Shown here: piece by piece, positions 1-53,432 of the stretch
Layout of the letters: each line of letters opens with the position of its first letter
Position numbering within the stretch: the first letter of the stretch is position 1
Notes under the pieces: model-generated
The model's input: the letters and a program-made list of their open reading frames with translations, nothing else
What the model was told of the DNA's origin: nothing
The model's database searches: none
Translations under genes and position numbers: made by a program
Assembly: GCA_005883765.1 (NCBI GenBank)
Contig: VBAQ01000065.1
Coordinates: 20,962-74,393 of the forward strand
DNA length: 53,432 nt
Direction of reading: 5' to 3'
DNA from: Bacteroidota bacterium
GTDB taxonomy: Bacteria; Bacteroidota; Bacteroidia; Chitinophagales; Chitinophagaceae

Positions 1-1821
1 CATGTCGCTGCTCATATCGTTGATCATTATCCGCGGATCAACTCCATTTCCAAAGCTGCGCATATCATCTGCATCATTGCCAAATGCCAGATCAGCTTCA
101 CCACTGCGTGTAAGGATCTTTTTCAAACCTGCTTCCTCATCAGCGGCGTTGAAAGGACTGTATCCATATTCGATGGCCCATGTATCGTAAGGTCCAACTT
201 TCGTCGTATAGTAGTCCCCTTGCTTGGCCCGATCGAGTGAAACATTGATGGCAGGATAGTCCATTACTGAACCTTGCAAACCTTCCGTATGGGTCAAAGA
301 CGTATTGTTGAGATCAGCCGGGCTAAGCATTTGCGAAGCCTTCATGTTGTGGTTGAGCCCCATCGTATGACCCATCTCGTGCATGATGAGGTAATACAAA
401 AACTGTTTATGCATCTCGCTGATCTCTTTTGGACTTGCTCCATCGACATCGAGTACAGTCAATCCGGTCGTGAATTGAGCTTTTAATTCCTGCGCCAGGT
501 TACAACTCATCCAATGTTTTTGCTGACTTGCTGATAAAAATAATTTATTCGGGTCGTTTTCATTTTGCATTTCACCGATGGCGGGATACCCGGTGTATAA
601 CTCTTCCTGGATCGGGATAGCACTTCCGCTAAACCATTCAACCGTTATGTCAGCGCCAAGTATTTCTCCGGTCTTCGGATTTACAAAACTGGGGCCGATG
701 GCTCCGTAGGATGGATATGGTGACGACACCCAGCGAATAACGTTGTAACGAATATCAGCCGGATCCCAGTCAGCATCATCGGGCATGATCTTCATCACCA
801 CTGCATTCTTAAATCCTGCTTTTTCAAACGCTTCATTCCATTTTAAACCAGCGTCCATAATTGTCTGCCTGTATTCAACCGGCGTCGTGTTTTCAATCCA
901 CCAAACGATGGGCTGCACGGGTTCGCTCATTGCGGTGCCTGGATCTTTTTTGACAAGGTTCCAGCGGTTGATCATATCCCTATAATCGGCGACTCTGATC
1001 GAAGTCAAATTGTCTACCTCCTGCATAAAATATCCCACCCTTGGATCATCACGGCGTGGACGGAAATCATCGTTTGGCATTTCGAGAAAAGAGTGCTGGA
1101 ACTTTATGCGGTTGTAGCGTGCGTCAGTTATGTCCTTCCCGCCTCCATTGTACGGCGTGGGATTATCATATGCCAGTTCAACGATTATGTCGGTGTTATT
1201 CGGAAAGGAACGAACCTGGTCATATTTTGATTTTGCGGCATTCAACGTACCGAGGCTAAAAACAGTACCCGGTGGCAATGTTGGAGGAATGAGCGGACGA
1301 ATAGGATCCAGTTTTTCACTTAAGAACAATCCATCGCCGGCAACAAGATATCCTGATGAGTCTTCCGCAACAATCTTATCGGAATAAAAAACTGCACCGG
1401 TCACATCCACATTGGCAGCCTTACTTACTGCATTGTTTTTGTCATAGTAAAAACTAGTATTTACCTGATTAAATTCCAGTTTATCAAACGCCTTCTGAAT
1501 CTTAAATACCCAAGTTTCCCGGATCATATTCTGATTCAGGTATAAACTGGTTGGGCCTCCCATGGAAAAGCTTTGATAAATATATTCTTTACCAAGCTGG
1601 TTCTTTTTCACATAGATCTGCACACTGCCGGATGTAGTGTCCTGGTAGAGCCTGAACAACCCATCGAATTTGCGATTGCCTTTTACTTTGTCGGTAAGGC
1701 TAGCCGGCTTCTTAGATTTACTGGTATCACCAGGCTGAGGGCCTGTGGGTTTGTTTTCCTGTGCTAATGCAGCTGAGATAACTAAGCATGCTGGTAACAA
1801 GAGAAAAAATATCTTTCTCAT
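1..1821 (-). CDS. Secreted zinc-dependent metalloprotease (DUF5117/DUF4953 type), C-terminus outside window
   Basis: The minus strand is open for 607 codons from an ATG at 1819-1821 to the window edge. The protein starts with a signal peptide (MRKIFFLLLPACLVISAALAQ), so it is exported. Residues 481-492 read HEMGHTMGLNHN, the HExxHxxGxxH zinc site of metzincin-like proteases; His481, His485 and His491 should bind zinc and Glu482 should be the general base. Length so far and motif position fit the large Bacteroidetes metalloproteases of about 800 residues annotated with DUF5117/DUF4953, so roughly a quarter is missing off the left edge. A weak -7-like GTACTTTG lies at 1843-1850. Family assignment is from motif and overall feel; the substrate is unknown. 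Confidence 0.85.
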   Translation of the reverse strand, partial: MRKIFFLLLPACLVISAALAQENKPTGPQPGDTSKSKKPASLTDKVKGNRKFDGLFRLYQDTTSGSVQIYVKKNQLGKEYIYQSFSMGGPTSLYLNQNMIRETWVFKIQKAFDKLEFNQVNTSFYYDKNNAVSKAANVDVTGAVFYSDKIVAEDSSGYLVAGDGLFLSEKLDPIRPLIPPTLPPGTVFSLGTLNAAKSKYDQVRSFPNNTDIIVELAYDNPTPYNGGGKDITDARYNRIKFQHSFLEMPNDDFRPRRDDPRVGYFMQEVDNLTSIRVADYRDMINRWNLVKKDPGTAMSEPVQPIVWWIENTTPVEYRQTIMDAGLKWNEAFEKAGFKNAVVMKIMPDDADWDPADIRYNVIRWVSSPYPSYGAIGPSFVNPKTGEILGADITVEWFSGSAIPIQEELYTGYPAIGEMQNENDPNKLFLSASQQKHWMSCNLAQELKAQFTTGLTVLDVDGASPKEISEMHKQFLYYLIMHEMGHTMGLNHNMKASQMLSPADLNNTSLTHTEGLQGSVMDYPAINVSLDRAKQGDYYTTKVGPYDTWAIEYGYSPFNAADEEAGLKKILTRSGEADLAFGNDADDMRSFGNGVDPRIMINDMSSDM

Positions 1822-1918
1822 AAATAAGTTTTTTTGAGGAAACAAAGTACGTTTCTTGATTAAATCGAAGAAAAAAATTTCCCCTTCCTTTGTGTTCTTT
1901 TGATAAGCGGTAAAAAGG

Positions 1919-3190
1919 TTATTTCAGCTTTTTCAATTTCACTGTTTCGATGCGGGTGTCGCTGACGTTGAGAATGTCAAACTCATAATCATCAATTATA
2001 ATGCGTTCCTTTTGGCGCGGGATCGTTTCATGGTAATTGATAATATAACCCGACAAGGTTTCGGATTCAGTAACCGGAAAGTCAAAATCATATTCCTTAT
2101 TCAGATAATCTACTTCCAGGCGGCCGGAAAAAATATATTCCGTTTCTGAAAGTTGCTTTTCAATAAACTCTTCTGCATCATACTCATCTTCTATTTCTCC
2201 AAAAATTTCTTCCAGCACATCTTCCATAGTGATAATGCCCGCGGTACCGCCAAATTCATCCACTACCCAGGCTATGCTTTTTCTTTCTTTGGTGAACTTA
2301 CTAATGAGATCAGCAGCGCTCATACTTTCGGGAACGGCTGGAATAGGCAGTAAGATCGATTGTATATCAGATGGGTTTTTAAAAAGATCAAGTTGATGTA
2401 TATAACCGACAATATGATCTATATTATTTTCAAACACTACCAGCTTGCTAAGTTTTGTTTCTATAAATCTTTTTCTAGCTTCCACCATCGATGCCTTGCG
2501 ATCAATGCCTGTAATTTCTTTTCGGGGCACCAGGCACTGCCTGATCTTTATTTTTGGGAGTTCTAAGGCATTCTCAAAAAGCCTCGTATTTAATTCTTCT
2601 CTCTCATCAGTCGAGTCATGGCTTTGTTGAAAAAGTTGGTCCAGGTCGTTGCGATTCAATGCCGCTTTTTTTTCGTTATATCGAACATTGAACAGATATT
2701 TCAAAAGCCATTCGGATAATTTTATCAGGCCTGAAGCGAGAGGATATAGCATTTGGTAAAAAAAGTCGATTATGAGAGCAAGCCTGCTGAGCCAGGCATT
2801 ACTCCGGGCCCTGAAAATAGCACGGGGTATAAATTCAGCAAAAATAATGACGACGAAAGTTGCAATGACGATCTCAACAAGGATATCAACGGTTCCCGGG
2901 ATCTGCCTGTTGATTTTTTTTTCGAGGTAATTCCATGCGGGACGCATTACTGTAGAGACCTGCAAGCTGAAAAAAACCAAAAAAATATTGAATCCAATAA
3001 GCGTTGTCCCGAGGAATCGAACCGGTGACTCTGTGAACTGAGCCAGCAAACGACCGGCCATTGTTCCCTGTTTCTTTTTTAATTCAATACCCAGCCGGTT
3101 TGCACTGTAAAACGCCATTTCAATACCCGCAAAAAAACCCATCAGGAGCAGAGTAAACACAAACCATATGATCGTTTTCACGTCAAACAT
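1919..3190 (-). CDS. gldE: Gliding motility-associated CNNM/CBS/CorC protein GldE
   Basis: The 423-residue membrane protein has a DUF21/CNNM part with about four hydrophobic segments in the first 160 residues, a CBS pair at about 200-330 and a CorC/HlyC-type C-terminal domain from about 345. The signature DEFGGTAGIITMEDVLEEIF begins near residue 309 and is typical of CorC-like proteins. In Bacteroidetes this architecture and length is GldE, an inner-membrane protein associated with the type IX secretion/gliding apparatus; paralogues are annotated as hemolysin or Mg/Co efflux proteins, which remains the alternative. A -7-like TATCTTTA lies 7 bases upstream of the ATG. gldC lies 5.4 kb away, supporting a gliding lineage. 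Confidence 0.8.
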   Translation of the reverse strand: MFDVKTIIWFVFTLLLMGFFAGIEMAFYSANRLGIELKKKQGTMAGRLLAQFTESPVRFLGTTLIGFNIFLVFFSLQVSTVMRPAWNYLEKKINRQIPGTVDILVEIVIATFVVIIFAEFIPRAIFRARSNAWLSRLALIIDFFYQMLYPLASGLIKLSEWLLKYLFNVRYNEKKAALNRNDLDQLFQQSHDSTDEREELNTRLFENALELPKIKIRQCLVPRKEITGIDRKASMVEARKRFIETKLSKLVVFENNIDHIVGYIHQLDLFKNPSDIQSILLPIPAVPESMSAADLISKFTKERKSIAWVVDEFGGTAGIITMEDVLEEIFGEIEDEYDAEEFIEKQLSETEYIFSGRLEVDYLNKEYDFDFPVTESETLSGYIINYHETIPRQKERIIIDDYEFDILNVSDTRIETVKLKKLK

Positions 3191-3197
3191 GCGGACG

Positions 3198-3205
3198 TAA
3201 AGATA
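3198..3205 (-). promoter_or_regulatory. Putative -7 box of gldE (TATCTTTA)
   Basis: On the minus strand TATCTTTA matches the Bacteroidetes -7 consensus TAnnTTTG except for the last base. It ends 7 bases before the gldE ATG, so the transcript would have almost no leader. Confidence 0.4.
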
Positions 3206-3306
3206 AATAAACGCAACTCAACGCGTCTTAAATGGATCCATTACTGCGCAGGCTAATTTAATTAGGGACCAAACAGTGCTAACAAGGCAAATATCCTTTA
3301 CGGTTC

Positions 3307-3876
3307 TCAGGAGTTTATAAATGTTTTCACGGTTTCTTCGGCTTCTTTACAGGCACGATCAAGACTTTCATTCACGATCGCTTTGTCGAAGCTGTGTTGG
3401 AAGGAAATTTCAAAGCTCGCTTTATTAATTCTGGCCTGGAGACTTTCCTGAGTTTCTGTTCCACGAGATAACAATCGCTGTTTTAATTCTTCGAGAGTCG
3501 GTGGTTCCACAAAAATGGTGAATGTATTTTTTGGATATTGCTGCTGTACATGGATGGCACCTTTTACATCAATATCGAGAAGGGGAATTTTTCCCATATC
3601 CCAAATTCTTTGCAATTCCGATTTTAGTGTGCCATAGTATGTTCCCTCGTAAACCATCTCCCATTCCACGAATTCATTCAGTTGAATTTTTTTCCGAAAC
3701 TCTTCTTCTGAGATAAAATAATAGTCTGTCTTGTCTTTTTCATGGGGACGTGGTGGGCGGGTGGTCGCAGAAACAGAAAAGCTTAGCTGAGCAATTGTCT
3801 TCAACAAATAATGAGTTATGGAAGTTTTCCCGGCGCCTGAAGGAGCTGTAATAATTAGAATCTTCCGCTTTTGCAT
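3307..3876 (-). CDS. gmk: Guanylate kinase
   Basis: It phosphorylates GMP to GDP with ATP in the cytoplasm. With the start at ATG 3876 the protein is 189 residues, the usual length; an upstream in-frame ATG would add ten hydrophobic residues and overlap a TTTCTTTG -7-like box, so it is rejected. The P-loop APSGAGKT is at residues 11-18, followed by the GMP-binding segment with SVSATTRPPRPHEKDKTDYY and EFVEWEMVYEGTYYGT. The C-terminal lid and helix FDKAIVNESLDRACKEAEE are present. It lies downstream of murA on the same strand, with a possible 55-codon ORF on the other strand between them. Confidence 0.95.
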   Translation of the reverse strand: MQKRKILIITAPSGAGKTSITHYLLKTIAQLSFSVSATTRPPRPHEKDKTDYYFISEEEFRKKIQLNEFVEWEMVYEGTYYGTLKSELQRIWDMGKIPLLDIDVKGAIHVQQQYPKNTFTIFVEPPTLEELKQRLLSRGTETQESLQARINKASFEISFQHSFDKAIVNESLDRACKEAEETVKTFINS

Positions 3877-3880
3877 GATG

Positions 3881-3888
3881 CAAAGAAA
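3881..3888 (-). promoter_or_regulatory. Putative -7 box of gmk (TTTCTTTG)
   Basis: TTTCTTTG on the minus strand differs from TAnnTTTG at one base and ends four bases before the chosen gmk ATG. It was used to prefer the shorter gmk start. Confidence 0.3.
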
Positions 3889-3950
3889 GAATAAAATGGA
3901 TAACAATTAGCCAGGCATCTGACTGAAATCAGTTAGTTGGAGGCACTGAA

Positions 3951-4118
3951 ATGCTACCTTTTGCTCTCAGCGATGATCACGGCAAAGAAAATAGCAGCCC
4001 GCACACGTTTACCCGATGGCATTGGCGAAACTTTGGAAAATCGCCTGCGGCCGCCAAACATTTTTTTGATGAAACACTGAGGACCCTGGAAACGGAAGGG
4101 AAAAAATCTTTCGAATAA
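3951..4118 (+). CDS. Possible 55-residue small protein, unknown
   Basis: An ATG at 3951, preceded by GGAGG seven bases upstream (unusually good for this genome), opens a 55-codon frame ending in TAA. The product (starts MLPFALSDDHGKEN, ends TLRTLETEGKKSFE) is polar with an aromatic stretch HTFTRWHWRNFGKS, and looks more like a soluble protein than random translation. It sits in the gap between gmk and murA, opposite in strand to both. I recognise no family. It could be a chance ORF; conservation in relatives is the deciding test. Confidence 0.35.
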   Translation: MLPFALSDDHGKENSSPHTFTRWHWRNFGKSPAAAKHFFDETLRTLETEGKKSFE

Positions 4119-4133
4119 CTGTTTCTATCGCCG

Positions 4134-5438
4134 TTAAATTCTCTGTATCTCTGCACCTAATTTTCTCAATCGTTCATCAATATTCTGATAACCGCGGTCT
4201 ATTTGCTCAATATTTTGAATTACACTTTTGCCCTCGGCACTTAATGCTGCGATGAGCAATGCAACGCCGGCCCGTATATCCGGGCTGCTCATCGCGATGC
4301 CCCGTAATTGTTGCTGTCTTTCCAAACCTATAACGACGGCGCGGTGAGGGTCGCACAAAATTATTTGTGCTCCCATATCAATTAATTTATCAACAAAGAA
4401 TAACCTGCTTTCAAACATTTTCTGATGAATGAGCACACTGCCCCTGGCCTGTATGGAAGTGACCAAAACTATACTGAGGAGATCGGGCGTGAACCCAGGC
4501 CAGGGATGATCATAAATGGTCAGCACGCCTCCATCCAGGTACCGGTGCACCTCATACACATCCTGCGATGGAATGTGAAGATCATCGTCCAAATAATTCA
4601 TTTGTATGCCAAGCTGCTGAAACTTTTCCGGAATGATGCCGATATAATCCAGCCCTGCATTTTTAATAACAATGTCACTTTGCGTCATAGCAGCCAGGCC
4701 GATAAAAGAACCAACCTCGATCATGTCAGGCAACATGCGGTGCTCGGTGCCGCCCAGGTAATTCACCCCGTCGATTCGCAACAAGTTACTGCCGATCCCT
4801 TCGATCTTTGCTCCCATTTTAGTGAGCATTTTACAAAGCTGCTGGATGTACGGTTCGCAAGCAGCATTGTAAATTGTAGTTTTCCCAATCGCCATCACAG
4901 CCGCCATGATCAGGTTAGCAGTTCCGGTAACAGAAGGCTCATCCATCAATAAAAAAGAACCTTTGAGATTGGGAGCCAGCAAATGAAAAAATCCATCCTC
5001 GGGGTGATAATTAAATGAAGCACCGAGTCTTTCAAAATTCACAATGTGAGTATCCAATCTTCTTCTTCCGATCTTATCACCTCCCGGTTTTGGGATAAAT
5101 GCCTTTCGAAAACGTGCGAGCATAGGTCCGGCGAGCATTACCGAGCCTCTTAGTCTCCCGCTTTTTTTTCTGAAAGTTTCACTGTGCAAAAAGTCTATAT
5201 CAACATCATCAGCCTGGAAAATGCAGGTGTCCTTTTGCGGTCTTTCAATTTTCACCTTCATTTCACCTAACAATTCTATCAAAAGATTTACATCGAGGAT
5301 GTCTGGAATGTTAGTGATGGTTACTTTTTCCGGAGTTAAAATGACAGCGCTGATAATTTGAAGTGCTTCATTCTTTGCGCCCTGGGGAATGATCTCACCA
5401 GACAATTTTTTTCCGCCATTTACTTCGAAAGAATGCAT
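4134..5438 (-). CDS. murA: UDP-N-acetylglucosamine 1-carboxyvinyltransferase with Asp at the catalytic Cys position
   Basis: MurA transfers enolpyruvate from PEP to UDP-GlcNAc, the first committed step of peptidoglycan synthesis. The 434-residue protein has the EPSP-synthase fold signatures: GGKKLSGEI at the start, GAKNEAL at 20-26, and the active-site loop PGGDKIGRRRLDTH around 118-131. In Escherichia coli MurA the loop position is Cys115; here codon 5076-5078 is GAT, giving Asp121. Asp is known to support catalysis in other MurAs and to give insensitivity to fosfomycin. A GGGAGG element precedes the ATG, and DUF4290 lies 92 bp upstream in the same direction, so the two are probably co-transcribed, as in other Bacteroidetes. 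Confidence 0.95.
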   Translation of the reverse strand: MHSFEVNGGKKLSGEIIPQGAKNEALQIISAVILTPEKVTITNIPDILDVNLLIELLGEMKVKIERPQKDTCIFQADDVDIDFLHSETFRKKSGRLRGSVMLAGPMLARFRKAFIPKPGGDKIGRRRLDTHIVNFERLGASFNYHPEDGFFHLLAPNLKGSFLLMDEPSVTGTANLIMAAVMAIGKTTIYNAACEPYIQQLCKMLTKMGAKIEGIGSNLLRIDGVNYLGGTEHRMLPDMIEVGSFIGLAAMTQSDIVIKNAGLDYIGIIPEKFQQLGIQMNYLDDDLHIPSQDVYEVHRYLDGGVLTIYDHPWPGFTPDLLSIVLVTSIQARGSVLIHQKMFESRLFFVDKLIDMGAQIILCDPHRAVVIGLERQQQLRGIAMSSPDIRAGVALLIAALSAEGKSVIQNIEQIDRGYQNIDERLRKLGAEIQRI

Positions 5439-5530
5439 TGGATCCTCCCATTCGATAATTGGAAGTGTGATGAATAGAACAGAATTGATTCAATAAAATT
5501 ATGAAAGTCCAGTTTCGGCAGATCGGGGCA

Positions 5531-6205
5531 TCAATACCTTTTCTTCTTAAACTGTCCACCGCCACCGCCGCGGTCATTGCGGTCCCTGCGGCCGCCATTA
5601 CCACCGCGTTGTTGAAATTTGCCTCGCTGTTTTCCGTATCCTCCTCCGCGGTTGTCCTGCTGCGGTCGATAAGCTTTTACAAACGGGGTGTTTGTAAATT
5701 CAAGCTGGCCGTGTGTAATGCCGGTTAATTCACTTTGTATGGCATCATCATGCACTAGTTCTTTGTGCCAGTTATTGTAGGCAAGCTTCATGTAGTAAGC
5801 GATGGCATTTGCAAACCCCAATCTCTTTTCGGGATTTTCCTCTTTTAACGCTTTATCAATGACAACTTCCAAATTCTTGCCCAGGTGCGAGAATTTGGGA
5901 TAGCGTTTGGGATATGGCAATGGATCGGGCTTGCTTTTCAACGTCTCTCTGGTAGGAATTGGATATGGTGATCTTACATTGAGCTTAAAATCTGAGATAA
6001 GGAAAAGGTGATCCCACAATTTGTGGCGAAAATCTTCTACATTTTTCAAGTGCGGATTTAGAAAACCCATTAGCTCAATCACGACCTGGGCGTTGCGTTG
6101 GCGGTGCTCGGGATCTTCAATGGTAACCAGGTACTCTATCATCTTTTGAATATGGCGTCCATATTCACGCATTACTAAGTAATTTCTCGTAGTATTATAT
6201 TCCAT
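5531..6205 (-). CDS. DUF4290 domain-containing protein with RGG-rich tail
   Basis: The protein beginning MEYNTTRNYLVMREYGRHIQ is the DUF4290 family, a Bacteroidetes-specific cytoplasmic protein of unknown function usually found just upstream of murA, as here. I chose ATG 6205 (224 residues) because family members start this way and because a perfect -7 box TACATTTG lies 17 bases upstream; the longer frame would add 43 residues read from promoter DNA. Residues 1-178 are the helical domain. Residues 180-224 are a low-complexity tail rich in Gly and Arg with repeated RGG, ending GGGGGQFKKKRY, which resembles eukaryote-like RGG RNA-binding tails. The function of the tail is inference only. Confidence 0.85.
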   Translation of the reverse strand: MEYNTTRNYLVMREYGRHIQKMIEYLVTIEDPEHRQRNAQVVIELMGFLNPHLKNVEDFRHKLWDHLFLISDFKLNVRSPYPIPTRETLKSKPDPLPYPKRYPKFSHLGKNLEVVIDKALKEENPEKRLGFANAIAYYMKLAYNNWHKELVHDDAIQSELTGITHGQLEFTNTPFVKAYRPQQDNRGGGYGKQRGKFQQRGGNGGRRDRNDRGGGGGQFKKKRY

Positions 6206-6222
6206 GCAAAAGGAGATTAAAG

Positions 6223-6230
6223 CAAATGTA
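6223..6230 (-). promoter_or_regulatory. -7 box of the DUF4290-murA unit (TACATTTG)
   Basis: A perfect TAnnTTTG match on the minus strand, ending 17 bases before the DUF4290 ATG. No clear TTG was found at the -33 distance. Confidence 0.5.
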
Positions 6231-6295
6231 GACAATTGGTTTAATAGTTTAAGACTATACGGGGACTTCAGAAGGTTCAAAGTGTATAAAAAGAT

Positions 6296-6320
6296 AAGGG
6301 GCCCCGAACCAAGGCCCCTT
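6296..6320 (-). terminator. Rho-independent terminator-like hairpin
   Basis: AAGGGGCC and GGCCCCTT form a perfect 8-bp stem around a 9-base loop. On the minus strand the stem is followed by ATCTTTTT, so it should stop transcripts arriving from the orphan island to the right before they enter DUF4290. A second short hairpin, CCTCTT with AAGAGG around a 6-base loop, lies at 6335-6352. Confidence 0.6.
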
Positions 6321-6459
6321 TTACAAGCCACCATCCTCTTCCACCTAAGAGGTCATTTAATTAAAAGTTGATTGACACAAGACAGATGGCTCGTTACATC
6401 AATTAGCCTCAACCAATACATTCTACGCTGTAACGTCGTCACATACCATCAAAACATCA

Positions 6460-7120
6460 CTATAAACCTAAACTTCTTTGCGAAAAACTGTCTGACCTTG
6501 TGTATTCGGAAATCTCGATTAAAAATTTACCAGAAAAAAGATTAACAAATTTGGTACCAACAACCCCATCCAACGGATTTGAGCAAATATTTATTTTCGT
6601 CTCATCTGTCTTCTCAAGTTCAACTGCTTTTGTAACACTTAAGTCAACGTGACCATCCCGATATAATTCCCACATTCCCGAAAAATAGTTGTGCCTTTTG
6701 TTTCTCTTCGTTGAATAAGCAAATCTATGATCCTCGTTCGAATTTTTCGTCATGAAACAAACATTTTCAAACGGATACTTTTTATATTTCAGTCGCGCCT
6801 TATAAGAATTGCTGTCTATCTCCTCAAAACCACGCCACTTTCGCCGACACTTTGCCCGCCGCTAATTTAGCTACATAAAACGGACACGCATTTAAAGAAA
6901 GTGTGAAAATTGGATGCCCATAGTTCAAGCTTCGATTTAAGTTTCTTTTTGTGCCCGGTGAAAATAGATCACCCCCGGCAGTCTGCACACGAGGACAGAA
7001 GTTCGGAAATTTACACTGTGTGGAATAATAACCCCTGCCCATTCTGAACATTGACTCACATGGCACGTTGCCCGGGTTGTTGGGAAAATAATCGTTTTTG
7101 ATTTCGCAGCCGATCATCAC
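6460..7120 (-). pseudogene. Unknown orphan gene, probably split by a frameshift
   Basis: Two minus-strand frames follow each other. The upstream one (6824-7120, GTG or ATG start, 98 codons) is Cys-containing (ESMFRMGRGYYSTQCKFPNF) and ends KVSAKVAWF-stop. The downstream frame is open from about 6865 to 6460 without its own start until ATG 6753, and reads GFEEIDSNSYKARLKYKKYP then FENVCFMTKNSNEDHRF, a natural-looking protein sequence before that ATG. A single-base shift near 6830-6845 would join the halves into one protein of about 210 residues. No family was recognised. It may be a decayed gene, a programmed shift, a sequencing error, or two unrelated ORFs. Confidence 0.35.
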
Positions 7121-7427
7121 AAAAAATATGAGTTAAAAAGATAAGTGTTTTTCATAGGTCAGGGTTTTGGTCTAAGGATACCGGAATAGTAAAAACAAAA
7201 TTACATCTGTTATTCATACCAGTCAATTGTAAAACTTCCACTTTTACAACTCCGTATTAAATGAACCCCGGTTGAATTTGTTACGGTTAATTATCCGTTC
7301 TTGTTTAGAAAAAATCAGTAAATATCCAATAGAAAAAAATGAACGTAATAAATGAGACGGCGATTGAACTTTCCCGAAGGTTGCGCGTAAGTTTCCTTAG
7401 CTATAATCAGGAAGGTTCGCAGCCGTC
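7121..7427. other. AT-rich spacer without a gene
   Basis: About 300 bases between the orphan island and the GT4 gene. I see no convincing ORF, RNA gene or repeat, only AT-rich sequence that leads into the promoter of the glycosyltransferase. Confidence 0.5.
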
Positions 7428-7435
7428 TATCTTTG
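7428..7435 (+). promoter_or_regulatory. -7 box of the GT4 glycosyltransferase (TATCTTTG)
   Basis: A perfect TAnnTTTG match that ends only 7 bases before the ATG, so initiation is expected at or next to the start codon (leaderless or nearly so). Confidence 0.5.
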
Positions 7436-7442
7436 CTAACAC

Positions 7443-8567
7443 ATGAACATCGCAGTAAATACCAGGTTCTTGCTTTCTGACTATTTAGAAGGTTATGGCT
7501 ATTTTGTTTTTGAAATTTTTAAATATTTGACGAACAAATACCCGGAACATCGATTCATTTTTATTTTCGACAGGCCCTATGATGATCGATTTGTTTTTTC
7601 ACAAAACATCGTACCAGTCGTTGTCGGGCCGCCGGCAAGACACCCACTATTATGGAAATTCTGGTATGATGTGAAAATTCCGGCCGTCTTAAAAAAATAT
7701 AAAGCTGATGTTTTTGTTTCTGTCGACGGGTTATGCTCGCTGACAACAACGGTTTCCCAATGCCTCGTTGTACATGACCTGGCCTTTATTCATTATCCGG
7801 CCCACATCAAGAAATCTCATCTCTATTTTTATAAAAGATATACTCCAAGATTTCTACAGAAGGCAAAAGCAATTGCTACTGTATCCGAATTTTCAAAACA
7901 GGATATCATTCGTACCTATAAAACTGACCCCGACAAAATAAATGTGGTGTATAGCGCGGCAAAAGAAATTTTCAAGCCTGTTTCGGGCGAGATGAGTGAA
8001 GAGGTAAAAAATAAGTACACCGAAGGCAAAGAATATTTTTTATACGTAGGAGCGATTCACCCGAGAAAAAACCTTGTAAACCTCTTGAAAGCATTTTCTG
8101 TTTTTAAGAAAAGACAAAAAAGCAATTTTAAACTTGTCCTGGCTGGAAGACTTGCGTGGAAGAAGGACACCTTTATTCAAAATTTGAAAAGATATAAATA
8201 CAGGGATGATGTCGTGATCTTAGGATACCTGGATGAGGATGAACTTGTAAAAATTACCGGGTCCGCCTATGCGCTGGTATATCCATCCCTGTTGGAAGGT
8301 TTCGGTGTTCCCGTTCTTGAGGCTATGAAATGCAACGTGCCTGTTGTCACCTCTTCTAACTCCTCGATGCAGGAAATAGCAAAAGATGCGGCTCTATATG
8401 CCGAGGCAAATGACCCGGATGACATTGCGGAAAAAATAATGCTCATTTATAAAAACGAAAATTTGAGAAAGGAATTAATTGAAAAAGGAACATCCATTGC
8501 AAAAGAATATTCATGGCACCGGACTGCTGAATTACTTTGGCAAAGCATTCAAAAAGCAGTTGATTGA
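7443..8567 (+). CDS. GT4-family glycosyltransferase
   Basis: A 374-residue GT-B type retaining glycosyltransferase that should move a sugar from a nucleotide donor to a glycan or lipid acceptor at the inner membrane face. The N-terminal half carries an acceptor-side Rossmann fold with LVVHDLAFIHYPAH near residues 109-122 and TVSEFSKQDI. The C-terminal half has the donor-site signatures YVGAIHPRKNLVNLLKAF, VILGYLDEDELVKI and the E-x7-E block LLEGFGVPVLEAMKCNVPVV. No cleavable signal or membrane span is apparent. It stands alone rather than in a polysaccharide cluster; gldC follows with its own promoter. The sugar and acceptor cannot be told. Confidence 0.85.
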   Translation: MNIAVNTRFLLSDYLEGYGYFVFEIFKYLTNKYPEHRFIFIFDRPYDDRFVFSQNIVPVVVGPPARHPLLWKFWYDVKIPAVLKKYKADVFVSVDGLCSLTTTVSQCLVVHDLAFIHYPAHIKKSHLYFYKRYTPRFLQKAKAIATVSEFSKQDIIRTYKTDPDKINVVYSAAKEIFKPVSGEMSEEVKNKYTEGKEYFLYVGAIHPRKNLVNLLKAFSVFKKRQKSNFKLVLAGRLAWKKDTFIQNLKRYKYRDDVVILGYLDEDELVKITGSAYALVYPSLLEGFGVPVLEAMKCNVPVVTSSNSSMQEIAKDAALYAEANDPDDIAEKIMLIYKNENLRKELIEKGTSIAKEYSWHRTAELLWQSIQKAVD

Positions 8568-8572
8568 TTAAC

Positions 8573-8580
8573 TACCTTTG
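8573..8580 (+). promoter_or_regulatory. -7 box of gldC (TACCTTTG)
   Basis: A perfect TAnnTTTG match beginning 5 bases after the glycosyltransferase stop and ending 19 bases before the gldC ATG. Confidence 0.5.
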
Positions 8581-8599
8581 CCGCTCAAGCTGACTCTGT

Positions 8600-8950
8600 A
8601 TGACCAAATCAAGAGTAACGATTGACGTTGAAATGGATGACAATCGTGTGCCTGAAGGCATTCATTGGAATGCATCAGACACATCCCTGGAAAAAGCGCA
8701 GAAAGCCAAAGCGATGATGCTTTCTTTTTGGGATGGAGGTGAGAAAACCGCCTTACGAATAGATCTGTGGACAAAAGACATGATGTTGGATGAAATGGCC
8801 GATTTTTTTTACCAAACGATCATGACAATGGCAGACACTTATGGCCGCGCCACCAAGCAGAACGACATGGTCGATGACATGAAAAAATTTGCAAAGGAAT
8901 TCTACCACAAATTCAGAGACCACCAGGTGAAGGAAAATAAGGCCTCCTGA
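8600..8950 (+). CDS. gldC: Gliding motility protein GldC
   Basis: The 116-residue cytoplasmic protein matches GldC throughout: VTIDVEMDDNRVPEGIHWNA at the N-terminus, KAKAMMLSFWDG, RIDLWTKDMMLDEM and FYQTIMTMADTYGRATKQND. GldC is one of the accessory gliding proteins of Bacteroidetes; disruption impairs motility in Flavobacterium johnsoniae, but its molecular role is not established. In this lineage it often stands away from other gld genes, as here, where it precedes yqeY by 43 bp and may be co-transcribed with it. Confidence 0.9.
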   Translation: MTKSRVTIDVEMDDNRVPEGIHWNASDTSLEKAQKAKAMMLSFWDGGEKTALRIDLWTKDMMLDEMADFFYQTIMTMADTYGRATKQNDMVDDMKKFAKEFYHKFRDHQVKENKAS

Positions 8951-8993
8951 TTCACGAGAAGATATACAATCACCAAACCAAAAAATAATAAGC

Positions 8994-9446
8994 ATGAGCC
9001 TTGAACAAAAAATTATGACAGACCTGAAAACAGCCATGCTAGCGAAGGATGAAAAGGGACTTCGCGCATTGAGAGCAATAAAAGCTGCTATTCTTTTGGC
9101 AAAAACATCAGAAGGTGCCGGTGGAGAATTAAAGGAAGAGGACGAGACAAAACTGCTGCAAAAGCTGGTGAAACAGCGGAAGGATTCACTAGAGATCTAT
9201 CAGCAACAAAATCGGTCAGACCTTGCACAAAAGGAGCAGGAAGAAATTGAAGTGATTGAAAAATTCTTACCTAAACAATTATCACCGGACGAATTGCAAT
9301 TGGAGATAAAAAAAATAATTGCTGAAACGGGAGCCACATCACCCGCGGACATGGGAAAGGTGATGGGTGTTGCCGCAAAGAGACTTGCAGGAAAAGCCGA
9401 TGGTAAAACAATATCTGCTAGCGTTAAAGAACTTTTATCAAAGTAA
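8994..9446 (+). CDS. yqeY: GatB/YqeY domain protein
   Basis: A 150-residue soluble protein of the YqeY family, homologous to the C-terminal tRNA-binding tail of GatB but free-standing. Visible signatures are EQKIMTDLKTAMLAKDE at the start, TKLLQKLVKQRKDSLEIYQQ, EQEEIEVIEKFLPKQLS and the C-terminal DMGKVMGVAAKRLAGKADGK. Its role is suspected to involve tRNA-dependent amidation or tRNA binding, but is not proven. It lies between gldC and cvpA on the same strand with short gaps. Confidence 0.9.
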   Translation: MSLEQKIMTDLKTAMLAKDEKGLRALRAIKAAILLAKTSEGAGGELKEEDETKLLQKLVKQRKDSLEIYQQQNRSDLAQKEQEEIEVIEKFLPKQLSPDELQLEIKKIIAETGATSPADMGKVMGVAAKRLAGKADGKTISASVKELLSK

Positions 9447-9498
9447 GTGGTCTAAAGCGCATTCAACTTTTGGCTGCTGAATTTTTGAAAGATTAATC

Positions 9499-10047
9499 AT
9501 GATCATTGACATAATTTTTGCGATCCTGATGGTGTTGGCCCTCATCAAGGGTTATCGTCGCGGATTCATCGTTGCTGTCTTTTCCCTTATAGCAATCATT
9601 GTCGGTCTGGCAGCAGCAATTAAATTATCAACAGTTGTGGCCGGACGGATCGGCCAGGCAGTTAAGGTTTCAGATAAATGGTTACCGCTTCTTTCTTTTC
9701 TTCTTGTTTTTATCGTCGTGGTATTATTAATTCGCCTTGGTGCCAAAGCCATTCAGCGAATCACAGAAACGTTTATGTTGGGTTGGTTTAACCGGCTGGC
9801 GGGTATTATTTTGTATGCCGCGATATACATAACCATATTCAGCATTTTACTTTTTTATGCCGGGCAAATGAAGATCCTTCGCTCCGAAACGATCCAGTCA
9901 TCGGTAACCTATTCATTCATTCAACCTTGGGGGCCAAAAGCAATCGACGGCTTTGGAGCCGTAATTCCATTTTTTAAAAATATGTTCGCTGAACTGGAAG
10001 AATTTTTCAGCAGGATGTCACCAAAACTCTCTGACATTTCATATTAA
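9499..10047 (+). CDS. cvpA: CvpA family membrane protein
   Basis: A 182-residue inner-membrane protein with four hydrophobic segments (about residues 2-20, 24-45, 64-84 and 100-122). The family motif is seen in IIDIIFAILMVLALIKGYRR and GFIVAVFSLIAIIVGL, followed by RIGQAVKVSDKWLPLLSFLL. CvpA was named for colicin V production in E. coli; in other bacteria it affects envelope stress resistance. The C-terminal 40 residues are soluble. It is in the same direction and 52 bp after yqeY. Confidence 0.85.
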   Translation: MIIDIIFAILMVLALIKGYRRGFIVAVFSLIAIIVGLAAAIKLSTVVAGRIGQAVKVSDKWLPLLSFLLVFIVVVLLIRLGAKAIQRITETFMLGWFNRLAGIILYAAIYITIFSILLFYAGQMKILRSETIQSSVTYSFIQPWGPKAIDGFGAVIPFFKNMFAELEEFFSRMSPKLSDISY

Positions 10048-10114
10048 ATTCTATTTCTCAATAGCTAATTGATAACCGATTGTAATATTCTTCCTCAGAA
10101 AAGGTCTCGGCAAG

Positions 10115-10122
10115 TATATTTG
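10115..10122 (+). promoter_or_regulatory. Candidate -7 box for the hydrolase-CBS unit (TATATTTG)
   Basis: A perfect TAnnTTTG match in the 164-base spacer after cvpA, 89 bases before the hydrolase ATG. There is no TTG at the ideal distance, so this is only a candidate. Confidence 0.3.
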
Positions 10123-10211
10123 TGTAGTATAAAACCAAAACATAAACTTTACAAAGGGTATTTTATTTGCAGTAAATCAATTATTTTAGCGATCAAGAGT
10201 AGCCTTAAGCA

Positions 10212-10988
10212 ATGGAATACAAAGTCAAACAACAGGATAAGTTCAGGTACGTCGAAGAGGGGCAGGGTGAACCGTTGGTGTTATTGCACGGATTGTTTGG
10301 AGCTATGAGCAACTTTAGTGACCTGATTGAATACTTCCGGCACCACAATAAAGTGGTGGTTCCCCTTTTGCCTTTGTTTGATCTTGACATACTTCATACG
10401 TCCGTCGGCGGCCTGGAAAGGTTTGTGCATCGATTTATTGAAGCAAGAAAATATGAGGACGTTCATTTATTAGGCAATTCATTAGGTGGTCATGTGGCCC
10501 TCTTACACATTCTAAAGCATCCTGAAAAGATAAAATCACTCATTCTTACTGGCAGTTCTGGTCTATTTGAAAATGGGATGGGGGATTCCTATCCCAAGCG
10601 TGGTGATTACGACTACATAAAAAGAAAGACCGAATTGACCTTTTATGACCCCAAAACGGCCACGAAGGAACTAGTAGACGAAGTTTTTGAAATTACCAAT
10701 AATCGGTTAAAGGTCATAAAGATCATCGCTCTTGCTAAAAGCGCCATCAGAAATAATTTAGGCGAAGAACTCAATCAAATCAAGCAACCGACGTTATTAA
10801 TATGGGGAAATAACGATACCATTACCCCGCCGTTCGTTGCAAGGGAGTTTAACCGCCTGATACCAAATAGCGAACTTTATTTCATCGACAAATGCGGCCA
10901 TGCTCCCATGATGGAAGTGCCAGATGAATTCAACGTCATTTTGCACAAATTTTTAAAAAAACAGAATGAGCCTGCAACAGTTATATAA
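10212..10988 (+). CDS. Alpha/beta-fold hydrolase
   Basis: A 258-residue cytoplasmic alpha/beta hydrolase. The oxyanion region LVLLHGLFGAMSNF is at 22-35, the nucleophile elbow GNSLGG at 88-93 (Ser90), the acid Asp202 in WGNNDTITPP and the base His230 in KCGHAPMMEVP. The cap region is short. It lies directly before the CBS gene with a 23-bp gap, an arrangement typical of this lineage, and is probably co-transcribed. The substrate is unknown; annotations of such proteins range from esterase to 2-hydroxymuconic semialdehyde hydrolase-like, and none is supported by context here. Confidence 0.85.
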   Translation: MEYKVKQQDKFRYVEEGQGEPLVLLHGLFGAMSNFSDLIEYFRHHNKVVVPLLPLFDLDILHTSVGGLERFVHRFIEARKYEDVHLLGNSLGGHVALLHILKHPEKIKSLILTGSSGLFENGMGDSYPKRGDYDYIKRKTELTFYDPKTATKELVDEVFEITNNRLKVIKIIALAKSAIRNNLGEELNQIKQPTLLIWGNNDTITPPFVAREFNRLIPNSELYFIDKCGHAPMMEVPDEFNVILHKFLKKQNEPATVI

Positions 10989-11011
10989 GAATTGCTGTCT
11001 CATTAGTTAAA

Positions 11012-11686
11012 ATGCCGCTATCCATGTTAACCGGAAACTTACAAACACAAACGCTTCCTTATCTCCGCCTCTCCGATAAGGTTTACCAGGCCCTGGAACT
11101 TATGAATGAAAATCATGTGGAGCACTTACCTATTGTCGATGGCGACAAGTATGTTGGCATGATCAGTGAAAACGATCTATCACAGGCTGAGAACGATCAT
11201 TCGAACCTGGAACAATTCAAACAATCCATTTCTAACCCATCAGTGAAAGACGATGAGCATGTGTTGAAAGCGATACAGGTGGCTGTTCAAAATGGCCTCA
11301 CAGTTGTACCTATCATTGGAGAAAATAACGAACTGATCGGAGTAGTGACCTACGCGGACCTGTTGAAGTATTCTTCACAATTCATGAGTTTAAATGAACC
11401 GGGTGGGTTGATCGTGTTGGAGATGGAAAGCAAAGATTATTCATTTAATGAAATAAGCCGGCTGATAGAAAGTAATGAGGCACAAATAAAACAACTCAAC
11501 ACCAATGTTGATCCGTTGACAGGACTGATGGAAGTGACAATAAAAATTAACAAACTCGAAGTCTCAGACATTGTTGCCAGTTTTCAGCGGCATGAGTACA
11601 ATGTGAAATATTATTTCGGTGAAGAGCTGTTTGAAAATGAATTGAAGACGAACTATGACAACCTGATGAATTATTTAAAAATATAG
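11012..11686 (+). CDS. CBS domain pair protein with ACT-like C-terminus
   Basis: A 224-residue soluble protein. Residues about 10-55 (LSDKVYQALELMNENHVEHL then GMISENDL) and 70-120 (AIQVAVQNGLTVVPIIGENN then GVVTYADL) are two CBS motifs that form an adenosyl-ligand module. Residues 130-224 (GGLIVLEMESKDYSFNEISR) resemble an ACT-like sensory domain. The arrangement recalls AcuB-type proteins. It sits between the hydrolase and the BamA-like/nadK genes, a position conserved in Bacteroidetes, so a role in sensing adenylate or NAD status is tempting but unproven. Confidence 0.8.
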   Translation: MPLSMLTGNLQTQTLPYLRLSDKVYQALELMNENHVEHLPIVDGDKYVGMISENDLSQAENDHSNLEQFKQSISNPSVKDDEHVLKAIQVAVQNGLTVVPIIGENNELIGVVTYADLLKYSSQFMSLNEPGGLIVLEMESKDYSFNEISRLIESNEAQIKQLNTNVDPLTGLMEVTIKINKLEVSDIVASFQRHEYNVKYYFGEELFENELKTNYDNLMNYLKI

Positions 11687-11758
11687 TTTACTCATTTACT
11701 TGGATGCCCGCTTGAACTAATCCGTTACCCTGGGCAGTTGGTGAATATCATTGCTTGC

Positions 11759-13213
11759 ATGCGAAGCTTAAGGAAATATTTAGTCACGTGTACCCTATTG
11801 GGAATGTTATGCAGGGCGGGTGCTCAGGGAATTCAAAATGACGTTCCTCTATCCTCTTCAATTAATAATTCAGAAATCAAAGAAGATGCTCAATCTGCAG
11901 CACCTTTCATCATACGGAATATTTTTATCACCGGCAACCGGAAAACACACGCTTCAATTATTATGCGTGAGCTTCCCTTCAGACCAGGCGATCATTTTCA
12001 ATTACAGCAGCTGGTAGTAAAATTTGAGGCGGCCAGGAGACAATTGATGAATACAACTCTTTTTCATGAAGTAACGGTCGCGCTAAAAAGTTTCGAAGGC
12101 TACAATGTAGACATCCAGGTTGATGTGAAGGAAAGATGGTACATATTCCCAATACCGTATTTCAAAATAGTTGACAGAAATCTTAATCAATGGCTGGTTC
12201 AACACAACGCCAGTCTTAGCAGGGTAAACTATGGACTGAAACTCATGTATAACAACGTTACCGGCTACAATGATAAATTGAACGTCTGGCTCATGAGCGG
12301 ATACACACAACAAATATCGATGAACTATGACAGGCTTTATTTTGACAAAAAAATGAAATGGGGCGGCAAGATTGGAATTGCACTTGGAAAAAACAGGGAA
12401 GTAAACTACAATACAATCAACAACAAGGAAGTATTTCTTAAAGACACGAATAACTTCATTCGTTCTTTCTTCAAAACCAATCTTGAACTTACTTATCGAC
12501 GTGCAACAAAAACAAGACATCGTTTTGGAATTGGATATACGCAAGAACGTGTGGAAGACACTATCGTAAAACTCAATCCCGATTATTTTACAACCGGGCA
12601 CAATCAAATTCGTTTCCCGGAGATCTACTACACGATGAACTTCTACAACGTTGATTATATCCCGTACCCGTTAACCGGGTTTGAAGCACAGGTAAACCTT
12701 AGTAAGAAAGGATTTAATCACATGATGAATGTCTGGCAACTCGATATCAACACGGGGAATTATTGGCAAATATTTCCCAAAACTTATTTTAGCATTAACA
12801 CCGTCAGCACTCTCAAGCTTCCGTTCAAACAACCATTTTTCAATTCGCGGCTCATGGGTTATGGTGAAATGTTTATGCAGGGATATGAGTATTACGTGAT
12901 AGATGGTGTAGCCGGTTCATGTGCGAAAACAACGTTAACCCGGCAGCTCTTTGATTTCAAAATTCATCTTCCGAACACAAAAAAACAAACGACTAATAAT
13001 ATTCCCTTCCGCATTTTCGGAAGAATCTACAGCAATGCGGGGTATGTCTATAATCCCAATCCAGGTCTCAATGACCTCAATAACCGGATGCTATTTTCAG
13101 GCGGAATTGGACTGGATATAGTTACGTTTTACGACGTAAGCATCAAGCTTGATTGGAGTTTTAACCAGTTAGGTCAAAACGGTTTATATTTACACAGGAA
13201 GAATAATTTCTGA
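11759..13213 (+). CDS. BamA/TamA-like POTRA and beta-barrel outer membrane protein
   Basis: The ATG at 11759 is chosen over an in-frame TTG 21 bases earlier; it gives a signal peptide (MRSLRKYLVTCTLLG then MLCRAGAQ) and a 484-residue protein. One POTRA domain is visible around residues 50-125 (IFITGNRKTHASIIMRELPF, RPGDHF, RRQLMNTTLFHEV). The rest is rich in alternating aromatic and polar residues typical of a 16-strand barrel (surface antigen family). It is half the length of true BamA, which is found 4.3 kb downstream, so this is a paralogue in protein or lipid export across the outer membrane. nadK starts 9 bp after its stop. Confidence 0.75.
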   Translation: MRSLRKYLVTCTLLGMLCRAGAQGIQNDVPLSSSINNSEIKEDAQSAAPFIIRNIFITGNRKTHASIIMRELPFRPGDHFQLQQLVVKFEAARRQLMNTTLFHEVTVALKSFEGYNVDIQVDVKERWYIFPIPYFKIVDRNLNQWLVQHNASLSRVNYGLKLMYNNVTGYNDKLNVWLMSGYTQQISMNYDRLYFDKKMKWGGKIGIALGKNREVNYNTINNKEVFLKDTNNFIRSFFKTNLELTYRRATKTRHRFGIGYTQERVEDTIVKLNPDYFTTGHNQIRFPEIYYTMNFYNVDYIPYPLTGFEAQVNLSKKGFNHMMNVWQLDINTGNYWQIFPKTYFSINTVSTLKLPFKQPFFNSRLMGYGEMFMQGYEYYVIDGVAGSCAKTTLTRQLFDFKIHLPNTKKQTTNNIPFRIFGRIYSNAGYVYNPNPGLNDLNNRMLFSGGIGLDIVTFYDVSIKLDWSFNQLGQNGLYLHRKNNF

Positions 13214-13222
13214 AAAATAAAA

Positions 13223-14101
13223 ATGAAAGTAGCCATTTACAGTCGTGTAATGGATGAGGATCAACGACAGGATGTACAATTGTTTTTTGACGAACTGAAT
13301 AAACAGAAACTTCAACCGGTTATTTTCCACTCTTTTTTCGAACAGATCAATAATATCATCTCACTACCGCAGGACAGCGAGACGTTTCACCTTTCTGAAG
13401 AAATTAATAGCGAAGTCGAGGCTATTATTAGTCTTGGGGGCGACGGAACACTTCTTGATACAGTCACCCTTGTCGGGAATCACCACGTGCCCATCATGGG
13501 AATTAATTTTGGGCGACTTGGTTTTTTGGCGAGTATTGGCCGGGACGAAGTGCAGGCGGCAGTAAAGTCACTGGTCAATCACTCTTTTGTTGCGGATAAG
13601 CGAACGCTCATCCATCTTGATTCAAATCTCTCCCTTTTTGGAAATACACCATATGGCCTCAATGAATTTGCGATCCACAAGCAGGACATTGCTCCGATGA
13701 TAAAAATTTACACCTATTTGAATGGAGAATTTTTAAATACTTATTGGGCAGATGGATTGATTGTTGCTACTCCAACCGGTTCTACAGGTTATTCATTAAG
13801 TTGCAACGGACCCGTAGTTTTTCCTGATTCAGGAAGTTTTGTGATGACTCCTGTCGCTCCTCATAATTTGAACGTTCGACCGATCGTAGTACCGGACAAT
13901 AACATCATCTCTTTTGAAATTGAAAGCCGTTCAGACCAGGTTATTTGCGCACTCGACTCGCGACGAGAAATTGTAAACAAGGATGTTCAGCTTGCGGTAA
14001 AAAAAGAATCATTTACGCTTAGCCTCATCAGGCTCAGTGAAAACAATTTTCTGCAAACCCTCCGCAACAAACTTACCTGGGGTCTTGATAAAAGAAACTA
14101 G
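13223..14101 (+). CDS. nadK: NAD kinase
   Basis: It makes NADP from NAD and ATP (or polyphosphate) in the cytoplasm. The 292-residue protein has the signature LGGDGTLLDTV at residues 71-81 with the catalytic Asp74, then GINFGRLGFLA, the NE/D segment YGLNEFAIHK, the motif ADGLIVATPTGSTGYSLSC and the C-terminal HNLNVRPIVVPD. Length is normal. It follows the BamA-like gene by 9 bp, so the two are co-transcribed; linkage of nadK with this outer-membrane gene, DUF6089 and uppS is a conserved Bacteroidetes arrangement. Confidence 0.95.
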   Translation: MKVAIYSRVMDEDQRQDVQLFFDELNKQKLQPVIFHSFFEQINNIISLPQDSETFHLSEEINSEVEAIISLGGDGTLLDTVTLVGNHHVPIMGINFGRLGFLASIGRDEVQAAVKSLVNHSFVADKRTLIHLDSNLSLFGNTPYGLNEFAIHKQDIAPMIKIYTYLNGEFLNTYWADGLIVATPTGSTGYSLSCNGPVVFPDSGSFVMTPVAPHNLNVRPIVVPDNNIISFEIESRSDQVICALDSRREIVNKDVQLAVKKESFTLSLIRLSENNFLQTLRNKLTWGLDKRN

Positions 14102-14227
14102 CCAGAATTTCTAATCATCCTATACTTTGACAGTGGTGACACGGGGCTCTCTCCAACAAAATGAATTTTGTATAAATAAATCAGTGTTTTTTGCGTTATA
14201 ATACTTCCGAAATCTTATTTTGCAGAT

Positions 14228-15079
14228 ATGAAGAAGTTAACCGCCATCCTAATTGTGAGCATTTGCCTTTGCTGCAGCGTTGGTTATTCCCAGGAGCCAG
14301 TAGTCCAGGAGGGTGAATTTGGTATTGGTATTGGAGCCAGCCATTATTTTGGCGATCTGAACACCCGTGCAAGATTGAACCGGCCAAAGATGGCTGCCGG
14401 TATATTTTTCCGTAAGAACTTTGGGAATTATATCGCCGCAAGGGTTGTGGCAAACTTTGCCCAGTTGGGTTATTCTGATATTTACAATACCCACAACGAG
14501 TTCATGCATCTGCGCAATTTGAGCTTCAACACGAATGTGTGGGAACTATCCTTGCGTGGCGATTTCAATTTTTTCCGGTTTTTACCCGGTAATCCTGATT
14601 TTAATTTCACTCCTTTTATTTCGTTGGGGGTAGGAGTGTTCAGCTATGATCCCTACGCATACCTCCAGGGTCAAAAATATTTCTTACGTCCATTGGGTAC
14701 AGAAGGACAGGGCAGTACCTTGTATCCCGATCGCAAACCCTATGGTTCAATGGCGCTTTGTATTCCCATTGGAGTAGGTTTTAAATATGCGGTTAATGAC
14801 CGGTTCAATATCGGACTAGAGATCACTCATCGCTTTACATCAACTGACTACCTTGACGACGTAAGCAAAACTTATGTTGATCCCGCTGTATTCCCTCCCT
14901 TGCCAGATGGTAGCCCTTCACCCGCTTTTTTGTTGTCGGACAGATCGTATGAGTTAGGAACTCCCATAGGCATTAAGGGCCGTGAGCGGGGGGTAGATAC
15001 CAACAAAGACCAGTTTGTTACAGCCATGATCTATATTACTGTCAATTTGCAGTCATATAGGTGTCCCACGGCGTACTGA
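14228..15079 (+). CDS. DUF6089 family outer membrane protein
   Basis: A 283-residue exported protein with signal peptide MKKLTAILIVSICLCCSVGY followed by SQ. The mature part begins with EGEFGIGIGASHYFGDLNTR, followed by barrel-like strands such as NRPKMAAGIFFRKNFGNYIA and NDRFNIGLEITHRFTSTDYL, and ends in a hydrophobic strand. This is the DUF6089 family, found between nadK and uppS in many Chitinophagaceae and related groups. It is expected to be an outer-membrane beta barrel of OmpA-like size without a peptidoglycan-binding domain. Its function is unknown. Confidence 0.8.
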   Translation: MKKLTAILIVSICLCCSVGYSQEPVVQEGEFGIGIGASHYFGDLNTRARLNRPKMAAGIFFRKNFGNYIAARVVANFAQLGYSDIYNTHNEFMHLRNLSFNTNVWELSLRGDFNFFRFLPGNPDFNFTPFISLGVGVFSYDPYAYLQGQKYFLRPLGTEGQGSTLYPDRKPYGSMALCIPIGVGFKYAVNDRFNIGLEITHRFTSTDYLDDVSKTYVDPAVFPPLPDGSPSPAFLLSDRSYELGTPIGIKGRERGVDTNKDQFVTAMIYITVNLQSYRCPTAY

Positions 15080-15193
15080 TAATGCTGAATGCACGGCCCA
15101 CCAATCTATTTACTCGTTCATTGGTTTTTTATCTGATTTCCTGATTAATCCCGTTAAACTCAATACCTTTATTGCCTTTCTTTTTTAAAGCTG

Positions 15194-15949
15194 ATGTCAC
15201 AATTACTTGAAAAAGTTGATCGAAAAAAACTGCCGCGTCACATTGCCATAATTATGGACGGCAATGGGCGTTGGGCCAAGGAACAGGGGCACGATCGCCT
15301 GTTTGGACATTTTCACGGAGTAGAAAGTGTCCGCAATATAGTCGAGGGCTGTGCCGAATTGGGGATTGAGTATCTTACCCTTTATGCATTTTCCACTGAA
15401 AACTGGGACAGGCCGGAATATGAAGTAGTTGGCCTGATGGAATTGTTGGTCAATACCATTCGTGAAGAAGTAGAAAATTTGCATAAGAATAATATCAAGC
15501 TTCATGTGATCGGCGACATGAACATGCTTCCAGACTATGCGCGGAAGGAACTGGATGAAGCCCTCGAATTCACCAAAAATAATAGCGGCTTGAATCTCAT
15601 CATGGCGTTAAGTTATAGCGGTCGTTGGGAGCTGCTCAATGCGGTCAAGAATATTGCATATGAAGTAAAACAGGGAAGGCTGAATGTTGAAGAAATTGAC
15701 CAGGCTACCCTGCAACATTTTTTATGTACCAGTAATTTTCCGGATCCGGAACTAATGATACGTACCAGTGGCGAATTCCGAATCAGCAACTTTTTATTAT
15801 ATCAACTTGCTTATGCCGAATTATATTTCACCAATGTCCGCTGGCCCGATTTCAGAAAAGAGAATTTATACGAAGCGATCATCGACTACCAGAACAGGGA
15901 ACGAAGGTTTGGGAAAACGAGTGAACAGATCGAATCAGTGGTCGAATAG
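15194..15949 (+). CDS. uppS: Isoprenyl transferase (undecaprenyl diphosphate synthase)
   Basis: The 251-residue cis-prenyltransferase elongates farnesyl diphosphate with isopentenyl units to make the lipid carrier for peptidoglycan and polysaccharide synthesis. Visible motifs are HIAIIMDGNGRWAKEQG at 16-32 with catalytic Asp22, HFHGVESVRNIVEGCAELGI, LTLYAFSTENWDRP, and the C-terminal RTSGEFRISNFLLYQLAYAE and WPDF. A TACCTTTA at 15164-15171 could be its -7 box. It heads the envelope block uppS-bamA-skp, paralleling the order in proteobacteria. Confidence 0.95.
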   Translation: MSQLLEKVDRKKLPRHIAIIMDGNGRWAKEQGHDRLFGHFHGVESVRNIVEGCAELGIEYLTLYAFSTENWDRPEYEVVGLMELLVNTIREEVENLHKNNIKLHVIGDMNMLPDYARKELDEALEFTKNNSGLNLIMALSYSGRWELLNAVKNIAYEVKQGRLNVEEIDQATLQHFLCTSNFPDPELMIRTSGEFRISNFLLYQLAYAELYFTNVRWPDFRKENLYEAIIDYQNRERRFGKTSEQIESVVE

Positions 15950-16024
15950 GACCTCTTTTCTTTAACAAAACAGTTTCAATATTTCCCGTTAATTTGCCAC
16001 CGGAATCCTGACTTTGCCCTATAA

Positions 16025-16084
16025 ATGACAAATAATTTGACTGTTCCAGAGGAAATTCCTATGGAAGAATTCCAGACTGATTGA
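16025..16084 (+). other. 19-codon ORF directly upstream of bamA
   Basis: An ATG-initiated frame of 19 codons (MTNNLTVPEEIPMEEFQTD) ends 10 bases before the bamA ATG. It is acidic and looks plausible as a leader peptide whose translation might couple to bamA, but an ORF this short can arise by chance. Confidence 0.2.
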
Positions 16085-16094
16085 ATACTAAACC

Positions 16095-18824
16095 ATGCAA
16101 CGACTTTTACTGAGAGCAACGATCTTTCTTGTCGCAACTTTTTTTTCCGTATTCACTTTGTATGCACAGCAAGATACTTCTAAACCAACATCTGTTGATC
16201 CTAACCTTCTTGCTCTTGAAAACGCCAAGGTCCCCAAAGAATATACTATTGCCGGCATTGCCCTCACAGGGGTTCATTATTTGGATACCAGCATTGTAAT
16301 GTCCATTGCCAACATACAGATTGGCGACAAGGTGTTGATTCCAGGCGGCGATCTTTTTTCCAAAGCGATCCAGAGCCTATGGCGGCAAAGACTTTTTGCG
16401 GATATACAGATCTACATCACCAAGGTGCAAGATGATAGGGTATGGGTAGAGATCGGGGTAACAGAACGGCCGCGTCTTGGCAATTTTAAGTTTGAAGGTG
16501 CACGCAAAAGTGAAATAGACGACCTGCAAGGAAAAGTTGGACTGGTAAAACAAACGATCATTACCGAAAACATGAAGCGGAGAGCCATAGAAGTTATCAC
16601 AAAATACTATGTTGATAAGGGGTATAAAAACCTCTCTGTAAATATTGTCACCCAAAAAGATCCTGCATTTGTAAATTCTGAGACGCTTACATTTCAAATT
16701 AGCAAAGGGGAAAAAGCGCACATTGATAATATTTTCTTCAACGGCAATGAAAATGTTTCGAGCATAAAATTGAAAAAGCAGATGAAGGGCACCAAAGAAA
16801 TGACCAAGATCAGTTTGTTCCCTGCCAAAGAAGTAAGCCCGTTTGGAACTGATTCCACTGAAAAGTTTGGTGAGTACATTAAAGATTGGGGATTTCTCAC
16901 TCCTTCAAAAACAAAGGCGCTCCTTGATCCATATTTTCGTTTCAAGCTATTTAGTTCTGCCAAATTAGATATGAAAAAGTTTGGCGAGGACATGGACAAA
17001 GTAGTCACTTATTACAATTCCCTGGGTTACCGCGACGCGCAGATTGTTGATACGGCTATTTATAGCTCAACCAACGGAAATATCAATGTTGCTTTAAAAG
17101 TGATCGAAGGCCACAAGTATTATTTCGGTAACATTAGTTGGAAAGGCAATGCTAAATATTCCGACTCGTTGCTTACAGTTCTTCTCGGTATTCATAAAGG
17201 TGACGTTTATAACATTGAAACACTCAATAAAAAACTTGGAAAAGAATTATCGCCCGAAGGAGGTGATATCAGTGCTCTCTACATGGATGATGGTTATTTG
17301 TTTTTTCATGTTGATCCTGTTGAAACCGCCGTGTATAATGATACGATAGATTACGAAATAAGAATCGTTGAGGGGCCGCAGGCAAGAATAAAAAATGTAA
17401 CAATCGCCGGAAATCAAAAAACCAAAGATTATGTTATCCGTCGCGAACTGAGAACCGTTCCGGGTGAACTATTCAATCGTTCTGATCTTATTCGTTCAGT
17501 TCGTGAATTATCGAATCTGCAGTATTTCAACCAGGAAAAAATTAATCCTGTGCCGGTGCCCAATGCTGAGGATGGAACAGTGGATATAAACTGGAACCTT
17601 GAAGAAAAGTCTTCCGATCAGTTAGAGCTTTCTGCCGGCTGGGGAGGGGGAATTGGATTAACAGGAACTCTCGGCGTTTCGTTCAATAATTTTTCCATAA
17701 GGAATATTTTCCATAAGGAAGCCTGGGACCCTTTGCCGCAAGGTGATGGACAAAAACTAAGCTTACGTTACCAATCGAATGGACGGGCCTTTAACTCTTA
17801 TAATGCATCTTTTACCGAGCCGTGGTTGGGAGGTAAAAAAAGAAATTCTCTTACTCTCGCGTTTTATCACAGCAAATTCTCGAATGCATTTGATCCCTTT
17901 ACTGGTTTGCCGGATAAACAAAGATCTGATACCAATTTCTTAAAGACCCTGGGGGTCTCTGTTTCCTTAGGCAAACAACTGAAATGGCCTGACGATTATT
18001 TCAGCCTGGTCTATTCAGTCAATTTTACTCAATACAAGCTGAGTCACTACCCAATCTTCCAGGGCTTAGATTCCGGCACATCAACCAACATCAGCTTCAA
18101 ACTTGCGTTGCAACGTTCATCGGTTTTTGATCCTACTTTTCCCCGGAGCGGTTCTAATTTCATAGCCAGTGTGCAGCTTACTCCGCCTTATTCCTTATTA
18201 AATCCCAATCTTGTTAATTCAAGCAATCCATATAAAACTCCGGAATATCACAAGTGGCGCTTCACGGCGGAATGGTATGTTCCTATAGGCAAGCCAATGG
18301 GAGAAGACAAGAACCGACAGTTTGTGTTAAAGATGGCCGCCAAATATGGATTTATGGGACGCTATAACCATAAACTCGACTTTTCGCCATTCGAAAGATT
18401 TCAACTGGGTGATGCGGGCCTAACCAATAATTATGGCTTGCTAGGCTATGACATCATTGCGCAACGTGGATATCCCGTGTATGAAAATTCAGACCCGTCG
18501 ATAAACCCTGATCAAAGCAGCGCTTCAAGATTCTTTACCATCTTCAATAAGTATCAATTGGAGTTGCGATATCCGCTGGTAACAAATCCGAGCAGCACCA
18601 TTTATGGTCTTGTTTTCTTCGAAGCAGCTAATGGGTGGTATAATTTCAAAGATTACAACCCATTCCGGCTGCGCCGAAGCACTGGTGTCGGCATGCGTTT
18701 CTTCCTGCCCATGTTCGGTTTGCTGGGATTTGATTATGGAGTGGGCATTGATCGCCTTGGGCCAAACACCAAGCTAAAAGATGCGTCACGCTTTACCTTT
18801 ATGCTTGGCTACGAACCCGAATAA
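16095..18824 (+). CDS. bamA: Outer membrane protein assembly factor BamA
   Basis: The 909-residue core subunit of the BAM complex folds beta barrels into the outer membrane. A signal peptide (residues 1-24, ending FTLYAQ) is followed by five POTRA domains to about residue 500 (for example RRAIEVITKYYVDKGYKNLS, GKELSPEGGDISALYMDDGY, TIAGNQKTKDYVIRRELRTV). The Omp85 barrel begins with SAGWGGGIGLTGTLGVSFNN near 515 and ends in FMLGYEPE. Length is typical for Bacteroidetes, which have an extended segment between POTRA2 and POTRA3. Two OmpH/Skp chaperone genes follow. Confidence 0.95.
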   Translation: MQRLLLRATIFLVATFFSVFTLYAQQDTSKPTSVDPNLLALENAKVPKEYTIAGIALTGVHYLDTSIVMSIANIQIGDKVLIPGGDLFSKAIQSLWRQRLFADIQIYITKVQDDRVWVEIGVTERPRLGNFKFEGARKSEIDDLQGKVGLVKQTIITENMKRRAIEVITKYYVDKGYKNLSVNIVTQKDPAFVNSETLTFQISKGEKAHIDNIFFNGNENVSSIKLKKQMKGTKEMTKISLFPAKEVSPFGTDSTEKFGEYIKDWGFLTPSKTKALLDPYFRFKLFSSAKLDMKKFGEDMDKVVTYYNSLGYRDAQIVDTAIYSSTNGNINVALKVIEGHKYYFGNISWKGNAKYSDSLLTVLLGIHKGDVYNIETLNKKLGKELSPEGGDISALYMDDGYLFFHVDPVETAVYNDTIDYEIRIVEGPQARIKNVTIAGNQKTKDYVIRRELRTVPGELFNRSDLIRSVRELSNLQYFNQEKINPVPVPNAEDGTVDINWNLEEKSSDQLELSAGWGGGIGLTGTLGVSFNNFSIRNIFHKEAWDPLPQGDGQKLSLRYQSNGRAFNSYNASFTEPWLGGKKRNSLTLAFYHSKFSNAFDPFTGLPDKQRSDTNFLKTLGVSVSLGKQLKWPDDYFSLVYSVNFTQYKLSHYPIFQGLDSGTSTNISFKLALQRSSVFDPTFPRSGSNFIASVQLTPPYSLLNPNLVNSSNPYKTPEYHKWRFTAEWYVPIGKPMGEDKNRQFVLKMAAKYGFMGRYNHKLDFSPFERFQLGDAGLTNNYGLLGYDIIAQRGYPVYENSDPSINPDQSSASRFFTIFNKYQLELRYPLVTNPSSTIYGLVFFEAANGWYNFKDYNPFRLRRSTGVGMRFFLPMFGLLGFDYGVGIDRLGPNTKLKDASRFTFMLGYEPE

Positions 18825-18872
18825 AGGCGTCACCTGATTCAATGGAACTTCATTCACTATAAAAAAGACATC

Positions 18873-19385
18873 ATGAAAAAAATTTTTCTTACTGTTTGCT
18901 TGCTGGGATTTGCCCTTGTGGGCTTTTCTCAAAAGTATGCAATCATTGACACGAAATATATTCTTGATAAAATGACGGACTACAAAGCCGCCCAGACAAG
19001 ACTCGATGATATTGCAGCCGGTTGGCAAAAGGAAATAGATAGCCTGCAGTCCCAGCTCGACAGGATGTACAAGGACTATGATGCAGAACAGGTGATGCTG
19101 AGTGAGGACTTAAGGAAAAAAAGAGAAGCACAACTCTTTTCAAAGGAGAAAGAACTTAGAGATCTTCAACGCAAACGTTTTGGTTTTGAAGGCGATTTGT
19201 TCAAGAAAAGACAGGAACTAATAAAACCGGTTCAGGACAAAGTCTACAATGCCGTTCAAAGAATTGCAGCACAGCGGGGATATGATTTTATCCTTGATAA
19301 AAGTGAAGGAATTACCGTTATCTTTGCCGACCCAAAACTGGATAAAAGCGATGATGTGCTTAGAGAATTAGGGATCAGGCAATAA
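18873..19385 (+). CDS. OmpH/Skp family periplasmic chaperone (copy 1)
   Basis: A 170-residue exported protein: signal peptide MKKIFLTVCLLGFALVGFSQ, then KYAIIDTKYILDKMTDYKAA, the usual OmpH N-terminal strand, then a long charged coiled-coil at about 40-120, and the C-terminal RIAAQRGYDFILDKSEGITV. Skp-type trimers hold unfolded outer-membrane proteins in the periplasm on the way to BamA. It starts 48 bp after bamA and is probably in the same transcript. Confidence 0.9.
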   Translation: MKKIFLTVCLLGFALVGFSQKYAIIDTKYILDKMTDYKAAQTRLDDIAAGWQKEIDSLQSQLDRMYKDYDAEQVMLSEDLRKKREAQLFSKEKELRDLQRKRFGFEGDLFKKRQELIKPVQDKVYNAVQRIAAQRGYDFILDKSEGITVIFADPKLDKSDDVLRELGIRQ

Positions 19386-19444
19386 AATATTTAGTTTGAC
19401 TGGCAACCAATAATTGATAAAAACAATCTTTAGGAACATAACCA

Positions 19445-19460
19445 ACAGCTCAAGAGCTGT
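19445..19460. repeat. Inverted repeat between the two ompH genes
   Basis: ACAGCTC and GAGCTGT flank two bases, a near-perfect palindrome in the 217-bp spacer between the OmpH genes. There is no T-tract, so it looks more like a protein-binding site or repeat remnant than a terminator. Confidence 0.35.
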
Positions 19461-19602
19461 ACCTATTCGAGGATCAAAATTAAATCATGAAATGAGTCAT
19501 AGAATTTTCGGGCTATCACACCTATCAACGACGAAACTTTATGACGAATTCCCTGTCCGTCAAGCGGGCATTTAATTTAATTATTAAAATAAAAAAACAC
19601 AG

Positions 19603-20157
19603 ATGAAAAAAATCATTTCGCTAGTAATAATATGCGTTTTGCTGGTTGCGGGCAATCCTGCTAATTCGCAAACGAAAATTGGATATATGAGCATTGATCA
19701 GATGGTCAGTATCATGCCAGAGGCGTCCAGGATAGATACGATGTTGAGCAAATATCAGAATGATTCGTTGAACCAAACTCTGAATACGATTGCGCAGGAA
19801 TATCAATACAAGGACAGCATCCTCACCAAAACAGACACTACAAAAACGCCGAAATCAGTATTGAATCAATTAAGAACTGATGTTAATGTGCTTGCCTATC
19901 AAATTCAAAACTGGCAAACACTTGCAGGGCAGGCGTACCAGGCTAAGCAGGACCAGTTATTGGCACCCATTTACACCAAGGTCGCGACTGCATTAAGGGC
20001 TGTCGCAAAAGAAAAAGGATATGCTTATGTCTTAAACAAAGATATTTTTCTTGTAGCTCCTGATGGGGATGACCTGTTGCCCGCTGTAGCTGCGAAGTTG
20101 GGCGTTAAGATTCCGCTGGGCATGACGACACAAAAGCCAGCAGTAAAACCAAGGTAG
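19603..20157 (+). CDS. OmpH/Skp family periplasmic chaperone (copy 2)
   Basis: A second OmpH-like protein of 184 residues with signal peptide MKKIISLVIICVLLVAGNPA and NSQ before the mature start KIGYMSIDQMVSIMPEASRI. The coiled-coil arm is less charged and richer in Gln, Asn and Thr than copy 1, and the C-terminal KEKGYAYVLNKDIFLVAPDG is typical. A Pro/Lys-rich end (TQKPAVKPR) is extra. Tandem ompH genes after bamA are common in this phylum; division of clients between them is unknown. A terminator follows. Confidence 0.88.
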   Translation: MKKIISLVIICVLLVAGNPANSQTKIGYMSIDQMVSIMPEASRIDTMLSKYQNDSLNQTLNTIAQEYQYKDSILTKTDTTKTPKSVLNQLRTDVNVLAYQIQNWQTLAGQAYQAKQDQLLAPIYTKVATALRAVAKEKGYAYVLNKDIFLVAPDGDDLLPAVAAKLGVKIPLGMTTQKPAVKPR

Positions 20158-20179
20158 TAGAAGGAATTGACAACATCGA

Positions 20180-20215
20180 AAAACCCCCGCTGTCTTTAGT
20201 ATCGGGGTTTCCCAT
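20180..20215. terminator. Bidirectional terminator between ompH and typA
   Basis: AAACCCC and GGGGTTT pair around a 16-base loop between two convergent genes. On the minus strand the stem is followed by a T-run, ideal for stopping typA; on the plus strand the tail CCCATTTTTA is weaker. Confidence 0.75.
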
Positions 20216-20217
20216 TT

Positions 20218-22068
20218 TTAGATGGCCTCTGTGCTCATTCTCTTCGCCTGTTTTTTTCTTTCTTCTTCATCCAATATCACTTTCCTCATGCGAATGAAAT
20301 TAGGAGTTACTTCAATGCATTCGTCCTGTTGAATGTATTCCATGCATTCTTCAAGAGTCATCAGATGTTTCGGAGCAATATTGGTCGCCGCATCACTTCC
20401 GCTCGCCCGCATGTTGGTGAGTTTTTTACCTTCGTTAGCTTGTACAACGAGATCGCCAGGCTTATTGTTTTCACCGATGATCATCCCTTTGTATACTTCT
20501 TCTCCCGGGTCAACAAAAAATATCCCGCGGTCCTGCAACTTATCGAGTGAATAGGCTGTAGTTGTTCCGGCTTCTTTTGCGACCAACACTCCATTATTCC
20601 TTCCCGGTATCGCACCTTTCCAGGGTTTGTATTCGCTGAAGCGGTGATTCATCACCGCTTCACCAGCCGTGCTGGTGAGCATTTGCGTTCTTAGGCCAAC
20701 CAGCCCTCTTGAAGGAATTTCAAATTCCAAATGTTGCATCTCACCTTTTGTTTCCATCACGTGCAACTCACCTTTGCGGCGAGTGACGAGATCTATTACC
20801 TTACTCGCAAATTCCTGCGGTACATCGACTACTAGCGTTTCGTAAGGCTCACATTGTTTGCCGTTGACATCTTTTATCAATACTTGTGGCTGACCCACAG
20901 TTAATTCATATCCTTCGCGGCGCATGGTCTCAATCAAAATTCCCAAATGCAAAATGCCCCTGCCATAAACTATAAAACTGTCCGCGTTTCCTGCATCTTC
21001 CACTCTAAGGGCAAGATTTTTTTCCGTTTCCTTCATCAGCCTGTCGCGGATGTGCCGTGATGTTACAAACTTTCCGTCCTTGCCATAAAATGGAGAGTTG
21101 TTGATCCCAAACATCATGCTCATGGTCGGTTCATCGACGCTGATCGTTGGCAATCCCTCCGGGTTTTCAAAGTCGGCAATGGTATCCCCGATATTAAAAT
21201 CATCAATGCCGACAACGGCGCAAAGATCACCCGCCGTAATCTCTGCCACTTTCTTCTTACCCATCCCTTCAAATACATATATTTCTCTTGCTCTCGTCTT
21301 TTTGATCGTGCCATCTGACTGCACCAACGAGATCGGCTGACCTTCCCTGATAGAACCACGACTAACTTTACCGATCGCTATCCGACCGAGGAAAGAAGAA
21401 TAATCCAATGAAGTGATCTGTAATTGCAAGGTCCCTGCAATCACTTTTGGCGCAGGAACATATTTTAAAATGCCATCGAGCAAAGGAGTGATGTCTTCAC
21501 TTGGCGTTAATGAATCATTGAACCATCCATGCTTGCCGGAACCGTAGTAAGTAGGAAAATTTAATTGCTCTTCGGTAGCATCAAGACTAAAAAATAATTC
21601 AAACACAGCATCGTGCACTTCGTCAGGGCGGCAATTCGGCTTGTCTACTTTGTTAATGACGACAATGGGATGCAGGTTCAAATGCAATGCCTTTTGCAAA
21701 ACGAATCTTGTTTGTGGCATGGGTCCTTCAAAGGCATCAACAAGAAGCAACACGCCGTCAGCCATTTTCAATACTCGTTCCACTTCACCTCCGAAATCGG
21801 CGTGCCCTGGAGTATCAATGACATTTATTTTAACTCCTTTGTATTCGACAGCAGCATTCTTACTGAAAATAGTAATGCCGCGTTCGCGTTCGAGCTCATT
21901 GCTGTCCATGATCAAATCACCGGTCTCCTGGTTATCGCGAAACACGTGAGTCTGGTGCAATATTCTATCAACCAACGTCGTCTTTCCATGGTCAACGTGG
22001 GCAATGATAGCTATGTTCCTAATTGCAGCCTCTTCTCCGCCAGCCGACGAAGTGTTTACAACACTCAT
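20218..22068 (-). CDS. typA: Translational GTPase TypA/BipA
   Basis: A 616-residue ribosome-associated GTPase of the elongation-factor family that helps ribosome assembly and stress growth. G1 AHVDHGKTTLVDRIL is near residues 23-37, switch I contains ERERGITIFSKNAAV, G3 is DTPGHADFGGEVERV and G4 NKVDKPN. Domain II and the EF-G-like domains III and V follow, with RGLVGLRTQMLTSTAGEAV and the BipA-specific C-terminal part ending in ECIEVTPNFIRMRKVILDEE. Length is normal. A candidate -7 box and a leader hairpin lie upstream. Confidence 0.95.
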   Translation of the reverse strand: MSVVNTSSAGGEEAAIRNIAIIAHVDHGKTTLVDRILHQTHVFRDNQETGDLIMDSNELERERGITIFSKNAAVEYKGVKINVIDTPGHADFGGEVERVLKMADGVLLLVDAFEGPMPQTRFVLQKALHLNLHPIVVINKVDKPNCRPDEVHDAVFELFFSLDATEEQLNFPTYYGSGKHGWFNDSLTPSEDITPLLDGILKYVPAPKVIAGTLQLQITSLDYSSFLGRIAIGKVSRGSIREGQPISLVQSDGTIKKTRAREIYVFEGMGKKKVAEITAGDLCAVVGIDDFNIGDTIADFENPEGLPTISVDEPTMSMMFGINNSPFYGKDGKFVTSRHIRDRLMKETEKNLALRVEDAGNADSFIVYGRGILHLGILIETMRREGYELTVGQPQVLIKDVNGKQCEPYETLVVDVPQEFASKVIDLVTRRKGELHVMETKGEMQHLEFEIPSRGLVGLRTQMLTSTAGEAVMNHRFSEYKPWKGAIPGRNNGVLVAKEAGTTTAYSLDKLQDRGIFFVDPGEEVYKGMIIGENNKPGDLVVQANEGKKLTNMRASGSDAATNIAPKHLMTLEECMEYIQQDECIEVTPNFIRMRKVILDEEERKKQAKRMSTEAI

Positions 22069-22077
22069 ATAAAAAAT

Positions 22078-22111
22078 AAAGCCCTTTTATTCCCGTAACG
22101 GGAGAGGCTTT
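22078..22111 (-). promoter_or_regulatory. Two-tier hairpin in the typA leader
   Basis: AAAGCC and GGCTTT form an outer stem, with an inner CCCG/CGGG stem and TAA loop, ending ten bases upstream of the typA ATG. It would lie within a leader of roughly 45-50 bases if the TACCTTTG at 22122-22129 is the promoter, so it could modulate translation or be a repeat remnant. Confidence 0.35.
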
Positions 22112-22121
22112 AAACAAGCGG

Positions 22122-22129
22122 CAAAGGTA
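22122..22129 (-). promoter_or_regulatory. -7 box of typA (TACCTTTG)
   Basis: A perfect TAnnTTTG match on the minus strand, 53 bases before the typA ATG, with no other gene in between. Confidence 0.45.
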
Positions 22130-22215
22130 CAGTTTTATAGTGACGGTAAGAAGAAATGGAAGTGAATATTATGTTAGTAGGAGTGAATTGTTTTGTTGAG
22201 CAAATACTGAGCAAG

Positions 22216-22361
22216 GAACAAGGAATGGCGAATTTTGAAGTCCACAGATCTACATGCTACGGTTCAATGTTCCTTGTTCGATATTCAATGTGGAATGCGA
22301 ATTTTGAAGTCAACAGATCTACCTTCTGCGGTTCAATGTTCCTTGTTCGATATTCAATGTG
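22216..22361. repeat. Two copies of a ~65-bp palindromic repeat, period 69
   Basis: Two near-identical units begin GCGAATTTTGAAGT at 22228 and 22297, share CAGATCTAC, and end TTCCTTGTTCGATATTCAAT then GTG. The pattern also contains the inverted arms GAACAAGGAA (22216-22225) and TTCCTTGTTC (22270-22279 and 22339-22348), so each unit can fold. It fills the spacer between typA and the acyltransferase and resembles intergenic repeats scattered in Chitinophagaceae genomes. Confidence 0.75.
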
Positions 22362-22362
22362 T

Positions 22363-23490
22363 TCACACTCTCACATAAATCCTTCTCTTATGCAACACAT
22401 AGCCGATCAACCAGCAGAACAACATAAAGCTGATCGCAAAGAGAAATGAACCGAAGTACATGCCCGCATGCTTAAAAATATTTTTGAATAACCAACTGTG
22501 AAGCGGCTGCTGGTCCGGTCCAACACGAACGAACCAAAGTAATGTGGCTCCCAACTCTGAAAGTAAATAAATGAACAAAGGGTTTTTTCCAAACACTTCA
22601 AAAAAGTAAGTCCATTTGCGCTGCTGCAAAAAATCGATAATGTACATCAATCCCGCCAGGATAATGCAATCGATGCCCACAGTTAGCAAAACAAAACTCC
22701 CCGTCCATAATTTCTTGTTGATGGGAAAAAACCAATCCCAACTGAGGGCAAGCACAACAGATAGAACGCCCGCCAGCAATAATTTTGCTACCCCCTCATA
22801 GGTTTTACCCTTCTCCTGCACCCATCTTCCCACGGCATAACCAAAGGTCACATTTGCAATGGCAGGCAACGTACTTAGCACTCCCTCCGGATCAAATGGC
22901 ACACCTTCACCGTGGTATAAATGATTTGACCCAAACAACCAAAGATCAAGTTTCGCGCCCGCGTTAGTGAGCATGTTGTATGGATCATTGTGATCCCCAA
23001 AAAACAAAAGTATAAGCCAGTAAATAACTAAAAAATAAAATGAAAGTTGGCCTACTCTCACTGGCTTTAAATATCGTATCATTAGTGCTGCGAAAAAATA
23101 CCCGAGCGCAATTCTTTGCAACACACCCATGATCCTCGTATTTGAAAGAGGATTGAATACAAGCTGATGTTGTTCATTCCAATGAACAAAAGGAAACCAA
23201 TACATTAAAAACCCTAGCAGGAAAATGATTAATGCCCGCTTAAAAATCTTCCAATTCACGCTTGCATTGGAAAGACCTGCCCATTTCTTCATCGAAAAGC
23301 TCATCGCATTTCCAACAACAAACATAAATGTAGGGAACACCAGATCCGTGGGTGTAAAACCATTCCAGTGCGCATGCAAGAGGGGCGGATAAGTGGTAGC
23401 GCCGTTCCCCGGAGTATTTACGATGATCATAAAACAGATCGTCAGTCCCCGCAGCACATCCAGCGCAAGAAATCGTTGAGAAGAGGTCAT
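22363..23490 (-). CDS. DUF5009/heparan-alpha-glucosaminide N-acetyltransferase-like membrane protein
   Basis: A 375-residue polytopic protein with about ten hydrophobic segments. The start SQRFLALDVLRGLTICFMII and the segment HWNGFTPTDLVFPTFMFVVG with GNAMSFS are diagnostic of the HGSNAT/NagX/DUF5009 group of membrane acyltransferases. Members acetylate glucosamine-type sugars with acetyl-CoA across the membrane, or are of unknown function. The C-terminal end LLSELGATLLWFVRVG is also conserved. In Bacteroidetes such genes often go with GlcNAc use, but no such genes neighbour it here, so the substrate is open. The stop lies immediately beside the repeat array. Confidence 0.8.
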   Translation of the reverse strand: MTSSQRFLALDVLRGLTICFMIIVNTPGNGATTYPPLLHAHWNGFTPTDLVFPTFMFVVGNAMSFSMKKWAGLSNASVNWKIFKRALIIFLLGFLMYWFPFVHWNEQHQLVFNPLSNTRIMGVLQRIALGYFFAALMIRYLKPVRVGQLSFYFLVIYWLILLFFGDHNDPYNMLTNAGAKLDLWLFGSNHLYHGEGVPFDPEGVLSTLPAIANVTFGYAVGRWVQEKGKTYEGVAKLLLAGVLSVVLALSWDWFFPINKKLWTGSFVLLTVGIDCIILAGLMYIIDFLQQRKWTYFFEVFGKNPLFIYLLSELGATLLWFVRVGPDQQPLHSWLFKNIFKHAGMYFGSFLFAISFMLFCWLIGYVLHKRRIYVRV

Positions 23491-23571
23491 AAGCAGTTAT
23501 TAGGATTGTAATATAAAAATTTTCTCTCATTAAAATCTCAGACTGCCTGTCAAGCTGTTCCAGCGGACATT

Positions 23572-23796
23572 TTAGAAAATTCTCCGGATGAGTTGAATGA
23601 TTATTGTGATCACCAGGCTAAAAATGATCATCGTGGTAATAGGGAAATAAAATTTGAAATTTTCTTTTTCAACGCGTATATCACCCGGTAACCTTCCGAT
23701 CCAGTTTAATTTATCATGAAAAAAATAAATGATCACTCCGAGTAAAACGATCATTATTCCTGCAATGATTACATACTTGCCGGTATCGCTGCTCAT
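23572..23796 (-). CDS. DUF2905 small membrane protein
   Basis: A 74-residue protein with two membrane spans (about 8-27 and 50-70) and the conserved centre HDKLNWIGRLPGDIRVEKEN followed by FKFYFPITTMI, which is DUF2905. Function is unknown. It lies upstream of the acyltransferase on the same strand and may be co-transcribed with it. Confidence 0.88.
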   Translation of the reverse strand: MSSDTGKYVIIAGIMIVLLGVIIYFFHDKLNWIGRLPGDIRVEKENFKFYFPITTMIIFSLVITIIIQLIRRIF

Positions 23797-23935
23797 GTTG
23801 CAAAAATAATTTTTTAGTTATTCATAAGTACGGAGTCAACCTTTGTTTAAAACCATTTATCGATAGATATACCTCTTTGGGCTATTTAAGATAAAATTTT
23901 GCCCGGTGGGATTTAAATTGCCTGAAAACAAACCC

Positions 23936-24133
23936 ATGCAAAACCTCGTCAAAAAAATAACCGTATACACCGGCATCGAAGAAGAAAAGGCAAAGGCAGC
24001 TTTGCTAATCATTGCGGCTCACATCAAAGAAAATTTTCCTATGCTAAGGGGCTGTGCCGATTCCATACTTGATATCAACGAACTGTCTTTGGAAAAAGAC
24101 GGGATTGTTATCAATAAATTTGAAGTTAATTAG
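23936..24133 (+). CDS. Small helical protein, unknown
   Basis: ATG 23936 is preferred over an in-frame GTG 30 bases upstream and gives 65 residues, beginning MQNLVKKITVYTGIEEEKAK. Two amphipathic helices are followed by INELSLEKDGIVINKFEVN, which looks like a short beta hairpin. The pattern KITVYTGIEEEKAKAALLII resembles small DUF2267/DUF2780-like helical proteins, but I cannot assign a family. It stands alone between DUF2905 (divergent) and fabH. Confidence 0.6.
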   Translation: MQNLVKKITVYTGIEEEKAKAALLIIAAHIKENFPMLRGCADSILDINELSLEKDGIVINKFEVN

Positions 24134-24232
24134 CTCATAGCGTAGACATTTCTAACTTTCCGAGTTACGTTTTTCCCAACTGCGGCACATTCGTTATCTT
24201 CCCTTTCCGACCCGTCACCGGCGAACTTTAAA

Positions 24233-25333
24233 ATGATTGCTATGCCACGAACAAAAATTGCAGGCATTGGCATGTATGTGCCCAAAAATGTTGTTACGAA
24301 TAACGATCTTACCCGTGTAATGGATACGAGTGATGAATGGATCCAGGAACGCACAGGCATAAAAGAACGTCATTACGCCATTCCCTTCGAAGATACAACC
24401 ACTACCATGGGTGTTGAAGCCGCAAAGATAGCTTTGGAAAGAGCGGGAGTGTCGACTAGCGAAATCGATTTTATCATTTTCACAACCATTAGTCCTGATT
24501 ATTATTTTCCCGGTTGTGGAGTTTTGGCGCAACGTGCATTGGGAATAAGCGATATTGGTGCGCTGGATATACGCAATCAGTGTAGTGGCTTTATTTACGC
24601 TTTGAGCGTTGGAGACCAGTTCATCAAAACTGGCATGTACAAAAATATTTTATTGATCGCTGCTGAAACGCATTCTTACGGACTTGATTTTTCTACAAGG
24701 GGAAGAAATGTTTCCGTGATCTTTGGTGACGGAGCGGGCGCAGTAGTATTGCAACCAACAGGCGCTGAGCTCGACGAAGCGCCCTCACCGGGTGTGTCGC
24801 CAAGCTCACCATCCAGGGGCATTCTAAGCACCCATTTGCACAGCGATGGCAGCGAAGCTGAGATGCTTTCCATGATCAATCCCGGCTTCCATGCGGGCAA
24901 GTTTGCTCCCGAAAAAAAACCGGCAAAGCCTGCTCAACCTTATGGAGGGTTGTTTATTACAAAGCAACTTTTAGAGAAGGAAGACATCTATCCTTACATG
25001 GATGGACCGGCAGTTTTTAAGAAAGCGATCATAAAATTCCCGGAAGTAATTTTAGAGGCATTGACGGCAAACCATCTTCAAACCTCTGATCTCCGATTGC
25101 TGATTCCGCACCAGGCAAATCTGCGCATTAGCCAGATGGTGCAGCACAAATTAAAACTGCGGGATGACCAGGTCTATAATAATATTGACAAATACGGCAA
25201 TACTACAGCAGCCTCCATACCTATTGCCCTGTGCGAGGCCTGGGAAAATGGGAAAGTAAAGGATAATGATATCATTTGTCTTGCTGCCTTTGGCAGCGGA
25301 TTTACGTGGGCAAGCGCCTTGATAAGATGGTAG
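24233..25333 (+). CDS. fabH: 3-oxoacyl-[acyl-carrier-protein] synthase III with unusual loop insertion
   Basis: FabH condenses acetyl-CoA with malonyl-ACP to start fatty acid synthesis. The 366-residue thiolase-fold protein has the catalytic triad Cys117 (DIRNQCSGF), His293 (IPHQANLRIS) and Asn323 (YGNTTAAS), the start TKIAGIGMYVPKNVVTNNDL and the C-terminal GSGFTWASALIRW. Between VVLQPT and GILSTHLHSDG, residues 177-195 form a Pro/Ser-rich stretch (GAELDEAPSPGVSPSSPSR) that homologues replace with a few residues. Its DNA contains GGCGCT/AGCGCC inverted arms, so it looks like an in-frame repeat insertion in a surface loop. A second ATG lies three codons in. Confidence 0.93.
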   Translation: MIAMPRTKIAGIGMYVPKNVVTNNDLTRVMDTSDEWIQERTGIKERHYAIPFEDTTTTMGVEAAKIALERAGVSTSEIDFIIFTTISPDYYFPGCGVLAQRALGISDIGALDIRNQCSGFIYALSVGDQFIKTGMYKNILLIAAETHSYGLDFSTRGRNVSVIFGDGAGAVVLQPTGAELDEAPSPGVSPSSPSRGILSTHLHSDGSEAEMLSMINPGFHAGKFAPEKKPAKPAQPYGGLFITKQLLEKEDIYPYMDGPAVFKKAIIKFPEVILEALTANHLQTSDLRLLIPHQANLRISQMVQHKLKLRDDQVYNNIDKYGNTTAASIPIALCEAWENGKVKDNDIICLAAFGSGFTWASALIRW

Positions 25334-25399
25334 CCGATCAACGATTTCTTTATTGGTATGTGGAGAGTACATCTGTAAATTTTTGAAGATTAAAAGCAA

Positions 25400-26293
25400 A
25401 TGTCCCGGCATATCATTTATATCATCAACCCCGTTTCCGGCACCCGAAGAAAATCAGGACTGCAAAAGCTTATTGCAGAAAAAACAAAACAAAAAAATAT
25501 TCCTTTCAAAATTTTCCCATCTGTTGAAAGTGGTGATTATTCTTTTTTAAGTTCAATGATCAAAGATGAGAGAATAACGGACGTAGTCATTGCAGGGGGC
25601 GATGGAACATTAAGCCAGGTGGTTGGCAACCTGATCAATGAAAATGTAAATTTTGGAGTGATCCCATGCGGATCCGGTAACGGGCTTGCACTAGCTGCCG
25701 GAATCTCCACGGAGCCTGCTAAGGCTCTTGAAATAGTTTTTAAGAACAAGGCACGAGCAATTGACGGATTCTATATCAACGAACATTTTTCCTGCATGCT
25801 CACGGGAATTGGCTTCGATGCGAAAGTGGCCCATGAGTTTGCACAACAAGCAAAAAGGGGATTGAGAAAATATGTCATTTTGGTCAGCAAACATTTTTTC
25901 TCGGCAAAGCCCTATCATTTTACGATCGAAAGCAATGGTCTGAAATTTTCAACCGAAGCTTTTTTTATAAGCATTGCAAACAGCAACCAGTTTGGAAATA
26001 ATTTTACCATCGCGCCAAAAGCTCTTTTGTCAGATGGATTGCTCGACGTGGTGATCGTAAAAAAAACCGCAAAGCCTCTTTTGCTGTACAACCTCATAAA
26101 ACAAATTCTTGCGGGGAAATTGCAAAAAATGGAAACCTCGCTGAAACTCCCGGTCATCTATTTTCAGACAAAACAACTTTTTATTGAAAACAATAATTCT
26201 GCGCCCATGCATATTGATGGCGATCCCGCCGAAACGCCGGAAAACCTAAAAATAAAAATCGTTCCCAAATGTTTTCGGCTCATTCAACCTTAG
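25400..26293 (+). CDS. Diacylglycerol/lipid kinase family protein
   Basis: A 297-residue cytoplasmic lipid kinase of the DAGK/YegS type. The N-terminal HIIYIINPVSGTRRK carries the usual nucleotide-region N-P-x-S-G, then VVIAGGDGTLSQVVGNLI near 60-77 with the GGDGT motif, and GVIPCGSGNGLALAAGI. The C-terminal beta sandwich has DGLLDVVIVKKTAKPLLLYN and ends with the motif APMHIDGDPAETPENLKIKI. It phosphorylates diacylglycerol or a related lipid; the true substrate is unknown. It follows fabH by 66 bp on the same strand, which is consistent with a lipid metabolism link. Confidence 0.9.
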   Translation: MSRHIIYIINPVSGTRRKSGLQKLIAEKTKQKNIPFKIFPSVESGDYSFLSSMIKDERITDVVIAGGDGTLSQVVGNLINENVNFGVIPCGSGNGLALAAGISTEPAKALEIVFKNKARAIDGFYINEHFSCMLTGIGFDAKVAHEFAQQAKRGLRKYVILVSKHFFSAKPYHFTIESNGLKFSTEAFFISIANSNQFGNNFTIAPKALLSDGLLDVVIVKKTAKPLLLYNLIKQILAGKLQKMETSLKLPVIYFQTKQLFIENNNSAPMHIDGDPAETPENLKIKIVPKCFRLIQP

Positions 26294-26371
26294 GCCTCAT
26301 CCGATGGAAATTTTCAACGAAATAGTTTTTCCGCCATGAGGTGTCTTGTGTGCTGGTAAGTCTCGCTATGG

Positions 26372-26401
26372 GGCCCCGGTAACTATCGGGATAGCGGGGC
26401 C
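26372..26401. repeat. Hairpin/palindromic repeat copy overlapping the patatin stop
   Basis: GGCCCCG and CGGGGCC form a 7-bp stem around a 16-base loop between convergent genes. Inside lies CCCCGGTAACTATCGGGA, differing at three positions from the TCCCGATAGCTATCGGGA repeat found near the acyl-CoA dehydrogenase. The patatin stop codon (26383-26385) lies within it. It may double as a terminator. Confidence 0.55.
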
Positions 26402-28617
26402 GCAATAAAATATTGCTGAATTTGCTGAAGAGACTTTTTATTATACTCAGAATTCAACGCGAAAGCAATATTTGTTTTCTCGCTTTGTGTAAGATGAAAA
26501 TTCAAAGCGGCTTTAGTTTCTTCTTTGTCCGCCACATACTGCAAGGTCACTTTGTAAAAATTGTATTGAAGGTTCTTGGTATAATAGCTGAGCATGTCAT
26601 TCTGAAAATATTCCATCATCTTGTACCAATTGTGCTGCAACAAAAAGAAAGGTTTGGTAATATGATCACTCATGTTATCTGAGTAATAGGGATTCTCCCA
26701 GCCGCCGGCCTCCCTGTCACGCAATTGGATTATCAGAACTCCCCTCGTGTTTTCTTTGATCCAATCGTCGAAATTTTCTAAAAAACGAAGAGCTGTTTCC
26801 TGGCCATAGTTGTCTCGCAAGCCAGCGTCCATCACGTCAATGATCGGCTGCGAAGGCAGCCATACGTTCGGCAGAACAATCGGAAAGGTTGCATTCATTC
26901 TTAATGCTGTCAGTATACTTAGATTGTAAGGATCCTGCTTTGAAAAAAAACTGGTAAAATCAATGGCGTCCGGATCCATTTCTGGCATATGGGTAGTATC
27001 CTGCCTGCCCTGCATCATAAACCTGATCGGTTGTGTGCTGATGATCATTTTCTTTCCATCGCGGCTGACCACTGAATTAAAAAAGATGAGTGGGATATTT
27101 GCACTGTATTCGTCTCGTTTATAATCGCGCAGGTGCTTATTTAATAAGCCCCCCGTATTCTCACTGAGCTTCATTTCGAAAGCATACCCACGATCTTTTA
27201 CGTAAGTGTAAGGTCCAACCTTAAATTTTTGAGCCGGGGCAATGAGATCCCTTGCTACAAAAGATGAAAACATGGGATTTAAAAGGTCGCCGGATATTGC
27301 ATCAACATATTTTCTATCACGAAGATTGATATTGTTTCCTTTTTGTTTTTGCAAATAGAGCTCTCTGAAATAAGCAGCACTCAACATTCCGCCGGAGGCC
27401 CCCGTGATGAGACATGTTTTTTTCATTAATTCCCCATGGGTAGCGCTGTCGAGCTTTTGTAAAGCGTTCATGGTAAACGCTGCGCTCCGGTTGCCGCCGC
27501 CACTGGTATTGATCATCACCATCAGCGGTTTTTCTTCATTTTGATTTTTTTTCCAGTTTTCCAAAATGCAAATCATGTTTTGTTTATCCTCGTCCACATG
27601 AGAGCACAATTCAACGAGGTTTTCACGTGAATAAACGGGCCTTTCATTTTTATTGGAATAATTCAGACCGTACGCTTTGTTGCGTGGATCGATCCATTCA
27701 ACCTTGTAAAAAATATTCAACACCACAATAAGGCCAACAAGATACGGTACGCTCCAACTTTGCAAGAAATAGCTGAACGCGCCGGACACTCCTATTAAAA
27801 CGGCAAAGAAAATAGTGATGCTGGCGGCTGCCGGTATCTGAAAAAATTTGTGTTCAAGAAAGAAACCAATGATCATCAACAACAGAAATGCTGTAAACAC
27901 GGCTATCACGGCTGCAAAATGATGGCGCTTGAACAGGATATCAATAAACTGTTGCGTGTAGTGCGACACGTCTCGCGTTTTTTTCACCCGCAAAGGTGTT
28001 TCCAAGTACCATTCTACTTTTAAAAAATGTTCCTGGTTTACGTTGACTGTTGGAGGCTGAAGATGCGTAATATATTCTTTGGGATTATTAATGATCGGCA
28101 ACATTCTCCTCAAAATGCTACGGTCGGCCCCAAAAAAATAAATGAATGAAATGGCCAGGATAAAGAGCAGTCCGCAAATAAAACCTCCACACAGAAAAAT
28201 TATATCGGTTGTCGGTATCAGTTCCTTAAAATGATCGAAATGCCAGGCCTCGAAAAAATAAAATATGAGAAAGATCAAAGGGATGACACTATTATTGATG
28301 CAGTATCGCAAAAAGGGATTGGTGGTCGTCGCCAGGAATTTGAAATGCCGGCTGAAGAGAATAAACGTCGTCACATGCCAACTCATAATGAACATCCCAA
28401 TCGCTATTCCGACTATTGCAAAACTGATGGCGGTAACATTTCCAAGGTATTCAGGCGCGAGGTAAAGAGAATTGGCACCAAAACTTTTCATGAACACTCC
28501 ATCCACTATGCTAAAAAGCATAAACCAGAAAACAAGCAAAACCTGGTATCTCCTGAAATGCAGGAAAAGCAACTGTATTGGGAGGGAATAATAAAAACCG
28601 CGAAGCCAGGCTTTCAT
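26383..28617 (-). CDS. Membrane-anchored patatin-like phospholipase
   Basis: ATG 28617 (744 residues) is preferred over an in-frame TTG eleven codons earlier. The first 320 residues hold about seven membrane spans (for example LLVFWFMLFSIVDGVFM). The C-terminal half is a patatin domain: oxyanion loop GGGNRSAAF, nucleophile elbow GASGG near residue 405, and the Asp of the dyad in DAGLRDN near 596. It should be a lipid acyl hydrolase facing one side of the inner membrane. The last residues APLSR are encoded by a palindromic repeat, so the C-terminus may have been altered by repeat invasion. It is convergent with the lipid kinase. Confidence 0.82.
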   Translation of the reverse strand: MKAWLRGFYYSLPIQLLFLHFRRYQVLLVFWFMLFSIVDGVFMKSFGANSLYLAPEYLGNVTAISFAIVGIAIGMFIMSWHVTTFILFSRHFKFLATTTNPFLRYCINNSVIPLIFLIFYFFEAWHFDHFKELIPTTDIIFLCGGFICGLLFILAISFIYFFGADRSILRRMLPIINNPKEYITHLQPPTVNVNQEHFLKVEWYLETPLRVKKTRDVSHYTQQFIDILFKRHHFAAVIAVFTAFLLLMIIGFFLEHKFFQIPAAASITIFFAVLIGVSGAFSYFLQSWSVPYLVGLIVVLNIFYKVEWIDPRNKAYGLNYSNKNERPVYSRENLVELCSHVDEDKQNMICILENWKKNQNEEKPLMVMINTSGGGNRSAAFTMNALQKLDSATHGELMKKTCLITGASGGMLSAAYFRELYLQKQKGNNINLRDRKYVDAISGDLLNPMFSSFVARDLIAPAQKFKVGPYTYVKDRGYAFEMKLSENTGGLLNKHLRDYKRDEYSANIPLIFFNSVVSRDGKKMIISTQPIRFMMQGRQDTTHMPEMDPDAIDFTSFFSKQDPYNLSILTALRMNATFPIVLPNVWLPSQPIIDVMDAGLRDNYGQETALRFLENFDDWIKENTRGVLIIQLRDREAGGWENPYYSDNMSDHITKPFFLLQHNWYKMMEYFQNDMLSYYTKNLQYNFYKVTLQYVADKEETKAALNFHLTQSEKTNIAFALNSEYNKKSLQQIQQYFIAAPLSR

Positions 28618-28670
28618 GGAGGTTAATGATGGCTTTTTCAAAGGAACCAATGTTTAAAAATACTACTTAA

Positions 28671-29759
28671 TCATGGCAAGTTCAAGTGAGATGAATCTGT
28701 TATGCCGGCTATTAACTTTTTCTTGTTGCGAAGTAAGAAGAACTCGAATACCAGGCAAAGCAGAAGCATCATTCCAACAAACTGGTGAGCTACGCCCAAC
28801 CAAAGCAAGGCTTGTCTGTTCACAGAGTTTAAGATTGTAAGTATGCCTAATAGAATTTGTAACAGGACGATCGCACCAGGCAACCAATTCGTTTTACTGA
28901 ACAGCGAATTCATTTTAAACTTTTTTGATTGAACATACCATGCAACGATCAGGATAAAAATTAAATAAGCAAGGTTGCGATGAATAAACTGAACCATGAT
29001 CGGATCATCAAAAAACCGCAAGGCTCCCGTAGTTCGTGATCCATAGGTTGGTAGAAAGTTTCCGTTAATATCTGGCCAGGTTGGAGCGAAAGTAGCGGCC
29101 TTCAATCCAGCCATAAAAGCACCATAAATCAGCTGCAAAACAACAAGGGCAATTAACCAGCCCGTAAATTTTCTCAATGAGTTGTTTTCCGAAATTTTTT
29201 CTACAGGCACAAATAAATCCAATGCAAACCACAGTGTGTAACATATCAGCCCCAGGGCGAACAAAAAATGAATAGCCAGTCTATAGTGACTGACATAAAC
29301 ATTTTCTTCATTCAGGCCGCTCATCACCATGATCCAACCGACAAGGCCCTGCAATAGGCCAAGGAGAAACAGGATGATCATCGGCCTTATCATCGCTTCG
29401 TTAAATCTTTTCTGTATTAAAAAAATTATAAATGGAATGATGAAGGCTACAGCAATCAATCTTGCCCATAGACGATGAAACCACTCCCAAAAAAATATGA
29501 ATTTAAAATCGTGAAGAGTGAACGATGAATTGATATATTTAAATTGAGCAATTTGTTTGTATTTATCAAAGGCCTCGTTCCATTGCTCCCGGTTCATCGG
29601 AGGTAAGGCGCCCATTATGGGTTTCCACTCAGTGATGGAGAGACCAGACCCTGTAAGGCGTGTGATACCCCCCAATAAAACCTGGACAATCAACATGCCC
29701 ACGCCAATCAATAGCCATAAAGCAACAGGGCGGGAAAGTTCCAAAGATTTCTCCTGCAT
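28671..29759 (-). CDS. ctaA: Heme A synthase (COX15/CtaA)
   Basis: It oxidises heme O to heme A for aa3-type cytochrome oxidases in the inner membrane. The 362-residue protein has eight hydrophobic segments and the paired motifs VQVLLGGITRLTGSGLSITE and WKPIMGALPP near the start, EWFHRLWARLIAVAFIIPF, SHYRLAIHFLFALGLICYTL and the second-half VQFIHRNLAYLIFILIV and GVAHQFVGMMLLL, giving the conserved heme-ligand histidines. ATG 29759 is chosen because a perfect -7 box TACCTTTG lies 8 bases upstream; the longer frame would add 30 residues read from the promoter. It is divergent from the Tat-exported DsrE-like gene. Confidence 0.92.
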   Translation of the reverse strand: MQEKSLELSRPVALWLLIGVGMLIVQVLLGGITRLTGSGLSITEWKPIMGALPPMNREQWNEAFDKYKQIAQFKYINSSFTLHDFKFIFFWEWFHRLWARLIAVAFIIPFIIFLIQKRFNEAMIRPMIILFLLGLLQGLVGWIMVMSGLNEENVYVSHYRLAIHFLFALGLICYTLWFALDLFVPVEKISENNSLRKFTGWLIALVVLQLIYGAFMAGLKAATFAPTWPDINGNFLPTYGSRTTGALRFFDDPIMVQFIHRNLAYLIFILIVAWYVQSKKFKMNSLFSKTNWLPGAIVLLQILLGILTILNSVNRQALLWLGVAHQFVGMMLLLCLVFEFFLLRNKKKLIAGITDSSHLNLP

Positions 29760-29767
29760 TGTGGCCG

Positions 29768-29775
29768 CAAAGGTA
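29768..29775 (-). promoter_or_regulatory. -7 box of ctaA (TACCTTTG)
   Basis: A perfect TAnnTTTG match ending 8 bases before the ctaA ATG; it decides the start and implies a nearly leaderless mRNA. Confidence 0.5.
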
Positions 29776-29924
29776 TAGCTTGTGCGGTGGACCCAGGCCT
29801 TGGAAATGTGCTTATTATTGATCGGTGGGATGACAAAAAAACTATTCAAAAAAAATATTGCTATCGTAATCTTTTTTCGTAGCTTTTAAAAAAATTCCCA
29901 ACACCATTATTTACCATAAAACTA

Positions 29925-30629
29925 ATGATTATGCCAACGCATGAAAATGATCAAACCACACGTCGCGGCTTTTTAGGCGGCATTGCCGCAGGCGCAGCAG
30001 CTATGGGTATTGCAACTTTAAGCCCCTTACAACAACTTCATGCAAGCCCCAAATCTCCACACATAGATCCTGACGACCCTGCTGAACAAGTATTCAAAAA
30101 CTTAAAAGGCAAGCATCGTATCGTTTTTGATGTAGTATCGCCGGCATGGCTGTTTCCTTTTGCATGGCCAAGAATATTTCTTGTGACAAACATTGCCACA
30201 GGCACTCCTGAAAAAGAAAATAACGTGGTGGTTATTCTACGTCATGAAGCAATTCCCTATGCATTTGAAGACAGGCTTTGGACAAAATATAATTTTACTG
30301 AAGTGTTTGAAGTGAAAGACCAGGAGAAAAAACCTGTAACCCGCAATGTATTTTGGAAACCGGCGCCGGGAACTTTTAAAGTTCCGGGTTTTGGAGTAGT
30401 TCCCATTGGAATCAATGAACTCCAGGACAGCGGTGTTCAATTTGTTGTTTGCAATGCAGCTATGACGGTTTACAGTGCTGCCGTTGCAGAAAAAATGAGT
30501 TTGAAAGCGGAAGACGTTTATAAGGATTGGAAGTCAGGACTGTTGCCGGGAATAACTCCGGTACCGTCCGGTGTGTGGGCAGTAGGTCGCGCGCAGGAAA
30601 ATAAATGTGCTTATTGTTATGCGGGATGA
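29925..30629 (+). CDS. Tat-exported DsrE-like protein
   Basis: A 234-residue protein with a twin-arginine signal (TRRGFLGGIAAGAAAMGIAT, Arg13-Arg14), so it is exported folded to the periplasm. The mature region resembles the DsrE/DsrF fold: DSGVQFVVCNAAMTVYSAAV contains Cys176 at the usual active-site position, and the end PSGVWAVGRAQENKCAYCYA carries Cys228 and Cys231. DsrE-type proteins carry persulfide sulfur on a Cys, so periplasmic sulfur handling is plausible. It faces the TsdA-like/YeeE operon and shares its terminator. The DsrE match is by pattern only; a plain Tat-signal hypothetical is the fallback name. Confidence 0.65.
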   Translation: MIMPTHENDQTTRRGFLGGIAAGAAAMGIATLSPLQQLHASPKSPHIDPDDPAEQVFKNLKGKHRIVFDVVSPAWLFPFAWPRIFLVTNIATGTPEKENNVVVILRHEAIPYAFEDRLWTKYNFTEVFEVKDQEKKPVTRNVFWKPAPGTFKVPGFGVVPIGINELQDSGVQFVVCNAAMTVYSAAVAEKMSLKAEDVYKDWKSGLLPGITPVPSGVWAVGRAQENKCAYCYAG

Positions 30630-30645
30630 AAAAAGAATTCCTGAT

Positions 30646-30680
30646 AAAAATGCAGACTAAAAAGTCTGCATTTTTATTTT
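30646..30680. terminator. Strong bidirectional terminator
   Basis: AAAAATGCAGACT and AGTCTGCATTTTT form a perfect 13-bp stem around an AAAA loop, flanked by A/T tracts on both sides. It separates the convergent DsrE-like and TsdA-like genes. Confidence 0.9.
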
Positions 30681-30700
30681 ATTATCACCTCTTTAATTTT

Positions 30701-31690
30701 TTACTTTTTACTTTTTGCTTGCTGTATCGGGATAAACGGTCCATACTTATGCTGCTTCTCAGAAAAATTATCTGTAAAAGGTCCATAGGCATAATCAACG
30801 GGCTTGGTTTCTTTTCTTGGCCAGTCCTCAGGGAATAATTTTTCAGGTCTTGGTTGAGAAATGATAAATGCCGCGGCATCCCAGGCTTCTTCATCAGTAA
30901 GCTGCGGCGAATCGTGTGATGCCAACCCAAAAGGCATGTTGTTTTTAACAAACGAAGCGAGTCTCGTAATGCGATACAGGCCGGCGCTCACGTTAAAGCT
31001 ATTTGGTCCCCAGAGGGGAGGATATAAATAAAAAGACGAATCATGATTCAACAATCCCTGTCCACTCTCACCATGGCAAGAGGTGCATTTTGAAAGAAAA
31101 ACCTTTTTCCCTTTTTCAGGATCAGCCGCTCTATCTAAAAAACTAAGATCTTCTAAACCTGCTCCTTTGGGTTTCTTATTTTTTGGAACATCCTTACCGA
31201 TCCATTTCAAATAAGCGACCATCGCCCGCATTTCTTTGCCTGAACTATCAATTGGCTTTCCGTCCAGGCTTCTCAACATGCAATCATTGATGCGATATTC
31301 GATCGATTCAATTCTTCCACTTCGATCGCGGTATTTTGGATAAGTGGACGCGACCGCAGAAAAACAACCGGCAAAGGATTTTGTTCCTCCATCCACGTGG
31401 CAATTCTGGCAATTCATTCCATTTGTAATAGCAACAACCTTCCCTTTCGGCCCAAAAAACAACGACGTGTTGACAATAAGTTCCCGTCCATACCGGATCA
31501 GATTGCCTTGCTCGCCGTTGGGCAACGCATTAATGTCGGGAGCTTGCCATTCATCTGCAGAAACGGGATTATCTGGGATAGTAAAATCATTTGATGTTGC
31601 AGCAGACGTAAATAAAACCTGGTTCAGGATCACGATCAAAATGATCAATCCTAAGAGAAGAGGAAACCATGATGCACGCAAAAAATTCAT
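30701..31690 (-). CDS. tsdA: TsdA-like diheme cytochrome c (thiosulfate dehydrogenase family)
   Basis: ATG 31690 gives 329 residues with an N-terminal membrane anchor/signal (residues 9-30). Two c-type heme sites are seen: CQNCH at 94-98 and CTSCH at 202-206. Cys137 in EYRINDCMLRSLDGKPI sits about 40 residues after heme 1, the place of the unusual Cys axial ligand of TsdA. The second domain has YPPLWGPNSFNVSAGLYRIT and NMPFG with Met252, again as in TsdA, then EEAWDAAAFI. TsdA couples two thiosulfates to tetrathionate, or the reverse. It is the last gene of an operon after two YeeE/YedE genes (14-bp gap). A generic diheme cytochrome is the alternative. Confidence 0.72.
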   Translation of the reverse strand: MNFLRASWFPLLLGLIILIVILNQVLFTSAATSNDFTIPDNPVSADEWQAPDINALPNGEQGNLIRYGRELIVNTSLFFGPKGKVVAITNGMNCQNCHVDGGTKSFAGCFSAVASTYPKYRDRSGRIESIEYRINDCMLRSLDGKPIDSSGKEMRAMVAYLKWIGKDVPKNKKPKGAGLEDLSFLDRAADPEKGKKVFLSKCTSCHGESGQGLLNHDSSFYLYPPLWGPNSFNVSAGLYRITRLASFVKNNMPFGLASHDSPQLTDEEAWDAAAFIISQPRPEKLFPEDWPRKETKPVDYAYGPFTDNFSEKQHKYGPFIPIQQAKSKK

Positions 31691-31704
31691 GATTATACTG
31701 GCAA

Positions 31705-32226
31705 TTAATGCGGAAGCTTTTCTCTCAAATATCCATACACCCACGTACCTGCAACAGCACTTAATAAAGTTACAATAATAACAGTTGTTCCACTCCCTAT
31801 CAGCGCGAACAACGGTCCCGGGCAAGCGCCCGTTAAAGCCCAACCAAATCCAAATAGCAATCCTCCGTAGACCTGGCCTTTATTGAATCTTATTTTGTAG
31901 AGTTGAATAGGTTCACCATGAATAGTTTTAATACGAAATTTTTTTATTAACCATATTGAAATCCCTCCAACTACAACCGCAGAGCCAATCACACCATACA
32001 TATGAAAACTTTCAAAACGAAACATTTCCTGGATTCGAAACCATGAGATGACTTCTGTTTTCACCAAAACAATTCCAAACAATAAACCAGCGAAGATGTA
32101 TTTCAAATTATACCACCCCGGGTGCTTCAGTTCTGACGTGCTAATACAAACACTGTCCAATGAACGAACTTCAAAGTCTGTGTTCATTTTTTCAACAAAA
32201 CTGTCTTGTATTTCTATTGCTTCCAT
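31705..32226 (-). CDS. YeeE/YedE family transporter half (DUF6691-like)
   Basis: ATG 32226 gives 173 residues. A soluble 35-residue N-terminus precedes four or five membrane spans, with the family Cys motif TGACPGPLFALIG (Cys135). YeeE/YedE proteins import thiosulfate or other small sulfur compounds, passing the ion along Cys residues. In many bacteria the transporter is split into two short proteins; this is the C-terminal half, eight bp after the N-terminal half. The polar N-terminal extension (MEAIEIQDSFVEKMNTDFEV) is longer than usual for such a half and may be a misplaced start, since Met14 is also possible. Confidence 0.85.
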   Translation of the reverse strand: MEAIEIQDSFVEKMNTDFEVRSLDSVCISTSELKHPGWYNLKYIFAGLLFGIVLVKTEVISWFRIQEMFRFESFHMYGVIGSAVVVGGISIWLIKKFRIKTIHGEPIQLYKIRFNKGQVYGGLLFGFGWALTGACPGPLFALIGSGTTVIIVTLLSAVAGTWVYGYLREKLPH

Positions 32227-32234
32227 AACAACCT

Positions 32235-32798
32235 TTATAACCGCAACACGTAGGGCAGAATGAAATTGGCCATTATAATTCCACCCGTCATGAAACAGAT
32301 CGTCGCCACCAACGAAGGCCACTGCAAATTTGATAAACCCATAATAGAATGGCCAGAAGTACAACCGCCGGCATATCTAGTTCCGAATCCAACAAGAAAA
32401 CCTCCCACAATCATGAGAATAAATCCTTTCATGGTGAGTAACTCAGACCAGTTAAAAAGGTCGGGAGGAGCAAGCTTGTCGTAATTCGTTATGTGATATT
32501 CCCGCAACTGAGTGACAAGTTTTGGATCAACTTTGATTGGTTGATGATCGGATAGAACGCTATAAGCAATAAATGCTCCCGCCGTGATTCCTAACACAAA
32601 AAATAAATTCCACAGCTCTCTCCTCCAATCATATTTAAAAAATTGAATATTCCCTGGCAAACACAAAGCGCAAATGTGCCGAAGAGATGAAGAAACTCCC
32701 AACCTTTTATTGCCAAATATTAATAATAATGGCACTGTTAGCCCGATCAAAGGACCACCTACATACCACGGCCAGGGGTTTTTTATCCACTCCATCAT
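32235..32798 (-). CDS. YeeE/YedE family transporter half
   Basis: ATG 32798 (or the next codon) gives 187 residues; a longer frame would add 24 residues without support. Five or so membrane spans are visible, with Cys43 and Cys46 in HICALCLPG and the hallmark [11 protein letters not shown] at 144-154 (Cys146), the N-terminal repeat of YeeE/YedE. Together with the next gene it forms a complete sulfur-compound channel. The start region faces rnhB divergently, so the operon promoter should lie at 32799-32938, where I see no clear TAnnTTTG. Confidence 0.87.
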
Positions 32799-32938
32799 GA
32801 TAAATAAATTGCTTGACGAATCTACTAAATTCGACACATAGGTTTTTAAAAGATGTTGATAAAAAAACATTTTGGTTTCTGTCTTTCAAATTGATCATCC
32901 ATTTATTTTTATGCCGTTATCATTAAACACTTTCTGCT

Positions 32939-33544
32939 TTGCTAAAACTCAGATTTCAGAAACAATGTATTGAAGCTGGTTGCGATGAGGCCGGGCGGGG
33001 ATGCCTGGCAGGCCCTGTATTTGCTGCGGCAGTTATCTTACCCGATAAATTTTATCACCGCTTGCTGAACGATTCGAAACAGGTTGCGGAAGAAAACAGG
33101 TACAAACTAAGGAAGGTGATCGAAAAAAAAGCCATTGCTTTCGCAGTTGGCGTAGTTGATAATGACGAGATAGATTCCATAAATATCTTAAACGCATCTT
33201 TCAAAGCCATGCACCTGGCATTGGAAAAACTAAACCAGGGCCCCGGTTTGTTGCTGATCGACGGAAACCGATTTAACCCATACAAAAACATACCCCACGA
33301 ATGCATCGTTGAGGGCGATGGAAAATATTCCGCTATTGCTGCTGCCAGCATCCTTGCCAAAACCTACCGCGACGATTATATGCGGCAATTACATTCAGAA
33401 TTTCCTCACTACGGATGGTACAGCAATAAGGGCTATGCAACCAGGGAACATTGCCGTGCCATAGAAGCATTTGGATTGTGCAAGTATCACCGCAAAAGTT
33501 TTGATATTAAAGCGGCACAGTTAGAACTTTTCGAAGGCTTGTAG
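32939..33544 (+). CDS. rnhB: Ribonuclease HII
   Basis: It removes RNA primers and single ribonucleotides from DNA duplexes. The 201-residue protein starts at a TTG: no ATG or GTG lies in frame nearby, and homologues begin MLK-x-x-FQ as here. Catalytic residues are in CDEAGRG (Asp16, Glu17), then LLIDGNRF and [20 protein letters not shown]. The C-terminal motif [20 protein letters not shown] is complete and followed by [11 protein letters not shown]. Length is normal. It is monocistronic and divergent from the YeeE/YedE operon. Confidence 0.93.
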
Positions 33545-33551
33545 CCAGAGC

Positions 33552-33615
33552 GGTCAAACGAGTTAGATGAGTCATGTCCCATCACTCTCAGTTAAACCAT
33601 TTGACTCGTATGACC
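33552..33615. repeat. Imperfect inverted repeat after rnhB
   Basis: GGTCAAACGAGT and ACTCGTATGACC pair in 11 of 12 positions around about 40 bases. The intervening sequence repeats GAGTCAT and GACC-type words. There is no T-tract, so it looks like a degenerate dispersed repeat rather than a terminator. Confidence 0.4.
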
Positions 33616-33721
33616 GATATGACCCATTTCTCCAGATTGTTAAACATTTCTTAGAGCATTAAACCTTAAGAAAGCCATCGCGTCTCATTTCAAATCATTT
33701 TTTAAACGAAAAAATTATACA

Positions 33722-34027
33722 ATGAAAAAAATATTCTTTTTAGGATTGATCCTCACGCTATTTGCGGCCGCTGCGTCGGCTCAGCAAACGCGGGGAAGCG
33801 GCTTTCGCCATCACAGAGAAATGCAGGCACACCGTCATCGTGACTTAAACCGCCATGAATTGAGACGTTTACACCATGATGAACTTCGTTATAGAGTCGC
33901 TCGCAGAAGAGCACACCGTGATGGGATAATAACACCGTTGGAGCGCAGACGTCTCAATAAGATGAGACGCCATGAACGCCGCGAATCGTTCCGCTACTCG
34001 CATAACAACCGCAGGCACGTGATCTAA
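33722..34027 (+). CDS. Exported His/Arg-rich small protein
   Basis: A 101-residue protein with a clear signal peptide (MKKIFFLGLILTLFAAAASA then QQ). The mature 79 residues are extremely basic and rich in Arg and His, for example REMQAHRHRDLNRHELRRLH, followed by GIITPLERRRLNKMRRHERR. The segment HRDGIITPLERRRLNKM recalls an EF-hand-like loop-helix found in small periplasmic Bacteroidetes proteins. It might bind metal, nucleic acid or anionic polymer, but no function is known. A terminator follows 45 bases after its stop. Confidence 0.8.
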   Translation: MKKIFFLGLILTLFAAAASAQQTRGSGFRHHREMQAHRHRDLNRHELRRLHHDELRYRVARRRAHRDGIITPLERRRLNKMRRHERRESFRYSHNNRRHVI

Positions 34028-34074
34028 ATTCTGTCAGTCAATATATAAGCATGAATGTAGTGGTTGAAGGTTAC

Positions 34075-34105
34075 AGCATCGCTCTTTTTGGGCGGTGCTT
34101 TTTTA
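34075..34105 (+). terminator. Rho-independent terminator of the His/Arg-rich gene
   Basis: AGCATCGC and GCGGTGCT pair with one G-T wobble around a nine-base loop and run into a T-tract. Its end overlaps the stop of the convergent Sua5/YrdC gene. Confidence 0.7.
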
Positions 34106-34723
34106 TTGTATCCATTCACCTGCTCCCTGCCTGATCAACCTTGGTTCATCTTGTGTGCAGTCAATAACAGTTGACGGCACGGTGCCGCCGATGCCACCAT
34201 TCACTACAAGTTCCACTTCATTCATAAAATTCTCGTGCATGATTTCAGGGTCAGTGTAATCTTCGACAACTTCGCCAGGTAGGGAAGCACTTAATATCGG
34301 GTGTCCAAGTTCCTTTACAATCGCTCGTGCAATATTATTGGCCGGTACGCGAAGGCCGATCGTCTCTTTTTTATTTTGCAATATCTTAGGCACTTGCTTA
34401 CTTGCCGGTAAAATGAAAGTATAAGGACCCGGCAGGCACTCTCTTAATAATCGATAGGTTGACCGCGAAAGTTGTTTTGAAAAATCGCTAAGATGGCTAA
34501 GATCGTAGCAAATGAAGGACAGTTGAGCTTTGTAAGGATCGATTTTCTTTATCCGGCAAATTCTTTCTATCGCCTTATGTTGAAAAATATCACAGCCCAA
34601 ACCGTAAATAGTGTCCGTAGGGTATATGATCACGCCTCCTTTTTCCAAACATTCAACGACAGTTTTTATGTTACGTGGCTGGGGATTTTCGGGATGAACA
34701 TACAACATCATAGGTAAGGGCAA
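34103..34723 (-). CDS. L-threonylcarbamoyladenylate synthase family (Sua5/YciO/YrdC)
   Basis: A 206-residue protein with the YrdC fold: GGVIIYPTDTIYGLGCDIFQ, then KIDPYKAQLSFICYDLSHLS, LPGPYTFILPAS, ETIGLRVPANNIARAIV and the C-terminal PSTVIDCTQDEPRLIRQGAG. Family members make threonylcarbamoyl-AMP for the t6A tRNA modification. KxR-type residues in YciO paralogues differ; here KAQLSF replaces the usual K-R-P-x-x-P-L, which favours the YciO-like branch, so enzymatic identity is less sure. The true start may be ATG 34711 or 34708, close to the start shown. Confidence 0.82.
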   Translation of the reverse strand: MPLPMMLYVHPENPQPRNIKTVVECLEKGGVIIYPTDTIYGLGCDIFQHKAIERICRIKKIDPYKAQLSFICYDLSHLSDFSKQLSRSTYRLLRECLPGPYTFILPASKQVPKILQNKKETIGLRVPANNIARAIVKELGHPILSASLPGEVVEDYTDPEIMHENFMNEVELVVNGGIGGTVPSTVIDCTQDEPRLIRQGAGEWIQ

Positions 34724-34808
34724 TATTTGACCAGGAACAGTCTTTTTAGTTATGAGTTAAAAATACAATGAAAAAGCCGGTTCAGGTTAGATCCATTTGC
34801 ACAGCAAT

Positions 34809-34835
34809 TTGTATTTTCATCGCCTGTTATCTTTG
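34809..34835 (+). promoter_or_regulatory. Promoter of the JmjC-type oxygenase (TTG...TATCTTTG)
   Basis: TTG at 34809-34811 and a perfect TATCTTTG at 34828-34835 are 16 bases apart. The -7 box ends 15 bases before the ATG. Confidence 0.6.
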
Positions 34836-34850
34836 TAAAAACGGAAATGC

Positions 34851-35741
34851 ATGCAGCTCAGACCAGTGACTAATGTTGAGAATATTGATCCTGCAAGATT
34901 CAAAAAAGAATTTTACGAACCAGGCTTACCCGTGGTCATTAAAAACCTCTCGAGGGACTGGCCGGCCTATGAAAAATGGAATTGGGGTTATTTTAAACAA
35001 TTGGTCGGAGACAAAAAAGTTCCCCTCTATAACAATGTAAAAAGTGACGCTTACACGCCGATCAATACGGCCGATGATTACAAAACCTTTGGTGAATACA
35101 TCGATATGATCAGCCAGGGGCCGGCCGGCTGGAGAATTTTTTTATTCAATATTTTCGACCATGCGCCTGAGCTAACCAAAGATTTTACCTGGCCGGAACA
35201 TTTAATGAAAGGCTTTGTAAAAAAATATCCAATGTTGTTCACCGGCGGAGCCACGTCTATCACCCACATGCATTTTGATATTGACCTCTCGCATATTCTA
35301 CATACACAATTTATAGGAAGAAAAAGAGTGTTGCTATTTCCATTTCAAGAGCAGCACAAACTTTATCGCAAACCTTTTGAAGTGTTAAGCCTCGCCGATT
35401 TCTCACACTATCACGATGGCAATGGCACACCGGACTATCAAAAATTTCCGGCTTTAAAGCTGGCGCAGGGATATGACCTCATTCTTGGCCATGGCGATAC
35501 CTTGTTTATGCCTGCCGGTTACTGGCACCACATGGAATACCTGGACGGCGGCTTTGCCATGAGTTTAAGGGCCCTTCAACCATCACTAGTAGGGAAATTG
35601 CAAGGCGCATGGAATCTATTTGGCATGAGAACGATCGATACGGTAATGAAAAAGGCAATGCCTAAACCCTGGTATGACTGGAAGCAGCGAAAAATATTTT
35701 CTGAAGCGCAAAAAGAATTGCTCACAGGAAAAGCTAACTAA
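34851..35741 (+). CDS. Cupin-like/JmjC-type Fe(II) 2-oxoglutarate-dependent oxygenase
   Basis: A 296-residue protein of the Cupin_8/JmjC group. The N-terminal YEPGLPVVIKNLSRDWPAYE and YFKQLVGDKKVPLYNN are typical of this family. The metal triad is His141 and Asp143 in ITHMHFDID and His226 in GDTLFMPAGYWHHMEY. Fe(II) and 2-oxoglutarate should be bound, and members hydroxylate proteins, RNA or small molecules; the substrate here is unknown. The gene has its own promoter and terminator and is therefore monocistronic. Confidence 0.87.
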   Translation: MQLRPVTNVENIDPARFKKEFYEPGLPVVIKNLSRDWPAYEKWNWGYFKQLVGDKKVPLYNNVKSDAYTPINTADDYKTFGEYIDMISQGPAGWRIFLFNIFDHAPELTKDFTWPEHLMKGFVKKYPMLFTGGATSITHMHFDIDLSHILHTQFIGRKRVLLFPFQEQHKLYRKPFEVLSLADFSHYHDGNGTPDYQKFPALKLAQGYDLILGHGDTLFMPAGYWHHMEYLDGGFAMSLRALQPSLVGKLQGAWNLFGMRTIDTVMKKAMPKPWYDWKQRKIFSEAQKELLTGKAN

Positions 35742-35749
35742 AAAAAATA

Positions 35750-35770
35750 AACTCCCGAGTTGCGGGAGTT
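35750..35770. terminator. Bidirectional terminator
   Basis: AACTCCCG and CGGGAGTT form an 8-bp stem with loop AGTTG between the convergent oxygenase and korB genes; A-rich and T-rich flanks support both directions. Confidence 0.85.
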
Positions 35771-35792
35771 CATTTAAAAATTTTCAGCGCGT

Positions 35793-36824
35793 CTATTGAA
35801 TTGTCCAAACCTCATTCCCGCGGAGTAGCTTATCTAGGTCTGCACTTTTTTTAGCTTTTGCATATTCGATCTGTTGTTCCATCACCTCTTCATAGCACGG
35901 ACGATCTGTTTCATAAAAAACACCAAAAGGCCTTGGCAGATGTCCTTCCAATTGTGGATCGTCAAAAATTCTTATGAGGATCTGTGCCTTGTACATATCG
36001 GTCTCATCATGTATCCAGCAATCATCGGCACTGTATCCATCTGAAAGATTAATTACTTTGGGAGTGAAACCATCCAATTTAATTCCCCTATCGTTCTTTG
36101 CACCAAACAAAAGAGGTTTTCCTTTTTCCAGGAAGATGGTTTCTTCAGCCTTGCTGCTTTTCTCGGTATAGATCTCAAAAGCGGCATCATTAAAAATATT
36201 GCAGTTTTGATAGATCTCAAGAAAGGAGGCGCCCTTGTGCTGGTTAGCTCTCAGCAACATCGCTTGCAAATGTTTTGGATCGCGGTCCATGCTTCTCGCC
36301 ACAAACGTGGCATCTGCACCGCGAGCCAATGCCAGCGGATTGAAGGGATGATCGATACTGCCAAATGGAGTTGACTTCGTTATTTTATTTGTCTCAGAAG
36401 TAGGAGAATATTGCCCTTTTGTCAACCCATAGATCTGGTTGTTGAATAATAAAATGTTGACATCAAAATTGCGGCGCAGCAAATGGATCGTGTGGTTACC
36501 CCCAATGCTCAGGCCATCACCATCTCCCGTAACGATCCAAACACTTAATTCCGGACGTGCAGCCTTCAAACCACTCGCAACAGCCGTAGCACGACCATGG
36601 ATCGAATGCATGCCGTATGTATTCATGTAATACGGAAACCGCGATGAACACCCAATGCCGGAAATGATTACTATATTTTCTCGGGCTATGCCCAGCGTGG
36701 GCATCACTTTTTGAACCTGCGCAAGTATCGAATAGTCGCCGCATCCTGGGCACCACCTCACTTCCTGGTCCGTGGCAAAATCTTTTGCAGTTAATGCAGG
36801 GGCGGCTGTAATTGTATCACTCAT
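35793..36824 (-). CDS. korB: 2-oxoacid:ferredoxin oxidoreductase subunit beta
   Basis: A 343-residue thiamine-diphosphate-binding beta subunit, probably of 2-oxoglutarate:ferredoxin oxidoreductase, which makes succinyl-CoA in an oxidative TCA cycle using ferredoxin. Visible are WCPGCGDYS at 24-32 and GIGCSSR at 57-63 (Cys ligands of the Fe-S centre), the TPP motif GDGDGLSIGGNH at 100-111 and LLFNNQIYGLTKGQYSPTSE. The partner alpha subunit normally lies next to it but is not here: the flanking genes are unrelated and oppositely oriented. The alpha subunit must be elsewhere in the genome. Confidence 0.92.
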   Translation of the reverse strand: MSDTITAAPALTAKDFATDQEVRWCPGCGDYSILAQVQKVMPTLGIARENIVIISGIGCSSRFPYYMNTYGMHSIHGRATAVASGLKAARPELSVWIVTGDGDGLSIGGNHTIHLLRRNFDVNILLFNNQIYGLTKGQYSPTSETNKITKSTPFGSIDHPFNPLALARGADATFVARSMDRDPKHLQAMLLRANQHKGASFLEIYQNCNIFNDAAFEIYTEKSSKAEETIFLEKGKPLLFGAKNDRGIKLDGFTPKVINLSDGYSADDCWIHDETDMYKAQILIRIFDDPQLEGHLPRPFGVFYETDRPCYEEVMEQQIEYAKAKKSADLDKLLRGNEVWTIQ

Positions 36825-37072
36825 ATAAATTGATAGGGTTCTGCAAATTTAAACAATATCAAACAAGGAAAAGAAACAAACTGCCTGTCAATATTGATTC
36901 CTGCCAGTTTTTTAACCTTTTTCACATCTTATTTAATTCTTCCCGATATCAAAGTCTCCTGCAAAGATCGCTCATATTACAAATTTATCGGGCAAAACTA
37001 ACAAGCATCCCTCATCACGTGCAATTACCAGAAACCATCATGAATTAGTACATTCATTCATAAATTTCAATC

Positions 37073-39238
37073 ATGAGGAATTTTTTATTCACAGCTTTGA
37101 TCTTTTTTACCAGTTCTTATTGTTACTCTCAAAACGGCAAAGAGTCCGTTAAGGTAACAGACATGCTGAAAATAAGATCGATAAATGGAATCAATATTTC
37201 CAAAGATGGGGGGCGGGCGGTTTTTACAGTGACCACCATTGAGCCTGATGGTGATTCGAAGTGGGATTATAAATATGTGAATCAAATATGGATGGTGAAT
37301 ACAGACGGCAAGTCATTGCCCCGGCAACTAACCACTAAAGAAGGCTCTTCTCAAGCTGCCTGGAGTCCTGATGGAAAACAAATCGCCTTTGTTCGTCTTG
37401 CAGATGGTAAGCCACAAATATTTTTGTTGCCGCTTGATGGAGGCGAAGCGACACAACTTACAAAATTCAAATACGGAGCCGGTACACCCAAGTGGAGTCC
37501 TGATGGAAAAAAGATCTTGTTTTCATCGAACATCCCTTTGAAAGATCTCTTAAAAGACTCATTACTCAATCCCAATCACGAGGTGCCCGTGTGGTCGTAT
37601 GAAAAACCGGGTTTTGAGAAAAATCAGGAGCTAAAAAATTCGAATACAAATGCAGATCCTGACGGCAATATGAATGAGATCACGGCATATCTTGACAACA
37701 ATATAAATGATAAAAAAGTCAAGGTGGTTGATAGATTAAATTTCCAGGATGAAATGGATGTGAACGCGGATATCAGCCTCAATCATTTTTTTGTTTTCAA
37801 CTCTGATGGAACCGGAAAACCGCTCGAATTAACAAAAGGTTTTTATCGTTTCAATTTTGCCGATTTCGCTCCAGGCGGTAAACAGGTGATCTTGTCAGGC
37901 GACATTGATTCCACCCAACATACTGATCGCTCGTTGGAGAGTGAGATATTTATTGTTGATACGGATGGCAGGAACTTAAAAAAAATCCTGGGTGAAGAAG
38001 GTAAAAATTATAACTCGCCCCAGGTTTCCCATTCGGGAAAATGGCTGGCATTCCAATATGGCAATACCTCATTTGTTACTTTACCTACGTTAGCCATTAT
38101 GCCAGTGAACGGCTCTGTTAGCGAGAAAATAGATATTCCTTTTGACAGAAGCAAAGGAAACTTTACGTGGAGCGATGACGACAAATATCTTTACTTCTCT
38201 GCCCAGAGTAATGGCGGACAACCGATCTACCGGGTTGACATGTCAACAAAAAAAGTGGAACAACTTTCTGATTACAACAGCGGCATTGTAAATTTTGATC
38301 TTGTGAGAAGCAAACTTGTTTTTGCGAAGACCGAAGTGACCGATCCATTCGACATTTACACGTCCGATGCCGACGGTAAAAATGCAAAAAGGATCAGTGA
38401 CTTTAATTTCAGTTGGGTGCAGACAAAAAAACTTTCGTTTCCTGAAAAGAAGAGTTTCGCGAATAACCAGGGCATGACCGTTGAATATTGGATCATGAAA
38501 CCCATCAATTACGAACCTGGAAAAAAGTATCCGTTGTTATTAGAGATTCACGGCGGACCATCTGCTATGTGGGGGCCTGGAGAAACAACTATGTGGCATG
38601 AATACCAGTTTTTTTGCAGTAAAGGTTATGGGGTTGTGTATTGTAATCCTCGCGGCAGCGGTGGCTACGGATTAGATTTTTTAAGGGCGAATATCAATGA
38701 TTGGGGCTCGGGGCCAACGAGCGATGTGCTTACCGCGTTGGATAAAACGGTTGCCGAGGGTTGGGCCGACACCTCCAAACTAATAGTCACTGGCGGTTCG
38801 TACGCCGGCTACCTCGTCGCGTGGATCATTGCCCATGATCATCGATTTAAGGCCGCCTGTTCCCAGCGCGGGGTGTACGATCTCGCTACTTTTTTTGGAG
38901 AAGGCAATGCCTGGAGGCTTGTACCGAATTATTTTGGCGGCTATCCATGGGAACCGACAACGAAAGCAATTCTGCAAAGAGAATCACCAATTAGCTACGT
39001 TCAAAATATTACTACTCCATACATAATTTTTCATGGAGAAAATGATCGTCGCACCGGAACCACGCAGGGTGAAATGATGTATCGCAGTTTAAAAGTATTG
39101 GGGCGGCCTGTTGAATATGTACGACACCCGGGAGCTACACATGAAATAACGAGAAGCGGCAACAACCGCCAGCGTATTGACCAAATGCTGAGGACCTACG
39201 AATTTTTTGAAAGATGGATCGACAAAAAATCTTTTTAA
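37073..39238 (+). CDS. S9 family prolyl oligopeptidase-type peptidase
   Basis: A 721-residue exported serine peptidase with signal peptide MRNFLFTALIFFTSSYCYSQ. A beta-propeller of WD-like repeats (SPDGKQIAFVRLADGKPQIF, WSPDGKKILFSSN) covers about residues 30-450. The alpha/beta hydrolase domain follows, with EIHGGPSAMWGPGE, NPRGSGGYG, nucleophile Ser near 575 in GGSYAGYL, Asp in GENDRR near 658 and His in GATHEIT near 688. It resembles acylaminoacyl/dipeptidyl peptidases and should trim oligopeptides in the periplasm. A 248-bp spacer with no clear -7 box precedes it. The c-type cytochrome follows by 28 bp. Confidence 0.93.
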   Translation: MRNFLFTALIFFTSSYCYSQNGKESVKVTDMLKIRSINGINISKDGGRAVFTVTTIEPDGDSKWDYKYVNQIWMVNTDGKSLPRQLTTKEGSSQAAWSPDGKQIAFVRLADGKPQIFLLPLDGGEATQLTKFKYGAGTPKWSPDGKKILFSSNIPLKDLLKDSLLNPNHEVPVWSYEKPGFEKNQELKNSNTNADPDGNMNEITAYLDNNINDKKVKVVDRLNFQDEMDVNADISLNHFFVFNSDGTGKPLELTKGFYRFNFADFAPGGKQVILSGDIDSTQHTDRSLESEIFIVDTDGRNLKKILGEEGKNYNSPQVSHSGKWLAFQYGNTSFVTLPTLAIMPVNGSVSEKIDIPFDRSKGNFTWSDDDKYLYFSAQSNGGQPIYRVDMSTKKVEQLSDYNSGIVNFDLVRSKLVFAKTEVTDPFDIYTSDADGKNAKRISDFNFSWVQTKKLSFPEKKSFANNQGMTVEYWIMKPINYEPGKKYPLLLEIHGGPSAMWGPGETTMWHEYQFFCSKGYGVVYCNPRGSGGYGLDFLRANINDWGSGPTSDVLTALDKTVAEGWADTSKLIVTGGSYAGYLVAWIIAHDHRFKAACSQRGVYDLATFFGEGNAWRLVPNYFGGYPWEPTTKAILQRESPISYVQNITTPYIIFHGENDRRTGTTQGEMMYRSLKVLGRPVEYVRHPGATHEITRSGNNRQRIDQMLRTYEFFERWIDKKSF

Positions 39239-39266
39239 GAATTAAATTACATTTAAAAATTACAAG

Positions 39267-39689
39267 ATGAAATACAACAAAAAAATTCTCGTCGTAACCG
39301 GATTGGTCGTATTTGTAATTGTGGGCATAGCAGCCAGCAGGCCACCGGAGGAAAAATTTAAGAACCTGAAAGTACTTCCTAAGGATATATCGGAACAAAC
39401 GATAGATAAAGTAATGGATGAATTTTCAAAAGCGCTTGGTGTTGAGTGCAATTTTTGTCACTTACAAATTGATTCTACAAATTGGGACATGGCAAGCGAT
39501 CAAAAGCCAGAAAAAAGCGTAGCCCGTAAAATGATAAAGATGAGCAACAAGATCAATAAAGATTTCTTTAAGGCAAAAACGAAGTACGGTGAAGAAAATG
39601 CAGTCCTGGAAATACATTGTGTGACCTGTCATCACGGGCAGCCGCATCCTGAAATGGAAGAAGAACAGGAGGAAAAGCCCAAACAATAA
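39267..39689 (+). CDS. Small diheme c-type cytochrome (reaction-centre cytochrome-like)
   Basis: A 140-residue protein anchored by one N-terminal hydrophobic segment (residues 6-24). Two heme-attachment sites CNFCH at 61-65 and CVTCH at 118-122 are separated by KSVARKMIKMSNKINKDFF, a spacing and helix typical of the photosynthetic reaction-centre cytochrome c subunit family in non-photosynthetic Bacteroidetes. The C-terminus is highly acidic (EMEEEQEEKPKQ). It is expected to carry electrons in the periplasm; no specific partner is nearby. It follows the S9 peptidase with a 28-bp gap and is likely in the same transcript. Confidence 0.85.
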   Translation: MKYNKKILVVTGLVVFVIVGIAASRPPEEKFKNLKVLPKDISEQTIDKVMDEFSKALGVECNFCHLQIDSTNWDMASDQKPEKSVARKMIKMSNKINKDFFKAKTKYGEENAVLEIHCVTCHHGQPHPEMEEEQEEKPKQ

Positions 39690-39699
39690 TTCAATAAAA

Positions 39700-39723
39700 A
39701 AGCTTCGTTTGGAACCGAAGCTT
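39700..39723. terminator. Bidirectional terminator
   Basis: AAGCTTCG and CGAAGCTT form an 8-bp stem around an 8-base loop. The minus strand continues into TTTTTTATTG, suited to stop the small membrane protein gene; on the plus strand it follows the cytochrome. A 13-base direct repeat, ATTAGATACCAGT then ATTAGATACCAGG, lies at 39731-39756. Confidence 0.75.
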
Positions 39724-39758
39724 GTCCATTATTAGATACCAGTATTAGATACCAGGCA

Positions 39759-39986
39759 TCAGCTTTTACGTCCACTTTTTAAGATCGCTACTAATAAAAG
39801 TATGAAAACGGCCGCCCCCACTACCCAAACCCAAGGTTGTCCCCAAAAGGTAGTTTTATTGCTGGTGACGTTCACATCAATTTCTTTTTTGTCCTGTGCA
39901 AAACTTATCATTGCGATCAAGCCACTGGAAAAAATTAAAATGAGCTTATGAAAATAGCGGCTAGCTAAAGTTAAATTTCCCTTCAT
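39759..39986 (-). CDS. Small exported single-span membrane protein
   Basis: ATG 39986 gives 75 residues: a signal peptide-like start (LILIFSSGLIAMISFAQ), a polar segment KKEIDVNVTSNKTTFWGQPW and one membrane span WVWVVGAAVFILLLVAIL followed by KSGRKS. Similar small proteins occur across Bacteroidetes without known role. The first 13 codons of the longer open frame (from 40025) have no support. Confidence 0.65.
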   Translation of the reverse strand: MKGNLTLASRYFHKLILIFSSGLIAMISFAQDKKEIDVNVTSNKTTFWGQPWVWVVGAAVFILLLVAILKSGRKS

Positions 39987-40159
39987 AAAATTTGTTTGTA
40001 TAGAGGAGAAAAAAAACCATGCCATCTAATACGGGTCTGAATTTTAAAGAATTAGCCCGTGCTGACTCCAGGCGCGGTAGAAGTTTTTCAACAAATAGCG
40101 TAACAATTGCGGCTTACTAAAATTCTTTTGCAATAAATTACAGTGTCAATTCTCTTTTC

Positions 40160-41617
40160 ATGAATTCCAGTTTATATGATTTTGGCATGATCGGCCTGGG
40201 CACCATGGGCTGCAATCTTCTGTTGAATATGGCCGACAATCACTTCGCCGTTATTGGTTTTGACATCAATCGTTCAAAGGCCGAAGAGTTTGAAGCATCA
40301 GCAAACCCTGATACAGTTGTAAAAGGAGTTTTTGAATTATCGTCGATGGTACAACAATTAAAAAAACCAAGGAAGATGATGATGCTCGTGCCGGCGGGTA
40401 AGCCTGTTGATGACGTGATCAACAACTTGCTTCCTCTTCTGGAAAAGGATGATATAGTTATCGATGGCGGCAACTCTCATTTTACTGATACCCTGAAAAG
40501 GATCCAATTCCTCCAGGAAAAAGGGATTCACTTCATGGGAATTGGAATTTCAGGGGGTGAGATGGGAGCCAGGATAGGTCCCAGCATTATGCCCGGGGGA
40601 GATCAGCCAGGATGGAACCAGGTAAAACCCATTTTGGAAGCAGTATCCGCAAAAGTAAATGGCGAGCCGTGTGTTGCTTATATGGGTAAGTGGGCCGCGG
40701 GGCATTATGTAAAAATGGTGCACAATGGAATTGAATATGGGATTATGCAACTGATCAGCGAAGTATATGATATTTTAAAACGAGGTGTTGGATTAACGAA
40801 CGAAGAATTGCACGACACTTTTAAAAACTGGAACGAAGGGGATATGCAATCTTTTTTGTTGGAGATCACCGCTGACATTTTCACACACAAAGACGCAGAG
40901 ACGGGAAAGGGAATGGTTGATATCATTCTGGATAAGGCTGGTTCAAAGGGCACTGGCAAATGGACCTCGCAAAATGCCATGGACCTTGCCACGCCTATTC
41001 CGACAATCGATATGGCAGTTGCCATGAGGGACATCTCGGTTTATAAGGATGAGCGAATGACCGCGGCGGAGTTGTACGGCAGGAACTCATCGCAAATGAT
41101 CAGGGACAAAGAAAAATTCGTCTCTCAATTACACGATGCCCTCTACTTTGCTACGATCATCTGTTATGCGCAAGGGTTCGCATTATTGCACAAGGGATCC
41201 GGGGACCTGGACATGAACATTCCTTTGCCTGATGTTGTGAGGATCTGGAGAGGGGGCTGCATCATCCGTTCCGCGTTGCTGGATAATTTTTATTCTGTGT
41301 ATAAGAAAGACCCGGAGCTTTCAAATATGCTTTTGAATAAAAAGATTGCAAGACTATTGAAGAGCAAGGAGAAAAAACTAAGAATGGTTATAAAACAGGC
41401 AACCGCACTTAGAATTCCCATGGCCGGGTTCACTTCTGCATTGGCTTATTTCGATGCTTACTGCAGTAAACAATTGCCCACTAACCTGATCCAGGCCCAG
41501 CGTGATTTTTTTGGTGCGCATATGTATCAGCGTATTGATAAAGAAGGAATGTTTCATAACGAATGGCAGCCTTTGCCCGAGCATGCAAACGAAGAAGAAC
41601 CCGAGCAAAAACCCTAG
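40160..41617 (+). CDS. gnd: 6-phosphogluconate dehydrogenase, decarboxylating
   Basis: It converts 6-phosphogluconate to ribulose 5-phosphate with NADPH and CO2. The 485-residue protein has the NADP-binding motif IGLGTMG at 11-17 followed by FDINRSKAEEF, then VIDGGNSHFTDTLKRI, GIGISGGEMGARIGPSIMPG and the substrate site AAGHYVKMVHNGIEYGIMQL. The C-terminal helical domain contains KGTGKWTSQNAMDLATPIPT and SALAYFDAYC. Length is standard for the E. coli-type enzyme. It opens the oxidative pentose phosphate operon with zwf and pgl. Confidence 0.96.
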   Translation: MNSSLYDFGMIGLGTMGCNLLLNMADNHFAVIGFDINRSKAEEFEASANPDTVVKGVFELSSMVQQLKKPRKMMMLVPAGKPVDDVINNLLPLLEKDDIVIDGGNSHFTDTLKRIQFLQEKGIHFMGIGISGGEMGARIGPSIMPGGDQPGWNQVKPILEAVSAKVNGEPCVAYMGKWAAGHYVKMVHNGIEYGIMQLISEVYDILKRGVGLTNEELHDTFKNWNEGDMQSFLLEITADIFTHKDAETGKGMVDIILDKAGSKGTGKWTSQNAMDLATPIPTIDMAVAMRDISVYKDERMTAAELYGRNSSQMIRDKEKFVSQLHDALYFATIICYAQGFALLHKGSGDLDMNIPLPDVVRIWRGGCIIRSALLDNFYSVYKKDPELSNMLLNKKIARLLKSKEKKLRMVIKQATALRIPMAGFTSALAYFDAYCSKQLPTNLIQAQRDFFGAHMYQRIDKEGMFHNEWQPLPEHANEEEPEQKP

Positions 41618-41650
41618 TGAATTACGAGATCATTTTCAAAATTCAGAACT

Positions 41651-41782
41651 ATGGCAAAAGCAAGGAAAAAAAAAGGACTGAAAGATACTTTGAAAGATGC
41701 GATAAAACTGTCTGTGCAGCCACCGCCTCAGGCAATTACTCCACCCGAAAAATCTCAGAAAAAGTCCGGTAAAGAGAAATGA
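41651..41782 (+). CDS. 43-residue Lys/Pro-rich small protein, unknown
   Basis: ATG 41651, located 33 bp after gnd, opens a 43-codon frame ending in TGA, in the same direction as gnd and zwf and 58 bp before zwf. The product starts MAKARKKKGLKDTLKDAIKL, then SVQPPPQAITPPEKSQKKS, and is very basic. The clean start, the tight operon position and the organised basic helix plus Pro-rich tail make it more credible than most ORFs of this length. No family was recognised. Confidence 0.5.
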   Translation: MAKARKKKGLKDTLKDAIKLSVQPPPQAITPPEKSQKKSGKEK

Positions 41783-41840
41783 ATACTGTGGGATTTATGT
41801 TCACCAAATGCGCGGCATATAAAATAAAATATAGAAGGCA

Positions 41841-43352
41841 ATGAAAGCTCAAAAGAAACTTCCTCCTGTGATCATGATCATTTTCGGCGGGAGCGGTGAT
41901 CTCGCCAGCCGCAAGCTGATGCCAGCGTTATTTAATCTTTTCATTGATGATTACTTACCCGATGATTTTGCAGTAGCAGGCATCGGGCGCACAGATTATG
42001 GCGGTGAGGAAAAGTACCGGGAGCATTTATTGGAAGGTGTCAAACAATTTTCACGACGCAAAGATCATGATGAAGAATGGAAAAAATTTTCTGAAAAGAT
42101 ATGTTACGTGGCAGTGGATATAAAAGATGATGCTGCCTTCCAGGAAATTGGAAAATGGATTGAAGAAAAGAGCAAAGGGTGGAAGGAGCATCCAATTATA
42201 ATTTATTACATGGCCGTGGCGCCTCAACTGGCGCCGGATATAGCCAAAAAATTATACGATCAAAAACTTTGCGCCGATCCGAAATGCACAAGAATGGTAT
42301 TTGAAAAACCATTTGGTCATGATTTGGAAAGCGCGCAGGAGCTGAATCAATTGTTGGGCAGTATGTTTGACGAAGACCAGATCTATCGTATCGATCATTA
42401 CCTGGGTAAAGAAACAGTGCAGAATATTTTAGCATTACGCTTCGCCAATGCTTTGTTTGAACCGATTTGGAACAGCAATTATATTGATCATGCCCAGATC
42501 ACAGCAGCGGAAACAGTTGGCGTGGAGGATCGTGGCGGGTACTATGAACAGGCAGGCGCATTGAGAGACATGGTGCAGAATCACATTCTGCAATTGTTGT
42601 GTATGATTGCCATGGAAGCTCCTGTTTCTTTTGATGCGAATGAAATAAGAAATAAAAAAGTGGATGTGCTGAATGCGATCCGGAAATTTAATCCCGAAGA
42701 TGTGCATTCGCACGCCGTACGTGGCCAATACGCTGGGGGTTGGATGAAGGGAGAAAAAGTACAAGGCTATCGCCAGGAAAAAAATGTAGATAAAAATTCG
42801 CCTGCAGAAACTTTCGCTGCAGTGAAGTTCTTTATTGACAACTGGCGCTGGCAAAATGTACCCTTTTATATTCGCACAGGAAAATACCTGCACGAAAAAA
42901 CAACACTCATCACTATTCAATTCAAACCTGCACCCGATTATGCATTTCCTGAAGAGGCATCTGACACCTGGCGTGCAAACCGGCTTACCATCAGCATTCA
43001 GCCCGATATGGATATTCGTATTCGCTTCCAGTCAAAACGACCGGGACCAAGCATGATCCTGAGTCCGGTAGACATGATATTCAGCTATGCCGAAGCATAT
43101 CATGAGGATGAACCAGAGGCCTATGAAACTCTGCTGGAAGATGTGATGGAAGGCAATCCCACATTGTTCATGCGCGCCGACCAGGTCGAGTCCGCGTGGC
43201 GGGTGATTACACCGATCATGGATGCGTGGGGACATCGCAAGCCCGTTGATTTTCCAAACTATGCTCCCGGTAGCTGGGGACCTGAAGATGCCGAAGCGCT
43301 CGTGGCAAGAGACGGACATCATTGGGTAACGTTGCCAACTAAAAATGGGTAA
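41841..43352 (+). CDS. zwf: Glucose-6-phosphate 1-dehydrogenase
   Basis: It oxidises glucose 6-phosphate to 6-phosphoglucono-lactone with NADP, the entry step of the oxidative pentose phosphate pathway. The 503-residue protein has the dinucleotide motif IIFGGSGDLASRKLMPALFN near 13-32, RMVFEKPFGHDLESAQELNQ, the active-site signature RIDHYLGKETVQNILALRFA and EDRGGYYEQAGALRDMVQNH. The C-terminal beta domain has FYIRTGKYL. An AAGG element lies just before the ATG. Substrate and product enzymes gnd and pgl flank it. Confidence 0.96.
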   Translation: MKAQKKLPPVIMIIFGGSGDLASRKLMPALFNLFIDDYLPDDFAVAGIGRTDYGGEEKYREHLLEGVKQFSRRKDHDEEWKKFSEKICYVAVDIKDDAAFQEIGKWIEEKSKGWKEHPIIIYYMAVAPQLAPDIAKKLYDQKLCADPKCTRMVFEKPFGHDLESAQELNQLLGSMFDEDQIYRIDHYLGKETVQNILALRFANALFEPIWNSNYIDHAQITAAETVGVEDRGGYYEQAGALRDMVQNHILQLLCMIAMEAPVSFDANEIRNKKVDVLNAIRKFNPEDVHSHAVRGQYAGGWMKGEKVQGYRQEKNVDKNSPAETFAAVKFFIDNWRWQNVPFYIRTGKYLHEKTTLITIQFKPAPDYAFPEEASDTWRANRLTISIQPDMDIRIRFQSKRPGPSMILSPVDMIFSYAEAYHEDEPEAYETLLEDVMEGNPTLFMRADQVESAWRVITPIMDAWGHRKPVDFPNYAPGSWGPEDAEALVARDGHHWVTLPTKNG

Positions 43353-43400
43353 GATTTTTTATGATACCAGCTTCGGTAACTCCGATTGAAGTTCTGTTGC

Positions 43401-43429
43401 GCCTTGCTTCGCCGAAGCTTCGCGAAGGC
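43401..43429. repeat. Nested GCTTCGCGAAGC-type palindromes before pgl
   Basis: CTTCGCCGAAG (43407-43417) and the perfect palindrome CTTCGCGAAG (43418-43427) lie side by side within outer GCCTT/AAGGC arms in the short spacer before the chosen pgl start. The structure resembles small dispersed palindromic elements. Confidence 0.5.
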
Positions 43430-43469
43430 ACAGTCGCAATCCCGTTATCGTTCTGTAATTCTTCTCAGC

Positions 43470-44297
43470 ATGCAATTGAGTATTTCAAAAAATATCGAGG
43501 AATTGAATTGGCGAGTCGCTGAATGGATAATTGAAAGCATGCGTGAAGTATTGCAAACCCAAGAGCGGTTCACGATTGTCTTATCTGGTGGCAACACTCC
43601 AAAAAAACTTTACCAACTACTTGCATCAGATGAATTCAAAAACAAAATTGACTGGCAAAAGCTTCATGTATTCTGGGGCGACGAGCGTTATGTTCCTTTT
43701 TCAGATGATCGCAACAATGCAAAAATGGCTTTTGATACATTGCTTGATCACGTGCCCGTTCCCAGGTCACAAATTCATACCATGCGCACGGACATCGATC
43801 CGGAAGCTTCGGCAAATGAATATGAAAAGATTTTGATGACGTACTTCCCGGGAGCTACAAGCAAAGAAACGACTCCTGGCTCCCGACTCCTGACTCCCGA
43901 CTCTCTCCACTCTCCAAAGGAGTCCTTACAGACACCACTCTCCGAAGGAGTCCTTTCGGAAACGACTTTCGGTCTCGTCCTCCTCGGCCTTGGCGACAAT
44001 GCCCACACTCTTTCGCTATTTCCGGGTGAAGAAGTTGTTCATGAAAAAAACAGATGGGTGAAAGCAGTTTTTGTAAAAGAAGTAAACATGCGGCGCATAA
44101 CCTTAACGGCCCCTGTCGTAAATCTTTCAAGACACATCGCATTTTTAGTTAGCGGACAAGACAAGGCTGATGCCGTGTCGCATATTCTTTTGAACGATTA
44201 CACGCCTGATCTGTATCCTGCACAAGTTATAAAGCCTGTGAACGGAGAATTATTATGGTTTTTAGATGAGGCGGCGGCCGAAAGAGTAAAAAGATAA
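43470..44297 (+). CDS. pgl: 6-phosphogluconolactonase with repeat-derived insertion
   Basis: It hydrolyses 6-phosphogluconolactone between the zwf and gnd steps. ATG 43470 (275 residues) is chosen because the longer frame reads through palindromic repeat DNA. Family signatures are FTIVLSGGNTPKKLYQLLAS at 34-53, KLHVFWGDERYVPFSDDRNN and VLLGLGDNAHTLSLFPGE near 170-187. Normal enzymes of this type have about 240 residues; the excess is residues 134-165 (TTPGSRLLTPDSL then LQTPLSEGVLS), encoded by tandem repeats, in a loop before the strand FGLVLLGLG. Its stop touches the stop of the convergent amidase gene. Confidence 0.92.
   Translation: MQLSISKNIEELNWRVAEWIIESMREVLQTQERFTIVLSGGNTPKKLYQLLASDEFKNKIDWQKLHVFWGDERYVPFSDDRNNAKMAFDTLLDHVPVPRSQIHTMRTDIDPEASANEYEKILMTYFPGATSKETTPGSRLLTPDSLHSPKESLQTPLSEGVLSETTFGLVLLGLGDNAHTLSLFPGEEVVHEKNRWVKAVFVKEVNMRRITLTAPVVNLSRHIAFLVSGQDKADAVSHILLNDYTPDLYPAQVIKPVNGELLWFLDEAAAERVKR
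43871..43960. repeat. Tandem repeats inside pgl
   Basis: A 14-bp unit, GACTCCTGGCTCCC, GACTCCTGACTCCC, then a partial GACTC, is followed by two copies of CACTCTCCAAAGGAGTCCTT (43908-43927, and 43936-43955 with one mismatch, period 28). Each of these contains the inverted CTCC-AAA-GGAG. The whole block is in frame in pgl. Confidence 0.8.
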
Positions 44298-45449
44298 TCA
44301 CTTCAAGCTTTTCAACCAATCACCAATCCCTAAATAAATTTTTTGAGCGACCTGTTTGTGAAATTTTGGATTCAGGATTTTTTTCTCATCCTCCTTATTA
44401 CTTAAAAAGCCGACTTCAACCAAACAGTTTGGATACTCAGTCGGTCCATTCAAAGCAAAATTAAATGCACCTACATTTCCCCATTCTTTTAATTTAAGTT
44501 CCTGCATTCGTTTTAGAATGGCTTGCGACAATGGTCTAAACCCAATGTAACGGTAATAAGTGCTCACTCCTCTCATGGTATCACTCTCTCCGGAATTTAA
44601 GTGAATACTTATTAAAATATTCGGATCCTGTTGCCTCAACATTAAGGTTCGATCAATCATGGTAAGATCAGTATCATTGGTCCTTGTCATGAAAGTTTGC
44701 ACTTTGTTTGCTTTAAAATATTTCTCAACCTCCTTTGCAATTTTTAAAGTGTATTCCTTTTCAAGAACATTTGATGTGACACCTGTTGCCCCGGTGTTAC
44801 TTCCTCCATGCCCGGCATCTATAGCAACGAATAAATTTTGTATAGTAAGTTTCACCGGCTGTCTCTTTACGCGGATCACTAATTTTTTGTCATCATAATA
44901 AATAAAATGACCCCAGTGTTGTGGATGTTTTAATTCGATAATGACGCGAAGAACGTCGTCCTCTATCTGCTCGTAAAAAGTGTTCCTGATTTCTTTTGCA
45001 GTCGAAAGCTGGGTGATCCAATTGGTATTGCTGGTAACACCAAAAATATCAACAATGATCCGCGACGGATCTATCTCCTGCATACTTCTGTACGGGAGAC
45101 GCTGATCCAATAATACTGTAACATAATCGTATTTATCATCTCCATATACTTTCCATCTGTTACTTAGGTAGTAAGGCTGAACATGAACGGAACTATCTTT
45201 TCGAAAATTTATTTTGGCCAACCATCCATAGTGGTAGGTTGACAAATGCACCTTGTAATCATCTTTCACGCTATCCACAACCTTCACAACGATATTGCTG
45301 TCCAGGAATGTCATCTTTGCTCCACCGAGCCGGTCATCTCCCAATCCATATTCCAGAAATGGTAATGGACCAGTGGTGGTACCCACTAAAACTTTTTGAG
45401 CCGCCGCATTGAGGCAAAGCGTCATGAAAAAAAACAGCAAAATCTTCAC
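44298..45449 (-). CDS. N-acetylmuramoyl-L-alanine amidase (Amidase_3) with AMIN-like domain
   Basis: A 383-residue exported enzyme that cleaves the peptide from muramic acid in peptidoglycan. GTG 45449 is chosen: it gives a neat signal peptide (MKILLFFFMTLCLNAAAQ), and TATCTTTC lies four bases upstream; an in-frame GTG 33 bases earlier precedes that box. Residues 20-200 are a beta-rich AMIN-like region. The Amidase_3 domain has zinc ligands His214 (AIDAGHGGSNTGATG), Glu230 (NVLEKEYTLKIA) and His283 (SIHLNSGE), with Glu345 in CLVEVGFLSNKEDEK. It acts in cell separation or wall turnover. Confidence 0.9.
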   Translation of the reverse strand: MKILLFFFMTLCLNAAAQKVLVGTTTGPLPFLEYGLGDDRLGGAKMTFLDSNIVVKVVDSVKDDYKVHLSTYHYGWLAKINFRKDSSVHVQPYYLSNRWKVYGDDKYDYVTVLLDQRLPYRSMQEIDPSRIIVDIFGVTSNTNWITQLSTAKEIRNTFYEQIEDDVLRVIIELKHPQHWGHFIYYDDKKLVIRVKRQPVKLTIQNLFVAIDAGHGGSNTGATGVTSNVLEKEYTLKIAKEVEKYFKANKVQTFMTRTNDTDLTMIDRTLMLRQQDPNILISIHLNSGESDTMRGVSTYYRYIGFRPLSQAILKRMQELKLKEWGNVGAFNFALNGPTEYPNCLVEVGFLSNKEDEKKILNPKFHKQVAQKIYLGIGDWLKSLK

Positions 45450-45453
45450 AATA

Positions 45454-45461
45454 GAAAGATA
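45454..45461 (-). promoter_or_regulatory. Putative -7 box of the amidase (TATCTTTC)
   Basis: TATCTTTC differs from TAnnTTTG only in the last base and ends four bases before the GTG start, consistent with a leaderless mRNA. Confidence 0.35.
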
Positions 45462-45586
45462 ACATAAAAACACTTGCACCACCCGACCGTAGATTTACCG
45501 AGGCGGATTGAGCTTTTACTGAATTTATCTAGAAAAACGTTTGCGTGAACACTACGCCAATTTTTACCGGCGTTATTGGCTATGAA

Positions 45587-45614
45587 TATCCTAGTGGTTA
45601 TTCCTTATCCTAGT
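45587..45614. repeat. Direct repeat TATCCTAGT x2 (period 19)
   Basis: Two exact copies of TATCCTAGT at 45587-45595 and 45606-45614 lie just before the 7-TM gene. The two-turn spacing is like that of paired activator sites, for example LytTR regulators. It could also be chance. Confidence 0.3.
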
Positions 45615-45628
45615 AAAACCTTTAGAGA

Positions 45629-46378
45629 ATGAGCTTAAACTCTACATTGGGAGTATTGTCATCGATAATTCTGTTTGCACCCGTAATTCTTATCATCGGA
45701 TTCAAATTATTTACCAATAGAAGTTTTTTGGCGCTTTCTTTATATTACTTTGTTTCGGGTGTTTACAATCTTATCTCACAAAACGTGCTAAACGCACCGG
45801 CTACCATTGCCCGTCCTTTAGGAATCATCGTCAATTTATTGGACGCTCCCTTAATGCTGCTGTTCCTTATTTTTTTCGGCACCTCGGTATTGATGAAAAA
45901 AAGGATCACCAGGGCGATATTTATTTTTCTTGTTTTTGAGGTGATCATTATGCTTATTTATGGATTTACTGTAAAGGCTGTCAAGATAATCTTAGGACCC
46001 GATATCGCGATTATCATAGCACTCAGCTTTTTATTTTTTATGCGAAATGTTAAGCTGGCTGTTACAAATCAAAAAAGCTTAGGTAAGGCGATAATGGCTT
46101 CTTCGGTGCTGTTGTCTTATACAATTTTTACTGTTGTCTATATCTTTTATTACCTCGTTAAAACCGGGCAGTACAGGGACGACGCCGAACTTGTTTATTA
46201 TCTCGTCACCATTTTGTCAGTCATTCTAATGTCCATTGGCATTGTGATTGAAAATAAAAGAATAAAAAAATTGGGAGAATTAAAAAACACGCGTAAGGAA
46301 TTAGCCATCATCTACGGAAAAACAAAAGCGGCTGACCTGAATCAAGACAGCCGCTTCCTCAAAACAAATGGCTTTTAA
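45629..46378 (+). CDS. Seven-transmembrane protein, unknown
   Basis: A 249-residue polytopic membrane protein with about seven hydrophobic segments (starting VLSSIILFAPVILIIGFKLF, ending LVTILSVILMSIGIVIE) and a short charged tail ENKRIKKLGELKNTRKELAI. No catalytic motif stands out. Related uncharacterised proteins exist in Chitinophagaceae, but I could not assign a domain family. Its TAA overlaps the stop of the convergent acyl-CoA dehydrogenase gene within a TTTTAAAA palindrome. Confidence 0.75.
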   Translation: MSLNSTLGVLSSIILFAPVILIIGFKLFTNRSFLALSLYYFVSGVYNLISQNVLNAPATIARPLGIIVNLLDAPLMLLFLIFFGTSVLMKKRITRAIFIFLVFEVIIMLIYGFTVKAVKIILGPDIAIIIALSFLFFMRNVKLAVTNQKSLGKAIMASSVLLSYTIFTVVYIFYYLVKTGQYRDDAELVYYLVTILSVILMSIGIVIENKRIKKLGELKNTRKELAIIYGKTKAADLNQDSRFLKTNGF

Positions 46379-48183
46379 AAGCAGTATTTATTTTCTGCGA
46401 TCATTTTATCAGCAAGTCTTCTCCTGGCTTCTTTTGTGTTAAAGGGTTCGGCCTTTGTAAAACGTTTCAGTCCCATTAACATCATCCTTTGTTCATCGCC
46501 ATCAGCGAATGAATTGATCGCGTCCTTTCCATATTTATTTACGCGGTCTGCCGCATCATATAAATAGGTCCGCATGATATCGAAATAGTGCTGGCTGTTA
46601 TCCTCACCTTCTTTATCTGCAATCTTCATTACTCGTAGTAAAACGCTTTCCGCATTGAACGTTTCTATGGCCATATCTGCAATATTCATCAACACTTCCT
46701 GCTCCGTTTGAATTTTCATCATTAATTTTTGTACTGCGGCGCCCGATGTCATGAGTATCGCTTTTTTAAGATTAGCAACCAGCTTTTTTTCTTTTTGAAA
46801 AGGCGTTTCCCCATCAGCGCTAAAATCCGGGATACTCATTAATTCTTTTTGTACTTCAGTCGCCGGCCCCATCAGGTTCAGCCTTCCCTGCATTGCTCTT
46901 TTTAGAGTCATGTCCAGGATCAGCAAGCGATTGATCTCATTTGTTCCCTCATAAATCCGGTTAATGCGACTGTCACGGTAAGCCCTGGAAATCTCATACT
47001 CGGCGCTGAAGCCATTACCACCGTGGATCTGCACGCCTTCATCAACGACAAAATCCAGGACCTCGCTTCCATAAACTTTTAATGCGGCACATTCAATCGC
47101 GTACTCTTCTGCTGCGCCAAGCAATGCCTCATTAAAAGGACTACCTGCCTCCAGCAACTCTTTTTCTTTTTCGTCGATCCAATTGGCAGTACGATATAAT
47201 GCACTCTCGGAAACAAAAACGTTTATTGCCATCTCGGCCAGCTTATGCTTGATAGCACCGAAATTCGAAATCGGTTGTTTGAATTGTTCGCGTGTTACGG
47301 CATACCGAACAGAAGTAGTGACCGCTCTCCTCGAGCCGCCCACAGCTGCTGCACATAGCTTCAAGCGACCAATGTTGAGAATATTAAAGGCTATCTTGTG
47401 ACCTTTTCCAATTTCGCCCAACACATTTTCGACCGGCACCTTGCAATCCTGGAAATATAATTGAACAGTAGACGATCCTTTGATTCCCATTTTGTGTTCC
47501 TCGGGTCCCTGCGTAAAACCCTCTGTTCCTCTTTCAACTATAAATCCTGTGAATTTATCTCCATCCACTTTTGCAAAAACGGTGTACACATCAGCAAAGC
47601 CCCCGTTAGTGATCCAGCATTTTTGCCCATTAAGTAAGTAATATTTACCGTCAGCGCTAAGCTTCGCGCTTGTCTTTGCCCCCAGAGCATCGCTTCCGCT
47701 ATTGGGCTCCGTCAAACCGTACGAACCGACCCATTCACCGTTGATGAGTTTAGGAATGTATTTCCGCTTTTGTTCGGGGGTACCAAAATATAAAATGGGC
47801 AGGGTGCCAATGCCTGTATGTGCTGCAATAGCTACAGAAAATGAGTGTCCGGCACCAAGGTATTCATTTACGATAGTTGACGTAACAAAATCTTTTCCGA
47901 GCCCACCGTATTCTTCCGGAAAAGCAACTGCGAGCAATCCTTGCTCGCCGGCCTTTTGCAGTAAAGATCTCATCAACCCCGGCTCCAAAGCATCAATGCG
48001 GTCCAAAATAGGGATCACCTCCGAATCCAGGAATTGATTGCACATGTCGCGGATCATCAATTGCTCCTCAGAAAAATTTTCCGGGATAAATGTCTCGGAC
48101 GATGAAGAATCTTTTATCAGCCATTCACCACCTTTCATCCCGATAGCTATCGGGACAGTTTTGCTTTTTACGTCGGTGCTCAT
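46375..48183 (-). CDS. Acyl-CoA dehydrogenase (long form) with N-terminal repeat insertion
   Basis: A 602-residue FAD enzyme oxidising acyl-CoA to enoyl-CoA in fatty acid degradation. It has the N-terminal helical domain (EQLMIRDMCNQFLDSEVIP), the FAD-binding centre with YGLTEPNSGSDALGAKTSAK and CWITNGGFADVYTVFAK, then RLKLCAAAVGGSRRAVTTSV and QIHGGNGFSAEYEISRAYRD, with catalytic Glu in IYEGTNEINR. The extra C-terminal 160 residues mark the VLCAD-like long form. Residues 10-15 (VPIAIG) are encoded by the palindrome TCCCGATAGCTATCGGGA, which homologues appear to lack. A MarR regulator lies upstream on the same strand. Confidence 0.93.
   Translation of the reverse strand: MSTDVKSKTVPIAIGMKGGEWLIKDSSSSETFIPENFSEEQLMIRDMCNQFLDSEVIPILDRIDALEPGLMRSLLQKAGEQGLLAVAFPEEYGGLGKDFVTSTIVNEYLGAGHSFSVAIAAHTGIGTLPILYFGTPEQKRKYIPKLINGEWVGSYGLTEPNSGSDALGAKTSAKLSADGKYYLLNGQKCWITNGGFADVYTVFAKVDGDKFTGFIVERGTEGFTQGPEEHKMGIKGSSTVQLYFQDCKVPVENVLGEIGKGHKIAFNILNIGRLKLCAAAVGGSRRAVTTSVRYAVTREQFKQPISNFGAIKHKLAEMAINVFVSESALYRTANWIDEKEKELLEAGSPFNEALLGAAEEYAIECAALKVYGSEVLDFVVDEGVQIHGGNGFSAEYEISRAYRDSRINRIYEGTNEINRLLILDMTLKRAMQGRLNLMGPATEVQKELMSIPDFSADGETPFQKEKKLVANLKKAILMTSGAAVQKLMMKIQTEQEVLMNIADMAIETFNAESVLLRVMKIADKEGEDNSQHYFDIMRTYLYDAADRVNKYGKDAINSFADGDEQRMMLMGLKRFTKAEPFNTKEARRRLADKMIAENKYCF
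48138..48155. repeat. Palindrome TCCCGATAGCTATCGGGA inside the acyl-CoA dehydrogenase
   Basis: A perfect 18-bp palindrome, in frame in codons 9-15 of the acyl-CoA dehydrogenase. The same 16-bp core recurs at 48427-48442, with variant copies at 48396-48413 and 26374-26391. Confidence 0.85.
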
Positions 48184-48261
48184 AACGATATTTTAAAAGT
48201 TTAAGGTTTAAGTTTAAATATTGTGTAACCTGCTTTATTACTTCTATGATCGTCTGTTGCC

Positions 48262-48413
48262 CGCCCGGATGAATCCGTTCGGACGGGCGTCGCTCCGAAG
48301 GAACCCCTTCCGGGCACTCTTGTACGTCCGGTCCCAAAGGGATCCATTTGGATAATTCTTTCCAACATTGATGAGCCCTTGCCATGTAGACTCACTCCCG
48401 AAAGCGATCGGGA
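48262..48413. repeat. Cluster of palindromic repeats between marR and acyl-CoA dehydrogenase
   Basis: Within the 259-bp spacer there are CGCCCG (48262-48267) facing CGGGCG (48284-48289), a GGAT/ATCC inner hairpin, CCGAAGG/CCTTCCGG arms around 48294-48315, and TCCCGAAAGCGATCGGGA at 48396-48413, a two-mismatch copy of the 18-bp family. No gene is seen in the spacer. Confidence 0.6.
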
Positions 48414-48426
48414 TCACCATTCACCA

Positions 48427-48442
48427 CCCGATAGCTATCGGG
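48427..48442. repeat. Palindrome CCCGATAGCTATCGGG touching the marR stop
   Basis: An exact copy of the core of the 18-bp palindrome; it ends at the base before the marR stop codon (48443-48445). It could serve as a hairpin but has no T-tract. Confidence 0.8.
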
Positions 48443-48886
48443 TCACGATTTCAGATTATCATAAACAACCTGCAACACCTGTTTACATACGTCGATTTGC
48501 TCAACTGGCACACCTTTCAATGCTTCGTTCAAGGTCTCTTCAGCCATCATCATCGTTTGTTCTTCCAATTTTTGTCCCTGCTTCGTGAGATAAATAAGAT
48601 TAATTCTCCTGTCATTATCCGAAGCCACACGCTTCACCAGGTTCAATCTTTCAAGATTGTCGACAAGCCTTGTGATACTTGGTTTATCGCGAAAGGTAGC
48701 ATTACAGAGTTCCTGCTGACTTAATCCTTCTTTCTTCCACAAATGATATAACACGCTCCACTGTTCAATCGTCAGATTTATTCCACGAGCATTGATTTTT
48801 TTTTGAAGCCTTCGGGCAATAGCAGTCGAAGCTTTGCCTGTGATAAAGCTGTATAACTCCCCCCTCTTAAATTGGTTGTTTGACAT
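48443..48886 (-). CDS. MarR family transcriptional regulator
   Basis: ATG 48886 gives 147 residues; an in-frame TTG eight codons earlier lies over the operator and is rejected. The winged helix-turn-helix is visible: TIEQWSVLYHLWKKEGLSQQ, ELCNATFRDKPSITRLVDNL and the wing RLNLVKRVASDNDRRINLIY. Helices at both ends would dimerise. A perfect inverted repeat directly before its ATG, next to a full promoter, points to autorepression. The acyl-CoA dehydrogenase gene downstream on the same strand is a candidate second target, so the ligand could be an acyl-CoA or fatty acid; that is inference. Confidence 0.9.
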   Translation of the reverse strand: MSNNQFKRGELYSFITGKASTAIARRLQKKINARGINLTIEQWSVLYHLWKKEGLSQQELCNATFRDKPSITRLVDNLERLNLVKRVASDNDRRINLIYLTKQGQKLEEQTMMMAEETLNEALKGVPVEQIDVCKQVLQVVYDNLKS

Positions 48887-48906
48887 ATAGTTGTTTATAC
48901 AACTAT
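48887..48906. promoter_or_regulatory. Probable MarR operator: ATAGTTGT-TTAT-ACAACTAT
   Basis: A perfect 8+4+8 inverted repeat that abuts the marR ATG and begins one base after its -7 box (minus-strand sense), so bound repressor would cover the transcription start. Size and symmetry fit a MarR dimer. Confidence 0.7.
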
Positions 48907-48907
48907 T

Positions 48908-48937
48908 CAAAGATAAATATTATCTTCAGCTATTCAA
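48908..48937 (-). promoter_or_regulatory. Promoter of marR (TTG-19-TATCTTTG)
   Basis: On the minus strand TTG (48935-48937) and a perfect TATCTTTG (48908-48915) are 19 bases apart, the best promoter match in the window. Confidence 0.65.
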
Positions 48938-48996
48938 ATAAATTGAACAAAAAATGTGAATTGAGAATTTGAAGATCCTGTGAGGTCTTGAAGGCC

Positions 48997-49024
48997 TTGC
49001 GATCAGTTACAATAGCTAGTTTTG
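48997..49024 (+). promoter_or_regulatory. Promoter of the GT2 glycosyltransferase (TTG-17-TAGTTTTG)
   Basis: TTG at 48997-48999 and a perfect TAnnTTTG match TAGTTTTG at 49017-49024 are 17 bases apart; the ATG follows 12 bases later. An in-frame TTG start at 49022 lies inside the -7 box and is therefore rejected. Confidence 0.55.
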
Positions 49025-49036
49025 TTCCCACGCACA

Positions 49037-50149
49037 ATGATCCTGATTGTAATCATACTTCTTTTTCTTGGCTACAGCATTCTTATTTTTTACTATTGGT
49101 TGGGTTGGACATCAGCTCCCGAATTCTTTCCAAAACCAGGAACGTCGGCCACTAACATTTCGATTGTCATTCCTGCGAGAAATGAAGACCAGAACATCGG
49201 CAGCCTTCTGAACGCTTTGCAACAACAAACATATTCCGAACGCCTGGTCGAGGTGATCGTGATAGATGATCATTCGACTGACAATACGGTTAAAATAGTA
49301 AGAGAATTTCCTACGGTCACTTTACTTGAACTAAAGGATGATTCGCTAAATTCCTATAAAAAGAAAGCCATTGAAGAAGCAATTACTGCGGCCACAGGTA
49401 ATTTGATTATTACCACGGATGCAGACTGCATGCCTCCTCCTGGCTGGCTCGAGGCATTGGTATCATTTCAGCATCAGAAGAATTCTGCGTTCATTGCTGC
49501 GCCTGTGGTTTTTCAAAATAACTCTTCCATCCTTGAACTTTTTCAGGCCCTGGATTTTTTAGTGCTGCAAGGGATTACCGGGGCCTCAGTCCATCGTAAA
49601 ATACATTCGATGTGCAACGGAGCCAATCTTGCCTATCAAAAGACAGCGTTTTTTGAAGTCAACGGTTTTGAAAACATCGACACGATTGCTTCAGGCGATG
49701 ACATGCTATTAATGCATAAGATCTGGAAAAGATTTCCAGTCCGGGTGCACTATCTTAAATCAAAGCAAGCGATTGTTACCACTCAGCCAATGAAGACGTG
49801 GAAAGAATTTTTTAACCAGCGAATCCGCTGGGCCAGCAAGACAAGATTTTACGATGATATGCGAATCTTTTGGGTGTTGCTGCTTGTTTATCTTTTCAAT
49901 TTCTCTTTCCTGGTGTTGCTGGTTGCCGGGTTGTGGTTGCATAGGTTGTGGCTATACTTCGTCTTATTGTTGATTGCAAAAACGATTATTGAATTTCCGT
50001 TTGTTTATTCCGTGGCAAAATTTTTTAAGAAGCAATCTTTATTGAAATACTTTTTCTTTTTTCAGCCTCTGCATATTGGCTATACCATCATTGCCGGGTG
50101 GTTGGGGCAATTTGGCAAATATGAATGGAAGGGAAGACGAGTGAAATAG
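49037..50149 (+). CDS. Membrane GT2-family glycosyltransferase
   Basis: A 370-residue processive-type GT2 enzyme with one N-terminal membrane span (residues 2-23) and three to four C-terminal ones (about 275-360). The catalytic domain has [11 protein letters not shown] at 44-54, [11 protein letters not shown] at 73-83, [11 protein letters not shown] with Asp128 and Asp130, ASGDD near 218-222 and QRIRW at 261-265 (the QxxRW motif). The architecture is that of enzymes polymerising or attaching sugars at the inner membrane, such as carotenoid or glycolipid glycosyltransferases and hyaluronan synthase-like proteins. The sugar cannot be told. It may belong with the envelope genes at the right edge. 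Confidence 0.87.
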
Positions 50150-50151
50150 AA

Positions 50152-50352
50152 AAGGGCAACAGGCAATTGGCAACAGGCAATTATTTTTATCGTCGATTGC
50201 CCTTCGCCTTTCGCCCTGTGGCTTTTTCTTATTGCCCATTACTTATTGCCATTGCTCATTGCCCATTGCCCGTTGCTTATTGCCCATTGCCTATTGCCCT
50301 TTGCTTATTGCCCATTGCCCATTGCCCATTGCTTATTGCTCATTGCCCATTG
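50152..50352. repeat. Imperfect heptanucleotide array (ATTGCCC)
   Basis: From about 50229 the sequence is built almost wholly of ATTGCCC units and one-base variants (ATTGCTC, ATTGCCT, TTGCTT). A preceding stretch near 50154-50182 (GGGCAACAGGCAATTGGCAA and on) is its reverse complement, so the block can fold back on itself. It fills the 220-bp spacer between the glycosyltransferase and the ABC permease. Open frames through it are by-products. Confidence 0.9.
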
Positions 50353-50369
50353 TTATATAACTTCCCTGA

Positions 50370-51461
50370 ATGACATCGACCTCTTACTCTTTTCAAAGGG
50401 CTGCGTGGCGCAGGCTGAGAAAAAACAAAGGAGCGATGTTTGGTTTGATCGTAATTAGTCTTTCGGTATTAGTCGCCATTTTTGCTTATTTCATTTCTCC
50501 TGATTCTTCTCCTTTTGCAAACCGGATCATTCTTGAAATAGGCAGACAAAAGCCGGGTCATCAGCAAACGTTTCTGAAACTAAAAAAGGAAAAAAATGTT
50601 TCAAACCCAGGGTTCTTTGCCTGGCTGATATCCGGCAAGGAGGATAAGTATTATTATGTTCCTATTCTTGCCTATCAACTAAAAAATGACAGCATCATCA
50701 TTCAGAAATATATTGACGAAGACGTGAGTGAACGACAAGCTTTTCACACTTCACAGGTGGATTCCAAAAATCCTATTGTTACAAAAAAATTTTTGCTTGG
50801 TACCGATACCTATGGCAGGGATATTCTGAGTCGTCTGATCGTGGGAGTAAGAGTAAGCTTGGGTGTAGGAATGATCACGGTAATTATTTCACTTACCATT
50901 GGTTTGTTACTGGGCTCACTGGCCGGTTACTTTCGAGGGAGAACCGATGACCTCATTATGTGGTTCATGAACGTAATTTGGAGCATTCCAACTTTATTGC
51001 TTGTGTTTGCAATCACACTTATTCTCGGCAAAGGATTTTGGCAGGTCTTTGTGGCCGTAGGGTTAACGATGTGGGTGAGTGTGGCACGATTAGTTCGTGG
51101 ACAGGTAATGAATGCAAGAGAGTTGGAGTATGTAGAAGCAACACGAGCACTTGGGTTTTCACATGCCCGCACCATAATCTATCATATCCTTCCAAATATC
51201 ATCGGGCCAGTAATGGTGATCGCCGCATCTAATTTCGCATCGGCCATCGTTATTGAGGCTGGCTTAAGTTTTTTAGGTGTCGGGGTCCAGCCTCCTCAGC
51301 CGAGCTGGGGCCTGATGATCAAAGAAAATTACAATTTCATCATCACACAAAATCCCATGCTGGCACTTGCACCAGGCTTTGCCATCATGTTGTTGGTGCT
51401 TGCCTTCAACTTATTCGGCAATGGGTTGCGGGATGCTTTGAATGTGAGAGGAAGGATTTAG
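50370..51461 (+). CDS. ABC transporter permease (DppC/OppC type)
   Basis: A 363-residue inner-membrane permease. The N-terminal QRAAWRRLRKNKGAMFGLIV is the OppC_N domain; the BPD_transp_1 domain follows with LLGTDTYGRDILSRLIVGVR, VIISLTIGLLLGSLAGYFRG, the coupling (EAA) loop EYVEATRALGFSHARTIIYH and the end AGLSFLGVGVQPPQPSWGLM. Residues 60-135 form a larger periplasmic insert than in E. coli DppC. Such permeases import oligopeptides, but no partner permease, ATPase or binding protein is adjacent, so it must pair with subunits elsewhere. Its start follows the heptamer array. Confidence 0.88.
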   Translation: MTSTSYSFQRAAWRRLRKNKGAMFGLIVISLSVLVAIFAYFISPDSSPFANRIILEIGRQKPGHQQTFLKLKKEKNVSNPGFFAWLISGKEDKYYYVPILAYQLKNDSIIIQKYIDEDVSERQAFHTSQVDSKNPIVTKKFLLGTDTYGRDILSRLIVGVRVSLGVGMITVIISLTIGLLLGSLAGYFRGRTDDLIMWFMNVIWSIPTLLLVFAITLILGKGFWQVFVAVGLTMWVSVARLVRGQVMNARELEYVEATRALGFSHARTIIYHILPNIIGPVMVIAASNFASAIVIEAGLSFLGVGVQPPQPSWGLMIKENYNFIITQNPMLALAPGFAIMLLVLAFNLFGNGLRDALNVRGRI

Positions 51462-51500
51462 GGCAACGGGAAACGCGGAATAGAAAAAAATTACCTGCAG

Positions 51501-52931
51501 CTATTGTGTGGCAACATTATTCTCATTTCTTGTACTGATATCGACAGCAACCAGCATGGCAATGCAAAGAAAAAACAAACTTCCCACCTTATCAGTTTCA
51601 ACCAGGTCGCTCAGAAAGTTTACAACGGTGATCATCGCCAGCAAAACGCCGCAAGCCAGCCCAACGACTTTGTAAAATTTGTCTTGCACCCGCTGATAAA
51701 CCATTTCCGAATAATAAAAACATGCACCCAGAAGCACCAGGAAAAATAAAAGTCCCGGGGCACCCTGTTCGATAATTGTAAGCAAAAAATAATTGTGCAC
51801 GGTAGAATGATCTTTATTATCACTGACCCAGGTTTTAAATGCAGGAATAGCATATGGCTTGTAGTTATAATAAAAAGTGTTTGGACCGTAGCCGGTCAAC
51901 CAGTTATCTTTTAGCATTTTGACTCCGGCAATCCACCTGTTGAATCTTTCGGCTGTCGAAACATCTTTTAATTTGTACGTAGCGATAAGATGTTCTTCAA
52001 AATTCTTATGGAAAATGGTTGTTTTGTAATCATTCGCATATTGGAGGTAACGGTCATTGCTCTTGATCCAAAATACCGAAGCAATGATCACCAATATCAA
52101 GACCACATAAGTGAGAAACAACTTTCTGTTCTGAATGAGCCAGTACGAAATCAAGCCTACAAAAAATGCAAGCCACGCTCCTCTTGCGTACGAAAAAAAT
52201 ATTGCCGCCAAAACAATAATACTTAAGCCAATGATCAAGAATCTGTATTTTCTATTCAACTGGTAAATTGCAATCAGCAATGGAAACGTACAAACCAGCA
52301 TGGCGGAATAATTTACATGATTTCGAAAAAAAGGGCTAATCGCATCATTGATCGTAGCAAACGTGAACCCAAATTGGCTGTGCCTGTAAAGGGAAAGCGC
52401 GGTTACCAGTAACATCGAAATAAGAAATAAAAGCGCGGCCAACCGAATTGCTCTTTTATTTTTGAATATCGCCCGCGGTACGAATACAAAAGCAATAATA
52501 TACCAACCCTTTGCCAATAAGAACTTCAGTGACAGAAGCCAATCACTGGAGAATGGTACGGTAATGACGATCCAGCCAAAATAAATTAGCAATAAAAAGA
52601 TCAAAGGATGCTGCCATGCCCGTAACATAACAGACGGTTTAAAAAAGAAATGGGCAATAAACAAGGCGGCTACGCACCACATCAATGGCTCAGCGGGCAG
52701 ATCGGTTCCCAATGAAGAATTGAAATTGTATTCAACGGACCAGGGCAGGGAAAACACAAGTACAAAAAAAATAAATTGCCAATTTTGCCAACCAAAATAA
52801 AAAAGTAAGAGTACGAACGGTGCAGCGATCAACCAATAATAAGAAGAGATCACAGCGGTTGTCACAAATGCCAAAAAAATTCCTGACAGGAATAAAAAAT
52901 GATTGTTGGTTTTATCGTAGGCCCCGTTCAT
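51501..52931 (-). CDS. O-antigen ligase/polymerase-like membrane protein
   Basis: ATG 52931 gives 476 residues; an in-frame GTG at 52937 overlaps the preceding gene's stop. About ten to twelve membrane spans and the Wzy_C region are visible: SYARGAWLAFFVGLISYWLI near two thirds, then a long periplasmic loop with YGPNTFYYNYKPYAIPAF and the conserved HNYFLLTIIEQGAPGLLFFL. Such proteins join or polymerise lipid-linked polysaccharides. The gene directly follows a Wzz-like chain-length gene with overlapping stop and start, so it belongs to an exopolysaccharide or O-antigen cluster that continues beyond the right edge. Confidence 0.82.
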   Translation of the reverse strand: MNGAYDKTNNHFLFLSGIFLAFVTTAVISSYYWLIAAPFVLLLFYFGWQNWQFIFFVLVFSLPWSVEYNFNSSLGTDLPAEPLMWCVAALFIAHFFFKPSVMLRAWQHPLIFLLLIYFGWIVITVPFSSDWLLSLKFLLAKGWYIIAFVFVPRAIFKNKRAIRLAALLFLISMLLVTALSLYRHSQFGFTFATINDAISPFFRNHVNYSAMLVCTFPLLIAIYQLNRKYRFLIIGLSIIVLAAIFFSYARGAWLAFFVGLISYWLIQNRKLFLTYVVLILVIIASVFWIKSNDRYLQYANDYKTTIFHKNFEEHLIATYKLKDVSTAERFNRWIAGVKMLKDNWLTGYGPNTFYYNYKPYAIPAFKTWVSDNKDHSTVHNYFLLTIIEQGAPGLLFFLVLLGACFYYSEMVYQRVQDKFYKVVGLACGVLLAMITVVNFLSDLVETDKVGSLFFLCIAMLVAVDISTRNENNVATQ

Positions 52932-52933
52932 GA

Positions 52934-53432
52934 TCACTTCGTCGCTTTTCGCCTTTCCAAAACCAGGGCAGCTAACAGGCCGAAAAATAAACTTAAAACC
53001 GTTGCTCCTGTTATCACCGCGATTGTTTTTGGTTTATCGGCTTTGAGAGGCGGCGTGGCTCTTTCAATAATGATTAACGCCTGCGGTTTTGCATTTACCA
53101 TTAGTTTATACTGATCTAATAGTCTGTCGTATTCCAGCATCTGTTGGAGCAAAGACGATCTCTGAGCGCTTAACAGATCGGTGGTTGACTGATCTCTTGC
53201 ACGTCCTGATGAATCTGATAATTTTTGGTAGTCAAGTTTTTTTTGAACATATTCATCATTGATCTTCGAGAGTAAAACGGTATTATTCCTTGTTTGCACA
53301 TTCTGGTGTATTTGCTGAAGTTTTTCCATGATCGCATTCGCAAGAGTTGCTGCGCGGTCACGATCGTGATCCCAAACTTTTACTTGTAGTTCACCATAAT
53401 CACTTTTTATAACCCGTGTCCTTTTTTTCAAA
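52934..53432 (-). CDS. Wzz/GumC-type chain-length determinant protein, N-terminus outside window
   Basis: Only the C-terminal 166 residues are visible; the frame stays open to the window edge. KVWDHDRDRAATLANAIMEK followed by LQQIHQNVQ is typical of the end of the Wzz domain, then a coiled-coil (KINDEYVQKKLDYQKLSDSS), the Pro-rich motif ERATPPLKADKPKT and the final membrane span IAVITGATVLSLFFGLLAAL with a basic tail. Such proteins regulate chain length of exported polysaccharides. No tyrosine kinase domain follows the span, so it is the kinase-less form. The ligase gene starts at its stop. Confidence 0.85.
   Translation of the reverse strand, partial: LKKRTRVIKSDYGELQVKVWDHDRDRAATLANAIMEKLQQIHQNVQTRNNTVLLSKINDEYVQKKLDYQKLSDSSGRARDQSTTDLLSAQRSSLLQQMLEYDRLLDQYKLMVNAKPQALIIIERATPPLKADKPKTIAVITGATVLSLFFGLLAALVLERRKATK

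Follow-up and report, generated by a model that had tools for sequence, protein, structure and literature searches.

The 6-phosphogluconolactonase gene (pgl) of a 4.7-Mb Chitinophagaceae genome carries, within its reading frame, a heptamer array and two short palindromes that are very probably a piece of the dispersed non-coding repeats of this lineage, and one case of a genome-wide invasion of genes. The gene lies in the window analysed here, a stretch of 53,432 nucleotides from contig VBAQ01000065.1 of assembly GCA_005883765.1. A first-pass annotation had singled out the pgl segment as an insertion built of repeats; the insertion is real, but it is not a single oddity, given the repeat-bearing loop of a congener and the many in-gene copies described below.

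Identity and repeat content of pgl

The gene begins at an ATG (the listed open reading frame starts upstream, at TTG 43386) and closes the run gnd (40160-41617), zwf (41841-43352), pgl. A GCTTCGCCGAA repeat and a palindrome occur at window positions 43406-43427, between zwf and the pgl ATG. The product scores 189.7 bits against the TIGR01198 profile (curated cut-off 124.45) and 217 bits against PF01182 (cut-off 27), and the top Foldseek matches of its AlphaFold2 model are PGL structures (E 2.5e-23), in keeping with the PGL/NagB fold. The GLGDNAHT..SLFP motif is invariant across 35 aligned homologues.

Table 1. Features of pgl and of its repeat-bearing segment, in window coordinates
Feature	Position	Strand	Basis
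pgl, 6-phosphogluconolactonase, 275 aa	43470..44297	+	TIGR01198, PF01182, PGL fold
Segment that was probably inserted, 31 codons in 93 bp (ETTPGSRLLTPDSLHSPKESLQTPLSEGVLS)	43866..43958	+	Homologue loop lengths, composition, frame, AF2 pLDDT
9-bp direct repeat GAAACGACT, left copy bounding the segment	43866..43874	+	
Array of 4.9 heptamers, CGACTCC/T (2.4 copies of a 14-bp super-unit)	43870..43903	+	TRF score 61
Imperfect palindrome ACTCTCCRAAGGAGTCCTNNCGGACA, copy 1, 1 mismatch	43909..43934	+	Genome-wide motif search
Imperfect palindrome ACTCTCCRAAGGAGTCCTNNCGGACA, copy 2, 1 mismatch, 28 bp (4 x 7) downstream of copy 1	43937..43962	+	
9-bp direct repeat GAAACGACT, right copy, 93 bp past the left copy	43959..43967	+	

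The direct repeats reported by the first-pass annotation were recovered with slightly different spans. Its 14-bp repeat corresponds to copies at 43870-43883 and 43884-43897 (93% identity) in an array that runs on to 43903, and its 20-bp repeat to a 28-nt pair at 43892-43919 and 43920-43947 (71%), which includes CTCTCCAAAGGAGTCC and CTCTCCGAAGGAGTCC; the two CTCTCC(A/G)AAGGAGTCC repeats agree with its description. As that annotation had held, the whole stretch of array and palindromes is translated in frame within the 275-residue product; the two copies of ACTCTCCRAAGGAGTCCTNNCGGACA are read in different frames (HSPKESLQT vs LSEGVLSET). The G+C content of the insert is 57%, against 43% in the remainder of pgl.

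Two structural readings of the segment fared less well. The GAAACGACT pair might represent a target duplication or recombination homology, a weak possibility since 9-mer pairs spaced 60-150 bp apart are common in the window (2.3 per kb) and the pair overlaps the repeat unit; chance could account for it, and target duplication is retained as a weak candidate. The palindromic part of the insert folds somewhat better than shuffled sequences (z -2.2); a DNA hairpin of the whole 93-bp insert was dropped, as it folds no better than shuffles (z -0.29).

A long, probably disordered loop

Between the NEYEKIL and LVLLG motifs lie 53 residues, where nearly all other homologues measured have 18-23, the exceptions being L051 (33 residues) and the congener (54 residues). 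PGL family members that were read separately show at most a mild expansion of the same loop (L049, L051, L056 and L057 being mildly variable), and solved mycobacterial PGLs align on either side of the segment and skip the segment itself. These comparisons bear out the proposed lengthening from about 240 to 275 residues. In the alignment with homologues that the first-pass annotation had called for, the segment as such is absent from distant orthologues; its conservation in distant genera, which that annotation had named as counter-evidence, did not turn up. The insertion, read from loop length relative to homologues, would amount to some 31-34 extra codons with approximate edges.

AlphaFold2, run with 35 homologues, returned a confident PGL core (mean pLDDT 86.8, pTM 0.83) in which residues 134-162 fall below a pLDDT of 50, between a helix at 111-125 and a strand at 169-173. 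This is the strand that leads to GLGDNAHT, just before which the insertion had been placed. The repeat-derived segment is thus probably a floppy or disordered surface loop, and the repeats within many other core enzymes of this genome probably take the same form.

Dispersal through genes and between them

The repeats exceed chance: a search of its own genome matched the heptamer motif 52 times, overlaps included, and the 26-bp palindrome ACTCTCCRAAGGAGTCCTNNCGGACA has 18 copies there, with none for the reversed control of either. Twelve of the 18 palindromes overlap called or long open reading frames, in several frames; the copies lie in pgl, murB, rnpA, purN, xdhA and other genes (named by eye except where family-scanned), and six are intergenic. 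We also sampled 636 kb of the genome, in which crude gene calls put the coding share at 85%. Heptamer arrays predominate among its repeats; 8 of 26 heptamer-type arrays lie at least 10 codons inside genes and 18 do not. The contention that such DNA normally sits between genes thus holds for most of the arrays and fails for most copies of the palindrome. If the sample is typical, extrapolation would give about 60 in-gene arrays genome-wide; at least one of the eight in the sample (in aroA, below) is not a net insertion. In-gene arrays of the sample with a period not divisible by three are almost exclusively of 7 or 14 bp. The units CTCACCA and ATTCACC carry stops on one strand; each of the six examples seen inside genes has the orientation that can be read through, as would be expected if copies arrived at random and were then sorted by selection.

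In-gene repeats also occur in valS, uvrA, rsmG, an ABC-F gene, lpxB, paaC, a GH2 gene, an allantoinase-like gene, fmt, tilS and others, in addition to the hosts of the palindrome, and most repeat-bearing genes were confirmed by family membership. Comparison with orthologues shows a net insertion in valS (two sites), uvrA, murB, fmt, tilS and lpxB, the remaining genes being less firm; the valS insert is also evident against the solved ValS 1gax, and those of murB and uvrA against solved homologues. An aroA heptamer array (VIINNERLIINNN) that was initially taken as an insert is excluded from this count because alignment of orthologues revealed zero net length change; aroA does have a small insert elsewhere, formed by a palindrome.

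Other repeats were encountered in passing. At L196:18863-19999 and L308:1405-2547, repeats contribute to the signal-peptide-like N-terminal region of a peptidase-like and a WD40-like (PD40) protein. The window itself holds a long intergenic ATTGCCC-type heptamer array with a 28-bp super-period (50155-50352, TRF score 174), nearly two copies of a 16-bp direct repeat, TTTTCCATAAGGAATA (17691-17720, within a 909-residue open reading frame at 16095-18821), and a 69-bp tandem repeat in two copies at 92% (22222-22361).

Turnover among relatives

G001, the one congener sampled, encodes a PGL of 72% identity (on the contig of L073) with its long loop at the matching place, and this loop is built from different repeats: GAGCTTC units, TCACGACTCACGTCCCGATAGCCATCGGGACACGACTCACGA and GCTCGCA units. 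It includes a palindrome, TCACGACTCACGTCCCGATAGCYATCGGGACACGACTCACGA, that is found in three places of the congener genome. Each copy follows the reading frame of a conserved gene: besides pgl, these are aroA and guaA (the latter named by eye via its GLQFHPEVYH region), whose copies match that of pgl at ~98%. The encoded peptide is nearly the same in the three proteins (HDSRPDSYRDTTH, with HDSRPDSYRDTTHD/E in aroA and guaA), and HDSRPDS[HY]RDTTH is present in each. A more diverged copy occupies murB in another frame, and tilS of G059 holds a similar palindrome.

The pgl, aroA, murB and valS sites carry repeats in both genus members, with differing sequences, and the uvrA insert is present in one of them only; the repeats thus turn over in a lineage-specific manner. 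ACTCTCCRAAGGAGTCCTNNCGGACA is absent from the five relatives searched (G001, G059, G048, G055 and G060). No heptamer arrays were found in samples of G060 (400 kb) or G059 (295 kb). In G055, of a related genus, one of 48 arrays in 400 kb lies inside a gene, compared with 8 of 26 here (Fisher p 0.0007 by counts). The G055 sample (L268-L287) has heptamer-type arrays at a density of ~120 per Mb, very few of which fall inside genes, together with 8/16-bp arrays.

Origin and fate of the insertions

We propose that heptamer satellite arrays and short palindromes entered pgl in its reading frame, and that translation of the insert would give an unstructured loop on the protein surface, flanked by the helix at 111-125 and the GLGDNAHT strand. 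Copy number points to a mobile repeat spread by copying, for which replication slippage, template switching and gene conversion between repeats are plausible routes. Copies that happened to be in frame, free of stops and sited where the protein tolerates them (a loop, a linker or a terminus) would survive, and most other in-gene copies would be purged by selection. That hosts such as valS and murB are essential suggests that the enzymes still work, and the in-gene repeats may well be neutral.

It is unlikely that the pgl loop is instead a variable low-complexity stretch expanded in place by heptamer slippage, with nothing copied in. The mild variability of this loop in four family members, and a tandem structure typical of slippage in a genome where heptamer arrays predominate, would both suit such an origin, but the pgl segment has two copies of a palindrome common to 16 other places in the genome, and the loop of the congener shares its own palindrome with aroA and guaA. 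Near-identical sequences in unrelated genes cannot arise by local expansion, so the copies must have spread; single 7-bp steps would moreover break the frame. The shared palindromes largely refute slippage as the origin of the insert, although length changes after arrival may still be due to it. The draft state of both genomes (403 and ~600 contigs), in which repeats near the limits of assembly can provoke misassembly, raises the prospect that repeat reads were misjoined into genes during assembly or binning. We consider this very improbable, as the inserts are many, independent and all in frame, and occur at shared sites in two separate assemblies while differing between them.

The recurrence of repeats at the pgl, murB, valS and aroA sites in both congeners, despite different sequences, might also indicate that they are retained for a useful function, be it interaction, regulation or a contingency switch of length. 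We regard this as rather improbable: the congener loops are unrelated in sequence and read in different frames, the uvrA insert is confined to one congener, and the unrelated host enzymes have only the repeats in common. Predicted disorder and position in loops suit tolerance equally. Invasion by dispersed repeats remains our preferred reading, and a bolder version of it may be entertained tentatively, in which heptamer-palindrome cassettes reach genes by active copying, through a system peculiar to this lineage. A sizeable share of the core proteome might then bear disordered loops that change quickly and sit at the same permissive sites again and again. The repeats would be a genomic parasite of proteins, tolerated in a lineage other than the Rickettsiales, or would keep supplying variation in proteins.

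A Bacteroidota genus with repeats in tRNA synthetase, cell-wall and DNA-repair enzymes would offer a test-bed for the passage of non-coding repeat into protein, and allow direct tests of loop tolerance and repeat movement. Such inserts can also distort gene length and alignment-based annotation.

Comparison with known repeat systems

Palindromes that code for protein have been regarded chiefly as a peculiarity of Rickettsia and Wolbachia, apart from isolated examples in other organisms. Our search of the Bacteroidota/Bacteroidetes literature, whose coverage left out most subscription journals, found no report of the same phenomenon. The Rickettsia palindromic elements (RPE) and those of Wolbachia are dispersed repeats that occupy intergenic DNA and also, read in frame, conserved genes that are otherwise unrelated, where they are tolerated (PMC2229807, PMC10969869), and the 26-mer and the congener palindrome behave likewise, each repeat occurring in frame in unrelated conserved genes. 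RPE are, however, ~105-150 bp long with terminal inverted repeats, whereas the core here is 26-43 bp; given this departure in size and structure, we claim similar behaviour and not membership. Their hosts are obligate intracellular Alphaproteobacteria, whereas ours belongs to the Bacteroidota and has a 4.7-Mb genome, in which the palindromes are joined to 7-bp arrays.

Among short tandem repeats, the cyanobacterial STRR heptamers consist of tandem 7-bp units that are scattered and mostly intergenic. The present arrays resemble heptamer satellites of the STRR and TAACTGA type in having tandem 7-bp units at many places. TAACTGA repeats, likewise tandem, scattered and mostly intergenic, are known from Beggiatoaceae, cyanobacteria and some Bacteroidetes, and those reported in genes mostly affect the ends of proteins; their forward strand has stops in all frames (PMC4679880). 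REP and similar extragenic palindromes (PMC3733652) are 20-40-bp sequences in many copies, extragenic by name, whereas two-thirds of the copies of our 26-mer overlap called genes. The heptamer arrays differ from the TAACTGA type in lying inside the conserved domains of core enzymes, and in comprising several unit families.

Follow-up and report, generated by a model that had tools for sequence, protein, structure and literature searches.

A palindrome between a -7 box and the marR start codon

A gene for a MarR-family regulator (marR) lies on the minus strand ahead of a gene for an acyl-CoA dehydrogenase (fadE), within a window of 53,432 nt, the whole stretch of DNA analysed here, from a Bacteroidota bacterium (Chitinophagaceae; GCA_005883765.1, contig VBAQ01000065.1, positions 20,962-74,393). 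The features of the locus are as follows.

46375..48183, minus strand: fadE, 602-aa acyl-CoA dehydrogenase, presumed second gene of the operon (NCBIfam NF058590 FadE, 833 bits, cut-off 600)
48184..48442, minus strand: marR-fadE spacer, 259 bp, with REP-like palindromes (48397-48412, 48427-48442)
48443..48886, minus strand: marR, 147-aa MarR-family regulator, winged helix (Pfam MarR_2, E 2.2e-14; AlphaFold model)
48887..48906, no strand assigned: predicted MarR operator, perfect palindrome ATAGTTGT-TTAT-ACAACTAT (base-by-base check, conservation)
48888-48905, within the palindrome: core 18-mer TAGTTG-N6-CAACTA
48903, minus strand: predicted +1 of transcription, a base of the palindrome (from the -7 element position in PMC6847099)
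48908..48915, minus strand: -7 promoter element TATCTTTG (Bacteroidota consensus TAnnTTTG; box conserved in relatives)
48935..48938, minus strand: possible -33 element TTTG, 19 nt (48916-48934) before the -7 box

Positions 48887-48906 read ATAGTTGTTTATACAACTAT, with two perfectly matching 8-nt arms around a 4-nt loop. In minus-strand order the promoter region runs TTTG, 19 nt, TATCTTTG, A, ATAGTTGTATAAACAACTAT and ATG: the palindrome directly abuts the marR start codon (48886-48884, minus), and a single base (48907) separates it from the TATCTTTG box at 48915-48908, which fits the TAnnTTTG -7 element of the Bacteroidota primary sigma factor. A base-by-base check bore out the palindrome, -7 box, spacing and ATG abutment given in the preliminary description, with exact coordinates. 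The evidence for a conserved -33 element in relatives was weak, with TTG at that position in 14/60 versus 12% in controls. PMC6847099 places the Flavobacterium -7 element at T-12 to G-5; by analogy, transcription is inferred to start at 48903, giving a predicted marR leader of 17 nt. This length is not odd, because the median leader in F. psychrophilum is 24 bp according to PMC9723704.

The marR product belongs to the MarR family by Pfam profile, scoring 53.8 bits against MarR_2 (cut-off 27) and 51.9 bits against MarR (cut-off 24.6). Its AlphaFold model (pLDDT 84.2) has the MarR fold: the best solved-structure match has Z 16.3 and rmsd 2.1 over 128 residues, and the 50 entries listed span Z 14.7-16.3, with titles nearly all MarR-family. 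The structure comparison singles out no ligand, many MarR chains being tied among the matches listed. Residues R66, D67, K68, S70, T72 and R73, in the region of the recognition helix, are invariant across 24 aligned orthologues.

The dyad is conserved before orthologous marR genes

The palindrome alone is unremarkable, since perfect 8+8 inverted repeats with a 4-nt loop are expected by chance about 0.8 times per window (53,432/4^8). A search for its particular sequence with as many as 3 mismatches finds one place in the window, versus a shuffle mean of 0.22.

Eighty orthologous marR loci were picked by protein similarity only, of which 79 had at least 60 nt of upstream DNA; the 80th (L050), which starts 4 nt before the ATG, was left out. 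The 18-mer at -19 to -2 forms the dyad TAGTT-N8-AACTA against the same ATG in 79/79 loci, with 10/10 arm bases matched in 75, 9 in 3 and 8 in 1. The commonest version in the family is TAGTTGCATAACTAACTA (57/79 loci). The 14 nt preceding the dyad contain a TAnnTTT box in 63/79 loci, versus 1.3% of 7,500 control windows, and the 18-mer begins 2-4 nt past the box in 63/79; DNA farther upstream shows little visible conservation. The orthologues therefore share, without exception, the MarR-family trait of a palindromic operator site in the promoter of the regulator's own gene, and the palindrome is present where the preliminary description had held that an operator should be found, before orthologous marR genes. 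As judged from these comparisons, position and conservation together raise the palindrome above chance.

Codons 3-5 of marR (48872-48880, minus; AAC AAC CAA) show barely any synonymous variation, also in L011-L090, and later codons vary. AAC, AAC and CAA are kept in 79, 80 and 79 of 80 loci, and in 49/49, 48/50 and 40/43 in a second comparison. The sequences AAACAACTA and AAACAACCA recur 15 nt apart, and the constancy perhaps reflects the translation start or an additional half-site.

Control of the divergent glycosyltransferase gene (49022-50149) by the operator is unlikely: the neighbour on that side varies among relatives and the operator is constant. A degenerate tandem heptamer, ATTGCCC (17.6 copies; also period 28), occupies 50231-50352, between the GT2 glycosyltransferase gene and a permease gene.

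marR and fadE form a conserved pair

Whether the operator also controls the downstream acyl-CoA dehydrogenase had been left open in the preliminary description, and the comparison with relatives largely answers this. fadE comes next after marR in 78/80 loci, the other two (L076, L085) ending before fadE, and the gap between the genes in relatives has a median of 36.5 nt (n=78), being below 100 nt in 69/78 and above 200 nt in one (L018, 438 nt). Niastella and Sediminibacterium are among the cultured relatives that have this module. The arrangement makes co-control likely. The 259-bp gap of the window is, by the same comparison, a local expansion, across which co-transcription of marR and fadE is likely from the gene order; a look for terminators in the spacer gave no candidate on the strand of marR (minus).

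The spacer is repeat-rich, as previously described: the REP-like palindrome CCCGATAGCTATCGGG is present there in one exact copy and one copy with two mismatches, and the genome holds 32 exact copies versus none of the reversed pattern. A further copy, at 48139-48154, lies in frame inside the start of fadE (minus). The FadE N-terminus reads MSTDVKSKTV-PIAIGM-KGGEWL here versus MSTETKSKTVLKGGEWL in L011, and the REP-like copy corresponds to the stretch absent from relatives, so that the repeat element is, on the predicted reading frame, translated into the N-terminus of the enzyme.

The pairing was also looked at outside the family. Among 296 Bacteroidota genomes sampled, eight orthologues of at least 60% identity were found, the window's own included, and all adjoin fadE. 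For 12/13 more distant MarR matches in this sample, loci spanning about 3.4 kb gave no match to fadE, etfB, fadN or fadA; in the remaining one, L228, a dehydrogenase of 32% identity is present. Four distant MarR genes of other Bacteroidota that are not beside fadE (L226, L229, L232, L234) are preceded, at a distance of up to about 110 nt, by GTTG...CAAC dyads. The half-site is therefore not exclusive to this regulator, and these dyads suggest that it may be common among Bacteroidota MarR proteins.

Copies of the site mark beta-oxidation promoters

The genome from which the window comes (G000; 4.67 Mb, 97.8% complete) contains the exact core TAGTT-N3-TA-N3-AACTA in just three places: before marR-fadE, before etfBA and before fadN. 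The etfB-etfA site (C183:2842) lies two bases past a TATCTTTG box, and the genes match Pfam ETF and ETF_alpha; the fadN site (C393:6565) precedes a gene for a 3-hydroxyacyl-CoA dehydrogenase (Pfam 3HCDH_N) that is truncated at the contig end. All three sites are at beta-oxidation promoters, as predicted from the genes that follow. The genome's own fadA (C121:5418-6590, locus L325) is without the operator, its best match reaching 8/12 bases, though a TACCTTTG box is present. The regulon is therefore incomplete in this genome, with the site at 3/4 expected beta-oxidation promoters and fadA as the exception. With up to two mismatches allowed, core matches number 202, versus 737 for the reversed control, so that looser matches carry no meaning. 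The preliminary description had proposed a genome search with the 20-mer as the way to the regulon. The exact 20-mer did not lead there, as it occurs once in the genome and, with 3 mismatches or fewer, shows no genome-wide enrichment (32 places versus 73 for the reversed control); the family consensus did.

The site was then surveyed across the family in 98 genomes, using the versions TAGTTGCATAACTAACTA and TAGTTGCATAAACAACTA, each with at most one mismatch, and reversed patterns as controls. The first version gave 53 sites versus 4 and the second 106 versus 7, together 159 sites versus 11. The next gene is marR at 54 sites, etfB at 41, fadN at 31, fadA at 28 and another acyl-CoA dehydrogenase gene at 3, leaving 2 unexplained. 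The 54 marR cases include one, L245, in which the gene encodes another MarR protein, of 39% identity, and fadE is absent. Accordingly, 157/159 sites are at marR(-fadE), etfB, fadN, fadA or another acyl-CoA dehydrogenase gene, and the 98 genomes carry sites at most promoters of the cycle, the pattern expected for a beta-oxidation master regulator of the functional class of FadR or PsrA.

The 53 TAGTTGCATAACTAACTA sites precede marR (20) and fadN (28 in the usual orientation and 2 in the other) or have an acyl-CoA dehydrogenase gene on the other side (2), with one unexplained (L142). For TAGTTGCATAAACAACTA, 90/106 sites were read as loci, namely marR 31, etfB 28, thiolase 28, one fadN, one dehydrogenase 36% identical to FadE, and one unexplained (L249); the remaining 16/106 were assigned by coordinates, before etfB (13) or marR (3) matches. 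The thiolase call rests on one representative identified by profile (TIGR01930, 427 bits, cut-off 240.55; Pfam thiolase), the others being recognized by their common N-terminus. At L249 (G008 C9:76183), a near-consensus site lies 49 nt before the gene for a 104-aa protein with no beta-oxidation link seen, possibly by chance.

These counts bear on whether control is local, the site serving marR and perhaps fadE, with a ligand unrelated to beta-oxidation. MarR proteins usually regulate their own genes through a promoter site, according to PMC5487221, and the single exact 20-mer in the genome would agree with purely local control. However, 103/159 near-identical sites stand before other genes (41 etfB, 31 fadN, 28 fadA and 3 other dehydrogenases), and we regard local control by itself as quite improbable. 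The survey instead supports the view that the site marks a putative beta-oxidation regulon and is not private to marR.

The site co-occurs with the regulator

With an orthologue called at E below 1e-40, the regulator was present in 64/98 genomes. At least one site was found in 61/64 genomes with the orthologue versus 2/34 without it (Fisher p 5e-20; own-promoter site counted). A test restricted to etfB covered 55 genomes with etfB of 60 searched, in which 50 upstream regions were read and one locus (L185) was without upstream DNA. By manual count, the etfB site was present in 30/32 genomes with the orthologue versus 1/17 without; the script threshold also takes a poor match at L211, giving 31 and 1 (p 8e-11). 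At L204 and L211, etfB lacks the site though the genomes have the orthologue.

Two genomes are informative individually. G043 has a good site before etfB (76% identity) and no orthologue was found in its 83% complete assembly, which counts against the link, whereas G006, with an etfB of 77% identity, has neither orthologue nor site, which speaks for it. The co-occurrence is confounded with kinship, because most genomes without the orthologue have a more divergent etfB (about 60-65% identity).

The same comparison addresses whether another MarR protein, or an unrelated regulator of the same genome, binds the sites, leaving the adjacent MarR as a bystander. Candidates exist, since the window's own genome has 10 MarR_2 matches, 8 of them above the cut-off; moreover, G043 combines a site with no detected orthologue, and in G031 the site precedes a different MarR gene (39% identity) and no fadE. 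Nevertheless, site and orthologue go together across the genomes as given above, and the site is in the regulator's own promoter for every orthologue tested; a bystander role for the adjacent MarR is thus very improbable.

Proposed mechanism

Taken together, conservation, the sites at functionally linked promoters and co-occurrence with the regulator uphold the operator reading and its placement over the start site, both put forward in the preliminary description. The palindrome is very probably the operator of the adjacent MarR protein, which would act as an autoregulating repressor of marR-fadE and of other beta-oxidation genes and be released by an acyl-CoA-type ligand. The sequences themselves show the site, its conservation, its position relative to the -7 box, its target genes and its co-occurrence with the regulator; that MarR binds there, that control is negative, which ligand induces and that the two genes of the window share a message across the 259-bp gap are inferences.

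In the proposed mechanism, a MarR dimer on the palindrome would occupy the marR-fadE promoter from about -3 to +17 and stop RNA polymerase from starting, so that MarR would repress its own operon. Through the copies of the site, it would also repress etfBA, fadN and, in many relatives, fadA. Of these genes, etfBA encodes the electron acceptor of the dehydrogenase, fadN a 3-hydroxyacyl-CoA dehydrogenase and fadA a thiolase. During fatty-acid breakdown, the dimer would come off its sites in response to an acyl-CoA or some related intermediate, and the whole set would be switched on, with more repressor produced as well. Acyl-CoA is presumed to be the inducer: the pathway is beta-oxidation, and CoA thioesters are the inducers for CouR and FerC (PMC5487221), which makes acyl-CoA the natural candidate.

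Site placement is consistent with this. At etfB promoters, the site lies 2-7 nt past TAnnTTTG in 22/28, and at fadN promoters mostly 4-9 nt past TAnnTT(T/C) (17/28). A site just past the -7 box, over the start and the first transcribed bases, is a repressor's place. Activation, in which MarR bound downstream of the -7 box would aid transcription, has a precedent in that some MarR proteins act as activators, according to PMC5487221. However, at both marR and etfB the site is past the -7 box and extends over the predicted start, where a dimer should hinder RNA polymerase, and activation therefore has very little probability.

The preliminary description had repression both blocking the start site and shutting the initiation region. 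The predicted overlap with the start site is supported, but a block of translation initiation does not hold as a general mechanism, because tens to hundreds of bases separate the etfB, fadN and fadA sites from the ATG (33-99 nt for etfB, 8-638 nt for fadN) and because shuffled leader sequences fold into RNA hairpins just as stable. These observations also weigh on the reading of the palindrome as a 5'-leader RNA hairpin that controls marR translation. The predicted leader in the window can pair 5 bp just before the ATG, and the near-invariant codons 3-5 point to selection beyond the protein at the start. On the other hand, four leaders compared with shuffles gave z of 0.11, 1.66, -0.06 and -0.06, the commonest version TAGTTGCATAACTAACTA disrupts the inner pairs, the leader is without an Rfam match, and the fadN sites, at such distances, cannot occupy the ribosome site. 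Control by an RNA hairpin is extremely improbable, and the DNA operator remains the preferred reading.

Extended to the pathway, this reading makes the MarR protein the master repressor, in this Bacteroidota family, of the entire beta-oxidation cycle (fadE, etfBA, fadN, fadA), encoded on the message of the first enzyme and sensing acyl-CoA intermediates of the pathway. It would be a catabolic mirror of FabT and would take the place of the GntR- or TetR-type regulators FadR and PsrA. We consider this wider role rather probable.

Relation to known regulators

The described master regulators of fatty acid degradation come from other families: FadR of E. coli is a GntR-family protein, and FadR of Bacillus and Thermus and PsrA are TetR-family proteins, all relieved by long-chain acyl-CoA. 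They differ from the present protein in having unrelated DNA-binding families and operators, whereas here, in Bacteroidota, the same job is apparently done by a MarR protein. That MarR proteins regulate themselves through a palindrome at the start site is textbook knowledge; what is new is the regulon. Searches of the open-licence literature found no description of beta-oxidation under a MarR regulator in Bacteroidota, which is weak evidence of novelty. If true, the proposal identifies the regulator, the operator and the targets for fatty acid breakdown across a large environmental group of Bacteroidota, for which no described regulator was found in the same literature, and it derives from one palindrome a compact, testable regulon, with three promoters in the window's own genome, and a concrete ligand hypothesis.

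YetL of Bacillus subtilis, a MarR-family protein with an 18-bp palindrome of the TAGTTA...TAACTA type, responds to flavonoids and has other targets. Its outer half-sites resemble those of the palindrome described here; a search of open-licence papers for the letters of the YetL palindrome gave no match.

The nearest analogue of the marR-fadE system is FabT, a MarR-family regulator of Lactobacillales. FabT likewise serves acyl-chain metabolism, its gene is the first of the operon that it controls, and the levels of regulator and enzymes are coupled (PMC13046290). FabT differs in controlling fatty acid synthesis and in being strengthened by acyl-ACP (PMC13046290), whereas here the targets belong to beta-oxidation and release by acyl-CoA is presumed. 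Consistent with this distinction, the MarR protein scores 27.9 bits against the NCBIfam FabT model NF050133, below its cut-off of 200, and marR is followed by an acyl-CoA dehydrogenase gene and does not head an operon for fatty acid synthesis. CouR and FerC, MarR-family regulators of hydroxycinnamate catabolism, resemble the present proposal in that they repress catabolic genes and are released when CoA thioesters bind (PMC5487221), and differ from it in the pathway. The MarR model superimposes on CouR (5cyv_B) with Z 14.9 and rmsd 2.1 over 131 residues, a match that many MarR chains equal.
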